From the NCBI GenBank assembly GCA_003282985.1, contig QBYE01000002.1, forward strand, positions 32,399 through 96,398: a stretch of 64,000 nt of DNA, given 5' to 3'. The notes under the pieces were generated by a model that did no database searches, was not told the origin of the DNA, and saw only the letters and a program-made list of their open reading frames with translations. Position numbers and translations under genes: made by a program. This stretch comes from Pelagibacteraceae bacterium AG-325-E08 (lineage in GTDB: Bacteria; Pseudomonadota; Alphaproteobacteria; Pelagibacterales; Pelagibacteraceae). Each line of letters opens with the position of its first letter. Position 1 is the stretch's first letter. Shown one piece after another: positions 1-64,000 of the stretch.

Positions 1-23
1 AATAAATTAATGAATAGGACTTA

Positions 24-107
24 ATGAGTTATCCAAAAAAACATAGGGGCCGAAGAAAAATGGGCTCTAAAAAAAGAAGAGCTAGAAAAAAGAATAAAAA
101 GAAATAG
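24..107 (+). CDS. 27-aa very basic microprotein MSYPKKHRGRRKMGSKKRRARKKNKKK
   Basis: Complete ATG..TAG ORF absent from the supplied track; about two thirds Lys/Arg; just before convergent mnmA. Confidence 0.5.
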   Translation: MSYPKKHRGRRKMGSKKRRARKKNKKK

Positions 108-108
108 C

Positions 109-1227
109 TTATTCCTTTATCCAACCACCTCCCATTACTTTATACCCTAATGTGTCTTTATAATAAAAAACACATGCTTGACCTGGAGATATACCATCCT
201 CTGTTTCTACTAAATCAACTTTTGCATTATTTTGATCATTAAAATTTACTTTTGCATCTAGTAATTTTCCAGTTGATCTAACTTTAACATAAATATTTTT
301 ATTAAATTCACTTTTGTCTGAAAGTAAATTGATATTTTTTAGTATAATATTTTTTTTTCCTAAATTTTCTTTTGGACCAACCACTATCTCATTTTTTTCC
401 GAATTTATTTTTAGTACATATAATGGGTCTTTATCTGAAACTTTAATTCCTTTTCTCTGACCAATAGTAAAATTAATAATTCCATTATGAACACCTATTA
501 CTTGACCCTCTAAGTTTTTTATATTTCCTTTTTTAAAAGACTCTGGTTTAAATTTTTGTATAACAGATGCATAATCTCCATTTGGTACAAAACATATATC
601 CTGACTATCTGGTTTATCTGCAACGTTTAAATCTAGTTTTTTTGCTATGTCTCTAGTTTGGTTTTTTAGTAAACCCCCTAATGGAAATCTTAAATAATTT
701 AACTGTTCTCTAGTGGTGTTAAATAAAAAATAACTTTGATCCCTGTTTTCGTCTATAGCTCTGTACATATTAGTAGAATTATTTTCCGTAATACTTTTTA
801 CATAATGACCAGTAATTAAAGCATCAGCTTTTAAATCTTTTGAAACTTCAAACAAATCTTTAAATTTAACTGTTTGATTACATTGAACACAAGGTATTGG
901 AGTCTCACCTTTCAAATAACTTTCAACAAAATTGTCTATTACACCCTGTTTGAATTTATTTTGATAATATAAAACTTTATGTTCTATATCTAATTTCTGA
1001 GCGACTCTTTTTGCATCCATTATATCTTGTCCAGAACAACATTGTTTTGAGGCTGCAACCTCTTTACCGTCATCATAAAGCTTTAATGTTATACCTATCA
1101 CATTGAAACCTTCTTTCTTCATCATGCCGGCCACAGTTGAAGAATCTACTCCACCTGACATTGCAACAACTACTGTTGTGTCTGAGGGTTTTTTATCCAA
1201 ACCTATAGAATTTAAATCATTATTCAT
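109..1227 (-). CDS. mnmA: tRNA-specific 2-thiouridylase
   Basis: [20 protein letters not shown]-loop, [18 protein letters not shown] and SPGQACVFY motifs. Confidence 0.95.
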
Positions 1228-1268
1228 TTGATGGTATTTATACTTATTTCTAATATAAGTTAAATTAA

Positions 1269-1439
1269 ATGATTTTAGATTATGAACCAGGTGACAAAGT
1301 TGAAAATCCTAACAATAAAGAATGGGGCATAGGTCAAGTTCAATCAATAATTAAGGATAAAGTAACTGTAAATTTTGAAAATGCTGGAAAAAAAGTGATA
1401 AATGCGAAAAATATAGAATTAATAAAATTAAATGACTGA
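1269..1439 (+). CDS. DUF3553-like small protein (56 aa)
   Basis: Complete [59 protein letters not shown]; overlaps the cysQ start by 8 nt. Confidence 0.7.
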
Positions 1440-2205
1440 ATTAAATTTAAAAAAAATTACTGAAGAATTAATTGATACCTTTTTATATGCTGGAGAAATT
1501 TCGTTAGAACTTCGAAAAAAAGGGTTAATCAAAGAAATAAAGTCAGATAATACACCTGTTAGTAATGGTGATCTAGAGGTCAATAAAATTATTACTAATA
1601 AAATAAAAAATATTACTCCTAAAATACCAATTGTTTCAGAAGAAACTTCTGACAATAAGTCTATAAAAAATTTAAAGGATTTTTGGTTAATTGATCCAAT
1701 AGACGGTACTTATGATTATATTAATAATTTAGAAGAGTTTACAATTAATGCTGGTCTTATAATTAACAATAATCCAGTTATAGGATTGATAAATGCACCT
1801 TCTAAAAAAAGAATGTTTTATTCTTATGGTAATAATTTAGCTTTTGAAATCATAGATGGAAAGACTATTAAATTAAATTGTTCAAAAAACTTTAACAAAA
1901 ATGAAATTAAATTTGTCTCTTACTCAAACAAAATAAAACCAGAGATAGAAGCAATTCACAAAAAACTTAATGTAAAAAAATATGTAAGAATGAAGAGTTC
2001 ACTAAAATTTTGTGTAATTGCTGCAGGAGAATATGATGGATATGTTGCTGAACCAAGAGCTTGTGAATGGGATATTGCTGCTGGTCATGCAATTCTAAAA
2101 CATGCTGGAGGTGTGGTAACAGATTTTGATAATAAAGAGATAAAATATGGAAAAAGAGATTTTAAAAACCCAAGCTTAATTCTAAAAAGTAAGAATATAT
2201 TGTAA
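1432..2205 (+). CDS. cysQ: 3'(2'),5'-bisphosphate nucleotidase / inositol monophosphatase family
   Basis: IVSEE..., WLIDPIDGTYDYINN and CEWDIAAGHAIL motifs. Confidence 0.85.
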   Translation: MTELNLKKITEELIDTFLYAGEISLELRKKGLIKEIKSDNTPVSNGDLEVNKIITNKIKNITPKIPIVSEETSDNKSIKNLKDFWLIDPIDGTYDYINNLEEFTINAGLIINNNPVIGLINAPSKKRMFYSYGNNLAFEIIDGKTIKLNCSKNFNKNEIKFVSYSNKIKPEIEAIHKKLNVKKYVRMKSSLKFCVIAAGEYDGYVAEPRACEWDIAAGHAILKHAGGVVTDFDNKEIKYGKRDFKNPSLILKSKNIL

Positions 2206-2348
2206 TGGATGAACAACTCAAAATAATACTTATTATAATAGTATCAGTTTCAATTTTTGGATTAATTACATTCGTATTTGTAAAAAATTATATCAGAAAC
2301 AAAATTGATTTTTTAGTTAAAAAAGAAAAAGATAAAAATCTAAAGTAG
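2205..2348 (+). CDS. 47-aa single-pass membrane microprotein
   Basis: ORF MDEQLKIILIIIVSVSIFGLITFVFVKNYIRNKIDFLVKKEKDKNLK; start overlaps the cysQ stop (TAATG); one hydrophobic helix plus a basic tail. Confidence 0.5.
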   Translation: MDEQLKIILIIIVSVSIFGLITFVFVKNYIRNKIDFLVKKEKDKNLK

Positions 2349-2903
2349 TTTTATTATTTTTAGATAATCATCTTTATCTATATCCATAATTTTTTTTGAT
2401 GTTTCAAAGTCAAAACCATTTCTTGCTAACAAAGAAATATCTTTTTTATAAAATAAGGGTCTATTATCCTCTGTTCTAGCGGGACCAATTCTTTTTTTTT
2501 TACATATTTTTATCGCAGAGAAGAAATCTTGATCAGAATTTTCATCTTTAATCTTATTAACTGTATCTTTTATGAATTCATCATTTATACCTTTACCAAC
2601 TAGATAACTTCTTATTTTATTAATTGAATTTCCTCTCTGGATCATACTTTTTGCTTTGCTATCTGAATAAAATTTATCATTTATAAATTTACTTTTTTCT
2701 AGATCTGAAAGAACAATATCTATTAAATTAGTCACATCTTGTTTTTTAACATTTGGCACTGAAGTTTTAAGATATTTCTTTAAAAGGTAAGTCTTTAGTT
2801 GTTGTTTTGAGGGAGCATACTTTTCAACATAAGCAAACGCAAAATTTCTCATTTCCTCAACAGTTACCTTTAAAGTTTTTTTTCGATTTCTTATAGGAAT
2901 CAT
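2340..2903 (-). CDS. recX: RecX family regulatory protein
   Basis: Three-helix repeat pattern, FINDKFYSDSKAKSMIQRGNSINKIRSYLVGKGI. Confidence 0.75.
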   Translation of the reverse strand: MIPIRNRKKTLKVTVEEMRNFAFAYVEKYAPSKQQLKTYLLKKYLKTSVPNVKKQDVTNLIDIVLSDLEKSKFINDKFYSDSKAKSMIQRGNSINKIRSYLVGKGINDEFIKDTVNKIKDENSDQDFFSAIKICKKKRIGPARTEDNRPLFYKKDISLLARNGFDFETSKKIMDIDKDDYLKIIKLL

Positions 2904-3405
2904 GGATAGATTTACTATAATATATTTTGAAATGTTCGAACAAATTTATAATTATTTTACAATTGAAATGCTCTATTATTGGGTGAATTTAGGAGTTATC
3001 CCTTTTTGGTTAATGTTAATTTTTTTTCCCCAGTCTTATTTATGTAGATTCTTTGTAACTTCAATACTACCTATCATTTTACTAAGTGGGGCTTATATTT
3101 TTGTACTTTATAGATCATATCTAACTTCTTACGATTTTGGTGGTAATTTTAAACTTTATCTTGGACTTGAAAGTTTATCCATATTATTTACTAACAATTT
3201 TTATATTATGGTTTTTTGGATACATTTTATTGCAATTAATCTTTTTACAGGTGGTTGGATAGTAAAAGACTCTCAAAAATTTTCAATTAACAAAATTCTT
3301 TTGTCGGTACCCTTGATTGTTACGTATTTGATTGGTCCGTTAGGTTTGTTTATGTATTGGCTAATAAAAATTTTTTATGCCAAAAGTATAAATCTTCATG
3401 ACTAA
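2902..3405 (+). CDS. ABA4-like family membrane protein
   Basis: Four-TM protein with WVNLGVIPFWLMLIFFP, WIHFIAINLFTGGWIVKDSQ and GPLGLFMYWL. Confidence 0.65.
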   Translation: MDRFTIIYFEMFEQIYNYFTIEMLYYWVNLGVIPFWLMLIFFPQSYLCRFFVTSILPIILLSGAYIFVLYRSYLTSYDFGGNFKLYLGLESLSILFTNNFYIMVFWIHFIAINLFTGGWIVKDSQKFSINKILLSVPLIVTYLIGPLGLFMYWLIKIFYAKSINLHD

Positions 3406-3982
3406 ATCTATTGATTTTTACTTTGATTTTATTAGCCCTTATTCATATTTAGCTATTCATAAATTAAAGACTTTAAAAAATTACGAAGATATAAGTATAA
3501 ATTATAAACCTATATTATTAGGTGGACTTCATAATCTTGGGGGCATTACTGCTCCCGCTTTTAACGAACGCAAATTAAAGAATATGAAATTTGATTGTAA
3601 TTTAATTGCAAAAAAAAATAACATTCCATTTATTTGGAATACTAAATTTCCAATTAATTCACTTTACTTGATGCGTGGATATCTTGCAATTAATAAAGGA
3701 TTAAGAAAAAAATATTTTGATTCATTTTTTAATGCTTACTGGAAAAATAACATTGATATTTCCAATCAAGAAAATGTTAATAACATTTTAGAAAATTTAG
3801 GCATAGATAAAAAAAATTATTTTGAAAAAATACAAAAAGTTGAAATTAAAGATGAGTTAAAAAAACTTACAAATATTGCTTTTGAAAAAAATATTTTTGG
3901 TGCTCCAACCTTTGTAGTTAATAACAAAATTTTTTGGGGACAAGATCGATTAGAATATGCTTTAGATGAATATAATTCTTAA
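3398..3982 (+). CDS. 2-hydroxychromene-2-carboxylate isomerase / DsbA-like oxidoreductase
   Basis: DFYFDFISPYSYLA start and FGAPTFVVNNKIFWGQDRL end. Confidence 0.85.
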   Translation: MTKSIDFYFDFISPYSYLAIHKLKTLKNYEDISINYKPILLGGLHNLGGITAPAFNERKLKNMKFDCNLIAKKNNIPFIWNTKFPINSLYLMRGYLAINKGLRKKYFDSFFNAYWKNNIDISNQENVNNILENLGIDKKNYFEKIQKVEIKDELKKLTNIAFEKNIFGAPTFVVNNKIFWGQDRLEYALDEYNS

Positions 3983-4362
3983 ACAATTTTAAATTTACTT
4001 TGTTTAATGGCTCCAAAACCTCCGTCTATGTGAGAAACTTTTTTAAAACCCATATCTTTTAGAGATTTTGCAGCTAAAGCAGATCTCAAACCACCTGCAC
4101 AAAATAAAACCATTTCTTTATTTAGGTCTAACTTACCTTTTTTAAAGTAAGCACTATCTGGATCTAACCAAAACTCTAACATGCCTCTTGGTATATGATT
4201 AGAATTTTCAACTCTCCCTTCTTTTTCTAGCTCTCGAATATCTCTTATGTCGATTAAGTTACACTGATTTTCACTAACCATTTTATGTGCCTCATCAGTT
4301 GAAATTGTTTTAATTTGATCTAGGGCTTCTGAAACTAGAGTTTGTGATGATTTTATATTCAT
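3979..4362 (-). CDS. rhodanese-like domain protein
   Basis: NLIDIRDIRE, HIPRGMLEF and active-site region LFCAGGLRSALAAKSL. Confidence 0.85.
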   Translation of the reverse strand: MNIKSSQTLVSEALDQIKTISTDEAHKMVSENQCNLIDIRDIRELEKEGRVENSNHIPRGMLEFWLDPDSAYFKKGKLDLNKEMVLFCAGGLRSALAAKSLKDMGFKKVSHIDGGFGAIKQSKFKIV

Positions 4363-4411
4363 AATTTTTTTATTTATTATATAGTTTTTAATATAATCAT
4401 AGATAAAAATT

Positions 4412-5194
4412 GTGCTACCTAAAATATTAAAACCTTTTCATTCAGACAAATCGAATTTAGTTAGGATAGGTCCTAAAAAAGATGGGGGATATGTCATTGA
4501 TAAAAGAGTAATAGAAAAATCTGAAGTAATAATTACTTGTGGACTAAATGATGACTGGGAATTTGAAAAAGATTTTCTAAATAAAAATACCAGTTCTAGG
4601 GTTGAAGCTTATGATCACACAGTTGATAGACACTTCTGGTTAAAAAGGTTTAAAAAAGATTTTATTGCATTCCTATTATTGAAAAAAATTACACCTAGGA
4701 AAATATTAGATATATTTAAGTATGTAAGTTATCTAAATTTTTTTAAAGGAAAAAATAAGCATCATATTAAAAAGATTGTTTCACATAAAATTGATGAAAA
4801 TAACCAAGCAACTATTTCAGAAGCAATTGGTACAAATGAAAATATAATTTTAAAAATAGACATTGAAGGAGATGAATTTAAAATTCTAGACGAAATAGAT
4901 AAAAATTTAGATAAAATAAATTTACTTATAATAGAGTTTCACGATATGCAAAAAAATTTGAAAAAAGTTGAGAAATTTATTGAAAATACTAAACTTAAAA
5001 ACATACACATTAACGCAAATAACTACGGGATGTTAGATGAGAAAGGTATTCCTCAGGTGATTGAAATGACATTTATAAACCCAAAAAAATTTGAAATAAC
5101 TGATGAAAGATCAAAAAGAGATTATCCAATAGAGGGCTTGGATTTTAAAAATCGTAAACGAGGACCAGATATTGAATTAAAATTTAATGAATAA
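4412..5194 (+). CDS. FkbM-like methyltransferase
   Basis: LVRIGPKKDGGYVI and IILKIDIEGDEFKIL...LLIIEFHD motifs. Confidence 0.6.
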   Translation: MLPKILKPFHSDKSNLVRIGPKKDGGYVIDKRVIEKSEVIITCGLNDDWEFEKDFLNKNTSSRVEAYDHTVDRHFWLKRFKKDFIAFLLLKKITPRKILDIFKYVSYLNFFKGKNKHHIKKIVSHKIDENNQATISEAIGTNENIILKIDIEGDEFKILDEIDKNLDKINLLIIEFHDMQKNLKKVEKFIENTKLKNIHINANNYGMLDEKGIPQVIEMTFINPKKFEITDERSKRDYPIEGLDFKNRKRGPDIELKFNE

Positions 5195-6176
5195 GAAAAT
5201 TTGTATAGTTTATACTCACCATAAATTAGGTGATTTAATTTGGCAACTACCATATATAAAGGCTATCAGTGATCACCATGATCAAAATGTTGATTTAGTT
5301 GTTAGAAAAAAAACTCAAGCAAAAGATATTTTAAAAGATTTAAATCATATTAATAAGATTCATTATAACGAATTTAGAAAAGGCTTAGCTTATTGGATAG
5401 ATGTCTTTAAATTAAAAAAAATATTTGATTTAGAAAAATATGATCATGTTTACATTTTAGACAAAGTAAACAAACCTGCAATTGCAGCAAAATTAGCTGG
5501 CATCAAAAATATAATTGGACCAGGTTTTAAAAATCAAAAAAAATGGATCACAGTTAAAAATTACTTAGATGAAAAAGATTGGAAATTAAACTATTCAGAG
5601 CAATCACAAAAATTATTAAAGATAAATTCGATTATATTAAACGATAAGTTTCCTGACTTAGAAGTAAATATTGAACGACTTAAAGTAGGTAATGATGATC
5701 TGATGATTGATGGGAAAAAAATAGCATTTGGTGTTGATTCTTTTGAGGATTATAAAATGTGGTTTGAGGAAGATTTTATAAAATTAGCAGACCTTTTGCA
5801 TGAAAAAGGATTGTTTGATTACATATATTTAGTTTGTGGACCAGATAAATCAAATGTTGCCAAAAAAATTATTAATGACTCTGGAAAGAAATATTTTATT
5901 GATTGTTCTAATAAAGATCTAATAGGAGTAATATTAGCTATTAAAAATTCAGCATTTTATATAGGTAATAACTCTGGTCCTTTAAATTTATCTGCTGCTT
6001 TAGGTGTTAAGACTTTTGGTTTAATTGCTAACGATCCAGTGAGCGAATTGAAATACAGTAAAATAACACCAATAACACCTCAAGACTACAGAGATGATAT
6101 TTGGACTCGAAATAGAGAAGGAATGAAAAAACTTAAACCCGATGAAGTTTTTAACAAAATTATTAACAACTTATAA
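5187..6176 (+). CDS. glycosyltransferase family 9 (heptosyltransferase-like)
   Basis: HHKLGDLIWQLPYIKAI start; IGNNSGPLNLSAALGVKTFGL C-terminal motif. Confidence 0.8.
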   Translation: MNKKICIVYTHHKLGDLIWQLPYIKAISDHHDQNVDLVVRKKTQAKDILKDLNHINKIHYNEFRKGLAYWIDVFKLKKIFDLEKYDHVYILDKVNKPAIAAKLAGIKNIIGPGFKNQKKWITVKNYLDEKDWKLNYSEQSQKLLKINSIILNDKFPDLEVNIERLKVGNDDLMIDGKKIAFGVDSFEDYKMWFEEDFIKLADLLHEKGLFDYIYLVCGPDKSNVAKKIINDSGKKYFIDCSNKDLIGVILAIKNSAFYIGNNSGPLNLSAALGVKTFGLIANDPVSELKYSKITPITPQDYRDDIWTRNREGMKKLKPDEVFNKIINNL

Positions 6177-6205
6177 AAAAAGCCCCCTGAGGGAGGGGGC
6201 TTTAT
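6175..6205. terminator. bidirectional intrinsic terminator between convergent GT9 and amtB
   Basis: AAAGCCCCCT GAGGG AGGGGGCTTT perfect stem with A-run on the left and T-run on the right. Confidence 0.9.
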
Positions 6206-6231
6206 TGTTTAACTAACTAAAGAGAGAGTTT

Positions 6232-6285
6232 AAGGGACCCTACGATGAGTAATCGCGGAGATACACAGAGAGCGTAGAATCCCTT
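6232..6285 (-). ncRNA. candidate structured element in the amtB 3' UTR / possible 3'UTR-derived sRNA
   Basis: 13-bp helix 6232-6244/6273-6285 that is continuous only on the minus strand (G-U wobbles there; C-A mismatches on plus); CU-rich 28-nt loop; followed by the strong terminator. Confidence 0.45.
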
Positions 6286-6297
6286 TATTGTTAACAA

Positions 6298-7599
6298 TTA
6301 GTCACGTATTGCATATGCAATAACGCCTGTTTCCGTAACATCTGTACCTTTAGTTTCAGCCTCTTTACTTAGTCTGATACCAATTGTAGATTTCATGATT
6401 GACCATACAATTAAAGCAACCACAAAAACGAAAATGTTAATCGAAAGCACACCTAATAATTGAGTTCCAAATGAAGTATCTGGATTTGTAATCGGCACAG
6501 CCAATGTACCCCAAATACCAGCAAATAAGTGAGCGGGTATTGCTCCTACTACATCATCAATTTTTAATGAGAATAGAAGTTTAGTACCATAAACTACGAT
6601 TACACCACCAACTGCACCAATTAAAATTGCTGCTAATGGTGAAGGCATTAATGGCTCAGCAGTAATTGCAACTAATCCACCAATACAACCATTTAACATT
6701 TGAACAACATCTGTTTTTCCAAAGTTCAATCTTGTAACAGTTGCTGCAGCCATAACGCCACCTGCTCCTGCTAAGAAAGTATTTAGAAATATTGTTGAAA
6801 CAGCGATTGCATCATCAGCTGTACCAATAGCTAATTGAGAACCACCATTAAATCCAAACCAACCTAACCATAGAATAAATACTCCTACGGTTACTAATGG
6901 AATTGAAGATGCAGCGAAGGGTTTTAACGGCGCTGGAGCACCAGACTTAGTAAATCTACCAAGTCTTGGACCTAACATTAAAGCACCTGCTAAAGCTGCT
7001 GCTCCACCAGTTGAGTGTACTAATGTTGATCCAGCAAAATCTGAGAAACCAGCAGCAGCTAACCAGCCACCACCCCACTGCCAACCCATTACGATCGGGT
7101 AGATAATTCCTGATAAAATTGCTGCAAATAAAAAGAATGGCCAAAGCTTAATTCTTTCTGCTAAAGTTCCTGATACAATAGATACTGTTGTTGCACAGAA
7201 AACCATCTGAAAATACCAATCTGATCCATCTGCATAACCTGTATCAACTGCACTAGAGTCTGACCATGGAATAAAACTTCCGATATATCCACCTTCTGGA
7301 ATTCCATAAGCTAGATTATAACCGAACATCCAGAACATAATTCCAGAGATTGATATTAAACCTATATTTTTTGCACAGATAACAGATACACTTTTAGATG
7401 TAACCATTCCAGATTCTAACATTGCAAATCCACACGCCATAAAGAAGACGAGGAAACCACAAATTAAAAATAGCAAGGTATTAAATATAAAACCTATTTC
7501 AGCAGAAACTGTTGTCTCCGCCATACCTGCACTACTCATATTTAATAGAAACATTAAACTCATGAGTGGCAGACTTATTTTTTTTATTAATTTAGTCAT
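6298..7599 (-). CDS. amtB: ammonium transporter
   Basis: Amt-family signatures (GLPARL-like membrane core, STGGAAALAGALMLGPR, HLFAGIWGTLAV). Confidence 0.95.
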   Translation of the reverse strand: MTKLIKKISLPLMSLMFLLNMSSAGMAETTVSAEIGFIFNTLLFLICGFLVFFMACGFAMLESGMVTSKSVSVICAKNIGLISISGIMFWMFGYNLAYGIPEGGYIGSFIPWSDSSAVDTGYADGSDWYFQMVFCATTVSIVSGTLAERIKLWPFFLFAAILSGIIYPIVMGWQWGGGWLAAAGFSDFAGSTLVHSTGGAAALAGALMLGPRLGRFTKSGAPAPLKPFAASSIPLVTVGVFILWLGWFGFNGGSQLAIGTADDAIAVSTIFLNTFLAGAGGVMAAATVTRLNFGKTDVVQMLNGCIGGLVAITAEPLMPSPLAAILIGAVGGVIVVYGTKLLFSLKIDDVVGAIPAHLFAGIWGTLAVPITNPDTSFGTQLLGVLSINIFVFVVALIVWSIMKSTIGIRLSKEAETKGTDVTETGVIAYAIRD

Positions 7600-7670
7600 A
7601 AGACCTCCCTGTAAGAGAGAACTTATATTTTTAAAAGAACCTGAAAACTAACGCTGATTAGGAAAATTGG

Positions 7671-7688
7671 CTATGCAGATTTTGCATA
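7671..7688 (-). promoter_or_regulatory. putative nitrogen-response operator upstream of amtB
   Basis: TATGCAAAATCTGCATAG; contains the 17-bp palindrome TATGCA-N5-TGCATA; 13/18 identical to a site upstream of glnA. Confidence 0.4.
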
Positions 7689-7692
7689 TAGA

Positions 7693-7727
7693 AACAGCCT
7701 TAACATGTTTATCACATTAAGGCTGTT
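7693..7727 (-). terminator. hairpin downstream of hup
   Basis: 11-bp perfect stem AACAGCCTTAA/TTAAGGCTGTT immediately after the hup stop; short T-run only. Confidence 0.6.
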
Positions 7728-7735
7728 AAAAATTA

Positions 7736-8011
7736 TTATTTGTTGAATACTTCTTTTAAAGCTTTTGCTGGTAAGAATTTTACCTTTTGTGAAGCAGCAA
7801 TTTGGATCTGCTCACCAGTTCTAGGATTTCTTCCAACTCTAGCTTTTCTTTTAGCCACTTTATAAGTACCAAATCCAGCAATTTTTACTGAATCATCGCC
7901 TTTTAAAGCGTCCAAAATAGTGTTGGTAATAGTGTCAAAAGTTCTTTCAGCATCAGCTTTGCTCAAATTTAAAGCTCCAGAAAGCTTGACAATTAATTGT
8001 TTTTTATTCAT
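7736..8011 (-). CDS. hup: HU family DNA-binding protein
   Basis: GFGTYKVAKRKARVGRNPRTGEQIQI signature. Confidence 0.95.
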   Translation of the reverse strand: MNKKQLIVKLSGALNLSKADAERTFDTITNTILDALKGDDSVKIAGFGTYKVAKRKARVGRNPRTGEQIQIAASQKVKFLPAKALKEVFNK

Positions 8012-8172
8012 TTTAGCTCCGGTTTTATTAGGTTATTTTCTATTTTTATCAAAAGTATTGATAAATCAAGACTTTTTTTAGTGTTAAGCAAAAAGTTATA
8101 CACAATATCTAGTATAATATTGAATTAATGTTGATTTTATTGATGTTTTTGACTTTACCAACAATTAAATTA

Positions 8173-9282
8173 TTAGAATAAACCAAGGTCTTTCAAGTCA
8201 TTAAAAGTTGTAAAAACCATCAAAGATAGCAATACAAATAAGCCGATTCGAAAAAAACCTTCTTGAGTATTTTGAGATAATGGTCGACCTAAAACTTTTT
8301 CAAATGCATAAAACATCAAATGTCCTCCATCAAGCATTGGAATCGGGAAGAGATTTACTAAACCTAGGCTAATAGAAATATATGCCATCATGCTGATAAA
8401 TGCTAATAAACCAAATTCAGCAACTTGGCCTGAAATTTTAGCAATTCTAATGGGTCCTCCTAATTGTGAAGTATCTGCTTTACCAAAAATCATTGCTCCT
8501 ATGTATTTTAATGATGAGGTGCTTACATAATAAACTTCATGAGCTGCATGGTAAATTGCCTTTGCTGGACCTAATTTTACATGATTAATTTCATTATTTT
8601 GAGCACCTAATTTAATTCCAACTACTCTTTTATTTATTTTATTGCCAAGATTGTCCTCACTTAAAACTATATTAGGCTTAATTTTCAATAATAATTCATC
8701 ATAAGATCGCTTTACTTTAAAATCAATAAAGTCATCAGTAGACATCATTATATATTTAGAGACATCCATAATACTTTGGACCTCATTTCCATCTATTTCT
8801 AAAATTACATCGTTTTGTTTTAGACCACCCACCATTGCAGGGCTGTCACTTTGAACTTCATTGATTACTGCTGGAGTAAAATCTTTTCCAATAAATGTGT
8901 AAATTGAGAAGAAAATAACTAAAGCTAATAAAAAGTTTGCGAGAGGACCTCCAAATACAATTAGAACCCTTTGATATAAAGGTTTTAAGACAAACAATTT
9001 TTTACGATCTTCCTCATTATATTTCTTTATGATTTTTTCTTGATCGGCTTGAGAAAATACATTTCGATCACCAAAAAATTTGACATAACCTCCTAGTGGA
9101 ATCCAACATATTTTCCATCTAGTACCAGATTTATCATTCCAACCAAAAATTTCTTGCCCAAATCCAATAGAAAAGTCTGTAACTCCAACTCCATATCTCT
9201 TAGCAAAATAATAATGACCATATTCGTGAATAAATACCACTACTAAAATTAATACAATAAAAGGTAAAATAAAATCAAACAT
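8173..9282 (-). CDS. rseP: site-2 protease, RseP family
   Basis: HEYGHYYFAKRYGV zinc motif, PDZ region, NLFPIPMLDGGHLMFY. Confidence 0.93.
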   Translation of the reverse strand: MFDFILPFIVLILVVVFIHEYGHYYFAKRYGVGVTDFSIGFGQEIFGWNDKSGTRWKICWIPLGGYVKFFGDRNVFSQADQEKIIKKYNEEDRKKLFVLKPLYQRVLIVFGGPLANFLLALVIFFSIYTFIGKDFTPAVINEVQSDSPAMVGGLKQNDVILEIDGNEVQSIMDVSKYIMMSTDDFIDFKVKRSYDELLLKIKPNIVLSEDNLGNKINKRVVGIKLGAQNNEINHVKLGPAKAIYHAAHEVYYVSTSSLKYIGAMIFGKADTSQLGGPIRIAKISGQVAEFGLLAFISMMAYISISLGLVNLFPIPMLDGGHLMFYAFEKVLGRPLSQNTQEGFFRIGLFVLLSLMVFTTFNDLKDLGLF

Positions 9283-9413
9283 GCTTTATTTTAAATGAAT
9301 TCAAAAACATACACAATAGGCCATTTTAATACAATTTATGACTTTAAAACATTCATTGTATTTGTCTTAAAAAGATATAAGCATCCAGCTAAATTAACAA
9401 TAATAACTAAATA

Positions 9414-10859
9414 ATGGACTTCAACGAATTACCGATTGATAATAAACTCAAAAATTCCATTAAATTTGCTGATTTTAAAACCCCTACTCCAATTCAAAGT
9501 AAATCAATCCCAATTAGTTTAATGGGCAAGGATATATTGGGCACAGCACAAACTGGCACTGGAAAGACTTTAGCCTTTACTATCCCAATGATTAATAAGC
9601 TTATTCTAGATAAAAATGCTATGGCATTAATTATCTGCCCTACTAGAGAGCTTGCAAGTCAAGTTATGCAGACTGTTTTAAAATTAAATGTAAGAGAAAT
9701 TGGAATAGGAAATGCACTTCTTATTGGTGGTGAGGGAATGCAAAAACAACTTAAAAAATTAAAAAAAAGAGCACGTATTATAGTCGGTACCCCGGGTAGA
9801 ATAAATGATCATTTAAAAAGACAAAGTTTAAATTTATCAAAAGTATCATACTTAGTTTTAGATGAAACAGATAGAATGCTAGACATGGGATTTACTCCTC
9901 AAATTGAATTGATCTTAAAGTTTATTCCTAAACGACATCAAACTTTATTATTTTCAGCCACTTTACCCAATAATATTTTAAGAATTTCAGAAAAGTATTT
10001 AAATAACCCAGAAAGAATAGCCGTAGGTTCTTTGTCGACACCAATAGAAAAAATTAAACAAGAAACATTTCAAATAACTCAAGACAAAAAATATCATGAA
10101 TTAATAAATCAATTAGTTGAAAGAAATGGTTCAATATTGGTTTTTGTTAAAACCAAACATGGTGCAGATAAAATTGTTAAGCGCTTAAAATATGACGGAC
10201 ATTCTGCAGATGCAATTCACGGTAATTTAAGACAAAGTAAAAGAGAACGTGTCATTAACAACTTTAGAAATGGTAAGAGTAGAATTTTAATTGCAACTGA
10301 TGTGGCTGCGAGAGGATTGGACATACCTTTAATTCAGCATGTCATTAACTATGACTTACCACAAGTGCCTGAAGACTATATTCATAGAATTGGTAGAACC
10401 GGAAGAGCTGGAAAAGAGGGATCTGCTTTAACATTTCTAACTCCATCAGACCGAACTATGTGGAATTCTATAAGTAGATTAATTAATCCAGATTTTAAAA
10501 TTTTAAAAGAAGGTCAATCAAGAAATTTAAAAGGTAAAAAAAGATTCAAAGCAAGATTTAATAAAGAGAAGAAATTTAAAGATAAGAAAAAATTCTTTAA
10601 AAAAGATGACTCTAGAAAATCAAATTTTAAAGGTAAGAAAAAGTTCTTTAAAAAAGATGACTCTAGAAAGTCAAGTTTTAAAAAAAAGAAAATACCATTT
10701 GGATCTACCAACAATCCAAAATATTTTGGCAAAGAGAAATCTAATAATTCTCAAACTTTTTCAGAAAAAAAGGATTATAAATTTGGTCGTAAAAAGAAGT
10801 TTAAACATAGAAACAAACCTAAAAAATTTTCTTTTAAAAAACACAATCGATCCAGATAA
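9414..10859 (+). CDS. DEAD-box ATP-dependent RNA helicase (RhlE-like) with Lys-rich tail
   Basis: AQTGTGKT, PTRELA, DETD (DEAD-box variant), SAT, HRIGRTGRAG. Confidence 0.93.
   Translation: MDFNELPIDNKLKNSIKFADFKTPTPIQSKSIPISLMGKDILGTAQTGTGKTLAFTIPMINKLILDKNAMALIICPTRELASQVMQTVLKLNVREIGIGNALLIGGEGMQKQLKKLKKRARIIVGTPGRINDHLKRQSLNLSKVSYLVLDETDRMLDMGFTPQIELILKFIPKRHQTLLFSATLPNNILRISEKYLNNPERIAVGSLSTPIEKIKQETFQITQDKKYHELINQLVERNGSILVFVKTKHGADKIVKRLKYDGHSADAIHGNLRQSKRERVINNFRNGKSRILIATDVAARGLDIPLIQHVINYDLPQVPEDYIHRIGRTGRAGKEGSALTFLTPSDRTMWNSISRLINPDFKILKEGQSRNLKGKKRFKARFNKEKKFKDKKKFFKKDDSRKSNFKGKKKFFKKDDSRKSSFKKKKIPFGSTNNPKYFGKEKSNNSQTFSEKKDYKFGRKKKFKHRNKPKKFSFKKHNRSR
10581..10682 (+). repeat. 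two tandem 51-bp units in the helicase tail
   Basis: Encodes DKKKFFKKDDSRKSNFK then GKKKFFKKDDSRKSSFK (15/17 aa identical). Confidence 0.9.
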
Positions 10860-10870
10860 TTCAGTAAAGG

Positions 10871-11035
10871 CTAATAATACAATAAGATAAATATTGTTGC
10901 TAATATGACTGATAATATTAATAAAATAACATAGTTTATTTTGATGTTTAACCTTTTATAAATTTCCTCATTTATTTTTTCCCAAAACAATACTATTAAG
11001 AAAACAATTATCGCTGGAATAATGAATTTAAGCAT
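10871..11035 (-). CDS. 54-aa membrane microprotein
   Basis: Complete ORF MLKFIIPAIIVFLIVLFWEKINEEIYKRLNIKINYVILLILSVILATIFILLYY; two hydrophobic segments; not in the track. Confidence 0.5.
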   Translation of the reverse strand: MLKFIIPAIIVFLIVLFWEKINEEIYKRLNIKINYVILLILSVILATIFILLYY

Positions 11036-11040
11036 TGTTT

Positions 11041-12471
11041 TTAACTCTTATCTCCAACATAAACTGATACACCTCTAGAATTAATATCAACATCAAATTT
11101 CTTATGTAAAGGAGGAAAAGCTCTTTGTGAACAGTCTAATCTATCACATGTTCTACAAGAAACACCGATTGGTATTTCAGTAGTTTTATCTGTTACATTA
11201 ATGTTTTCTGTATAAACAAAATCTTTTGCATATTTGGCATCACATCCTAATCCTATAGATAAAATACTTTTGGATTGACCAAATCTTCCAATTCCTTTTT
11301 CAACAGTTCTTGCAATACAAACATATTTTTCTCCATTGGTCATTTTACTCACTGCAGCTTGAATTACTCCTGGTCTTGTAAATGCTGAATAAACATTCCA
11401 CCTTGGGCATGCTCCTCCATACCTAGGAATTTCAATTCCAGATAAAGAAAATCTTTTTGAAATATTTCCAGCCATATCTACTCTTAAAAAATGGAATGGG
11501 ATTCCTGGTAATTTAGGATCTTGTAAACAAGTAACTCTATGCGTAACTTGTTCAAAAGATGTTGCAAAGGTATTTTGCAAAAGCTCTAAATCATATTTAA
11601 GTTTTTTGCATTCAGTGTGGAAAGGTTTATAGGGCATTAGAATTGCAGCTCCACAATAATTTAATAAGGCTACTTTTGTTAATTTTTTAGACTCCTCAGA
11701 AGGAAATGTGAAAGTAGACAAATAGTCTTCGATCTCTTTAGTAGCTCCTTCTTGAGCAATTTGAGCAGCTGCATGAAGTTTTTTTGTCTCTAAAGAGCTA
11801 TAATCACTAAGTAATAATTCTTTTTTATTTTTATGGTAAATTTTTGAGAAAGGTTTGTCCTCTTCAGGAATTACATCTTTTACAGTAATTCCAAATTCTG
11901 TTTTTAAGTATTCACAAAGAGCTATATATCTAGTTCGATTATTTTTTTGAACTTTTTAAAATACCTTGTTTGCAAATTCCTCTAGCTTAGGAAAATAGTT
12001 TTTATTTTTTTGTAAAAAATCAGAAATAACTTCTCCAGGAAATGAGCTTTTTCTACCATCAACAATTTTACCAGATATTTTTTCAATCTTATTAATTAAT
12101 TCATGATCTTTTTTTTTTAAAATGTCCCCTAGCCTTACAATTGCTTTACCAATTTTAGGATTGGTTCCCACAAGATCTTTTACCTCTGGGCCTAAGATAT
12201 CTAAATCCTCAAATAATTCATCATCAAGAATTTCGGACAAAGTATTTTCTAAGTTTAAATCTGTTTTTGAAGTTAATTGCGAAAGTTCAATGTTAAGTTT
12301 TTCACAAATTTTTAAGAGAAGATCTCCATCAATTTTCCGTTTTCCACCCTCAATTAAATTTAAGTAACTTGGTGAAATACTTAACTCCTCAGCAAGTTTA
12401 TTTGCTTGAAGACCTAATTGTCTTCGAAAAGCCTTGATTTTTGGCCCAATTTTTAGATCTAATTGACTCAT
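11041..12471 (-). pseudogene. ScfR/RamB-type XRE-family regulator (short-chain fatty acyl-responsive family) interrupted by one in-frame TAA at 11956-11958
   Basis: ORFs 12471-11956 (HTH: GLQANKLAEELSISPSYLNLIEGGKRKI) and 11721-11041 (GNISKRFSLSGIEIPRYGGACPRWN, CRTCDRLDCSQRAFPPL) are in the same frame, joined by an otherwise open domain-like stretch. Confidence 0.75.
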
Positions 12472-12479
12472 ATTTTCTA

Positions 12480-12583
12480 TTTGTAAATTTTGTAAATTTA
12501 TTTTTACAAAATTTTTCTTTAATTTACAACACTTTTACACTTTTTTATAGATTTTGTAAATCCTGTAAATTATAAAGTTTACA
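12480..12583. promoter_or_regulatory. dense TTGTAAAT repeat array, putative operator of the adjacent ScfR-type regulator
   Basis: About 8 copies/half-copies of TGTAAA or TTTACA in about 100 bp, including two pairs of direct repeats at 9-bp spacing. Confidence 0.6.
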
Positions 12584-12744
12584 TGGACGAAAAATTAAAA
12601 AACAGTGAAAATGAAGCTCAAATCATAAGACATGAAGACCTTGCTAGACACAATAGCAGAGGAATCTACATGAGAGATGATCATTGTGATTGGGGTTCAA
12701 GTGGAATGCAAGATCTAGTTGAGACCCTAAACGACTCAAACTAG
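12583..12744 (+). CDS. 53-aa acidic small protein upstream of aceA
   Basis: ORF MDEKLKNSENEAQIIRHEDLARHNSRGIYMRDDHCDWGSSGMQDLVETLNDSN; not low complexity; not in the track. Confidence 0.55.
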   Translation: MDEKLKNSENEAQIIRHEDLARHNSRGIYMRDDHCDWGSSGMQDLVETLNDSN

Positions 12745-12805
12745 TTCTAATTCATTCGACTTTATTCATTTCTTACTAAGACTTTAACATCATAGGATTA
12801 TTATA

Positions 12806-14080
12806 ATGAGTGCAGAAAATATCTCATATGACTTAAAAAGATTTGCAGGAATAAAAAGGGACTATACTCCTGAAGAAGTTGAAAGACTTAGAGGATCCAT
12901 AAAAATTGAATATTCTATATGTAAACAACAATCTACTAAATTGTGGAAACTACTTAATTCTGAACCTTATGTGAATACACTAGGATCTTTATCCGGTAAC
13001 CACGCAGTTCAACACGCAAAAGCTGGATTAAAAGCGATTTATTTAAGTGGATGGCAGGTTGCAGCAGATGCTAACAGTGCTGGAGAGATGTACCCTGATC
13101 AATCTCTATATCCATATGACAGTGCTCCAAAATTAGTTGAGTCAATGAATAATGCTTTAATAAGAGCTGATCAAATTCAACATATGGAATTAAAAGATGG
13201 TGATATGAAGACAGAAAAAAGAGTTGATTATATGCTACCAATTATTGCAGATGGAGAGGCAGGTTTTGGTGGACCATTAAATGTATTTGAACTTGCAAAA
13301 AAATTTATTAAAGCAGGTGCTGCAGGCGTTCACTTTGAAGATCAATTAGCTAGCGAAAAAAAATGTGGTCATATGGGTGGAAAAGTACTTGTTCCAACTG
13401 GTACGATGATCAAAAATTTAAAGGCAGCAAGACTAGCTGCAGATATAGCGGATGTACCATTAATTATTTTAGCAAGAACTGATGCTAATGCCGCAAAACT
13501 AATTACCAATGATCATGATGAAAATGATAAAACTTTCCTTACTGGTGAAAGATCTCCAGAAGGTTTTTATTATGTTAAAGCAGGTATTGATCAAGCAATA
13601 TCAAGAGGTTTAGCTTACGCACCTTATTCAGATTTAATTTGGTGTGAAACTGCAACTCCTAATCTTGAAGAAGCAAAAAAATTTGCTGATGCTATTCATG
13701 AAAAATTTCCTGGAAAGCTTTTAGCTTATAATTGTTCACCTTCATTTAATTGGAAAAAACATTTGTCTGATAGTGAGATTGCGACTTTTCAACAAGAGAT
13801 AAGTAAAATGGGCTATAAATTTCAATTCATTACATTAGCTGGATTTCATACTCAAAATATTGCAATTTTTGAATTAGCTGAAAAATATAAAAACGAAGGC
13901 ATGACAGCTTATTCAAAAATTCAAGAACAAGAATTTGCTCGTGAGAAAGATGGTTACACAAGTGTCAAACATCAAAGAGAAGTTGGTACTTCTTATTTTG
14001 ACGCTGTTTCTAACACTATAAGCAGTGGTAAAAGTTCAACAACAGCGATGGCAGGGTCAACAGAGTCCGAGCAATTCTAA
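12806..14080 (+). CDS. aceA: isocitrate lyase
   Basis: [37 protein letters not shown]. Confidence 0.97.
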
Positions 14081-14107
14081 AACACAGTCCTCTTAAAAAA
14101 AATAGTT

Positions 14108-14152
14108 ATCTAACTGGCCCAGAAATGGGTCTGTTAGATTATCAATTTTTTC
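14108..14152 (+). terminator. intrinsic terminator after aceA
   Basis: ATCTAACtggCCCAgaaaTGGGtctGTTAGAT followed by a T-rich run. Confidence 0.8.
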
Positions 14153-14158
14153 TTTAAA

Positions 14159-15085
14159 TTATTTTTTTTTGAATAATCTTGTTATAAATCTTAATTTCCA
14201 TGAGATTATATTAAATAATCTTTTAAAATATAAACTGATAATAGTCTCATTTTTATATTTATTTACATCAATAATTTCATCAATTTTTAATGAACATGCA
14301 CCCCTAATATCTTTAAAATTTTTACCTCTGAATTCTGGAAACTTATTAAAATAATTATTAGTAATATGCTCAATAAAGCAATTAGGATCAAGTTTGTTAT
14401 TTATTTCAGGCAACAGAGTTGCTTTGAAATAGTTAATATTTAAGGCGTTTAAACCTATTGAGGATCTTTCGGTTATTCCATAATTGTGTCTAAAATTATG
14501 GACCTTTCTTTTGAAATTCCACCAGTTTGAATTAATAAAATCGTTAAATTGATTTTGATCATATATCCAAAAACAACAATAATTTTCTAAATCATTTATA
14601 ATAAAATTTTGTGAATTTAAGTTAAAAAATTTATTCAATTTTTCTGATATATGAATACTGTAATTTTCATTATTTTCGTTGTTTTTTTCATATATCAAAA
14701 AACCTAAATTAAATTTATTTTCTGATAAACTTTTTTGGTATCTTAGATAATATTGTAAATTTCTTTCAGTAAACTTAATGTCGTGTTCCAGATACATATA
14801 GTAATCATAATTACCTTTTTGTTTTTGCATTTCTGGCCTAGTAAGCCAAGTCAAATAACCTTTTTTCAAATCATCATTATTAATTTGATGGTTAATTATA
14901 TTGGCATCTAATTCTTTATCATTTAAAAAGTTATTATGGGTATGAATGAATATATCTGTTGGAAGAGAAAGTTTTTTTAGATTTAAAATATTTTCCTTTA
15001 AATAATCAAATCTAGTTAAGTTTCTATATCCCTCTTTTTTTTCAGGATTTGGATTGTAAAAAGGTATATGAATAGATATAGACAT
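14159..15085 (-). CDS. hypothetical protein, possible glycosyltransferase-like
   Basis: Start chosen at MSISIHIPFYNPN rather than the upstream hydrophobic extension; YDYYMYLEHDIKF resembles a DxD-type glycosyltransferase context. Confidence 0.5.
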   Translation of the reverse strand: MSISIHIPFYNPNPEKKEGYRNLTRFDYLKENILNLKKLSLPTDIFIHTHNNFLNDKELDANIINHQINNDDLKKGYLTWLTRPEMQKQKGNYDYYMYLEHDIKFTERNLQYYLRYQKSLSENKFNLGFLIYEKNNENNENYSIHISEKLNKFFNLNSQNFIINDLENYCCFWIYDQNQFNDFINSNWWNFKRKVHNFRHNYGITERSSIGLNALNINYFKATLLPEINNKLDPNCFIEHITNNYFNKFPEFRGKNFKDIRGACSLKIDEIIDVNKYKNETIISLYFKRLFNIISWKLRFITRLFKKK

Positions 15086-15126
15086 TTTTAAAATTAAAAT
15101 TATAAACAAATTTAACATTTTTAATA

Positions 15127-16080
15127 ATGAAAAAAATATTAATAACGGGTGGAACAGGATATCTTGGTAGGAATTTAGCACTTTTTTACAAAAACAAATA
15201 TAAAGTCTTTATTGGTGCAAGAAACAATAAACAAAATTTTTTAGTAAAAAACTTAACAAATTGTGAAGTGGTTCCTCTTGATGTTTCTAACATTGAGTCT
15301 GTAAATGATTGCTTAAACTATTCTAAGCCTGACATTGTTATTCATGCGGCTGCTACTAAATTTGTTGATCTATCTGAAAAATTTCCTTTTGAATGTATTG
15401 ATATAAACATTGTTGGATCAGCTAACATAGCAAGAGCATGCTTAAATAAAAAAATTCCTACAGTAATTGGTGTATCAACAGATAAGGCATCGCCACCTAT
15501 TAAAAATATTTATGGTTTAAGTAAATCATGTATGGAAAGACTTTTTTCCTCTATTGAGCCTTACGGTAAAACAAAATTTATCTGTGTTAGATATGGAAAT
15601 GTGACATGGTCAACAGGTTCAGTGCTTCCTATTTGGAAGCAAATGTTCAATAAAAACAAAACTATTTTAACTACAGGACCTAACATGAGAAGATTTTTTT
15701 TCTCAGTTGATGAAGCTGTAAGTTTAATTGATCAAGCATTAAAATTAAAAACTAAGTTGGCTGGTAAAATTCTTTCTGCAGAAATGAAATCATCGAAAAT
15801 GATAGATATTTTAAAAGTCTGGATTAAAAAATTTGGTGGAAATTACAAAATAATACAAACTAGAAAAGGGGATAGATTAGATGAGTATTTAATTGGAGAA
15901 GATGAATTAAAATACGCTGAAGTTTTAAAGATTAAAAACAAAAAATATTTTGTTATAAATTTTAATAAATTATCAAAAAGACCACTTAAAAAAATTGTTT
16001 CTTCAAAAGATGCTAAAAAATTATTACAGTCTGAAATAGAAAAGATAATTCAATTTGGACTAAGATCTAATGAGCTCTAA
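15127..16080 (+). CDS. NAD-dependent sugar-nucleotide epimerase/dehydratase
   Basis: ITGGTGYLGRNLA, STDKASPPIKNIYGLSK (STDKA..P.N.YG.SK as in PseB/FlaA1-like enzymes), CVRYGNV. Confidence 0.8.
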   Translation: MKKILITGGTGYLGRNLALFYKNKYKVFIGARNNKQNFLVKNLTNCEVVPLDVSNIESVNDCLNYSKPDIVIHAAATKFVDLSEKFPFECIDINIVGSANIARACLNKKIPTVIGVSTDKASPPIKNIYGLSKSCMERLFSSIEPYGKTKFICVRYGNVTWSTGSVLPIWKQMFNKNKTILTTGPNMRRFFFSVDEAVSLIDQALKLKTKLAGKILSAEMKSSKMIDILKVWIKKFGGNYKIIQTRKGDRLDEYLIGEDELKYAEVLKIKNKKYFVINFNKLSKRPLKKIVSSKDAKKLLQSEIEKIIQFGLRSNEL

Positions 16081-16750
16081 AAAAATTAATCATGCTTTTA
16101 TTATGGCTGCTGGTCGTGGAACTCGACTAAGACCTTTGACAAAAAAAATACCTAAAGGATTAATAAAATTTAAACAAACATCATTAATAGCAAACGGAAT
16201 AAAAAAACTTAAAAAATATATAGATTTCATCCATATTTCAGTGGGTTATAAAGGCCCAATACTCGCTAAGCATCTAATAGAAGAAAAAGTATCATCTATC
16301 ATTAATACAGATAAAAAAGGAAACTCATGGTGGATTTTTAATTCAATATTTAAATCTTTTGACACACCTATGTACGTTCTTACTTGTGATAATGTTACTA
16401 ATATCGATTTTAAAAAAATTGAGAAAGACTATTATAGAAAAGGTCAGCCTATTTGCATGATAATACCTACAAAGCCAATTAAAGGTTTAGCAGGAGACTA
16501 CATATTTAGAAAAAAAAATATTATTCAAGGATTATCAAGAAAGATTAAATCAGATATTTATTGTACTGGCATTCAAGTATTAAATCCAAAAAAAATAAAT
16601 GATAAGATTAAGTCTACAGACGATTTTAATATTCTTTGGAAAAGATTAATAAAAATTAATCAGCTATATGTTTCTGATGTTATGCCAAAAAAATGGTATA
16701 CTGTAGATAACGTGGACAATTACAAAAAGTTAAAAAAAATTTTCAAATAG
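16070..16750 (+). CDS. sugar nucleotidyltransferase
   Basis: FIMAAGRGTRLRPLTKKIPKGLI NTP-transferase signature. Confidence 0.85.
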   Translation: MSSKKINHAFIMAAGRGTRLRPLTKKIPKGLIKFKQTSLIANGIKKLKKYIDFIHISVGYKGPILAKHLIEEKVSSIINTDKKGNSWWIFNSIFKSFDTPMYVLTCDNVTNIDFKKIEKDYYRKGQPICMIIPTKPIKGLAGDYIFRKKNIIQGLSRKIKSDIYCTGIQVLNPKKINDKIKSTDDFNILWKRLIKINQLYVSDVMPKKWYTVDNVDNYKKLKKIFK

Positions 16751-16753
16751 TAG

Positions 16754-17893
16754 ATGATAAATAAAAACTTCGGTTTTGGAACTCAGATTAGAAAATCTCC
16801 GTATTTTGACTCTACCGTAAAATGGGGAGCAACAGGATTTTCTGTGTATAATCATATGTATATTCCAAGAGATTTTGGAAATCCTGAACAAAATTTTTGG
16901 AATTTGATAAAAAAATCTATACTTTGTGATGTCTCTGTTGAAAGACAGGTAGAAATTACAGGTCCTGATGCTTATAAATTTGTTCAACTACTAACTCCTA
17001 GAGATTTATCAAAACTTTCTATTGGTCAATGTAAATATGTTCTAATTACAAATGATGATGGAGGAATATTAAACGATCCTGTGCTTCTTAGATTAGCAGA
17101 AAATCATTTTTGGTTATCTCTTGCAGATAGTGATATTTTGCTATGGGCTCAAGGTGTAGCTATAAATTCAACATTGAATGTTAAAATTGTTGAACCAGAT
17201 GTTTCTCCTTTGCAATTACAAGGACCTACATCAGCTCAAATAATGATTAAATTATTTGGTGAAGATATTAAAAATCTTAAATATTATTGGTTTAAAGAAT
17301 ATAATTTAGATGGAATTCCACTTATTATTTCTAGAACTGGATGGTCTAGTGAATTTGGTTATGAAATTTTTTTAAGAGATGGAACTAAAGGAAATCAGCT
17401 TTATGAAAAAATTATGAAAGCTGGAAAAGAATATGGTGTTGAGCCAGGTCATACATCATCAATAAGAAGAATTGAAGGCGGGATGCTATCATATCACGCT
17501 GATGCTGACATTAATACAAATCCATTCGAGTTGGGTCTTGATAGATTGGTAAATTTAGATAGTGAAATTAATTTTATAGGAAAAAAAGCTTTAAAAAAAA
17601 TTAAACATGACGGAATTAAAAGAAAGCAAGTTGGTTTAGAACTTAATTGTGAACCTTTAAAAGGACCCAACACAACTTTTTGGCCAGCTTATAAATATGA
17701 CAAAAGAATTGGTAAAGTAACTTCAGCTGTTTATTCCCCAAGACTAAAAAAGAATATAGCACTTGCAATGATTGAAATAGATCATTCAAAAGTTGGAAAT
17801 CAAATTACTATTATAATTGATGATAAAAAAATTAATTCTTTAATTATAGAAAAACCTTTTTATGATCCACAAAAAAAAATAGCGTCTAGTTAA
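16754..17893 (+). CDS. GcvT-family aminomethyltransferase, DmdA-like
   Basis: VYNHMYIP, DVSVERQVEITGPDA, QLLTPRDLSKLSIGQCKYV, SRTGWSSEFGYEIFL. Confidence 0.75.
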   Translation: MINKNFGFGTQIRKSPYFDSTVKWGATGFSVYNHMYIPRDFGNPEQNFWNLIKKSILCDVSVERQVEITGPDAYKFVQLLTPRDLSKLSIGQCKYVLITNDDGGILNDPVLLRLAENHFWLSLADSDILLWAQGVAINSTLNVKIVEPDVSPLQLQGPTSAQIMIKLFGEDIKNLKYYWFKEYNLDGIPLIISRTGWSSEFGYEIFLRDGTKGNQLYEKIMKAGKEYGVEPGHTSSIRRIEGGMLSYHADADINTNPFELGLDRLVNLDSEINFIGKKALKKIKHDGIKRKQVGLELNCEPLKGPNTTFWPAYKYDKRIGKVTSAVYSPRLKKNIALAMIEIDHSKVGNQITIIIDDKKINSLIIEKPFYDPQKKIASS

Positions 17894-18852
17894 AGCTTCA
17901 CAATCTTTGTTTTTTCAATTTTACCCTCAAAGAAATCAATAATATTTTGTGCAGTTTCAAGACTCATATTTTCTAAACATTCTTTAGTAAACGTTGCTGC
18001 ATGAGGGCTTAATAATACTCTTTTATTTTTAAGTAATGGATTGTCTTTATCTGGTGGTTCTTTTTCAAAAACATCTAAACCAGCAAATGATATAATGCTA
18101 TTGTTTAAAGCTGTATTTAAATCATTTTCATTAACTACACCACCCCTTGAAGCATTTATAATAATTGAACTTTTTTTCATTAAAGAAATTTCTTTATAAG
18201 AAATCATATTTTTAGTTTTTTCAGTTAAAGGTACACTCATAGAGACAATATCTGCTTCTTTTAAAGTATCCTCTAAATTAGTTATTTTTTTTCCACCTAA
18301 TGATTTTATTGTTTTTTCATCTATATAAGGATCATAAACCAACACATTCATATCAAAGCCAAGACATTTTTTAATTAATTTTTTTCCTATACGACCAAAA
18401 CCAATAATCAATATTTTTTTATTAAAAACTTCAAAGTTATCATTAATTTGTAAATGAATTGCTTTATGAAAATTACCTTCTCTAACCATTTGATCAAACA
18501 TTTCTCGACCTTTATATATATTTAGGATCATGAACATAATATGTTCTGCAGGTGAGGTAGAGGTTGAGTTATGAGTAACTAGAAGCGTAATATTATTTTC
18601 TTTAATATAGTTCGTATCTACATTGTCATAGCCCACACCATGTCTAGCGATTACTTTAAGTTTTTTACAATTTTTAAGTATTTCATAATCCAATTTTCCA
18701 CGTCTTAAAGTTACACCATCATATTTTGGTAAAATTTTTAAAAGGTTCTCTCTGGATAAATCTGTGATCAAATCAACACTTAAATCTTTATTTGATTTAA
18801 GTAATTCGATGCCCCTACTATTCATAGTATCTATTATTCCAATTTTATACAT
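17890..18852 (-). CDS. D-2-hydroxyacid dehydrogenase (phosphoglycerate dehydrogenase-like)
   Basis: IARHGVGYDNVD, IIGFGRIGKKL, INASRGGVVNENDL, GLDVFEKEPP. Confidence 0.88.
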   Translation of the reverse strand: MYKIGIIDTMNSRGIELLKSNKDLSVDLITDLSRENLLKILPKYDGVTLRRGKLDYEILKNCKKLKVIARHGVGYDNVDTNYIKENNITLLVTHNSTSTSPAEHIMFMILNIYKGREMFDQMVREGNFHKAIHLQINDNFEVFNKKILIIGFGRIGKKLIKKCLGFDMNVLVYDPYIDEKTIKSLGGKKITNLEDTLKEADIVSMSVPLTEKTKNMISYKEISLMKKSSIIINASRGGVVNENDLNTALNNSIISFAGLDVFEKEPPDKDNPLLKNKRVLLSPHAATFTKECLENMSLETAQNIIDFFEGKIEKTKIVKL

Positions 18853-18856
18853 ACAT

Positions 18857-19624
18857 TTATGACTTAATATTATATCCTCTTTTTAGAAGTATAGTGACCA
18901 TTGTCACACAAATAATTAAAAATAAAATCATTAGACCAATACTTATCCAAATATTAAAGTCAGACACACCATAAAATGAAAATCTTAAGCCATCAATTAG
19001 ATAAACCACTGGATTAAAATAAGAAACAGTTTGCCAGAAAGGTGGCAACATATCTAAAGAGTATAAGCTTCCCCCTAAAAAAACCATTGGTGTAATAACT
19101 AATGATGGAATGATAGACATTTGCTCAAAGTTTTTACTAACAACTCCAATTAAAAAACCAAATAATGCAAAAGTGAAAGAGACTAAAATTAACAAGAATA
19201 TCATTAACATTGGATATTCAACAGTTACCTCAGCAAAAAATGAAGCAGTGGCATAAATTACAGCACCTACGATTAAGGTTTTGGTGGCACCTGCTCCAAC
19301 AAAAGCTAAAACAGTTTCAAGTGTTGAAATAGGTGCTGCTAAAATCTCATTAATCGTTCCATTAAATTTTGGAAAAAATATTCCAAAAGAAGTGTTACTT
19401 ATTGATTGAGTAAGTAGCGTTAGCATCAATAAACCTGGAACGATATATGAACCATAGCTTACACCATCAATTTTTTGTATATAACCACCAATCACTGAAC
19501 CAAAAACAACAAAATATAATGATGTGGATATTACTGGTGAGAGAAGAGATTGACCTACAGTTCTTAAGAATCTATTCATCTCATGAACATATATAGCTTT
19601 AAAACCATAATAATTAAATTTCAT
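18857..19624 (-). CDS. ABC-2 type transporter permease
   Basis: Six-TM ABC-2 membrane protein, NPVVYLIDGLRFSFYG. Confidence 0.88.
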   Translation of the reverse strand: MKFNYYGFKAIYVHEMNRFLRTVGQSLLSPVISTSLYFVVFGSVIGGYIQKIDGVSYGSYIVPGLLMLTLLTQSISNTSFGIFFPKFNGTINEILAAPISTLETVLAFVGAGATKTLIVGAVIYATASFFAEVTVEYPMLMIFLLILVSFTFALFGFLIGVVSKNFEQMSIIPSLVITPMVFLGGSLYSLDMLPPFWQTVSYFNPVVYLIDGLRFSFYGVSDFNIWISIGLMILFLIICVTMVTILLKRGYNIKS

Positions 19625-20549
19625 TATTCTCCCTTACTAAATTAACAAAAATCTTTTCCAGATTACTTTGTTCAGTTTTTAAATCTCTTAACTTTAAGCC
19701 AGTATCTTTTAAATCCTGCAATAAATTAGTAATACCAGTTTTTTCAGCTCCTACATTATAAGTATAGATCAAAGACATATTTTCTTCATCAATTTCAAGA
19801 TTATATTTTATTAATTCTTTGGGGATTTCTATAATTTTTTTCTGTAATTCAATATTTAATTTTTTATGACCCATCTTTTTAATTAATTCTTTTTTATCTT
19901 CGACAACAATAATTTCGCCTTGATTGATAACAGCTACACGGTCTGCAATAGCTTCAGCTTCTTCAATATAGTGTGTAGTTAAGATAATAGTGACTCCTGT
20001 TTTTCTTAAGTCATCAACAACCATCCACATATCTCTCCTAAGCTCAACATCAACTCCAGCTGTAGGCTCATCTAAAAATAATATTTTTGGTTCATGAGAT
20101 AAGGCTTTAGCAATTAAAACTCTTCTTTTCATTCCACCAGACAATTGTCTTAATCTTTGATCTTTTTTGTCCCATAAGCTTAAGTCTTTTAAAATCTTTT
20201 CTATATGTTCTGGTTTAGGTGGTTTACCATACAAACCTCTAGAATATGACACTGTATCGAAAACTGTTTCAAAGGACTCTAAATTTAATTCTTGGGGAAC
20301 CATTCCTATTCTAGATCTTGTTTCACGATAATCTTTAATTATATCAAATTCATCAACTGAAACAGTGCCAGATGAGGGGGTAACAATCCCACAAATTATA
20401 CTAATTAAAGTTGTCTTACCTGCACCATTTGGTCCAAGCATCGCAAGAATTTCACCTTGTTTAACTTTAAGACTAACTTTTTTAAGTGCATCAAAACCAT
20501 TATCATATACTTTTGAGAGATCATTAATTACTATTTGATTATCTGACAT
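19614..20549 (-). CDS. ABC transporter ATP-binding protein
   Basis: GPNGAGKTT, LSGGMKRRVLIAKAL, ILFLDEPTAGVD. Confidence 0.93.
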   Translation of the reverse strand: MSDNQIVINDLSKVYDNGFDALKKVSLKVKQGEILAMLGPNGAGKTTLISIICGIVTPSSGTVSVDEFDIIKDYRETRSRIGMVPQELNLESFETVFDTVSYSRGLYGKPPKPEHIEKILKDLSLWDKKDQRLRQLSGGMKRRVLIAKALSHEPKILFLDEPTAGVDVELRRDMWMVVDDLRKTGVTIILTTHYIEEAEAIADRVAVINQGEIIVVEDKKELIKKMGHKKLNIELQKKIIEIPKELIKYNLEIDEENMSLIYTYNVGAEKTGITNLLQDLKDTGLKLRDLKTEQSNLEKIFVNLVRENNEI

Positions 20550-20596
20550 TGAATCAGATATATAGACATTAATTCTCCTAATACAATCGACTAATA

Positions 20597-22039
20597 TTAA
20601 AACTTTTTAACTTTAAAAACTATTAATGGTAAAAAAGTTGCAATTACAAAAGATAAGAATAATAAAGACTGTGACACAATAGGTTTGAATAATTCTTTTG
20701 GTAAAAGGATTCCAACTAATAAGCTTTTGGAAAAATCAGGAGCAGGAAACATTAAAAAACCTCCTATTAATCCAATAATAATTGATACATAAGCAGTCTT
20801 TTCATTAATATTTTTATTATAGAAACTGTAGAAAACCGTTAGGACAAAAGCACAACAGAATAAATCAGCTAATAAAAATAAATATAAAATATCAAATCCT
20901 TTGGAAGCAATGATAAAAGAAATTAGAGATAAAAATAAAATTATATATTTAGAAACGTTAAGATAATTTGTTTTTTTATCTAAATTAAATGTTGCTTTAC
21001 CATCTACAACAATCAAACTTGATATTGCATTTACCAAAGTATCTACAGTAGAGATAGTTAATGCCAAACCTAATATAATCACAACAATGGAAAGTAATTC
21101 CGTTTGTTCTTTAAGTAACAATGTAAAAAAACCAAGATCTGGTCTAGTAGTTGGATCCATGGAGAAAGCAACCATTCCTGTAAACCCCATATAAAAAACT
21201 ACAGGTATTATTATAAAGAAAGAAATAATTAAACTTTTTTTTAAAGTTTCATAATTTTTTGCAGCATAAACTCTTTGCCAATTTCCTTGGTGAAATAAGT
21301 TTGTGGCAGCTACTGCAATAAAAAAAGTTAAACCAGCCGTATAACTAGGTAAGTAAGATGGGCTTAAAAGTTGAGGATTTTTTTCTTTTATAAAATCAAA
21401 AGAAAATTCAGATCCTGTGAAAGATGTAATGCATGATACTGAAATCATTAATAAAACTCCAATAACAACCATTTGTATATTGTCAGTAAATATCGATGCT
21501 CTTAAACCTCCATATAGAGTATAGGCAAGAGTAGACAATAATACGATTAAAGCAGTTATCCAAAGTTCAGTACCTGAAATATAATTAATTAGGACAGCCA
21601 CAGCAGTCACTTCAGCACATAAAAAAATAAACATATAAAAAATAGTCATTAGTAAAATAAGTTTAAATAGACTTTTTCCAAACTTTTTTCTTGTAAACTC
21701 AATGAGTGAAGATCCTTTAGGGAATTCTTTTCTAATTTTTTTACCAAGGTATATTAAAAAAAACATTGGAAAGGCTGTACCTAATGAATATCCTATTATA
21801 GCTCCCATTCCTCCCCATGTTGAAGCAGAGGCAGGGCCAAACAAAATCCATGCTCCTAAAGCTGAAGCAGTTAGACTTGTTGTTAAAGAAAATAATCCAA
21901 TATTTCTATTAGCAATTAAATAGTTATTCAATCCTTGGTATTTTTTTGAATTATAAAGACCTAAAAAAACAAATATTAAACTTATAACAATTACTAATAT
22001 TAATGATGTTAATTGACTTATAAAAAATGATTTATCCAT
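20597..22039 (-). CDS. thiV: SSS-family sodium:solute symporter, candidate thiamin-precursor transporter (ThiV-type)
   Basis: SSS-family TM protein (NYLIANRNIG...SLTASALGAW) directly preceded by a TPP riboswitch; the symbol is a context call. Confidence 0.7.
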   Translation of the reverse strand: MDKSFFISQLTSLILVIVISLIFVFLGLYNSKKYQGLNNYLIANRNIGLFSLTTSLTASALGAWILFGPASASTWGGMGAIIGYSLGTAFPMFFLIYLGKKIRKEFPKGSSLIEFTRKKFGKSLFKLILLMTIFYMFIFLCAEVTAVAVLINYISGTELWITALIVLLSTLAYTLYGGLRASIFTDNIQMVVIGVLLMISVSCITSFTGSEFSFDFIKEKNPQLLSPSYLPSYTAGLTFFIAVAATNLFHQGNWQRVYAAKNYETLKKSLIISFFIIIPVVFYMGFTGMVAFSMDPTTRPDLGFFTLLLKEQTELLSIVVIILGLALTISTVDTLVNAISSLIVVDGKATFNLDKKTNYLNVSKYIILFLSLISFIIASKGFDILYLFLLADLFCCAFVLTVFYSFYNKNINEKTAYVSIIIGLIGGFLMFPAPDFSKSLLVGILLPKELFKPIVSQSLLFLSFVIATFLPLIVFKVKKF

Positions 22040-22043
22040 TGTT

Positions 22044-22106
22044 TTCCCTTTCTGAATTACCGGACAGGTTCTTAGGGTTTAATCTCAGTCTGTTATGACA
22101 CCCCTT
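22044..22106 (-). ncRNA. TPP (THI-box) riboswitch
   Basis: Minus strand GGGGTGTCATAACAGACTGAGATTAAACCCTAAGAACCTGTCCGGTAATTCAGAAAGGGA contains GGGGTG, CTGAGA, ACCC..GAACCTG and GGTAAT..AGGGA. Confidence 0.92.
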
Positions 22107-22116
22107 AAATTTTGTT

Positions 22117-22404
22117 TTATACTTTATTATCCATTATTTCAACCATACACTTTGTGGCGTATTCCCGCCATTCAGATGAGTTTTTACCTTTAAGACTGTT
22201 TAAGTGATTACGATTATTTTGAATATCTTTTTGATGTTTAGCTTTATCTTTTCCATCTAAGTTGGCTTCCATATTAGTCAAATTAGTTTCCATAGCATTA
22301 ATCCAACTATTTCCAAGTTCGACACATTTAACATCATCTTTTTCATCACAAATTTGTTTAAAAAAATTAAAAATTACATCGTCTGTTTTGATTGAATTAT
22401 TCAC
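22117..22404 (-). CDS. hypothetical protein
   Basis: Complete 95-aa ORF overlapping the start of the adjacent azoreductase-like stop. Confidence 0.6.
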   Translation of the reverse strand: MNNSIKTDDVIFNFFKQICDEKDDVKCVELGNSWINAMETNLTNMEANLDGKDKAKHQKDIQNNRNHLNSLKGKNSSEWREYATKCMVEIMDNKV

Positions 22405-22988
22405 TAAACTTTTATCTTATCTATTTGAGCTTCGGCTTCTCTTATAGATTTTTCATAGTCCAAAGCCATTTGATCAGCACTAATAATTTCTACTTGATCA
22501 ATTCCAAAAAAATTAAGAATAAATTTTAACCATGGTGTTAAAAAATCTTCTTCACTATTAAGTTTCGTTCCTCCTGAGGTAATTACTAAATATGCTTTTT
22601 TATTCTTAAGAAGACCCTCTCTTCTACCATTGGGTTTAAATCTAAAGGTTTCTCCTATTCTTGCAGCTAAGTCTGACCAAGCTTTTAGAGTAGCAGGAGG
22701 ACCATAATTGTAAATTGGGGCTGATATTATTATAATATCACTTTCTTTTAGCTCTTTAACTAATGTATCTGATAACTCAAACATTTTTTTATGATGTTCT
22801 GTTTGATCTTTTTTATCAATTTTCATACCAGACTCGGTTAAACCAGAAACAAAAACCATTTCATTATCTAAATCTCTATAGATAATTTCATCTTCTGGTT
22901 TTTTTATCTTATTCAATAACTTTTTAGCTAAAGCTCTTGATGTCGAACCTTCTTTTCTTGCACTAGAGTCTATTTGATAAATCTTCAT
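22404..22988 (-). CDS. FMN-dependent NADH-azoreductase / NAD(P)H dehydrogenase family
   Basis: Flavodoxin-like: IYQIDSSARKEGSTSRAL, IISAPIYNYGPPATLKAWSD. Confidence 0.82.
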   Translation of the reverse strand: MKIYQIDSSARKEGSTSRALAKKLLNKIKKPEDEIIYRDLDNEMVFVSGLTESGMKIDKKDQTEHHKKMFELSDTLVKELKESDIIIISAPIYNYGPPATLKAWSDLAARIGETFRFKPNGRREGLLKNKKAYLVITSGGTKLNSEEDFLTPWLKFILNFFGIDQVEIISADQMALDYEKSIREAEAQIDKIKV

Positions 22989-22994
22989 AATTTG

Positions 22995-23702
22995 TTATCC
23001 AAAGTTTTGTAAGAATGGAAAAATATTTAATAAATAAAATCCTAAACCTTGCAGTTGATTAGTTAATATCAAAATACCAGTAATTAAAAGAATTATTCCC
23101 CCAATTTTAGATACTAAATTAATATTTCTTTTGAAATTTTTTGAAAATATCAAAAATTTCTGCATTAAATAACCTGATAAAATAAATGGTATTGCTAAAC
23201 CAAAGGAATAAAAGAATAAAAGTAAAATTCCTTTTATTATGTTTTCCTCAGTGGCTGCTAAAACTAAAATTGATCCTAATATTGGACCTATGCAAGGTGT
23301 CCAGCCAAAAGCAAATGCCATACCAATTAAAATCGGACTATAAAAATTTTTATTTGTTTTGGTTTCAATTCTTTTTTCATAATTTAAAAATTTTAAATTT
23401 ATGATCCCAGTAATGTGAAGTGAAAAGAGAATTATTACTAATCCAGCTGCTATTCGAAGTTCATTAGAGTTTTGAAGCAATACTTGGCCTAAGAAAGTAG
23501 ATGCTGCACCAAAAACTATAAAGACAATGGAAAACCCAATAGTAAATAATATAATTGGTATTAGATTAATATTTTTTTTTTCAATTAATTCATTTATTGA
23601 GCTTCCTGATATATAAGAAATATATCCTGGTATTAATGGTAATACACATGGGGATAGAAAGCTTACTAATCCAGCTCCAAAGGCAATAATTATTTCAAAC
23701 AT
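22995..23702 (-). CDS. ccdA: CcdA-type cytochrome c biogenesis protein
   Basis: LSPCVLPLIPGYISYISG and FGWTPCIGPILGSIL. Confidence 0.9.
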   Translation of the reverse strand: MFEIIIAFGAGLVSFLSPCVLPLIPGYISYISGSSINELIEKKNINLIPIILFTIGFSIVFIVFGAASTFLGQVLLQNSNELRIAAGLVIILFSLHITGIINLKFLNYEKRIETKTNKNFYSPILIGMAFAFGWTPCIGPILGSILVLAATEENIIKGILLLFFYSFGLAIPFILSGYLMQKFLIFSKNFKRNINLVSKIGGIILLITGILILTNQLQGLGFYLLNIFPFLQNFG

Positions 23703-23722
23703 TAAATTTAATTTAAAATATT

Positions 23723-24571
23723 TTATCCTTTATATGGAAAAACTTTATGTTTTTGTGTTCCAAGATTATCAACACCTAAAACAACTTCTTCTCCACCCTT
23801 CAAAAAGTGTGGGGGTGACATGTTTTCTCCCACTCCTGGTGGAGTTCCAGTACAGCAAATATCTCCAGGATGCAAACTCATACAGGAACTCATATAAGAA
23901 ACTAAAGTTTTAATATCAAATATCATTTGTTCTGTATTTCCTGTTTGCATTCTTTTGCCATCAACATCTAAAAACATATTAAGTTTTTGAAAGTTTGGTA
24001 GTTCATCCTTTGTAACTATATAAGGGCCTATAGGGCCAAAAGTATCAAAACCTTTTCCTTTATCCCAGGTTAAACCTTTATTTTTTTGAAAGTCTCTCTC
24101 ACTAACATCGTTCACCAAAAAAAAACCTAACACATGGTCTAAAGCAGATTCTACACTAACATTAATTGCTTTTTTCCCAATTACAAAACCTAACTCCACT
24201 TCCCAATCTGTATGATTGGAACCTTTTGGAACTACAATTGGATCATTGGGTCCAGTTATACAACTAGTAAATTTAGAAAATATAATTGGTTCTTTTGGTA
24301 TTGGTAAATTTTGTTCTTCTGCATGATCTTTAAAATTTAATCCTATTCCAATAAACTTTGATGGATTTGAAACACAGGCTCCGATTCTTGTATTAGATTC
24401 TAGTTTAGGTAAACTTGAAATATCAGTTTTGTTTATTTTATCAATCGTATCAAAGTTTAATGTTTCAGGATTAAAATCAGTAATTAATGATGATAAATCT
24501 CGATAATTGTTATCCTTATCTATAATGGCTGGTTTTTCTTTTCCAATTTCACCTATTCTACATAACTTCAT
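23723..24571 (-). CDS. fumarylacetoacetate hydrolase family protein (2,4-diketo-3-deoxy-sugar-acid hydrolase-like)
   Basis: IGIGLNFKDHAEEQ, WEVELGFVIGKKA, DVSERDFQ, GTPPGVGENM. Confidence 0.82.
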   Translation of the reverse strand: MKLCRIGEIGKEKPAIIDKDNNYRDLSSLITDFNPETLNFDTIDKINKTDISSLPKLESNTRIGACVSNPSKFIGIGLNFKDHAEEQNLPIPKEPIIFSKFTSCITGPNDPIVVPKGSNHTDWEVELGFVIGKKAINVSVESALDHVLGFFLVNDVSERDFQKNKGLTWDKGKGFDTFGPIGPYIVTKDELPNFQKLNMFLDVDGKRMQTGNTEQMIFDIKTLVSYMSSCMSLHPGDICCTGTPPGVGENMSPPHFLKGGEEVVLGVDNLGTQKHKVFPYKG

Positions 24572-24585
24572 TTTTTCTCCTTTTA

Positions 24586-25335
24586 TTAATAAGTTGCTCT
24601 TCCACCACTTAAGTCAAAAACTCCCGCAGTGCTAAAAGAGTTTTCATCACTTACCAACCAACAAACTAAAGAGGCCAGCTCTTCTATTTTTGCAAATCTA
24701 TTTCTTGGTATCTTGGATAGCATATAATTAATATGTTCATCTGTCATCTGGTCAAAAATTCTCGTTTTTGCTGCTGCAGGTGTTACGCAATTAACAGCGA
24801 TATTTTTATCAGCAAGCTCTTTACCTAAAGATTTTGTTAATCCTATTACACCAGCTTTAGATGTACTATAAGCACTAGCGTTTGGGTTACCTTCTTTTCC
24901 AGCAATAGAAGCTATATTCACAATTCTTCCGTAATTATTTTTAATCATGTGTGGAACAATAGCTTTGCAACAATAAAATGTTGAATTCAAATTCAATTCA
25001 ATCACTTTCTGCCATTCATCTAAAGGATAATCCCATACTTTAGCGTTCATCCCTGTCATCCCTGCGTTATTCACAAATATATCTATTTGACCCACTTTTT
25101 CCTCGACTTCATCAACTGATTTTTTCACAATTTTGAAATCTGTTACATTGACTATTTGATAACTAAAATTTTCAGAATTAATTTCTTTTTTAGCTTTTTC
25201 AGCCTCATCTTTATCTATATCCCAAATTACAACTTTACCACCTGATTGAATAATTCTTTTTGTAATAGCTAAACCAAAGCCTTGGGCACCACCAGTTACT
25301 ATTGCAACTTTATTTGTTAAATTATATTTATTCAT
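24586..25335 (-). CDS. SDR-family oxidoreductase
   Basis: VTGGAQGFGLAI, NNAGMTG, YSTSKAGVIGL. Confidence 0.92.
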   Translation of the reverse strand: MNKYNLTNKVAIVTGGAQGFGLAITKRIIQSGGKVVIWDIDKDEAEKAKKEINSENFSYQIVNVTDFKIVKKSVDEVEEKVGQIDIFVNNAGMTGMNAKVWDYPLDEWQKVIELNLNSTFYCCKAIVPHMIKNNYGRIVNIASIAGKEGNPNASAYSTSKAGVIGLTKSLGKELADKNIAVNCVTPAAAKTRIFDQMTDEHINYMLSKIPRNRFAKIEELASLVCWLVSDENSFSTAGVFDLSGGRATY

Positions 25336-26798
25336 ACTTTTTTCTTTCTTAATAATGGAAAAATTAATGCAATAAAAGATAAAATGAAAAACGTAACAAC
25401 TATTGGTCTAGTCAAAAACAATAACCAATTACCCTCAAATATTACCAAAGATTGTCTTAAGGTACCTTCAACTAATTCTCCTAAAATTAAACCTATTATT
25501 ACGGGAACTACTGAAAAACCATAACGTCTCATAAAAAAACCAATTACTCCAAAGAATAACATTATCCATACATCTAACATTGATTGACTTAGTGAGTAAG
25601 TTCCACACACAGAAACTGCAAAAATCATAGGCCAAAGTAATTTGTTTGGCACTAAAGTAATTCGAGCAAATATTTTTGCTCCAAAAAACCCAAATATAAA
25701 AAATAAAATATTTGCAATCAACATTGACCCAAAAATACCATATAAAAATTCTGGTTGCTCTCTGAAGAGATCAGGTCCAGGTCTAACCCCGTGTATTATT
25801 AATCCAGTCAAAATTACAGCTGTCGTAGCACTTCCGGGGATCCCTAATGCTAAAGTAGGAACCATAGCACCGCCCGTAGCTGCATTATTTGCTGCTTCAG
25901 CGCCTGCTATCCCTTCTACTGAACCTTTTCCAAACTCTTCAGGATTTTTAGACCATCTTTTTGCCTCAGAATATCCTATAAGAGATGCAACTGTTCCTCC
26001 TTCTGCTGGTAATACCCCAATAAAAGATCCAATTCCTGAAGATCTTAATATAGTTTTCCAAGTTTTTTTATAATCCAATAGTGATGGAAGTTTTACTGCT
26101 TTTAAAGCTACTCTTTTAAAAACTTGATCCAATAAAGTTGACTGAGTTAACATTTCACTTATTGCAAACAATCCCACCACTACAGGAATGAAACCTATTC
26201 CTTCTGACAATTCATTGATTCCATAAGTAAATCTTTCAATTGAAGTCATAAAATCTTTACCAATTGTAGATATTAATATTCCAAATGCTCCAGCTATTAA
26301 GTTCTTAATTGGGCTTCCTTCACCAATAGATGCTAGCATAGTTAAACCAAAAATTGCTAAAGCAAAATATTCAGGCTGTCCAAACTCATAAGCAAGCTTT
26401 GCAAGTAAAGGTGCAAAAAAAACTAAAACAACCACACTAAAAATACCTCCAATGGTACTAGATACTGTTGCCATGCCTAAAGCTCTTCCAGCTTCTCCTT
26501 TTTGGGCAAGTGGATAACCATCAAGACAAGTTGCCGCCGCCGCTGGTGTTCCTGGAGTATTGATTAGGACTGCCGTAATCGCTCCACCATAAGTAGCTGA
26601 ACAATAAATTGCTGTTAATAAAACAATCGCTGATAAAGGGTCCAAGGTCATAGTGAAAGGTAAAATTAATGCACCACCTGTAGTTGGCCCAAGACCAGGT
26701 AGTACTCCAAGTATCAAACCAAATAATGTTCCAAAAACTAAAACAATCATTAATTTTGAACTCATTAAAGGTGCAAACATTAAAGAAAGATTTTCCAT
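25332..26798 (-). CDS. tctA: tripartite tricarboxylate transporter large permease
   Basis: GLILGVLPGLGPTTGGALILPFT and GTPGTPAAAATCLDGYP. Confidence 0.95.
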   Translation of the reverse strand: MENLSLMFAPLMSSKLMIVLVFGTLFGLILGVLPGLGPTTGGALILPFTMTLDPLSAIVLLTAIYCSATYGGAITAVLINTPGTPAAAATCLDGYPLAQKGEAGRALGMATVSSTIGGIFSVVVLVFFAPLLAKLAYEFGQPEYFALAIFGLTMLASIGEGSPIKNLIAGAFGILISTIGKDFMTSIERFTYGINELSEGIGFIPVVVGLFAISEMLTQSTLLDQVFKRVALKAVKLPSLLDYKKTWKTILRSSGIGSFIGVLPAEGGTVASLIGYSEAKRWSKNPEEFGKGSVEGIAGAEAANNAATGGAMVPTLALGIPGSATTAVILTGLIIHGVRPGPDLFREQPEFLYGIFGSMLIANILFFIFGFFGAKIFARITLVPNKLLWPMIFAVSVCGTYSLSQSMLDVWIMLFFGVIGFFMRRYGFSVVPVIIGLILGELVEGTLRQSLVIFEGNWLLFLTRPIVVTFFILSFIALIFPLLRKKKV

Positions 26799-26799
26799 T

Positions 26800-27309
26800 T
26801 TAAACTTGATAATAGATATTAGTAATTATACCGGGGGGAAATCTTAAACCCAAAATTGTTTCAAAAAAAATAAAAACGATTATTGGAAAAATTATACTCA
26901 CTAATATCAAATAAAATAATCTTCTTTCACCCCAACAATAAGAAACAAAAATTGATAATAATGATATCGCTAAAAAAAAGTCTAGTGTTTTTGAAACAAT
27001 AACAAATAATATAAAACTAAACAAAGTTAAGAAAAAAGTTTTAGGTAATTTTTTTTCAATTTTCCAAGGTTTTTTAATAGATAAATAAAAAACTATTAAA
27101 GTTAAACCGATTATTAAAAGCAATAATCCTTTTGGAAAGGTAGCTGGCTGTATACCTCTATTGAGAATTGGTGGTACAATATCAAAAGTAAAAGTGCTAA
27201 TTAGTAAAATAGTAGAAACGAGAATTATTGTAAAAGAAACTTTAAATTCATCTTTAAAAAAAAAGGGCAAACTTTTGTTTGCCCTTTTTTGCTTTTGTAC
27301 ATTACTCAT
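26800..27309 (-). CDS. tctB: tripartite tricarboxylate transporter small subunit
   Basis: Four-TM small protein between tctC and tctA; PATFPKGLLLLIIGLTL. Confidence 0.8.
   Translation of the reverse strand: MSNVQKQKRANKSLPFFFKDEFKVSFTIILVSTILLISTFTFDIVPPILNRGIQPATFPKGLLLLIIGLTLIVFYLSIKKPWKIEKKLPKTFFLTLFSFILFVIVSKTLDFFLAISLLSIFVSYCWGERRLFYLILVSIIFPIIVFIFFETILGLRFPPGIITNIYYQV
27256..27290 (-). terminator. intrinsic terminator/attenuator between tctC and tctB, inside the 5' end of the tctB ORF
   Basis: Minus strand AAAAAAGGGCAAAC-AAAA-GTTTGCCCTTTTTTTTT, 14-bp perfect stem plus T-run. Confidence 0.9.
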
Positions 27310-27333
27310 TTTAAATGTACTTATTTTTTTTAA

Positions 27334-28305
27334 TTACTTTATGTAACCTAAAGCTTTAAGCTGTGCAGTCATTTCAGTAAGCATTTCTTCCATTTGCTTA
27401 CCCCATTCATCAGCACCAACTACACTTGAGTCATCAAGTCCAATTTCAGTTAAGAAATTTTTGTAATAATTGTGACTCATAGCTTTCATCATTCCAGCTT
27501 CTAATTCTTTTACTCTTGCAGCTGGAGCTCCTTTTTTAGTTACAAATCCTCTAACAGTAGATAAAGAAACAGGTATACCTAGTTCTTTTGCTGTTGGAGA
27601 GTCTCCAATTTTAGCCATTCTATTATTTGCTAATACAACAGAAACACATAAAGTTCCGTCATTAATTTCTGTCAATGCTTCACCTAAATTTAAAACACCT
27701 ACATCAATATCTCCTTTGACTAAGTTTGTTTTAATTGGTGCTACACCTTTGTAGGCAACAATAGTTGGATCTTTTAATCCACCTTTTTTTGTGAAAGCAA
27801 TTGCGCTAACATCATCAATACCACCAACGTGAGTTGTTCCGTATTTAAGTGATTTTGATTTTTGAACGCTAATAAATTTTTTAGCATCTTTGATGTCAGA
27901 TTTACAGTTAACAACAAATAATTGTGGGTCATCAGTACCTCTAGCTAGAGGTTGCATGTCGCTAATTTTAACCTTAGTTTTTCCTAAGGCCATAGAAACA
28001 GCATGACCAGTAGTCCATGTTAGAGTGTGTTGACCATCAGCTGGTAAGCTCATCATATAATCCATAGAAACAGCTCCACCACCACCTTTTTTGTTAACTA
28101 ATTGCATGTCTTGTTTAAGAACTCTTCTTGCTCTTAAAAGCATCATTCTAGTAGTAACGTCAGTACCACCACCAAATCCAGCGTGAGTAATTGCTTGTAT
28201 AGCACCATCTGCTCTTGCAGATACAGTCATTAAAGGTATTGCTATAACAAAAAATTCAGTCACAAAGAATGCAGCGGCTAAGAAAAGTTTAAAACTTTTT
28301 TTCAT
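27334..28305 (-). CDS. tctC: TctC/Bug-family solute-binding protein
   Basis: Signal peptide, HAGFGGGTDVTTRMML, QLVNKKGGGGAVSMDYM. Confidence 0.85.
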   Translation of the reverse strand: MKKSFKLFLAAAFFVTEFFVIAIPLMTVSARADGAIQAITHAGFGGGTDVTTRMMLLRARRVLKQDMQLVNKKGGGGAVSMDYMMSLPADGQHTLTWTTGHAVSMALGKTKVKISDMQPLARGTDDPQLFVVNCKSDIKDAKKFISVQKSKSLKYGTTHVGGIDDVSAIAFTKKGGLKDPTIVAYKGVAPIKTNLVKGDIDVGVLNLGEALTEINDGTLCVSVVLANNRMAKIGDSPTAKELGIPVSLSTVRGFVTKKGAPAARVKELEAGMMKAMSHNYYKNFLTEIGLDDSSVVGADEWGKQMEEMLTEMTAQLKALGYIK

Positions 28306-28373
28306 TATTTCCCTCTTTGGTTAATTTATAATTAAATATTTAAGCATAATCTGTTACAAAGTTTAAGAACAAA

Positions 28374-29372
28374 ATGAGTAAAAATAAAATTAAAATTGCT
28401 ATATTATTAGGTGATCCATCAGGTATTGGACCCGAATTGGTCTCAAAGTTACTATGTCAAGAAATTATTAACAAAGCAAACATAGTTTTAATTGGTGAAA
28501 AAAAAATTTTAGAAGAAGGAAATAAGATTTCTGGAAAATCACAAGATTTAAAATTTGTTGAAAAATTTGAACAGATAAATTTTGATGAAGGAAATAAATT
28601 TTTTTTAGATATCTCAAAAGGTAAAAATCATAAATATAATTTATCTGAATGCTCAAAAGAGTCAGGAGAAAGTGTTCTAGAGGCTCTTAACTTAGCATTA
28701 GATCTTGCGAAACAAAATAAAATAGATGCTATTAACTTTGGCCCATTTAATAAGACAAGTATGAAGTTGGGCGGAAATACTCATTCTGATGAACTTCATT
28801 TGATGGCTGAAAAATTAGATGTAAAAAATTTTTTCTGTGAATTTAATGTTGTAGACAACTTTTGGACTGCTAGAGTAACTTCGCACATACCTATTAGAGA
28901 GGTACCTGATCATGTTAAGAAAGAAAACATTATTAAACCAATAAAACTTATAAATAATGCAATGAAACTTAATGGAATTAAAAATCCTCGTGTAGCTGTA
29001 CAAGCTTTAAATCCTCATGCAGAGTTTGGTATTGAAGAAAAAAATGAAATAATTCCAGCAATAGAAGAGGCAAAAAAACAAGGTATTAATGCAGATGGTC
29101 CTTTGCCATGTGATACTTCTTTTATTACAGCTTATAAAAATAAAAATCATGATTGTATAGTTGGCATGTATCACGATGCACTACAATCTGGACTCAAAGC
29201 GTTTGGTTTTGATAGAGGTGTTACCGTTCAAGGTGGTTTGCCACTACCTATTACTACACCAGCTCATGGTACTGCTTTTGATATTGCAGGAAAAAATAAA
29301 GCAAACTTAGAACCTACCTTGCAATCATTTAAGATAGCACTAACGATGGCAGAAAATAAATCTAAACAATGA
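28374..29372 (+). CDS. PdxA-family dehydrogenase (4-hydroxythreonine-4-phosphate or threonate/erythronate-4-phosphate type)
   Basis: [46 protein letters not shown]. Confidence 0.9.
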
Positions 29373-30544
29373 CAAAAATTAAAGACATTAAAACTTCCAT
29401 TTATAAATGGACAGGTGAAATAGTTCCACCAGCTCAAAATTTTTGTACAAACCCAACTGATGCTCTTAGAGAGTCTGGAGATAGGATGAAATCATTTAGA
29501 TTTCATCAATGGATGGTATGCGAAGTTATAGCTGATGACGGAACAGTAGGCTTAGGTAATGCCGCGCTCGCACCAGAAGTAACAAAAAAAGCAATTGATT
29601 GTTATTTAAAAGATTTAGTAATTGGTGAAGACCCTTTTGATTATGATTATTTATGGGACAAAATGTATAGAAGCACTATGGCCTGGGGAAGAAAAGGAAT
29701 CGGAATGATTGGAATTTCAGCAATCGATCTTGGAATTTGGGACTTAATGGGTAAATTAAAAAAAAAACCAGTATTTGAATTGCTCGGAGGTAGAACCAAA
29801 GACAAGATTCCAGTGTATGCCTCAAAATTATATAGCCAACCAATAAAAGATTTACAAATAGAAGCTGAAAAATATTTAAATGAAGGTTTTAAGATGTTTA
29901 AAATGCGCTTTGGTTGGGGACCTAAAGACGGTGCGGAAGGAATAAAAAAAAATATTGAATTAGTAAATGCTGTTAGAGAAGTGATTGGATATGAAACTGA
30001 TCTTATGCTTGAAGCTTATATGGGATGGGATCTAGAATATTCAAAAAAAATAATACCTGAGCTAATAAAATTCAAACCAAAATGGTTAGAAGAGCCAGTA
30101 ATACCTGATGATATTCCTGGATATGCAGAATTAAATGCTATGGGAGATGTTCCTATTGCAGGAGGTGAGCATGAGTTCAGTTATTTGGGCTTTAAACATT
30201 TATTAGAACTTAAAGCAGTCAGTTTTATTCAATATGATGCAAATAGAGTTGGAGGTATAACACCTGGACATAAAATAAATACTTTAGCAGAAAAGTATGG
30301 CGTGCCTGTAATTCCTCATGCAGGTCAGATGCATAACTATCATTTAACAATGGCGCATAACAACTGTCCTTTTTCAGAATTTTTTCCTGTTCACCAAGTT
30401 GAGATAGGAAATGAGTTGTTTTATTATTTATTTAAAGGGGAACCTGAACCCAAAAATGGTTTTATTAATTTAGATGATAATACTCCAGGACTAGGGATTT
30501 CTATAAATGAAAAATATAAATCTGATTTTAAAATTGTGGAGTAG
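29369..30544 (+). CDS. enolase-superfamily sugar-acid dehydratase, L-rhamnonate dehydratase-like
   Basis: [51 protein letters not shown] typical of the RhmD subgroup. Confidence 0.8.
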
Positions 30545-30548
30545 TTAA

Positions 30549-31991
30549 TTAACCTTTAATACCCATGTGAGTATATTTCACATTCAAATAATCCTTTATA
30601 GCCATAGAACCACCTTCTCTACCGTATCCACTTTGTTTAATTCCACCAAAAGGGGCTTCAGCAATAGCTATGAAACCAGTATTTACTCCTACTGTTCCAG
30701 TTTCCAATTGTTCTGAAGCTAAATGAGCTGTTTCCATAGAGTTTGTACAAACATAACTACTTAATCCAAGTTCATGATTATTAGCTCTTTCAATAACTTC
30801 ATCAAAAGATTTGAAAGAGAGCATTGGAACTAATGGTCCAAAAGGTTCTTCTTTCATTATGGTAAAATTATCTTTAACATCATCAAATACTGTTGGTTCA
30901 TAAAAAAATCCTTTGTTAAAGCCTGCTGGTCTTTTCCCACCAAGTAAAACCTTAGCTCCTTCTTTTTTGGTTTTTTCAACTAGAGCTTCAATCTCATTCA
31001 ATCTCTTTTGAGTTGTTAAGGGTCCTAATTGGGTATCTGGATCCATACCATTGCCAATTTTTAATTTTTTTGTTTTTTCTACAAATAAATTAACAAATTC
31101 ATCTTTTTTTTCTTCTTGGATATAAAATCTATTTGGAGATATACATACTTGACCATTATTTCTAAATTTTGCTGCAATTGCCATATCTGTAGCTTTTTTT
31201 ATATCTGCATCCTTAAATACTATAAAAGGTGAGTGGCCACTTAACTCCATAGTTACTCTCTGAACTTTATCAGCAGCTTGTTTTAATATTAATTTTCCTA
31301 CTCTTGAGGAACCAGTTATAGATATTTTTTTAATTATATCTGAAGCAATTAATTGTTGAGCAATACTCGGAGGATCTCCTGACAATAAATTTACAACACC
31401 TGGGGGAACTCCACATTCATTACAAATATCTACCATTTCCATAACAACCCCTGGAGTAATAACATCTGGTTTTATGATTACAGAACAACCTGCCGCTAAA
31501 GCAGTTGCTATTTTTCTAGCAGATAATACTGCAGGAAAATTCCAAGGAGATAACGCTGCTACCACTCCTACTGGTTGATAGTAAACATGAACTCTTGTGT
31601 CTTCAAATCTACTTTCAACAGTTTGACCAAAAATTCTTTTTGTTTCTTCTGCATTCCATTCAAAAATATCTGCAGCACCATTAATCTCTCCTTTTGCTTC
31701 TGCTAATGGTTTACCAACTTCTAAAGTCATCCACTTAGCAAGTACATCTTGTTTTTCTCTCATCTTGTCAGCAATTCGTCTGATTATATAAGATCTTTGC
31801 CAAGGAGCAGTTTTCCTCCAAACCTCTAATCCTTTTTTTGCAGAATTTAACGCTCTATCAACATCTTGGGAAGTAGCCTTAGAAGCCTTACCAATCACTT
31901 CTTCAGTAGCAGGATTTATTACCTCATAGGTTCCATTGTCAGATGATTGTTGCCATTTTCCATCAATGAATTGACCAAATTTTTCGTACAT
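30549..31991 (-). CDS. NAD(P)-dependent aldehyde dehydrogenase (succinate-semialdehyde / ketoglutarate-semialdehyde type)
   Basis: SPWNFPAVLSARKIATALAAGCSVIIKP, TMELSGHSPFIVF, NNGQVCISPNRF. Confidence 0.88.
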   Translation of the reverse strand: MYEKFGQFIDGKWQQSSDNGTYEVINPATEEVIGKASKATSQDVDRALNSAKKGLEVWRKTAPWQRSYIIRRIADKMREKQDVLAKWMTLEVGKPLAEAKGEINGAADIFEWNAEETKRIFGQTVESRFEDTRVHVYYQPVGVVAALSPWNFPAVLSARKIATALAAGCSVIIKPDVITPGVVMEMVDICNECGVPPGVVNLLSGDPPSIAQQLIASDIIKKISITGSSRVGKLILKQAADKVQRVTMELSGHSPFIVFKDADIKKATDMAIAAKFRNNGQVCISPNRFYIQEEKKDEFVNLFVEKTKKLKIGNGMDPDTQLGPLTTQKRLNEIEALVEKTKKEGAKVLLGGKRPAGFNKGFFYEPTVFDDVKDNFTIMKEEPFGPLVPMLSFKSFDEVIERANNHELGLSSYVCTNSMETAHLASEQLETGTVGVNTGFIAIAEAPFGGIKQSGYGREGGSMAIKDYLNVKYTHMGIKG

Positions 31992-32094
31992 AATTCTAAC
32001 TTAACATTACCTCTGGTTGTGTCCACTATGTAATTTTTACACATTAAAAAAAATTGTTACAATGGTATTTTAAAAATAAAACAAAAGGAGTTGT

Positions 32095-32421
32095 ATGAAA
32101 GCATACATAATGGGAAACTACACTGAAAAAGCATTTCAGGGTTTTTTAAAAGACCCAAAAACTGATAGAAAAGCAGTTGTGGAACAATTGACAAAAGCTA
32201 TGGGTGGTACAATGCATAGTATGGATATTGTTAGAGGATCTTATGACTTTGTAGTTGTGAATGAGTTAAACAGTTTCGAAGACTTTGCGGCTGTGAAACT
32301 TGTAGTAGAAGCATCAGGTGCAGTTAAAAACTTAACTATGCTAGAGGCAATAGATTTTACTAAAGCAACAACTAAAGCAAGCGAAGTTGCTTCTGGTCAA
32401 TACAAAGCACCAGGACAATAA
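32095..32421 (+). CDS. GYD-domain protein
   Basis: YIMGNYTEKAFQGF, MHSMDIVRGSYDFVVV, small ferredoxin-like fold pattern. Confidence 0.75.
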   Translation: MKAYIMGNYTEKAFQGFLKDPKTDRKAVVEQLTKAMGGTMHSMDIVRGSYDFVVVNELNSFEDFAAVKLVVEASGAVKNLTMLEAIDFTKATTKASEVASGQYKAPGQ

Positions 32422-32423
32422 TT

Positions 32424-32460
32424 AATTTATACTTCCAGTACGCGGGCTGGAAGTAAATTA
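32424..32460. terminator. bidirectional terminator-like hairpin between convergent genes
   Basis: TAATTTAtACTTCCAG-loop-CTGGAAGTAAATTA with T-rich flank. Confidence 0.75.
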
Positions 32461-32462
32461 TT

Positions 32463-32933
32463 TTATTTTTTTAGTTTTGAAGAAAATTTTAAATCTTTAT
32501 TGTCAAAGTTTTCTAAATTACTTTTAATGTAATCATCCATTATTTGGATTTTTTCACTCTCAAATTCAGCAACTTTTCTTGTATTAAGATCAACATACAA
32601 TGCAAGCACCTCAATGGTTGATGCTAAAAATTTCTTTTCTTTGTGGATTATTTCCATTTTGTACTGAAGTCTTTTTTTATCATGATCGAAGTAAACTAAA
32701 TTTACATCAACAACATCATCAATTTTTAATTCTTGATTATAAGTAATATTGGTTTCTACAATCATTGTACTTTTTCCAGTAGTTTTTGCTGAGTGTTCAC
32801 CCATTTTAAAAGTATCATTTAAAACATCTGCCCCAAATTTATCAAATATCAAAAGATAATAAGAAACATTCATATGATTATTGTAATCAATCCAATCCTT
32901 AATTATTTTTTGAGAACTTAAAAAAACTGACAT
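32463..32933 (-). CDS. acyl-CoA thioesterase (4HBT-like hotdog fold)
   Basis: IIKDWIDYNNHMNVSYYLLIFDK. Confidence 0.8.
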   Translation of the reverse strand: MSVFLSSQKIIKDWIDYNNHMNVSYYLLIFDKFGADVLNDTFKMGEHSAKTTGKSTMIVETNITYNQELKIDDVVDVNLVYFDHDKKRLQYKMEIIHKEKKFLASTIEVLALYVDLNTRKVAEFESEKIQIMDDYIKSNLENFDNKDLKFSSKLKK

Positions 32934-32957
32934 GACTATTAGGATTTTGATTTTTAT

Positions 32958-33311
32958 TTAATGATTTGGATTATCGTTGTCTACTATGAGACATATTTCA
33001 GATTTTGTTAAAAATCTTCGTCCTGTACCGTTGTCTAAAGAAAACATTCCACCAATGCCCTTGACTGCATCAATTGTGAGATCTGTGTGTTTCCATTTTT
33101 CGTATTGGTCAGCATTCATATAAAAAGGAACACCACCAATTTCCCCTAATTTTATATCATTATCTCCTAAAGGAAATTCACCCTCTTGAAAACACATTGG
33201 CGCACTTCCATCACAACATCCTCCAGATTGATGAAACATTAATTTTTCTCCATATCTTTCTTGGAGTTCTGATAATAAATTTAGTGCTGAGTGAGTTGCT
33301 GATACTTTCAT
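32958..33311 (-). CDS. DUF779 family protein
   Basis: LMFHQSGGCCDGSAPMCFQEGEF; start set at MKVSATHSALN because the track start (33329) lies within a hairpin. Confidence 0.85.
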   Translation of the reverse strand: MKVSATHSALNLLSELQERYGEKLMFHQSGGCCDGSAPMCFQEGEFPLGDNDIKLGEIGGVPFYMNADQYEKWKHTDLTIDAVKGIGGMFSLDNGTGRRFLTKSEICLIVDNDNPNH

Positions 33312-33320
33312 TTTTAATCT

Positions 33321-33349
33321 CTGGCCCATGATTACGAATCATGGACCAG
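33321..33349 (-). other. hairpin between ALDH and DUF779
   Basis: CTGGcCCATGATT-ACG-AATCATGGaCCAG near-perfect inverted repeat. Confidence 0.6.
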
Positions 33350-33363
33350 TATATATTATTTGT

Positions 33364-34908
33364 TTAAAAGAAGCCTAATTTCTTTTCAGCATAAGACACG
33401 TGTAAGTTCTTATTCTGTCTATAATGACTAAGCATCATTTTATGAGTCTCTCTTCCAACTCCTGATTGTTTGTAACCACCAAATGGTGAGTGAGCTGGAT
33501 ATGCGTGATAACAATTAGTCCACACAATTCCTGCTTGTATTGCTCTACCCATTCTATAAGCAATATTACCATTTCTAGTCCAAACACCTGCACCTAAACC
33601 ATAAAGAGTGTCATTAGCAATTTCTAATGCTTCTGCCTCATCTTTAAATTTAATTACAGATACTACAGGGCCAAATATTTCTTCTTGAGAAATACGAGAT
33701 TTGTTGTTGGTTTCAAAAATTGTAGGCTGGATATAATTTCCTTTTTCCAATCCACTATTAAGTTTACCAACAGCACCACCTGCAAGAACTTTTGCACCTT
33801 CTTTTTTACCAAGATCAAGATAAGATTTGATCTTTTCCATCTGCTCAACTGAAGCTTGGGCTCCAATCATGGTTTCCATTTTCAGTGGATTATCCTGAAC
33901 AACTGCTTTAGTTCGAGCAATGCATTTCTCCATAAATTTATCATAGATAGACTCTTGAACTAATGCTCTACTTGGACAAGTACATACCTCACCTTGGTTT
34001 AGATTAAACATTACAAAACCTTCAACACATTTATCTAAGAAGTCATCATCTTTTTCCATGATATCTTCAAAGAATATATTTGGAGATTTTCCACCTAATT
34101 CCAATGTGATAGGAATAATGTTTTGAGCAGCATACTGCATGATTAATCTTCCAGTAGAAGTTTCACCAGTAAAAGCAACTTTAGCAATTCTTTTTGAAGA
34201 TGCTAAAGGTTTACCTGCTTCTAATCCAAAACCGCTTACTATGTTTACAACTCCTGGAGGTAATAAATCACCAATCAGTTCCATCATAACCATAATTGAA
34301 GCTGGTGTTTGTTCTGCTGGTTTTAAAACAGAACAATTACCTGCAGCTAAAGCTGGAGCTAATTTCCATGTTGCCATTAATAATGGAAAATTCCATGGAA
34401 CAATCTGTGCAACTACACCTAATGGTTCAGGTATATTGTAAGAGTATTGAGAATTACTTATCTCAGCAACAGAACCTTCTTCAGCTCTTATTACTCCAGC
34501 AAAATATCTCCAGTGGTCAATTACCAATGGTAAATCTGCTGCCATACACTCTCTTATAGGTTTTCCATTATCTAAACACTCAGCTGTAGCTAATAAATTT
34601 AGATTTTTTTCAAGAACATCAGCTATTTTCATCATTATATTTGATCTTGTAGTGATGTCAGTTTTTCCCCATGTTGTAAAAGCTGCGTGAGCTGCATCTA
34701 ATGCTGCCTCCACATCTTTATCATTTGATCTTGCAACTGAACAGATAGTCTCATTTGAAATCGGGCTAGGATTATCAAAATACTTGCCTGATAAAGGTTC
34801 TACAAATTTTCCATTTATGTAGTTTCCATACTTCGATTTGAATGGAAATTTTACCTTTAAATGAGAGGTATCTAAAACAGATGATACTTTCATTGCTTCT
34901 GCACTCAT
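33364..34908 (-). CDS. aldehyde dehydrogenase
   Basis: [46 protein letters not shown]; start at MSAEAMKV with GAGGAG upstream; in-frame Lys-rich extension to 35100. Confidence 0.92.
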
Positions 34909-35216
34909 TTTTTTTCTCCTCTTTTTATTGTTAGTTGACTTTATGTTATTGTTTTTTCTAGATCTTTTTAAACGTTTCTTAGTCGCAGTTTTTTTTGCAA
35001 CTTTTTTTTTCGTTTTTATTTTTTTTCTAGATGATTTGACCAATTTTAATTTTTTATTTTTGGTCTTTTGTTTTGCTATTTTTTTTCTGTTAATAGCCAT
35101 AAGTTATTTAACTAGATATTGTTTAGAGTTACTATTTTTATTAATTATTATTTTCTACCTATAATTGTAAAATACCATATATTGTGTTTACAATTTTAAT
35201 TATTAATATTTTTTAT

Positions 35217-36125
35217 ATGGATAAAAATTTTTTTAAAACAACAAGAATATTAGATGGTGGAATGGGTCAAGAACTTCTTAGCAGAGGGATGAAGCCTAAG
35301 GGAACCTTATGGAGCGCTAGTGCACTTTTAGATGAAAATTATCATGATCTTTTACTAAATGCCCATTTAGATTATATCAAAGCAGGAGCAGAGGTTATCG
35401 TTACAAATACATTCGCAACTAGAAGAATTAGATTAGTAGAAAATAAAGTTGAGCATAAATTTAAGTATCTGAATACTAAAGCAGGTGAAATTGCAAAAAA
35501 AACAAAAGATGATTATCCAAATATCTTGATTGCTGGGGGCCTTCCTCCTCAAAATTCGACTTATAAAGCTGACGATAGATCCGAAGACATAATAAAAGAT
35601 GATTTTTATAATCAAGCAAAATTAATAGACCCATTCATTGACTTTTTTTATTTTGACGTTTTGAGCAGTATTAAGGAGATAAATGTTGCAACCCAAAGTA
35701 TTGAAGAATTCAATAAACCTTATTTGATAGGGGTACATATTTCTGAAGGCACGAAATTACCTAGTGGTGAAAAAATTTCAGAACTAATAGATAAATTAAA
35801 GAATCAAAAATTACTTGGTATTATTCTGTCTTGTGTTTCCCCTGAAAACTATAAATTAAATTTAAATGAAATTAAAAGCTTAGGAGTACCATTTGGATTT
35901 AAATTAAATGGATATTTAAAAACTGCACCATTATCTAATAATAACAAAACCAATAATAAAAATGATTTCTTACAACCAAATGAGTTTTTAGGTAAAAGAA
36001 AGGATTTGTCTCCTAATAAAATGCTAGAGTTTGTAAAAGAGTTTAAAGACTCTGGGGCTACAATTTTAGGTGGGTGTTGTGAAACTACTCCAGCACATAT
36101 TAAATCATTTGCATCACTTAAGTAA
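35217..36125 (+). CDS. homocysteine S-methyltransferase family protein
   Basis: RILDGGMGQELLSRG, VTNTFATRRIRL, GGCCETTPAHI zinc motif. Confidence 0.88.
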   Translation: MDKNFFKTTRILDGGMGQELLSRGMKPKGTLWSASALLDENYHDLLLNAHLDYIKAGAEVIVTNTFATRRIRLVENKVEHKFKYLNTKAGEIAKKTKDDYPNILIAGGLPPQNSTYKADDRSEDIIKDDFYNQAKLIDPFIDFFYFDVLSSIKEINVATQSIEEFNKPYLIGVHISEGTKLPSGEKISELIDKLKNQKLLGIILSCVSPENYKLNLNEIKSLGVPFGFKLNGYLKTAPLSNNNKTNNKNDFLQPNEFLGKRKDLSPNKMLEFVKEFKDSGATILGGCCETTPAHIKSFASLK

Positions 36126-37004
36126 TTTTTTGTTGTCTGCTTTTCTAACAAAATAAATACCTACTGAAACTGCTATTAGAGAAATTAATACTTTAGTGGT
36201 GATCAATTCTTTCAAGAATATGTAACTTAAAATAGTACCAAAAATAGGAATTAAATAGGAAACTTGAGATTGAAAAATTAATCCATTATTAACTAAAACT
36301 CTAAATCTAAGTAACCAAGCTAGACCTGTTGAAACAAGTCCTAAATATATTACAGAAATAGTTGAGTCCAGTCTTGGAGATACATTCCAAGGTTGTTCAA
36401 TAAAACCTACCAATGGAATTAGAATAATTGTAGCCCAAATTAAAATTGAACCAGTTACATTTTCATTCTTTTTCTTGCTGATTTTTAAAGTTAAAACTCC
36501 ACCAATTACATAACATGTAGAGCCTAAAAGAATTAAAAGCGCTGATACAAAATTATTTTCATCAATTAATAAGTTGTCTGAAAATAAATAAAGTATGCCA
36601 GAGAAACCAATCAAAATTCCAAAAGTTTTTATAAAATTAAATTTTTCATTTTTTGTATAAAAATGACCCAGCACAGTTGAACTAAGAGGTGTAGTAGACA
36701 TAAGAATTGCTGCAAGATTACTCTGGACTGATTTAATTCCATAAGCAATGAGGAAAAAAGGAGCTACTAAATTAATGAATCCTATTAATGCAAACCAATA
36801 CCAATCTTTTGAAAATGCTTCTATCTTGATATCTTTATAATAACAAAGCAGTAAAACAGGTATGGCTCCAAAAAAAACTCTGAGAAAAGCAATCGTCACT
36901 GGTCCAAAAGAGTAAGTAGCAATTTTAATATTAAAAAAAGCTGAAGCCCAGATCAATGCTAACAAAACTAATAATATATAATCTAGTAATTTTGGTTGTC
37001 TCAT
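36114..37004 (-). CDS. EamA/DMT-family transporter
   Basis: Ten-TM DMT protein, LLALIWASAFFNIKIA. Confidence 0.88.
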   Translation of the reverse strand: MRQPKLLDYILLVLLALIWASAFFNIKIATYSFGPVTIAFLRVFFGAIPVLLLCYYKDIKIEAFSKDWYWFALIGFINLVAPFFLIAYGIKSVQSNLAAILMSTTPLSSTVLGHFYTKNEKFNFIKTFGILIGFSGILYLFSDNLLIDENNFVSALLILLGSTCYVIGGVLTLKISKKKNENVTGSILIWATIILIPLVGFIEQPWNVSPRLDSTISVIYLGLVSTGLAWLLRFRVLVNNGLIFQSQVSYLIPIFGTILSYIFLKELITTKVLISLIAVSVGIYFVRKADNKKLLK

Positions 37005-37480
37005 TCTATTAACTCTTTAATTGATCCTTTGGTAATTTTATTTAAGTCTTTGAAGCTAATTTTGAATACACAATTAGGATGGCCTGCTGCAGCGAATAAA
37101 TAATTAAATCTCTCTAAAGAACTATCAATTAGAATACTAGTTTCATTTAAATGACCAATTGGAGAGACACCGCCTATTGTGAAACCTGTAACATTTTTTA
37201 CATCATCAGCTGAAGCCATAGATGCATCTTTTACATTCAGAATTTTTTTAATTTTATTCAAAGAAGCTTTTTTGTCTCCAGCTACAAGACACAGAGTATA
37301 ATTTTTTTCTGTTTTAAAAAGTAAACTTTTAACAATTGAACCAACTTGACAACCTAAAGATGAAGCAGCTTCTAAAGCTGTTCTTGCAGAACTATCAAGT
37401 AAAATCACTCTCTGATTTTGATCGAATTCCTTCAATAATTTTTCAACTCTTTTGACTGGCTCTTTGATTAATAAAGTCAT
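37001..37480 (-). CDS. YbaK/ProX-type aminoacyl-tRNA deacylase
   Basis: EAASSLGCQVGSIVKSLLF, VTGFTIGGVSPIGH, FAAAGHPNCVF. Confidence 0.88.
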   Translation of the reverse strand: MTLLIKEPVKRVEKLLKEFDQNQRVILLDSSARTALEAASSLGCQVGSIVKSLLFKTEKNYTLCLVAGDKKASLNKIKKILNVKDASMASADDVKNVTGFTIGGVSPIGHLNETSILIDSSLERFNYLFAAAGHPNCVFKISFKDLNKITKGSIKELIE

Positions 37481-37527
37481 TATTCAACTAGTAATTGTTA
37501 GTTATTTTTAACATTTAATTATACACT

Positions 37528-37545
37528 CATGTGAAAAATGCATAG
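37528..37545 (+). promoter_or_regulatory. putative nitrogen-response operator upstream of glnA
   Basis: CATGTGAAAAATGCATAG, 13/18 identical to the site upstream of amtB, at similar distance to the start. Confidence 0.4.
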
Positions 37546-37621
37546 GTGTTATTAAGTAAAAGAACATTCTTTAACAGTCTTTATTTGGTATCACAAGACC
37601 CAGAATTATAAAGGAGATCAC

Positions 37622-39028
37622 ATGAGTGCAACAGATGTATTAAAAACTATCAAGGATAAAGACATAGAATACGTGGATTTAAGGTTTACCGATCCAAGAG
37701 GTAAACTTCAGCACGTAACCATGGATGCTAAAATGGTCGATGATGAAATGTTAAATGAAGGTATATTTTTTGATGGTTCGTCTATAGCAGGTTGGAAAGC
37801 TATTAATGAGTCTGACATGATACTAAAGCCTGATTTAACAAGAGCAATTGTAGATCCTTTTACATCTCATAACACTATGAATCTTTTTTGTGATATTTTA
37901 GATGCAATTAAAAAAGATCCTTATGAAAGAGATCCAAGAGGAACAGCTAAAAAAGCTGAAGCTTACTTAAAAAGTACAGGTATTGGAGATAAAGCATTTT
38001 TTGGACCAGAGGCAGAATTTTTCGTATTTGACGATGTAAGATTTAAAAATGATATGAATGAAACAGGTTTTAAAATTGATAGTAAGGAAGGCCCTTATAA
38101 TTCTGGAAGAGAATATGAAAATGGAAACATGGGTCATAGACCGGGTATTAAAGGTGGTTACTTCCCAGTTCCTCCGGTCGATAGTGAACAAGATATGAGA
38201 AGTGAATATTTGAAAGCAATGAAGGACATGGGTATTAAAGTTGAAAAACATCACCATGAAGTTGCTCCAAGTCAACATGAGCTTGGAATGTATTTTGGAA
38301 CTTTGGTGGATCAAGCAGATAATTTACAATTGTATAAATATGCTGTTCATATGGTTTCTCACTCATTTGGTAAAACTGCAACTTTTATGCCTAAACCTGT
38401 CAAAGGTGATAACGGTTCAGGAATGCACGTTCACCAATCAATTTGGAAAGGTGACACTGCATTATTTTCTGGTGATAAGTATGCTGGTTTATCCGAAACT
38501 GCATTGCATTATATCGGTGGAATTTTAAAACATGCTAAGGCTATAAACGCATTTTCAAATGCAACAACTAACAGTTACAAAAGATTAATTCCGGGATTTG
38601 AGGCTCCTGTTTTATTAGCTTATTCAGCAAGAAACAGATCAGCATCATGTAGGATTCCTATTACTTTAAGTAAAAAAGCTGCAAGATGTGAAATTAGATT
38701 TGGTGATGCGGCAGGTAACCCTTATTTAACTTTTGCTGCTATGCTAATGGCTGGTTTGGATGGAATTAAAAATAAAATTGATCCAGGTAAATCATTCGAT
38801 AAAGATCTTTATGCATTATCAGAAGATGAGGTTAAAAAAATTCCAACTGTTTGTGGATCTCTAAGGGAAGCTATGGAAAGTTTAGATAAAGATAGAGATT
38901 TTTTAAAAGAAGGAAATGTTTTTACTGATGATCAAATTGATGCTTACATCGCATTAAAATTTGAGGAAATACATAATTTTGAACACACTCCGCATCCTAT
39001 TGAGTTTGAGATGTATTACAGCTGTTAA
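37622..39028 (+). CDS. glnA: glutamine synthetase type I
   Basis: [41 protein letters not shown]. Confidence 0.97.
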
Positions 39029-39031
39029 ATA

Positions 39032-39202
39032 TTACTGTCTAGTTTTAGCAATTTTATTTTTGCCAGAACCTTTTTTAACAATGTAATCTTGAGTTCCGTT
39101 TGCTCCAGTTTCCACAGATTTAATAAGAGATCTTATAAAATTTTTTCTCTTTTCTTTTCTGTCTTCACTATTTAGCAAATTTCTAAATTCAAAAACGTTC
39201 AT
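39032..39202 (-). CDS. 56-aa basic small protein
   Basis: ORF MNVFEFRNLLNSEDRKEKRKNFIRSLIKSVETGANGTQDYIVKKGSGKNKIAKTRQ; not in the track. Confidence 0.5.
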   Translation of the reverse strand: MNVFEFRNLLNSEDRKEKRKNFIRSLIKSVETGANGTQDYIVKKGSGKNKIAKTRQ

Positions 39203-39259
39203 TCATAAAATATATACTATCTATGCATTTATTGCAATGCTGATATGTTCAAAATGGGA

Positions 39260-39592
39260 CTATACTTTAAATGACTCTCCACAGCCACAACGCTCGGTTT
39301 CATTTGGGTTGTTAAAAACAAATGTTGAGGAAAAGTCCTCTTTCTTATAATCCATCTCTGTTCCTAAAAGATACATAACTGCAGCTGAATCTATATAAAC
39401 TTTAACGCCTTTATCCTCTATTACCTCATCATTAGGATTGATCTCCTTTGAGTACTCCATAACATATGACATCCCAGCACATCCTCCAGACTTTACTGAA
39501 ACTCTCACTCCTATTGCATTTTCTTCAGCACCAGACATTATTTCTTTTATTCTTGAAGCAGCATTGTCACTTAATTTAATTATTGAATTCAT
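39260..39592 (-). CDS. sufA: iron-sulfur cluster carrier, A-type
   Basis: VKSGGCAGMSYVMEY and ERCGCGESF cysteine motifs. Confidence 0.92.
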   Translation of the reverse strand: MNSIIKLSDNAASRIKEIMSGAEENAIGVRVSVKSGGCAGMSYVMEYSKEINPNDEVIEDKGVKVYIDSAAVMYLLGTEMDYKKEDFSSTFVFNNPNETERCGCGESFKV

Positions 39593-39888
39593 TATAAATT
39601 CAACTCCAATTTAGCAGCATCAGACATCATATCTTTTGTCCAAGGTGGATCCCATACTAATTCTAAATCAACATCCTCTATCTCCTCTACTTGCATAGCA
39701 CCTTCCTTTACCTCTTTAGGTAAGCTTTCAGCTACAGGACAGTTTGGGGTTGTTAATGTCATTTTAATTTTTGCTTTTTTTTGATTTACTTGAACATCGT
39801 AAATTAGACCTAGATCATAAATATTCACTGGAAGCTCAGGGTCATAAATCTTTTTTATTTCTTCAATTATTTTATCTTTTATTTCCAT
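39592..39888 (-). CDS. sufT: SufT/DUF59 (MIP18-like) Fe-S assembly protein
   Basis: YDPELPVNIYDLGLIY, MTLTTPNCPVAESLP. Confidence 0.9.
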   Translation of the reverse strand: MEIKDKIIEEIKKIYDPELPVNIYDLGLIYDVQVNQKKAKIKMTLTTPNCPVAESLPKEVKEGAMQVEEIEDVDLELVWDPPWTKDMMSDAAKLELNL

Positions 39889-39894
39889 AGAATA

Positions 39895-40359
39895 TCATTT
39901 TTCTGTACTAATTTCTTTTCCGTCATTCTCCATTGCTGAGACTAATGTATGCCAAGATAATGTAGCACATTTTACTCTCATTGGGTATTGTTTAACACCT
40001 GACAAACACATCAACTTTGTTTTATCATCTTCCTTTAATATATTAGATTTAAGTTTGGGGTTTTCTTTTATCATTCCTAAAAAATCTTCAATAATTTCTT
40101 TAGCTTCATTATCACTCTTACCTTTCATTAAATCTGTCATAATTGAAGCTGATGCCATTGAAATAGCACAACCACTACCTTCAAAAGAAATGTCTTCCAC
40201 TTTTCTTTGATCATTTAATTTTAAATAAACATGTACATTATCTCCACATAATGGATTATTTCCTTTAGCATCTTTATTAAAGTTATCAGTCTTACCTAAG
40301 TTTCTAGGATTCTTACCATGTTCTAATATTATTTCTTGATATAATTCTTTTAAATTCAT
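39895..40359 (-). CDS. sufU: SufU-like Fe-S scaffold/sulfur transfer protein
   Basis: NPLCGDNVHVYL, GSGCAISMASASIMTDL, RVKCATLSW. Confidence 0.92.
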   Translation of the reverse strand: MNLKELYQEIILEHGKNPRNLGKTDNFNKDAKGNNPLCGDNVHVYLKLNDQRKVEDISFEGSGCAISMASASIMTDLMKGKSDNEAKEIIEDFLGMIKENPKLKSNILKEDDKTKLMCLSGVKQYPMRVKCATLSWHTLVSAMENDGKEISTEK

Positions 40360-41576
40360 TTTAAATCAAAAATCTTTTTACATTTATTAATTGACTCATT
40401 TAGTTGGTCAAAATCTTCTTTTGTATTGTACACGCCAACTGAAGCTCTGGCACTTGCTGGTATTTCTAATTTATCATGAAGTATTTGACAACAATGATGG
40501 CCAGCTCTTATTGCAACACCATCCTCATCTAAGATTGTAGCAATATCGTGTGGGTGTACACCTTCAATTGTAAATGATAAAACTCCTCCTTTATTTTTTG
40601 GGTTACCAATTATTTTTACTGAGTTATTTTTTCTTAAAACTTCTTGACCATACTCAATTAATTCTCTTTCATGTTTTATTATATTTTCAATACCAATATT
40701 TTCTAAAAATTTGATTGACTGATCAAATGCTATTACTTGTGCAGTAGCCATTGTTCCTGCTTCATATTTGTTTGGTAAATCTCCATAAGTAATTCTATCT
40801 TTCTTTACTTCTTTGATCATTCCTCCTCCACCTTGATAAGGTGGTAATTCCTCAAGCCATTTTTTTTTACCATATAAAATTCCTAATCCTGTTGGTCCAT
40901 ACATTTTATGACATGAGATTGCATAAAAATCACAATCAAGATCTTGTACATCTATTTTTAAATGTGGGGCACCCTGACACCCATCTACTACTACTATAAT
41001 TCCTTTAGAGTGAGCAAGTTCAGTTATCTCTTTAATTGGTAGTATTGCCCCCGTAACATTTGATAAATGATTAACTGCTATTACCTTTGTTTTTGGTGTT
41101 ATCATTTTTTCAATATTCTCAATTGGAATTTCACCTTGATCATTAATTTCTGCAAAATTAATCTTTATATTTTTTGATTTTCTTAGATAATGCCACGGCA
41201 CATAATTAGAATGATGTTCTAGTTCAGTTAATAATATTTCATCCCCCTCATCTAAGTATTTTTGTCCTAAAGTATTTGCTACCAAATTAAGTGCTTCTGT
41301 TGCACCTTTTGTAAAAACAATCTCATTTTTATCTTTTGCATTAATATATTTTTGAACTGATGATCTTGTATTTTCATATAAATTAGTGGCAGCTACGGCT
41401 AAATAATGGATGCTTCTTCCTACATTAGAAAATTGTTTTGTATAAAACTCGTTTATCCTATCAATAACTACTTTAGGTTTTTGTGAAGAATTAGCACTAT
41501 CTAAATAGACTAAATCATTATTTTGTATTTTTTCATCAAATATAGGAAATTCTTTTTTAATATCATCTATATTCAT
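40356..41576 (-). CDS. sufS: cysteine desulfurase
   Basis: ELEHHSNYVPW, SCHKMYGPTGLGILYGKK, RAGHHCCQ. Confidence 0.95.
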   Translation of the reverse strand: MNIDDIKKEFPIFDEKIQNNDLVYLDSANSSQKPKVVIDRINEFYTKQFSNVGRSIHYLAVAATNLYENTRSSVQKYINAKDKNEIVFTKGATEALNLVANTLGQKYLDEGDEILLTELEHHSNYVPWHYLRKSKNIKINFAEINDQGEIPIENIEKMITPKTKVIAVNHLSNVTGAILPIKEITELAHSKGIIVVVDGCQGAPHLKIDVQDLDCDFYAISCHKMYGPTGLGILYGKKKWLEELPPYQGGGGMIKEVKKDRITYGDLPNKYEAGTMATAQVIAFDQSIKFLENIGIENIIKHERELIEYGQEVLRKNNSVKIIGNPKNKGGVLSFTIEGVHPHDIATILDEDGVAIRAGHHCCQILHDKLEIPASARASVGVYNTKEDFDQLNESINKCKKIFDLK

Positions 41577-42820
41577 TCTTTTAATCCAATCATATTTTTA
41601 ACTAAATTTTTAATTTCTGTATCTGTTATTTTTTCAACTACATCTAACAGAAAACCATTAATCAAAAGTTCTTTTGACTGTTGATAATTCAATCCTCTAG
41701 ACATTAAATAAAATATCGAGTTTTCATCAAGACTTCCTGATGCAGATCCATGAGAACATTTTACGTCATCAGCGTATATTTCTAGTTCAGGCTTAGCGTT
41801 AAATTCGGAAGTTTCATCAAGTAAAATTGCTTTACTTAATTGATATCCGTCAGTTTTTTGTGCCTTTGAGTCTACAAATATTTTACCTTGATAGGCAGAT
41901 TTTGAATTTTTCCCTAAAACACTTTTTATCAATTGATAACTTTTTGTATTTTTAACCAAATGGTTAATTATAGTTCTTATTTCGTGATGTTGCCCATCAT
42001 TTAATGAGAAAATACCATTTACGAATGCTGATGAATATTCTCCTTTTAAGTTACAATTAATTTCATTTTTTGAAAAATTCGATCCTGAAGATAGGACAAA
42101 AGTCTCTGAAACACTGTTATTATCTTGTTCAATATTATTATAAGAATATCTGATATTTTTATTTTGTGCTTTATCAATCTTATAATTTTTTAAAATAGCA
42201 TTTTCTTTTAAATCAAAATTATAAAAAATATTAATGAAATTATTTTCTGATCCATCATTAAACAAGTCTATTAATCTTAAAGAACTATTTTGTTCTAGTT
42301 GAAATTCTAATTTTAAATTAAAATTTTTAGATTTAATTTTGTTATTTGTAGAGTGATAAACAACAAGAGGTTTTTTTAAAGTATAATTCTTTTTTACAGT
42401 AATTTTGTAACATTTATTTGTGAAAGCATTATTTAAAGATATGAGAGAATTATCATCTTCTAATCTATTCACAAATTTAAAATCATCATTAATTTCTATC
42501 TTATCATGATCTTCATGAGTAAAATCAACCTTCTCCACTTTTCCATTTATGAAGACAATTTTATTATGTTCTATACCTTCTACAAAAATTGAGGTGTCAA
42601 CTTTGTTAGTGAAAGAATAATCGTTATAAAAACTTAATTCACCAATATTTTTTTTAATAATTTGGCTTAAGTCTGAAAATTTCCAGTTTTCAAGTTTTCT
42701 AGTTGGAAAACCAGTTTCTAAAAATTTATTTAAATACATTTTTTTTAATTCAACATCTTTTTCAGAAAAAGCTGAGGTTTTAATTATTTTTTCAAAATCT
42801 GTTTTAATTTGTTCAGTCAT
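41573..42820 (-). CDS. sufD: Fe-S cluster assembly protein SufD
   Basis: PELEIYADDVKCSHGSASGSLDENSIFYLMSRGL. Confidence 0.95.
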   Translation of the reverse strand: MTEQIKTDFEKIIKTSAFSEKDVELKKMYLNKFLETGFPTRKLENWKFSDLSQIIKKNIGELSFYNDYSFTNKVDTSIFVEGIEHNKIVFINGKVEKVDFTHEDHDKIEINDDFKFVNRLEDDNSLISLNNAFTNKCYKITVKKNYTLKKPLVVYHSTNNKIKSKNFNLKLEFQLEQNSSLRLIDLFNDGSENNFINIFYNFDLKENAILKNYKIDKAQNKNIRYSYNNIEQDNNSVSETFVLSSGSNFSKNEINCNLKGEYSSAFVNGIFSLNDGQHHEIRTIINHLVKNTKSYQLIKSVLGKNSKSAYQGKIFVDSKAQKTDGYQLSKAILLDETSEFNAKPELEIYADDVKCSHGSASGSLDENSIFYLMSRGLNYQQSKELLINGFLLDVVEKITDTEIKNLVKNMIGLKE

Positions 42821-43555
42821 TTAATTAAAATTTTCGTATCCTTTTTTTTCTAATTCTAATGCAAGTTCTGGTCCTCCAGATTTGATTATTTTTCCATTCA
42901 TTAATACATGAACAAAATCTGGTTTTATGTAGTCTAGCAATCTTTGATAGTGAGTAATTATTAAGAAAGAATTATCTTTACTTCTCAGTGTGTTCACTCC
43001 ATCAGATACAACCTTTAAAGCATCAATATCTAACCCTGAATCAGTTTCATCTAAAATAGATAGCTTGGGTGATAACATTGACATTTGTAAAATTTCATTT
43101 TTCTTTTTTTCACCTCCAGAAAAACCAACATTTAACTGTCTATTTAATTTTTCCTCATCAAATTTTAGTTCTCTCGCTTTTTCTTTTACAAGTTTTAAAA
43201 ATTCGATTGCATCAAGTTCTTTTTCTCCTTTTGCTTTTCTTATGGCGTTTAAAGAGGTTTTTAAAAAGATATTGGTATTTACACCTGGAATTTCTAACGG
43301 ATATTGAAATGCTAAAAATATTCCTTTATGTGCTCTTTCCTCAGTTTCAAGCTCAAATAAATTATTATTCTCAAAAAGTACTTCTCCAGATATTTCATAT
43401 CCTTTTTTGCCAGATAATATGTTTGATAATGTGCTTTTACCTGAACCATTAGGACCCATAATTGCGTGTACTTCACCAGGATTAATATTAAGTGAAAAAT
43501 CTTTTAAAATTGATTTATCCTCAATGTTTGCACTTAGATTATTTATTTTTAACAT
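42821..43555 (-). CDS. sufC: Fe-S cluster assembly ATPase SufC
   Basis: IMGPNGSGKSTLSNILSG, GFSGGEKKKNEILQM, LDETDSGLDIDAL. Confidence 0.96.
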   Translation of the reverse strand: MLKINNLSANIEDKSILKDFSLNINPGEVHAIMGPNGSGKSTLSNILSGKKGYEISGEVLFENNNLFELETEERAHKGIFLAFQYPLEIPGVNTNIFLKTSLNAIRKAKGEKELDAIEFLKLVKEKARELKFDEEKLNRQLNVGFSGGEKKKNEILQMSMLSPKLSILDETDSGLDIDALKVVSDGVNTLRSKDNSFLIITHYQRLLDYIKPDFVHVLMNGKIIKSGGPELALELEKKGYENFN

Positions 43556-44997
43556 TAACCAACGCTCCCTTCCAAGCTTATACCTACTAGTTTTTGAGCC
43601 TCTACAGCAAATTCCATTGGTAATTGTTGAAGCACTTCTTTACAAAATCCGTTTACGATTAATCCAACAGCTTCTTCTGGATTTAAACCTCTTTGCTGAC
43701 AATAATGTAATTGTTCCTCACTTATTTTAGAAGTCGTAGCCTCATGAGCTATATTTGAGTCAAAATTTTTATTTTTAATATATGGTACAGTATGAGCCCC
43801 ACACTTATTTCCCATTAATAAAGAATCACACTGAGTATAATTACTTGAATTTTTTGCTTTTGAATTAATGTCAACTAATCCTCTGTAAGTCATATCTGAA
43901 AATCCTGCGCTAATACCTTTTGATATAATCTTACTTTTTGTATTTTTACCTAAATGGATCATCTTAGTTCCAGTATCAGCTTTTTGATGATTATTAGTTA
44001 TCGCGATTGAATAAAATTCACCTATTGAATTATCTCCTTTTAATATACAGCTAGGATATTTCCAAGTTATAGCTGAGCCAGTTTCTACTTGTGTCCAAGA
44101 AATTTTAGAATTTTTGCCTTTGCACAACCCTCTTTTAGTTACAAAATTATATATTCCTCCTTTACCATTTTCATCTCCTGGATACCAATTTTGAACTGTT
44201 GAATATTTTATCTCAGCATCCTCAAGTGCAATTAATTCTACATTAGCAGCGTGTAGTTGGTTTTCATCTCTCATTGGTGCCGTACACCCTTCTAAATAAC
44301 TTACATAACTTCCTTTATCTGCTATAATCAAAGTTCTTTCAAATTGTCCTGTCTCTGATGCATTGATTCTAAAATAAGTTGATAGTTCCATTGGGCATTT
44401 AATTCCTTCTGGAATATAAACAAATGACCCATCGGTAAATACAGCAGAATTTAAAGTTGCGAAGAAATGATCTGTTGTTGGTATAACTGTTCCTAAATAT
44501 TTTTTTACTAGATCTGGGTGTTTTTGAATAGCTTCAGACATAGAGCAAAAAATTATTCCCTGTTTAGTTAATTCATCTTTAAAAGTTGTTGCAACAGAAA
44601 CAGAGTCAAAAACAGCATCAACGGCAATACCATTTAACCTTGCTTGTTCTTGTAATGGTATACCAAGCTTTTTATAAGTTTCTAAAAGTTTAGGATCAAG
44701 TTCATCAAGGCTTTTTGGTTTGTCGTTCATGCTTTTGGGTGCTGAATAGTAATATAAGTCTTGGTAATCTATTTTTGGATATTTTGGTTTTTGCCAATTA
44801 GGTTCTTTTAATTGTTTAAATCTTTCGAATGCTTTTAATCTAAAATCTAACATCCATTTTGGTTCCTTTTTAATATTAGAAATAAATTTAATTACATCTT
44901 CATTTAAACCTTTGGGCGCTCTGATATTTTCTATATCGGTTGAAAACCCATATTTATAATCTTTTAATTTTTCTATATCTTTTTCTCTTTTATCCAT
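43555..44997 (-). CDS. sufB: Fe-S cluster assembly protein SufB
   Basis: [46 protein letters not shown]. Confidence 0.96.
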
Positions 44998-44998
44998 T

Positions 44999-45424
44999 TT
45001 AAACTCTTCTCTCAGAATTGTCTTTAACTAAATCTTCTAAACTTTTTTTATCAAAAAAATTATTAATATGATTTTCAAGTTCATCCCAAAGATTATGCGT
45101 AAGGCATTTTACAGCTTTGCCATTACATCCTTTTTTTGACTCTTTTTTACATTGAACTGTTTTTACTTTTTCATCTACTGCCTCAAAAATATTTATAAGC
45201 TTTATTTCTTTAGCTTTTTTATTTAAAATATATCCCCCTTGAGTGCCTCTCACACTTTGAACTATTTCTTTTTTTCTTAACTTTGAGAATATTTGTTCTA
45301 AATAATCCAATGAAATTCCTTGTCTTAGTGAAATGTCTCTTAGAGAAACTGGATTGATATTATTAAATCTAGCTAGGTCTACTAGAGCCATTACTGCATA
45401 TCTACCTTTTGATGTAAGCTTCAT
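44999..45424 (-). CDS. iscR: Rrf2-family regulator, IscR-like
   Basis: [44 protein letters not shown]; heads the suf operon. Confidence 0.92.
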
Positions 45425-45444
45425 AAGTCCTTATTTTACGGGGA

Positions 45445-45472
45445 TATATATAAACCCGACTAAAATAGTCAA
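45445..45472 (-). promoter_or_regulatory. iscR-suf promoter with perfect palindrome GACTATTTTAGTC overlapping a -35-like TTGACT
   Basis: Minus strand TTGACTATTTTAGTCGGGTTTATATATAT. Confidence 0.6.
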
Positions 45473-45558
45473 GTATCTAAGATAAAAAAAAACTAACATT
45501 TTGTCACGCAGTTGTGATAAACCTAATTTTTTTTTGAGAATAATAATCAATAACAATT

Positions 45559-46215
45559 ATGGATAACAAAATTTTAGAAATTTTTATTCCTGGTCCTGCT
45601 GGAAGATTAGAGGCTAAATATTTTAAAAGTAAAAAAAGTACTTCACCAGTAGCTTTGGTTCTACAACCACATCCACAATACGGAGGAACAATGAACAATA
45701 AAGTTGTTGTTGAAACTTTTCATACATTTATGGATAATGATTTTTCTGTTTGTCGAGTAAATTTTAGAGGAGTTGGTAAAAGTGATGGTGAATTTGATAA
45801 TGGTCAAGGCGAATTAGCTGACGCTGCTGCAGCTTTAGATTGGTTGGAAAGAGAAAATTTTGATAACTCACAATGTTGGGTTTCAGGATTTTCATTTGGA
45901 TCTTTAATTGCAATGCAACTACTAATGAGACGACCTGAAATAAATAGATTTATAGCAATTTCTCCACAGCCTAATGTTTATGATTTTTCATTTTTATCTC
46001 CATGTCCAACTTCTGGTCTTATGATATACGGTAAAAAGGATGAACTTGTACCTATAGAACATATAAATGAACTCGATAAAAGATTAAGTGCTCAAAAAGG
46101 AATTAAAGTTGAATTCCAATCAATAAATGATGCTAATCATTTTTTTTCAAAAAATGAATCTTCTTTGGTAAAAAGTTTGGATAAGTATATTAAAAAAGAA
46201 ACTGCACTTTATTAA
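45559..46215 (+). CDS. alpha/beta hydrolase
   Basis: LQPHPQYGGTMNNKVV, VNFRGVGKSDGEFD, GFSFGSLIA. Confidence 0.88.
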   Translation: MDNKILEIFIPGPAGRLEAKYFKSKKSTSPVALVLQPHPQYGGTMNNKVVVETFHTFMDNDFSVCRVNFRGVGKSDGEFDNGQGELADAAAALDWLERENFDNSQCWVSGFSFGSLIAMQLLMRRPEINRFIAISPQPNVYDFSFLSPCPTSGLMIYGKKDELVPIEHINELDKRLSAQKGIKVEFQSINDANHFFSKNESSLVKSLDKYIKKETALY

Positions 46216-47339
46216 AAATTTTTAATTAAAACTCCACCAATAGTTGGTGCTTTGCATTTAGTTGTACCTGGAAAAGAAATGGGTAAATTTAAAAAAGATC
46301 TTATAGCAAGATATGCAAACGCCTCTGATTCTATATAATCTCCATCAACACCATAATCATCAATTGGCTGGATAATGAAATTTTTAGGCGTTGTATTTTT
46401 TATTCTTTCTATTAAATTAATATTTTTTCTTCCTCCACCACAAATTAAAATTTTGCAAGGTTTATCTTTTACATCTGACAAGAAATTTAAAAGTTCTACT
46501 CCTATTATTCTTGCTGTAAATTCAGTAAGAGTTGCTGCTCCATCATCTAAATCAAGACCTCTTACAAATCCTACGCTGAAATCTTTTATGTCAAATGATG
46601 AAATTTTTTGGTTAGGCTTATTTTCAAAATTTTCTAGAGCTTGATTAAGAATTAAATTATTTATTTTTCCTCTTTTTGCAATATCTCCATTAAAATCAAA
46701 TTTCTTTTTGATATTATTTCTCACCCATTCATCTATTAAACAATTACCTGGACCTAAGTCTCTACTTAAAAAACTATCTTTATCATAATCATTTATTAAA
46801 GTTGCATTTGCAATACCACCAATGTTTAAAATACAAACTGGTAGATCAATCTTGTTTTGTTTGATGATTAATTTGTGAAAAACTGGGGCCAAAGGAGCTC
46901 CCTCGCCCCCATTTTGAATATCATTTTTTCTAAAATTATAGATTACTTTTTTTTTAGAAAGTTGAGATAATAAGTTGCCGTCTCCAATTTGTTTGGAAAT
47001 TTTTTCTAATGGATTATGATATAATGTTTGCCCATGAAAACCTATAAAATCAATATTCTTATCAATGGATTCTAAAACTTCGTTAGTAACCTTAGCGTGA
47101 AATAGAGTTATATTTTTTTCAAGAGAATAAATTTCTTTTTCATTTTTTTTTAGATCTTCTAATTTAGAAATCTTTGCTTTTAAATAGTGAAGTTTTTCGT
47201 ATATTTTTTGATCATATTTAAAATACTTATTTAATATATTGCTGTAATTATCTACTCCATTTGAGCTAATTATAGAGGCATCTACACCATCTCCTGATGT
47301 GCCACTCATTAATCCTAATGCTGTAAATATCTTTTCCAT
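46212..47339 (-). CDS. anmK: anhydro-N-acetylmuramic acid kinase
   Basis: LMSGTSGDGVDASI, GFHGQTLYHNP, GDGNLLSQ, DLGPGNCLID. Confidence 0.94.
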   Translation of the reverse strand: MEKIFTALGLMSGTSGDGVDASIISSNGVDNYSNILNKYFKYDQKIYEKLHYLKAKISKLEDLKKNEKEIYSLEKNITLFHAKVTNEVLESIDKNIDFIGFHGQTLYHNPLEKISKQIGDGNLLSQLSKKKVIYNFRKNDIQNGGEGAPLAPVFHKLIIKQNKIDLPVCILNIGGIANATLINDYDKDSFLSRDLGPGNCLIDEWVRNNIKKKFDFNGDIAKRGKINNLILNQALENFENKPNQKISSFDIKDFSVGFVRGLDLDDGAATLTEFTARIIGVELLNFLSDVKDKPCKILICGGGRKNINLIERIKNTTPKNFIIQPIDDYGVDGDYIESEAFAYLAIRSFLNLPISFPGTTKCKAPTIGGVLIKNF

Positions 47340-47386
47340 TCTTATTCTTTTTTAATAAAATTTGTATATTGTATAACTATAAGCTT

Positions 47387-48616
47387 ATGAATAAATTTTT
47401 AAAAGAATTTAAAGATAGAGGTTATTTCTATCAATGTACCAACGAAGAAGATTTATCAAAATTACTGGAAAAAGAAAAAATCAAAGGTTACATCGGTTTT
47501 GATTGCACTGCAGAAAGTCTCCACGTTGGAAGTTTGCTTCAAATTATGTGTTTAAGACTTCTTCAAAACCATGGGCACAGACCTATTGTATTATTAGGTG
47601 GTGGGACAACAAGGATTGGTGATCCATCTGGTAAAGATAAAACGAGAAAAATTTTAACTGAAAAGGAAATAGAAAAAAATATTAAAAGTATTGAAAAAAT
47701 ACTAAAAAATTTTTTAGATAATAAGAATCCAAAAACTAAACCTGTATTTGTAAATAATTATTCTTGGCTTAAAGGCTTAAATTATATTTCATTCCTAAGA
47801 GATATTGGAAAACACTTCACGATTAACAAAATGCTTACTTTTGAAAGTGTTAAGACTAGATTAGACAGAGAACAATCATTAAGTTATATGGAATTTAATT
47901 ATATGATTCTTCAGGCTTATGACTTTTTAGAATTAAATAAAAAAGAGAATTGTTCTTTGCAAATTGGTGGTTCTGATCAGTGGGGAAATATAGTTAATGG
48001 TACTGAACTTATTAAAAGATATTCAGGCAAACAAGCCTATGGTTTAACTACACCTCTTATTACATTGGCATCAGGAGCTAAAATGGGAAAAACAGAAACT
48101 GGTGCGATTTGGTTAGATAAAAAAATGTTATCATCTTATGATTATTGGCAATTTTGGAGAAATGTTGATGATAAAGATGTGATTAAATTTTTAAAAATAT
48201 TTACAGATTTAAGTATCGAAGAAATAGATAAAAATAAAAATGAGGACATAAATAGACTTAAGATAAGATTAGCAAATGAGGCAACCACAATGCTTCACGG
48301 TAAAAAAGCTGCTCAAAACTCTGAACAGGCTGCTAAAGAAGCTTTCTCTGGAAATTTGCTTGGTTCAAATTTGCCTTCAATAAAAATTAGAGCGAAGAGT
48401 ATCAATGAAAAAATAACTATTTTGGATTTAATAATTTTATCAAAAATGGAAAAGTCTAAAAGTGAGATAAGGAGATTAATTAAAGGAAATGCCATAAAAT
48501 TAAATGATAAGATGATATCGGATGAAAAGTTTATTATTAGTGATAAACTATTTCAAAATAATTATTTAAAACTTTCTATTGGAAAAAAAAGACATATTAA
48601 AATTGAAAAAGATTAG
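47387..48616 (+). CDS. tyrS: tyrosyl-tRNA synthetase
   Basis: GFDCTAESLHVGSLLQI, GGGTTRIGDPSGKDKTR, KMGKTETGAIW; start at MNKFLKEF. Confidence 0.95.
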   Translation: MNKFLKEFKDRGYFYQCTNEEDLSKLLEKEKIKGYIGFDCTAESLHVGSLLQIMCLRLLQNHGHRPIVLLGGGTTRIGDPSGKDKTRKILTEKEIEKNIKSIEKILKNFLDNKNPKTKPVFVNNYSWLKGLNYISFLRDIGKHFTINKMLTFESVKTRLDREQSLSYMEFNYMILQAYDFLELNKKENCSLQIGGSDQWGNIVNGTELIKRYSGKQAYGLTTPLITLASGAKMGKTETGAIWLDKKMLSSYDYWQFWRNVDDKDVIKFLKIFTDLSIEEIDKNKNEDINRLKIRLANEATTMLHGKKAAQNSEQAAKEAFSGNLLGSNLPSIKIRAKSINEKITILDLIILSKMEKSKSEIRRLIKGNAIKLNDKMISDEKFIISDKLFQNNYLKLSIGKKRHIKIEKD

Positions 48617-50787
48617 TTTTTTTTAATTTTTTCTAAAGTTCTTGTAATAAATCTTGGAGTAAGTGTTTTGATAGGATTTACTGAAGTTTCAAGTTTTTTA
48701 GGAGGGCCTTTTATTTTAAAACTTACACCAAAAACCCCTTCTCCAGTTTTTGAACCAACTAATATTTTACCTAACACAGGTAAAGATCCTATAAACTTAT
48801 TTACTGTAGTGGCAGGAACTAAGGTTCCTCTAAGACTTATAAGCTTATCTTTTTCAACATAACCATCCATTAAAATAGAAATTGCTGGGCCAATTGCATA
48901 AATTTCATCAATGATCATCTCATCTTTTTTGCTTTTAAATTTCATCTCAAATTCATCAAATCCTATACCCTCGCCTGATAAAATATCAGCAATACCTTGT
49001 AGAGAAGCAAGGGTTAAGATTTTTGTTAATGCAGGTAATTCTTTTAAATTAAAATCGTATATCTTAAGTGTTGATGTGGATTCATTAAACTTTTTTGAAC
49101 TATAGAAATCAAGTGTTCCATTATCAAAACCCTTAATAAATTTATATCTTTTTACAATTGGTTCAGCTTTATCGATATATAAAGTTGTAATCTTATCGTT
49201 GTTATTAGTATTAATAGTGAAATTTAACTTTTTATTATTAGGAAAACTTCCTTTTAAGTTAGCTTTTACAATCTCTTTGTTTTTAAAAAATATGTCACCA
49301 TTAAAATTAAATAAATCAAACTCGTTATCTAATAAAATTTTATCAATACTAACTTCAATTCTAGTATCAATATTAAAAAAATTAGAATCTTTATCATTAA
49401 ATAATAAGTCATCAATAAGACTATTAGCATTGAACGAAGATCCTTTTAAAATATATCGATTCTTAGTTTGATAAAGTTTAATCTGATTTTTTTGATTTTC
49501 TTGATCTGTATAGTTTAAAGAAACTGTTCCGAGCTTTACTATTTCAAATTTCTTATTAAATTTTATATTTTGAGCTCTAATTCTATTTTCTTTACTATCT
49601 ATAACAAAATTTTTAATATTAATTTCATTTTTTTTATTTTTTGATCCTTCTAATTGTATTAAAGCATTTGCCTCTTTATAATTTAAAGATTTTATGTTTA
49701 AAGGATTATCATTTATTTTAAGAGAAGTTTTAAAATCTAAAATATCATTTTTCTTATTAATAGAGTATTTAAAGATATCTTTATTATTTTGTATTAAAAT
49801 GTCTCCTTTACCATCTATATATAAATTATCTTCAAGATATTTGATTGATAACTTGTGATTTGATAAATAGAAATTTTCTTTAATATTTGGAAAAAAATTT
49901 ATTAACTCAAATTCATTAATAACAGAAAATTCATCAACCAACATGTCAGTTTCTAAGATTAAATTACGAAATTCAAATTTTCTATTTGTCTTGAATGAGA
50001 ATCTGTTGTTAGAACTAAATCTCAATTTTTCAAAATCAATCTCTGAAAAAAAAGGCTTAATTAATAAGTTTATGTTTTTTTTATCAAATACTATCTCTCT
50101 ATGCTTTATTTCTCCATCTATTAAAAAATCATCTTTAACTTTTTTAAGTGATATATTTTCAGATAGAAATTTTAAATCATTAAGAGTAAATGATATATCG
50201 CTTAATGATAGATTGTCTTTTTTAAAATTAAATATTAAATCTAATTTTTGAAGGTTGTATTTCTTAAGTATACTTAATCTAGTATCTCTCAAGAAACCAT
50301 TTACCTCATAATTGTTTTTAATATTACCATCAGAGTCGAATTCCAATTTAATATCACCAATTAAATAACCATTATTAATTGTTTTCTCTAACAAAAATAA
50401 TTCTGGTGAGTTTCTAAAAGATCTCAAAAATGAAATTAGATTTCTAATTTCTAATGATTTTGTAGAAATTTCTAAAATTTTAATAGAAAATTTATTTTCA
50501 ATCAATGATTTGATGGAAATTTGAGTTTTTAAACTTTCTAGTTCTACTGTTCCATTTTGATTTTTTAATTTTGATCCAATTGTTTTGATATTAAGTTTTA
50601 ATTTAAATGGATCTAAAACTAACTTAATCTTTTTTAATTCAATTTCAGTTTTTTTATCAATACTTTTAATCTTATCTTTGATTTGGTTGTTAAACCTATC
50701 TGTTTCAATTCCTATAGTGCTTAAATAAGTCGTTATAATTAAAAATATTAGAATTATTGATATAAAAATTTTTGAAATTATTTTCAT
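48613..50787 (-). CDS. AsmA-like / DUF3971-type envelope protein
   Basis: N-terminal TM, long beta-repeat protein, C-terminal GVFGVSFKIKGPPKKLETSVNPIKTLTPRF. Confidence 0.75.
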   Translation of the reverse strand: MKIISKIFISIILIFLIITTYLSTIGIETDRFNNQIKDKIKSIDKKTEIELKKIKLVLDPFKLKLNIKTIGSKLKNQNGTVELESLKTQISIKSLIENKFSIKILEISTKSLEIRNLISFLRSFRNSPELFLLEKTINNGYLIGDIKLEFDSDGNIKNNYEVNGFLRDTRLSILKKYNLQKLDLIFNFKKDNLSLSDISFTLNDLKFLSENISLKKVKDDFLIDGEIKHREIVFDKKNINLLIKPFFSEIDFEKLRFSSNNRFSFKTNRKFEFRNLILETDMLVDEFSVINEFELINFFPNIKENFYLSNHKLSIKYLEDNLYIDGKGDILIQNNKDIFKYSINKKNDILDFKTSLKINDNPLNIKSLNYKEANALIQLEGSKNKKNEINIKNFVIDSKENRIRAQNIKFNKKFEIVKLGTVSLNYTDQENQKNQIKLYQTKNRYILKGSSFNANSLIDDLLFNDKDSNFFNIDTRIEVSIDKILLDNEFDLFNFNGDIFFKNKEIVKANLKGSFPNNKKLNFTINTNNNDKITTLYIDKAEPIVKRYKFIKGFDNGTLDFYSSKKFNESTSTLKIYDFNLKELPALTKILTLASLQGIADILSGEGIGFDEFEMKFKSKKDEMIIDEIYAIGPAISILMDGYVEKDKLISLRGTLVPATTVNKFIGSLPVLGKILVGSKTGEGVFGVSFKIKGPPKKLETSVNPIKTLTPRFITRTLEKIKKN

Positions 50788-51879
50788 TTAATTTGATATA
50801 ATGAGTGTTCTAAAAAGTCATCAATTTCACCGTCTAGAACTTTGTCAGGACTTGTATTTTCAAAATTAGTCCTGTTATCTTTTACCAGTCTATATGGCTG
50901 TAACACATAAGATCTTATTTGATGACCCCAGCCAATTTCAGATTTTGACACTTCTGTATTTTGATTTTCTTTTTCCTTTTTTTTAATTTCAAAATCATAG
51001 AGTCTTGCTTTTAACATATTCATACAAGTTTCTTTATTTTTATGTTGAGATCTTTCATTTTGACATTGTACAACTATTTTAGAGGGCAAATGTGTAATTC
51101 TAACAGCGCTATCAGTGGTGTTAACATGTTGGCCGCCTGCCCCACTAGAACGATATGTATCAATCCTTAGGTCTTTATCTAAAATCTCTATATTTATACT
51201 TTCATCAACAACTGGGTAGACCCATATACTTGCAAAACTAGTGTGCCTCCTTGCTCCTGAGTCAAAAGGTGAAATTCTGACCAATCTATGAATTCCTGAC
51301 TCTTTTTTTAACCAGCCAAAGACATAGTCTCCCTCAATTTTAATAGTAGACGATTTTATTCCAGCTTCATCACCTTTATGTTCGCTAATTAAGTTTGATT
51401 TAAATTTTTTATTGTCAGACCACTTTAGATACATCCTTCTTAACATGTCAGCCCAATCCTGACTTTCTGTTCCACCAGCACCTGCATGAATTTCAATATA
51501 ACAATCAAGAGAGTCAGCCTCATTAGATAGAAAACACTTAACCTCATTTTTTTTAACTGCTTTTCTAAGTTCTTTTATATTATCCAATATTTCATTTTGT
51601 ATAATTTCATTATTTTCCTCTAAGGCCAATTCACTCAGATCATCTAAATCTTTTAATTTTTCTATTGACGTTTCAAATGAATTTATTAGGTCTTCGTATA
51701 ATTTTTTTTCTTTTATAACTTTTTTTGAGTTAGCTTTATCTTGCCAAAAATTGGATTCGAGCATCCTAGAATTATGATCTTTTAATTTTGAATAAATACC
51801 ATTTTTTTCAAAGATACTCCTTAACTCTTCGATTAATTTTTTCTATTTCTTTTTTGAAGTCTGTATATTTATGATCCAT
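50784..51879 (-). CDS. prfB: peptide chain release factor 2, programmed +1 frameshift: join(51879..51811, 51809..50784)
   Basis: [26 protein letters not shown] motif; upstream 23-codon ORF ends AAGGAG TAT CTT TGA, with the +1 frame continuing into RF2. Confidence 0.95.
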
Positions 51880-54215
51880 TAATAAAACTTTAATATATTA
51901 TTTGTATCTAATCTATTATTATTTGAATATAAAATTACCCCGTCAATTACATTCGAACTTTTATATGCTTCTAAAATTGTGTCTTTTGATGAAAACTTTG
52001 CTTTTTGTCCAGTTAAAGGATCTACTACCATCATAGTAATTCCTTCAGCAACCTTAAACGGTCTCGCTTCAGACTTTTTGATTGCTTTTTTAATAAAATT
52101 TTTAAATACTGGCAAAGCAGTTTTTGACCCTGTCTCAAATTTACCTAAAGGTTGAGGATTATCCATACCAACATAAACTCCTACTACCAAATTAGAAGTA
52201 AATCCTATAAACCACGCATCTGTATTTTTGTTAGTAGTTCCAGTTTTGCCTGCTAAATTCAAATTTAAATCCTTTAATTTTTTTCCAGTTCCTCTTTTTA
52301 CTGCCCCTTCTAATAAAGAAGTAATTTGATAAGCTGTTTGAGGTGAAAATATTTGTTTATAATTGTTTTTAATAAATGGATAATCCTCACCCGTAAATGA
52401 AATTTGATCACAATTTGCACAAGTTCTATTTTCATTGTTAAGTATAGTATTTCCTTCACTATCTTGAACGCGATCAATTAAAATTGGTAAAACCAACTTA
52501 CCTCCGTTTATAAAAGCAGAATATGCTGATGTTAATTTTATTAAAGTTGTTTCTGCTGAACCAAGAGAAATTGATAAAAGTTCCTCAGCATTTTCATAAA
52601 TACCAAGATCTTCTGAAAAACTGGCAATTTTATCAACACCTAAACTCTGAGCAATTCTTACTGTCATAAGATTTCTAGATTTTTCTAAACCAATTCTTAA
52701 AGTAGAAGGCCCATAAAACTTTTTTCCATAGTTTTCGGGTTTCCACATTTTAAGATCAGAACCTTGAGCTAAAACCAATGGAGCATCTAAAACTAATGAA
52801 GAAGGTGTATAATTATTTTCTAGTGCAAGAGCATAAACAAATGGTTTGAAGGCTGAACCAGGTTGGCGTAATGCTTGGGATACTCTGTTAAATTCACTGT
52901 TCTTAAAACTAAAACCCCCGCTTAAAGCTAAAACTCTTCCAGTATAAGGGTCCATGACTACGATACCACCATTAATTTTTGGAATTTGTTTTAGACTATA
53001 TTTATTTTCTTTAATATGTTTTACATAAATAACATCACCTTTTTTTAATAATTCATTAAAATCCTTTTTTGTCCAAGTAATATCTTGAAACTCTATTAAG
53101 CCTTTAGTTCTATCTTTTGTTTCTATTTCAGCAGAAAATTTAGTTATTTTTTTTACAATAGCTATGTTCCAGTCTATTGAGCTTTCCAAGTCATACTTTT
53201 CTAGATTATTAGACCAAGTTTTTGTGTTAGTTTTATTGGTCAATGGTCCTCGCCATCCTTTTCTTTTATCATATGCTACTAATCCATCTCTCAAACTATC
53301 TGTAGCAATTTTCTGAAGCTCTAAATTTATTGGAGTATTTATATTAAATCCTTGATTATAAACTTTTTCATAGGAAAGTATCTCAATAATATCTTTTCTT
53401 ACATCTTCAATGTAATATTGGGAATCTTCTAAAAAAATTTTTTTTTTCTTTTTTAATATAATTTTTTTTTTCTTAAATTCGTCATATTCTTGAGAGCTTA
53501 TAAAACTATTCTCAAATAAATTTTTTAAAACTAAATCTCTTCTGAATTTAGCTAATTCAATGTTTCTGTAAGGATTATACTTACTTGGAGCTTTGGGCAA
53601 AGCTGCAAGTAACGCCGCTTCCTCATAATTTAATTCTTTAATAGATTTATCAAAATACTGTAAACTAGCTGCTGCTACTCCATATGCTCCACTACCAAGA
53701 TAGATTTGATTTAAATATAATTCTAGTATTCTTTCCTTTGATAAAGCTCTCTCAATTCTAAAAGCTAAAATAGCTTCTTTAATTTTTCTGTTAATACTTA
53801 CTTCATTTGTTAAAAGAAAATTTTTTGCTACTTGTTGAGTAATTGTAGACGCTCCCTCTAACCGTTTAGAAGTCATAATATTTTGAATGTTATTTATGGT
53901 CGCTCTTAAAACTCCTTTGGCATCTACCCCTGGATGAGAAAAAAAATTTTTGTCCTCTGCAGATAAAAATGAATTAATTACATTTCTTGGAATAGCTCTG
54001 TAGGGAACAAAAATTCTTTTTTCTTTTGAAAAATCAGCTACAAGGCTTCCATTACCTGAATAAACCTTACTTGATACTGGAGGCTTATAATTCTTCAAAA
54101 ATTTATAATCTGGGATATTATTAGAAAAATTCCATAGAATCCCTAAAACAGCAATTAGAGATAATAGTAAAAAACTAATAAAACCAATGAATATATTTTT
54201 TATTGTTATGTTCAT
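51879..54215 (-). CDS. mrcA: penicillin-binding protein 1A
   Basis: EDKNFFSHPGVD, EGASTITQQVAKNFLLT, RQPGSAFKPFVYALAL, AGKTGTTNKNTDAWF. Confidence 0.95.
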   Translation of the reverse strand: MNITIKNIFIGFISFLLLSLIAVLGILWNFSNNIPDYKFLKNYKPPVSSKVYSGNGSLVADFSKEKRIFVPYRAIPRNVINSFLSAEDKNFFSHPGVDAKGVLRATINNIQNIMTSKRLEGASTITQQVAKNFLLTNEVSINRKIKEAILAFRIERALSKERILELYLNQIYLGSGAYGVAAASLQYFDKSIKELNYEEAALLAALPKAPSKYNPYRNIELAKFRRDLVLKNLFENSFISSQEYDEFKKKKIILKKKKKIFLEDSQYYIEDVRKDIIEILSYEKVYNQGFNINTPINLELQKIATDSLRDGLVAYDKRKGWRGPLTNKTNTKTWSNNLEKYDLESSIDWNIAIVKKITKFSAEIETKDRTKGLIEFQDITWTKKDFNELLKKGDVIYVKHIKENKYSLKQIPKINGGIVVMDPYTGRVLALSGGFSFKNSEFNRVSQALRQPGSAFKPFVYALALENNYTPSSLVLDAPLVLAQGSDLKMWKPENYGKKFYGPSTLRIGLEKSRNLMTVRIAQSLGVDKIASFSEDLGIYENAEELLSISLGSAETTLIKLTSAYSAFINGGKLVLPILIDRVQDSEGNTILNNENRTCANCDQISFTGEDYPFIKNNYKQIFSPQTAYQITSLLEGAVKRGTGKKLKDLNLNLAGKTGTTNKNTDAWFIGFTSNLVVGVYVGMDNPQPLGKFETGSKTALPVFKNFIKKAIKKSEARPFKVAEGITMMVVDPLTGQKAKFSSKDTILEAYKSSNVIDGVILYSNNNRLDTNNILKFY

Positions 54216-54307
54216 TTTGTTTCCATTATATATGGGAATTTGTTAAAGATAAGGCATAACAATATAACAAAATTTTTAATTTAAATGAAACAATCAAAAA
54301 ACATATT

Positions 54308-56101
54308 ATGGAAAAGAATTTATATATTGATGCTTCGCATCCCAATGAAATTAGAGTTGTGCTTAAGTCGGGTGAAAACATTGAAGACTATGAGTATGAG
54401 GGCCTAAAAAACAATCTAATTAAAAACAATATCTACTTAGGTAAAGTAAGTCGTATAGAACCTTCTCTGCAAGCTGCGTTTGTAGATTTTGGCAGAGATA
54501 GACATGGATTTTTATCATTTAATGATATCCAATCAGACTATTACCAAATACCAAAAACTGATTTAGAAATTATTAAACAAGAAGAAGAAAGAGCAAGAGA
54601 AGAGTTGTCTAAAAAAGTTGAGGCAAAAGAGGAAGAAAATCTTGCTGAAGGAAAACTAGAAGTTGAAGATCCTATAGAAAAAGAAGAATTAAATGAAAAA
54701 AAAGAAGAAGAGAAAGAAAATTCGGATATAGAAAAACAAAAAAAAAATGAAAATAAATTCAGATTTAAGAGATATAAAATTCAAGAAGTAATTAAGCCTA
54801 ATCAGGTAATCCTTGTTCAAGTCATTAAAGATGAACGTGGACAGAAAGGTGCCGCATTAAGTACTTTTATATCAATAGCGGGTAAATATATTGTATTAAT
54901 GCCAAATACTCCTAAAGGTGGTGGTATATCTCGAAAAATATTCAATCCTGCAGATAGAAAAAAAATTAGATCAATTTTAAATGAAATTCAAATTCCTCAA
55001 GAAATGGGATTAATAGTCAGAACAGCTGGAAGTAACAAAACTAAAAATGAAATTGACCATGATTTGTCTACTCTTGTAAACAGTTGGAATCAAATTAAAG
55101 AAAATGCCTTAGGCTCTATAGCGCCTTCATTGATTCATCAAGAAAGTGAAATTATTAAAAGAACTTTAAGAGATATGTATGATGAAAATACTAAAAATAT
55201 ATTTATTGAAGGTAATGAGGGATATAAAAAGGCTCAAAATTTTATGAAAATGATGATGCCTTCACATGTTAAAAAGATAAAAAAATATAGGGGTAAGACA
55301 CCATTGTTTATAGAAGAAGGTATCGAACAAAAGCTAAATCAAATTTTTGAGTCTGAAATAAAATTAACCTCTGGAGGATATTTAGTAATTAATCCTACAG
55401 AGGCTTTAGTTTCAATCGATATAAATTCTGGAAGTTCAATAAAACAAAAAAATGTTGAGAGCACTGCTTTAGATACTAACCTTGAAGCAGCTGATGAGAT
55501 TGCAAGACAAATAAAGATTAGAGATTTGTCTGGTTTAATTATTATAGATTTTATAGATATGTTAAGTTATGGAAATCGTAAACTTGTAGAGAGAAGATTG
55601 AAAGAGAAATGTCGATCTGATAGAGCAAGAATTCAAATTGGTAGAATATCTAATTTTGGTCTTTTAGAAATGTCTAGACAGAGACTTAGAGAAAGTGCTG
55701 TTAAATGGAAAATAAATCTTACAGATGAGTCTTTTGGACTTAAAATTTTAAAGTTGGTAGAACTTAAAGCTGTTTTGAATAAAGCGAAATTTGTTGATTT
55801 GAAGGTTTGTAAAAAAATCTCTGACTTTTTAAAAGAGAACTTTATTGATGACCTTACTTATTTTGAAAAAAAAAATAAGATGAAAATTGATATTATATCG
55901 GATAATAATTTGATCATCCCAGAATATATTATAGACATAAAAAACAAATCCAAAAAAACAATTGAATTGATTGAGCATTTTGAAAAACTTAAAAACCTTG
56001 ATCAGTTGATCATAAAAAATAATATAATTGATTTAAAGGATAAAAAGAAATTTAAAAAGAAAACCTTTAAAAAGAAAAAATTTTATAAAAAGGTTAGATA
56101 A
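54308..56101 (+). CDS. rne: ribonuclease E/G
   Basis: NIYLGKVSRIEPSLQAAFVDFG, SGGYLVINPTEALVSIDINSGSS, LIIIDFIDM. Confidence 0.93.
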   Translation: MEKNLYIDASHPNEIRVVLKSGENIEDYEYEGLKNNLIKNNIYLGKVSRIEPSLQAAFVDFGRDRHGFLSFNDIQSDYYQIPKTDLEIIKQEEERAREELSKKVEAKEEENLAEGKLEVEDPIEKEELNEKKEEEKENSDIEKQKKNENKFRFKRYKIQEVIKPNQVILVQVIKDERGQKGAALSTFISIAGKYIVLMPNTPKGGGISRKIFNPADRKKIRSILNEIQIPQEMGLIVRTAGSNKTKNEIDHDLSTLVNSWNQIKENALGSIAPSLIHQESEIIKRTLRDMYDENTKNIFIEGNEGYKKAQNFMKMMMPSHVKKIKKYRGKTPLFIEEGIEQKLNQIFESEIKLTSGGYLVINPTEALVSIDINSGSSIKQKNVESTALDTNLEAADEIARQIKIRDLSGLIIIDFIDMLSYGNRKLVERRLKEKCRSDRARIQIGRISNFGLLEMSRQRLRESAVKWKINLTDESFGLKILKLVELKAVLNKAKFVDLKVCKKISDFLKENFIDDLTYFEKKNKMKIDIISDNNLIIPEYIIDIKNKSKKTIELIEHFEKLKNLDQLIIKNNIIDLKDKKKFKKKTFKKKKFYKKVR

Positions 56102-56867
56102 TTCCTTTTTTTGGTGAAGAAGGTTCTCCCATTAATAATTTATTGATTCTTCCTGCAAGATAAGACTGACGTCCCGCCACTACAGCATTTTTAAATGCTA
56201 ATGCCATACCAAAAGGTTTTTTTGCTTTAGCAATAGCAGTATTAACTAAAACTCCATCACATCCTAGCTCCATTGCTATTGTGGCATCAGATGCTTGACC
56301 TAATCCAGCATCTATAATTAAAGGTATTTTTGTTTGATTTCTAATAATCTTAATATTTGTTTGATTTAAAATACCTAATCCAGAGCCTATTGGAGCTGCT
56401 AAAGGCATTATTGCACAAGCTCCTGAATTTTCTAATCGTTTAGCCATTAAAGGATCATCATTACAATAAACCATAACTTGAAATCCTTCTTTAGTTAGTA
56501 CCTCAGTTGATTTAAGTGTTTCAATCATTTCAGGAAATAGATTTTTTTTATCTCCCAATACCTCTAATTTGACTAATTTCCATCCTCCAATTTCTCTTGC
56601 CAATCTAAGAGTTCTCAGAGCATCTTTTGAATTAAAACAACCTGCTGTATTTGGAAGGTATAAAATTTTTTTTGGATCAATATAATCCATTAACAAAGGT
56701 TTTTTTTTATTTACAATATTTACCCTTCTAACAGCAACAGTAACTATTTCGGCTCCAGATAAATTAATTGCCCTCGCACATTCTTTCATATTTTTATATT
56801 TACCTGTACCAACAATTAATCTTGATTTAAATTTCTTTTTAGCAATAATTAATTCATCTTTAATCAA
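56094..56867 (-). CDS. thiG: thiazole synthase
   Basis: LIVGTGKYKNMKE, VTVAVRRVN, LPNTAGCFNSKDA, PLAAPIGSGLGI. Confidence 0.95.
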   Translation of the reverse strand: MIKDELIIAKKKFKSRLIVGTGKYKNMKECARAINLSGAEIVTVAVRRVNIVNKKKPLLMDYIDPKKILYLPNTAGCFNSKDALRTLRLAREIGGWKLVKLEVLGDKKNLFPEMIETLKSTEVLTKEGFQVMVYCNDDPLMAKRLENSGACAIMPLAAPIGSGLGILNQTNIKIIRNQTKIPLIIDAGLGQASDATIAMELGCDGVLVNTAIAKAKKPFGMALAFKNAVVAGRQSYLAGRINKLLMGEPSSPKKGII

Positions 56868-56869
56868 TT

Positions 56870-57088
56870 TTAACCACCTCCAATAAAATGAACTATTTCT
56901 ATTTTATCATTTGTTTTAAGACTGATATTATTTAATTTTTTTTTATCTACTATTTCCTCATTTAATTCAATAGCTACTTTTTTTAGAGGTATTTTAAAGT
57001 TTTTAATAATATTCAATAATTTTGAATTCTTGTCTATATTTTTTATTTTTCCATTTATTTTTATTTTTATTTTTATTTTTTTTTTCAT
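56870..57088 (-). CDS. thiS: sulfur carrier protein ThiS
   Basis: INGK..., VAIELNEEIVDKKKLNNISLKTNDKIEIVHFIGGG with C-terminal GG; start at MKKKIKIK. Confidence 0.9.
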   Translation of the reverse strand: MKKKIKIKIKINGKIKNIDKNSKLLNIIKNFKIPLKKVAIELNEEIVDKKKLNNISLKTNDKIEIVHFIGGG

Positions 57089-57104
57089 CGTATATAAAAG
57101 ATTA

Positions 57105-57545
57105 ATGAACAATAAAATTATTATTATCAATGGTCCTAATATTAATCTATTAGGTGAGAGAGAACAATCACAATATGGATCAATAACTTTAGATAAGCTT
57201 AAAGAGAATTGTCTAGATAAATCAAAAAACTTGGGTTTAGTTCTTGAATTTGCTCAATCAAATATAGAGGGCGAACTAGTAAATATAATACAAGATGCTA
57301 GAAAAAAATTTGACGGTATTATAATTAATGCTGCTGCATTTACACATACTTCAGTTGCAATAAGAGATGCTCTAGATATTTTTAAGAAACCAATAATTGA
57401 AATTCATATGTCAAATATCTACAAAAGAGAAGAGTTTAGAAAAAAATCATTAATTAGTGATATCGTAACTGGTGGAATATTTGGATTAGGAGATAATGGA
57501 TATATTTTAGCCATAATTTCAATGCAAAAGCTATTAAAAAAATGA
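57105..57545 (+). CDS. aroQ: type II 3-dehydroquinate dehydratase
   Basis: IINGPNINLLGERE, INAAAFTHTSVAIRDAL, EIHMSNIYKREEFR. Confidence 0.94.
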   Translation: MNNKIIIINGPNINLLGEREQSQYGSITLDKLKENCLDKSKNLGLVLEFAQSNIEGELVNIIQDARKKFDGIIINAAAFTHTSVAIRDALDIFKKPIIEIHMSNIYKREEFRKKSLISDIVTGGIFGLGDNGYILAIISMQKLLKK

Positions 57546-57967
57546 AAATAGATAAAAAAATTATTAAAGAATTAAGTGATTACTTAGAAGAGTTTAATCT
57601 TACAGAATTAGAGTACACAGAAAAAGATAAAAAAATAAAAGTATCAAAAAATAATGTTAATTTAAGTAATTCAGCTCCTTCTAAAAATGAAAAAATTACA
57701 GAAACTTCAAATATTAGTGCTAAGAATATTTCAGGAATTCAAGTAACCTCACCAATAATTGGAACAGCATACCATGCACCAGAACCAGGGGCAAAAAAAT
57801 TTGTAGAAATTGGTAAAAAAATAAAAAAAGGTGAAACTGTTATGATTATTGAGGCAATGAAAACAATGAATCACGTTCCCTCAACATCTGATGGGATAGT
57901 AAAAGAAATATGTGTTGAAGACGGACAGCCAGTAGAATTTGGACAAACAATAATCATTTTAGAATAA
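57542..57967 (+). CDS. accB: acetyl-CoA carboxylase biotin carboxyl carrier protein
   Basis: MIIEAMKTMNHV biotinylation motif. Confidence 0.95.
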   Translation: MKIDKKIIKELSDYLEEFNLTELEYTEKDKKIKVSKNNVNLSNSAPSKNEKITETSNISAKNISGIQVTSPIIGTAYHAPEPGAKKFVEIGKKIKKGETVMIIEAMKTMNHVPSTSDGIVKEICVEDGQPVEFGQTIIILE

Positions 57968-59304
57968 TGTTTAAAAAAATATTAATAGCAAACCGTGGGG
58001 AAATTGCGGTTAGAATAATAAGAGCATGTAAAGAATGGGGCATCTCCACTGTAGCTGTTCATTCAGATGTAGATAGAGATAGTATGCATGTAAGATTGGC
58101 AGATGAAAGTGTTTGTATTGGATCACATCAGCCAGTTAATAGTTATCTAAATATTCCTGCCTTAATGTCAGCTATTGAACTAACAAATTCTGAAGCTGTT
58201 CATCCAGGATATGGTTTTTTATCCGAGAATGCTAATTTTGCAAAAGTATTAGAAGAAAATAATATTAAATTTATTGGTGCATCCTCTAAACTCATTGAGA
58301 TGATGGGAGATAAGATTCAGGCTAAAAAAATTGCTGAAGAGAATGGATTACCAATAATTGAAGGTTCTGATGGAGGTATAAAAGATATATCCAAAGCTAA
58401 AGAGCTTTGTAAAAAAATAGGATATCCTGTCTTAATTAAAGCCTCAGGTGGCGGTGGAGGTAAAGGAATGAAAATTGTTCATAAAGAAGAGGAATTTGAA
58501 AATCTATTTTCAACTGCAAAATCTGAAGCTCAAAAATATTTTGGAAATGATGAGGTATATATAGAAAAATTTTTTCAAAATCCTAGACATATAGAAGTTC
58601 AAATTCTAGCTGGTAAAAATAGAACTGTTCATTTGCACGAGAGAGATTGTTCAGTACAGAGAAGACATCAAAAACTCATTGAAGAAACACCGAGTCCCAT
58701 TTTAAATGATAATATTAGAAAAGATCTATTTGATAAGACTGTCAATATGGTTCAAAAAATTGGTTATGAAGGAGCTGGTACAGTCGAATTTATTTATGAA
58801 GATGGAAAATTTTATTTTTTGGAAATGAATACTAGAGTCCAAGTAGAACATCCAGTTACTGAAATGGTAACTGGAATAGATATTATTAAAGAGCAAATTT
58901 GGATTGCATTTAAAGGTGAAACAGCACTAAAACAGTCAGATATTAACCCTAGGGGTCATGCAATCGAATGTAGAATAAATGCAGAAGATGCAAGTAAAAA
59001 TTTTCAACCCTCACCTGGAACAATTGGAATGTGTCACCAACCATCAGGATTTAGAACAAGAGTTGATGGTGCAATATTTCAAGGATACAAAGTAACACCT
59101 TATTATGACAGTATGATTTGTAAACTTATCTGCCATGGTAGAAATAGGTCAGAAGCTATTCAAAGAATGAATAGGTCATTAGATGAGTTTGTGATCGATG
59201 GTATTACCACCACCATTCCTTTACATAAAAAACTTTTAAATCATAAAAAATTTATTGAGTCAGATTTTAATGTAAGCTGGCTAGATACTGAAAAAATTAT
59301 TTAA
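57967..59304 (+). CDS. accC: acetyl-CoA carboxylase biotin carboxylase
   Basis: ILIANRGEIAVRIIRACKE, ASGGGGGKGMKIV, RDCSVQRRHQKLIEE. Confidence 0.97.
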   Translation: MFKKILIANRGEIAVRIIRACKEWGISTVAVHSDVDRDSMHVRLADESVCIGSHQPVNSYLNIPALMSAIELTNSEAVHPGYGFLSENANFAKVLEENNIKFIGASSKLIEMMGDKIQAKKIAEENGLPIIEGSDGGIKDISKAKELCKKIGYPVLIKASGGGGGKGMKIVHKEEEFENLFSTAKSEAQKYFGNDEVYIEKFFQNPRHIEVQILAGKNRTVHLHERDCSVQRRHQKLIEETPSPILNDNIRKDLFDKTVNMVQKIGYEGAGTVEFIYEDGKFYFLEMNTRVQVEHPVTEMVTGIDIIKEQIWIAFKGETALKQSDINPRGHAIECRINAEDASKNFQPSPGTIGMCHQPSGFRTRVDGAIFQGYKVTPYYDSMICKLICHGRNRSEAIQRMNRSLDEFVIDGITTTIPLHKKLLNHKKFIESDFNVSWLDTEKII

Positions 59305-59702
59305 TAACAACTTACTAGCCATATATCATAAACAGGGTGATCAAAAGGTGCTATAGAAGGACTTGAGGAAAACATCCATCCATTAAAAACAAATACATCA
59401 TTCTTATTTTTGTTTGTTAAATCTCTGACTTGAATATAAGCAGTAATTTCTGGATTATCATCAAATTCTGAATTTCTACATTTCATACTTTTTATTAATA
59501 AATCCTTATATTTTGTATCTTCACCATTTTTAAGCTTTAATAAGATATTTTTAGAGGAGATTTTATCTAATACTTTGATGTCTGTGAAACTACCATCTAA
59601 ATTTTCACTAGAATTTAAATTAAAAGGTATGATTAGAAATGAAATTAAAATAAATAAGTTTAATTTAATTTTTCCAAGTTCTATATTTTTTTTGAGTAGC
59701 AT
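59301..59702 (-). CDS. DUF2155 family protein
   Basis: VFVFNGWMFSSSPSIAPFDHPVYDIWLVSC motif. Confidence 0.8.
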   Translation of the reverse strand: MLLKKNIELGKIKLNLFILISFLIIPFNLNSSENLDGSFTDIKVLDKISSKNILLKLKNGEDTKYKDLLIKSMKCRNSEFDDNPEITAYIQVRDLTNKNKNDVFVFNGWMFSSSPSIAPFDHPVYDIWLVSCY

Positions 59703-60024
59703 CTTTATTTTTGTTTGGATAGTAAGCTGACTCTGTTCCTGTTAGATTTGGCTGATGAGGTTTTTGCCATTCATATTTTTCAAGATCATGTTTTTTTTCT
59801 ATTTTATTTGGCGTAAAATGTATCCAAGAATACCATTCTACAGGTATTTTTGATGCGTCAATTTCCTCAGCATAAATTACCCATCTCTTGCCTTTTTTGC
59901 TTTCATAATATTTATTGCCTAAATGATCTTTTCCAACAAATTTTCCAAAAAAAATCGTTTTTATTTTTGTTCCAAGTGTATCTCGATTCCACCAAGTGAA
60001 AATTTTTTTTAAAAGTGTCAACAT
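59665..60024 (-). CDS. NDUFA12-like NADH:ubiquinone oxidoreductase accessory subunit
   Basis: WWNRDTLGTKIKTIFFGKFVGKDHLGNKYYES, RWVIYAEEIDASKIPVEWYSWIHF. Confidence 0.9.
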   Translation of the reverse strand: MLTLLKKIFTWWNRDTLGTKIKTIFFGKFVGKDHLGNKYYESKKGKRWVIYAEEIDASKIPVEWYSWIHFTPNKIEKKHDLEKYEWQKPHQPNLTGTESAYYPNKNKDATQKKYRTWKN

Positions 60025-60138
60025 AAATAATTAATATTTTTCAATTTAAAATTGTATAATTTAAATTAGACTAAAATTTGTTTTTGTATATAAATAAAAT
60101 GAATCATATTTCAAATTAATTTTAAAAATTGGGGTTAA

Positions 60139-60963
60139 ATGGCAAAATATTTAGTTGAAACATATTATACATGTACGTTTAAAGTAAATCATTTCTTAGA
60201 TGATATTAATGAGACAGAGCTTAAAAATTTAGAAAAAAGAGATGATGGTAAATTTGAAGTTTTAGATGTAAAGCTTGATAATAGAAAAACAAAAAGTCTT
60301 GACCCAAATAATAAAAAAATTGCTGAAAATAAGAAAATAGAAGTATTAACAGATTCTCAAAAGCAGCCACCGAAGAACTTTGAGAAATTTATAAAATCAA
60401 ACAACAACAGTTCTGAAAAATCTGGAAAAAGATTTAGTATGCCCGATCGAAGAAAAGGTTATATTCAGAAAGCAACTATTGGTGATCACAAAGTTTATTT
60501 ACATACTGGTGAATATGAAGATGGCAAAATTGGTGAAATTTTCATAGACACAAGTAAAGAAGGTGAATTAGTTAAAGCTCTAATGAATAATTTCGCTATT
60601 GCTGTATCACTTGGGCTTCAATATGGAGTTCCACTTGATGAGTTCATAAATGCATTTGTTGGTACAAAATTTGAACCATCAGGAAACGTACACGGCAATG
60701 ATAGAATTTTAAGTGCATCATCTATTTTGGACTATATTTTTAGAGAATTGGCCATTTCTTATCAAAATAGAGAAGATCTTGCTCACACACCATCTATTGG
60801 TACTATTGATAGTCCTGATTTTGAAGAACAAAATTCTGAAGGTCAAAACCAATTACTTAAAATTGTTAGAGATATTACTAGTAAGGGATTTGTTAGAAAT
60901 AATTATAAAAAAAACTTGGTAGATTTATCAGATGTCAAACTAAGTCTTAAAGGAAAAAAATAG
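60139..60963 (+). CDS. orphan protein homologous to the C-terminal region of class II ribonucleotide reductase (NrdJ/NrdJb-like)
   Basis: [37 protein letters not shown]...[20 protein letters not shown]...[30 protein letters not shown]. Confidence 0.8.
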
Positions 60964-60964
60964 A

Positions 60965-62749
60965 TTATTTTTTCAATTTAAAAGATAAATTCAACTCTTT
61001 TAACTGACTTTCATTCACGTCAGAGGGTGCATTCATCATTAAATCTTGAGCATTTTGATTCATTGGAAACATAGTTACTTCTCTAATATTTTTTTCATTA
61101 GCTAAAAGCATAACTATTCTATCAATACCTGGTGCTATTCCTCCATGAGGTGGCGCTCCATAACTTAAGGCATTAATCATGCCACTAAATTTTTCATCCA
61201 CCTGCTTTTTATCATAACCCGCGATTGAAAATAATTTATACATTAGTTCAGGAATATGATTTCTAATTGCACCAGAAGAAAGCTCAATGCCGTTACATAC
61301 AATATCGTATTGAAAAGCAAGTATATCTAAAGGATTATCAAAATTAATTTTGTCTAAATCTCCTTGAGGCATAGAGAAAGGATTATGACTAAATTTAATC
61401 TTATTAGTCTGGTCATCTTTTTCAAACATAGGGTAATCAACTATCCAGCAAAAAGCAAATGTATCATCATCAATTAAATCTAGATCATCTGCTATCTTGC
61501 CTCTTGCCAGAGAAGTAATTCTCTCTAATTCTTTTTGATTGTTACAAGCTAAAAAAATACTATCTCCAATTTTTGCTCCTGTTTTTTGCATTATTTCCTC
61601 TAAAGATTCCTTAGAAAAAAATTTACCTATAGGTCCTTTGGCAGATATTTCATTATTCTTTTCAAATGTAAAATAAGCTAAACCTGAAGAACCTTGTTCT
61701 TTAGCCCATTTATCAATATTATCAAAAAAGCTTCTTGGTTTATCTTTAGTTTTTTTAGTAACAATACATCTTACTTGAGATCCTGATTTGACAAGTTTTT
61801 TAAAGATTTCAAAAGATACGTCATCCCTTAAAAAAACTTCAGTAATATCATTTATGATTAATGGGTTTCTCAGATCAGGTTTGTCACTTCCATATTTTGC
61901 TAATGCATCAGCATAAGAAATTCTTGGAAATTTTTCAGAAATTAATTTTTTGTTTGAAAATTTTTTAAAAGTATTAATTAATAGTTCTTCAACCACTTTA
62001 AAAACATCTTCTTGTTCAACAAATGACATTTCTAAATCTAATTGATAAAATTCTCCTGGACTTCGATCAGCTCTAGCATCTTCATCTCTAAAACATGGAG
62101 CAATTTGAAAATATTTATCAAATCCTGAGACCATTATAAGTTGTTTAAATTGTTGTGGAGCTTGAGGTAAAGCATAAAATTTTCCAGGGTTCAATCTGCT
62201 TGGAACAAGAAAGTCTCTTGCACCCTCCGGGCTCGAAGAAGTAAGTATTGGTGTTTGAAATTCCAAAAACCCAATTGTATTCATTTCACTTCTTATAAAT
62301 GAAATAACTTTTGACCTTAGAATTATATTTTCATGAATTTTTTTTCTTCGTAAATCTAAATACCTATATTTTAATCTAATCTCTTCTGCGTATTCTTGAT
62401 CAGTAAAAACAGGCATTGGTAATTCTTTGCAAGTACCTAAAACTGTAAAATTTTCAATTGAAATCTCAATTTCTCCTGTTTCAATATCTTTATTGATAGT
62501 TTCTTTAGATCTATTAACAACCCTACCTTCAACTTTTATTACTGTTTCAAGTTGTATTTTTTCTAACTCTTTAAAGTTTTTATTTTCTTGATCTATTATA
62601 CATTGAGTAATTCCATAATTATCTCTAAGATCTATAAATAATAAATTTCCATGATCACGTTTTTTGTTAATCCAGCCTGAAATAACTATACTTTTACCAA
62701 CATTATTTTTTCTAAGCTCATTACAGGTATGACTTCTATATTTATTCAA
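60965..62749 (-). CDS. aspS: aspartyl-tRNA synthetase
   Basis: RSHTCNELRKNNVGKSIVISGWI, FQIAPCFRDEDARADR, GAPPHGGIAPGIDRIVMLL. Confidence 0.96.
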   Translation of the reverse strand: MNKYRSHTCNELRKNNVGKSIVISGWINKKRDHGNLLFIDLRDNYGITQCIIDQENKNFKELEKIQLETVIKVEGRVVNRSKETINKDIETGEIEISIENFTVLGTCKELPMPVFTDQEYAEEIRLKYRYLDLRRKKIHENIILRSKVISFIRSEMNTIGFLEFQTPILTSSSPEGARDFLVPSRLNPGKFYALPQAPQQFKQLIMVSGFDKYFQIAPCFRDEDARADRSPGEFYQLDLEMSFVEQEDVFKVVEELLINTFKKFSNKKLISEKFPRISYADALAKYGSDKPDLRNPLIINDITEVFLRDDVSFEIFKKLVKSGSQVRCIVTKKTKDKPRSFFDNIDKWAKEQGSSGLAYFTFEKNNEISAKGPIGKFFSKESLEEIMQKTGAKIGDSIFLACNNQKELERITSLARGKIADDLDLIDDDTFAFCWIVDYPMFEKDDQTNKIKFSHNPFSMPQGDLDKINFDNPLDILAFQYDIVCNGIELSSGAIRNHIPELMYKLFSIAGYDKKQVDEKFSGMINALSYGAPPHGGIAPGIDRIVMLLANEKNIREVTMFPMNQNAQDLMMNAPSDVNESQLKELNLSFKLKK

Positions 62750-63424
62750 TTATTCCCCCAGAACTTCTTTAATAATTTTAAAATCAATTGATCTTTTTTT
62801 TTTTAAACTTACTTCGTCGATCTTATATATGAAATCAATTATTTTTCCATATGATCTATCAATTCTTTTAATAATGTAGTGAATTAACTTTTTATCTAAC
62901 GATATTTGGCGATCAGATAAATTTTTTAAAATTAAGGCAAATATCAGTTCATCGTCAGGTTTTTCTATATTTTGTAAAAGAAAATTTTTTGATCTTGATT
63001 TTAAATCAATTAAATTAAAATCAATATCTACTATCGGTTGATTAGAGGTTACAATTAAATATTTGTTGTCTTGTTCAACAATATTACAAAGCGTAAAAAA
63101 TAGATCTTCTTTGATTTCTTTACTTAAATTTTCTAAAACTATGTTTTGATGAACTTTAATTTCACCCAAATGATCATTATTAAGTAGGCTTGCCTCTAAT
63201 TTTATTCCATTAAATTTTTTTAAGAAAATATTAATTAAATGTGATTTGCCAGAAAATTTTTCTCCACTGATATTTAGAAAGTTTTTTTCCCATTTTGGCC
63301 ATTTAATTAATAAATCAAATATATGTCTATTACTTTTTGAAACATAAAAATCATCATCTGTAAAATTTTGACCATAATCAAATTTGATTATTTCTTGATT
63401 AAGATCTTTCATTTTAAGACCCAT
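62750..63424 (-). CDS. DnaA-like regulatory inactivation protein (HdaA-type)
   Basis: Degenerate DnaA-like AAA+ protein, FLNISGEKFSGKSHLINIF, IDRSYGKIIDFIYKID. Confidence 0.8.
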   Translation of the reverse strand: MGLKMKDLNQEIIKFDYGQNFTDDDFYVSKSNRHIFDLLIKWPKWEKNFLNISGEKFSGKSHLINIFLKKFNGIKLEASLLNNDHLGEIKVHQNIVLENLSKEIKEDLFFTLCNIVEQDNKYLIVTSNQPIVDIDFNLIDLKSRSKNFLLQNIEKPDDELIFALILKNLSDRQISLDKKLIHYIIKRIDRSYGKIIDFIYKIDEVSLKKKRSIDFKIIKEVLGE

Positions 63425-64000
63425 GTTTTATTTTGAGTATTAAAATTAAAATTTTGTTTTCCCATTGATTTTAAAAAAATATCTGGTGTACCATTATATA
63501 TAATTTGATAATATATAAAATCTTTATCAAATTTTGATATAAAGTAATCATAAATTAAACTAATTTCATCTAAAGTATTTTCTAAACGAGACACTTTTAA
63601 ATTATCTCCACTATTAACTTTAATGTAGATTGGTAATTTAATAGATGTATTAATTTGATTAAAATTTTTCCAATAATCTTCATACATTATCTTTAAACTT
63701 TTAATAATAGTGCTCAACTGATCTGTATTATTTGTATCAATATTTGAAAATGATTCGTTAATTAAAAAAACCTTATCGTTAACAGTAATCCTTGATAATA
63801 TTCTTATAGTTTTTTGATTAATAAAGATTAATGCAACGATAGAGTCATCTAAATAATATTTACTTGTTATTTCTTTAAAGTCATATTGTTCGATGAGATC
63901 ATATTGTTTTTTTATCAAGTTTAGATCTTCAAGATCTTCTGTGGGTAAAATATATTCTATCAGATAAAAACTTTCACTATCATTGTTCCATTGATCATAA
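63409..64000 (-). CDS. DUF2066-like protein, 5' end outside the window
   Basis: Open reading frame continues upstream to the window edge (YDQWNNDSESFYLIEYILPTEDLEDLNLIKKQ...); adjacent to the hdaA-like gene. Confidence 0.6.
   Translation of the reverse strand, partial: YDQWNNDSESFYLIEYILPTEDLEDLNLIKKQYDLIEQYDFKEITSKYYLDDSIVALIFINQKTIRILSRITVNDKVFLINESFSNIDTNNTDQLSTIIKSLKIMYEDYWKNFNQINTSIKLPIYIKVNSGDNLKVSRLENTLDEISLIYDYFISKFDKDFIYYQIIYNGTPDIFLKSMGKQNFNFNTQNKTWVLK

Follow-up and report, generated by a model that had tools for sequence, protein, structure and literature searches.

SAR11 bacteria are among the ocean's most abundant cells and regulate nitrogen use and proteorhodopsin (PR) with very few regulators. 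To our knowledge, SAR11 is without a PII/NtrBC circuit. We analyzed a 64,000-nt stretch of a SAR11 (Pelagibacteraceae) genome, hereafter the window, in which the minus-strand 3′UTR of the ammonium transporter gene amtB (6175-6298) comprises a hairpin with covarying arms, a CU-rich linker that stays unpaired, and an intrinsic terminator. What would such an RNA do behind amtB? The encoded AmtB shares 98% identity with its counterpart in the single-cell genome AG-343-L02. Gene order is hupA, amtB, and then a convergent glycosyltransferase-9 gene, and the hupA-amtB order is identical in HTCC1062 (SAR11_0817-0818; PMC2704228). The features of the locus are as follows.

7736-8011, minus strand: hupA
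6298..7599, minus strand: amtB, ammonium transporter of 433 aa (Pfam Ammonium_transp, E 5e-99), with the element in its 3′UTR
6287..6298, minus strand: palindrome ATTGTTAACAAT, overlapping the amtB stop codon (6298-6300), with paired changes in relatives
6273..6285, minus strand: 5′ arm of the 13-bp hairpin, RNA AAGGGAUUCUACG
6245..6272, minus strand: hairpin loop of 28 nt, in which CUCUCU and CUCAU, both conserved, flank a small inner helix (MFE fold, column conservation)
6232..6244, minus strand: 3′ arm of the 13-bp hairpin, RNA CGUAGGGUCCCUU
6211..6231, minus strand: linker AAACUCUCUCUUUAGUUAGUU, a 21-nt antisense to the PR Shine-Dalgarno (SD) leader (G000:C28:3935-3955)
6179..6203, minus strand: intrinsic terminator with a 10-bp stem and U-tail, usable on both strands and serving the convergent gene too
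end at 6176, convergent to amtB: glycosyltransferase-9 gene

In minus-strand RNA, the two arms formed an uninterrupted 13-bp helix that included two U·G pairs. Folding of 6220-6297 on the minus strand gave an MFE of -20.7 kcal/mol (z -4.1), which none of 200 shuffles equaled, while the helix was interrupted on the plus strand (-15.8, z -2.1). The 141-nt minus-strand RNA including the terminator had a z of -5.9. The palindrome at the amtB stop takes several forms in relatives (TTGTTAACAA, TTGCATGCAA, TTGCGCAA, TTGCTTGCAA), both sides of which change together. Possible readings are an RNA hairpin and a DNA dyad, the latter serving, for instance, a regulator.

A covariance model built on 13 relatives was searched in 399 same-genus genomes, and the element was present in 158 of them, with one match per genome. 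In an order-wide sample, only one of 10 genera, its own, was positive. The model starts at the stop codon of AmtB (Y[AS]IRD*) in 91 of 100 loci. Covariation was examined on 100 matches (92 distinct) in an alignment fitted to the model. Among the distinct sequences, 97.5% of the helix cells were paired and double-sided changes occurred in 11 of the 13 pairs. The covariation score was 0.499; shuffles gave 0.280 (the observed score was reached by 0/500), and slid controls did not exceed 0.18. When 14 sequences were aligned with MAFFT, without fitting to the model, 10 of this helix's 13 pairs again showed double changes. On the minus strand, the non-Watson-Crick helix cells comprised 103 G·U and 5 A·C. 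Since G·U exceeds A·C by 103 to 5, selection acts on the amtB-strand RNA, and on the alignment evidence the functional strand is fixed as the amtB transcript.

The first-pass annotation had placed the arms at exactly these positions and described the helix as confined to the minus strand. It had also read the two U-G positions, C-A on plus, as a sign of function in the amtB transcript, and this asymmetry extends to the relatives. The strong terminator that it noted behind the element is the stem described above, and the covariance search to which it tied its reading, with absence of conservation or compensatory change as the refuting outcome, came out in its favor. A plus-strand feature, either a small ORF (MSNRGDTQRA) or a plus-strand RNA behind the SD-like AAAGAGAGAG, appears highly improbable. 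The plus strand resembles the PR leader and offers a plausibly spaced ATG, but its helix cells would be A·C where those of the minus strand are G·U, and its fold is broken. The small ORF was rejected as a candidate, its frame being broken in relatives (L016: ATG AGT AAT CTT TGA).

In four genomes (G006, G294, G122, and G137; loci L085, L088, L089, and L093), a second AmtB-like C-terminus lies close by, suggesting tandem amtB copies. This second gene has its own CU-rich 3′UTR and terminator (TATCTCTCAATAT...). These four rows were given no weight because the 3′UTR had been taken from the second AmtB-like gene, and the conclusions were unchanged once G122 and G137 were removed. As in 3′UTR-derived sRNAs, the element lies between stop codon and terminator, on the sense strand, with compensatory changes in its structure. 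It is almost certainly a functional structured RNA.

Among the most conserved parts of the element is the linker that follows the hairpin, UCUCUCUC..AGUUAGUUAA. When the element was searched as DNA, a second site appeared in many relatives, namely a 21-mer located 5′ of a gene assigned as rhodopsin by Pfam Bac_rhodopsin. The PR leader reads AACUAACUAAAGAGGGAGUUUUUU-AUG. Over 21 nt, one G·U included, the linker is reverse-complementary to this leader. The two can form 21 contiguous base pairs spanning the SD, the extended complementarity expected of an antisense translation blocker. The duplex had an energy of -29.9 kcal/mol; within the window, the strongest of 64 gene starts reached -18.1 and the strongest of 6390 60-mers -19.8. 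The match continues past the SD into AACUAAC. We also searched the genome for targets by sequence pattern, with wobble allowed and the reversed pattern as control. Apart from the element's own complement, the PR leader was the sole zero-mismatch partner genome-wide; the remaining sites had 3 mismatches each and were about as common as with the reversed pattern. Conversely, the 23-nt core of the PR leader as query against the window found the element best (-29.9 vs -23.5), while a longer leader region was less specific (-32.2 vs -29.4 for the next best). Some linker bases are able to pair weakly elsewhere within the RNA. Pairing of the linker to the amtB stop region was rejected as its main role, at just -8.1 kcal/mol with wobbles included.

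A reading in which the hairpin protects the 3′ end of amtB mRNA or marks a processing site, and no other mRNA is affected, is favored by the stable covarying hairpin right behind the stop codon and ahead of the terminator. It leaves the near-invariant unpaired linker and loop and the 21-nt match to a single leader unexplained, and we regard it as quite unlikely.

Pairing with the PR leader recurred among relatives. Of the 80 distinct linkers, 73 had PR in first place among 65 leaders, and in the 62 genomes having both sequences the median z against shuffled UTRs was -2.95 (46/62 below -2). Coevolution of leader and linker, examined by swapping leader variants between genomes, was not significant (5582/40320 permutations as good); one case, CUCCCUCUU/AAGAGGGAG vs CUCCCUCA/UGAGGGAG, was suggestive. 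Genomes in which PR went undetected, such as G242 (94% complete), can carry the element too, and the purine-rich PR leader pairs easily with pyrimidine tracts in general. Taken together, we lean towards PR as the main target. The first-pass annotation had called both linker and loop CU-rich and anti-SD-like; CUCUCU occurs in both, and the linker is the antisense of the PR SD leader. It had suggested target prediction for the loop; here a specific candidate target, the PR leader, can be named for the linker, with a TctC-type leader second. Its proposal of a 3′UTR-derived regulatory RNA on a nitrogen-stress gene likewise survives in layout, covariation, anti-SD linker, and terminator, with the amendment that function probably centres on the linker and not on the loop.

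The candidate second target is the following.

28303..28325, minus strand: TTAACCAAAGAGGGAAATAATG, covering the leader and the start codon of the gene at 27334-28305 for a TctC-type receptor (Pfam TctC); duplex with the linker -17.4 kcal/mol

This gene bears on a broader alternative, in which the CU-rich loop, linker, and terminator loop together lower the translation of several mRNAs with AGAGGGA-type sites, PR being one. The CUCUCU stretches of hairpin loop and linker, together with CCUCCCUC of the terminator, would suit such a general anti-SD RNA, as would the leader AACTAACTTAAGAGGGAA of a TRAP (DctP-like) receptor gene in G027 and G366. Congeners without a model match have different amtB 3′UTRs, many of which retain only the CU part, as a shorter anti-leader or anti-SD stretch. 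This stretch forms 14 contiguous pairs in G035 (CUCCCUCUUUGGUU) and 15 pairs with a bulge in G008 and G049 (CUCCCUCUUGGUUAG), and in G037, G328, and G354 it reads CUCCCUCA(U), facing the leader AAUGAGGGAG. In these hairpin-less lineages PR often ranks 1-3, other leaders often equal or surpass it, and a competitor met frequently is the leader of the TctC-type receptor gene, which has the same AAGAGGGA core. Such stretches fit a PR-directed RNA and a broader anti-SD RNA alike. Against the broader alternative, PR is a clear outlier in its own genome and in most hairpin-bearing relatives, and its match goes beyond the SD. The PR leader motif is nearly restricted to the start sites of PR and TctC, in line with a PR-directed RNA. 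We consider the general anti-SD role unlikely, albeit the most credible of the alternatives to a PR-directed RNA.

Some further observations were made on these loci. The motif AACTAACT/TTAACC plus AAGAGGGA is common to the leaders of PR, the DctP-like genes (L299 and L300; G027 and G366), and the TctC-type gene of the window; it may be a common translational leader or a common RNA target. Five model-negative loci (L132, L134, L137, L143, and L146 of G330, G217, G113, G199, and G337) have other hairpins behind amtB with CUCC/CUCAU loops (e.g. the GGGACCTTTTGAACCTCCGCTCCTGTGATCGGTCGAAAGGTCTC region); it is possible that these descend from the first hairpin as diverged homologues.

The position of the pairing region in the PR transcript was examined in G424, where the PR gene has its start codon at 529690 and matches up to 530448. 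Table 2 of PMC5069720 lists PB7211_669, a bacteriorhodopsin, with start 529616 and end 530457, and the paper places it tenth among HTCC7211 start sites. Because this end agrees with the G424 reading, G424 appears to be HTCC7211. Position 529616 sits 74 nt 5′ of the PR start codon and out of frame; this position therefore probably marks the transcription start mapped for PR, which would put the pairing region within the PR mRNA leader. Immediately 5′ of the PR leader motif, and probably within the 5′UTR, an inverted repeat, TAGTTTATATAAACTA (or GTTTAAATTTAAAC), is conserved (L266, HTCC7211 529616-529690, and other PR leaders).

An Hfq-dependent sRNA presupposes a host that encodes Hfq. Neither TIGR02383 nor PF17209 found Hfq in ten Pelagibacter genomes (G000, G338, G424, G012, G195, G158, G029, G440, G443, and G444), and control genomes were positive. 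SAR11 may thus be without Hfq, and the long linker-PR pairing would then have to act unaided. An interaction that does without Hfq would be expected to require a long, unbroken duplex of this kind.

Under the PR-directed reading, amtB would be induced upon nitrogen limitation and its 3′UTR tail made with it. Either processing would set the tail free as a small RNA or the tail would act inside the mRNA, with hairpin and terminator shielding the RNA and framing the exposed linker. The linker would pair with the PR leader and mask the SD GAGGGAG, so that translation of PR, a membrane protein, would be lowered; the mRNA of the TctC-type binding protein is a possible second target. We judge it slightly more probable than not that the element is an Hfq-independent 3′UTR-derived antisense RNA, predicted to lower PR, and perhaps the TctC binding protein too, upon amtB induction. 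The fuller claim, that the amtB 3′UTR is a dedicated trans-acting RNA coupling nitrogen stress to the light-driven proton pump through a 21-bp duplex over the PR ribosome-binding site, seems to us evenly balanced on the sequence comparisons made here. If true, nitrogen stress may turn down this pump, and long-duplex, Hfq-independent regulation would operate within a streamlined genome. The predicted RNA has a named target and is also carried by the genome matching cultured HTCC7211, which makes post-transcriptional control of PR directly testable.

Our literature search returned nothing on an amtB 3′UTR RNA or on control of PR translation in SAR11. GlnZ is an enterobacterial, Hfq-dependent sRNA derived from the 3′UTR of glnA. 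Like GlnZ, the element places a hairpin-linker-terminator RNA at the 3′ end of a nitrogen-stress gene and would tie nitrogen status to another pathway. Unlike GlnZ, which follows glnA and needs Hfq, it follows amtB in genomes where no Hfq was detected, and its predicted target is a light-driven proton pump.

Conserved structured RNAs in intergenic regions of Ca. Pelagibacter ubique were described by Meyer et al. 2009 (PMC2704228). The element resembles them as a conserved structured Pelagibacter RNA; the hupA-amtB gap among their listed regions is 5′ of amtB, and the searched passages of that paper refer neither to an amtB 3′UTR RNA nor to proteorhodopsin. Rfam at gathering cut-offs matched no family in the whole window, and a relaxed search of 6100-6400 gave sub-threshold matches only. 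The alpha-r14/NfeR1 model (RF02344) scored 18.1 bits on the element against a gathering cut-off of 58.8. The alpha-r14 hallmark of three hairpins, each with an unpaired CCUCCUCCC, was not found; CUCUCU occupies loop and linker here, and CCUCCCUC the terminator. NfeR1 of Sinorhizobium meliloti is described as an Hfq-independent, nitrogen-related anti-SD sRNA of Alphaproteobacteria (PMC10746234). The element shares with it, as described there, the alphaproteobacterial host, the nitrogen link, unpaired anti-SD motifs, stems of variable sequence, and, here as predictions, pairing with a translation-initiation region and independence from Hfq. NfeR1 has its own gene and promoter and an ultraconserved CCUCCUCCC in three hairpins (PMC10746234), whereas the element lies in the amtB 3′UTR and carries CUCUCU-type stretches with a long, leader-specific match.
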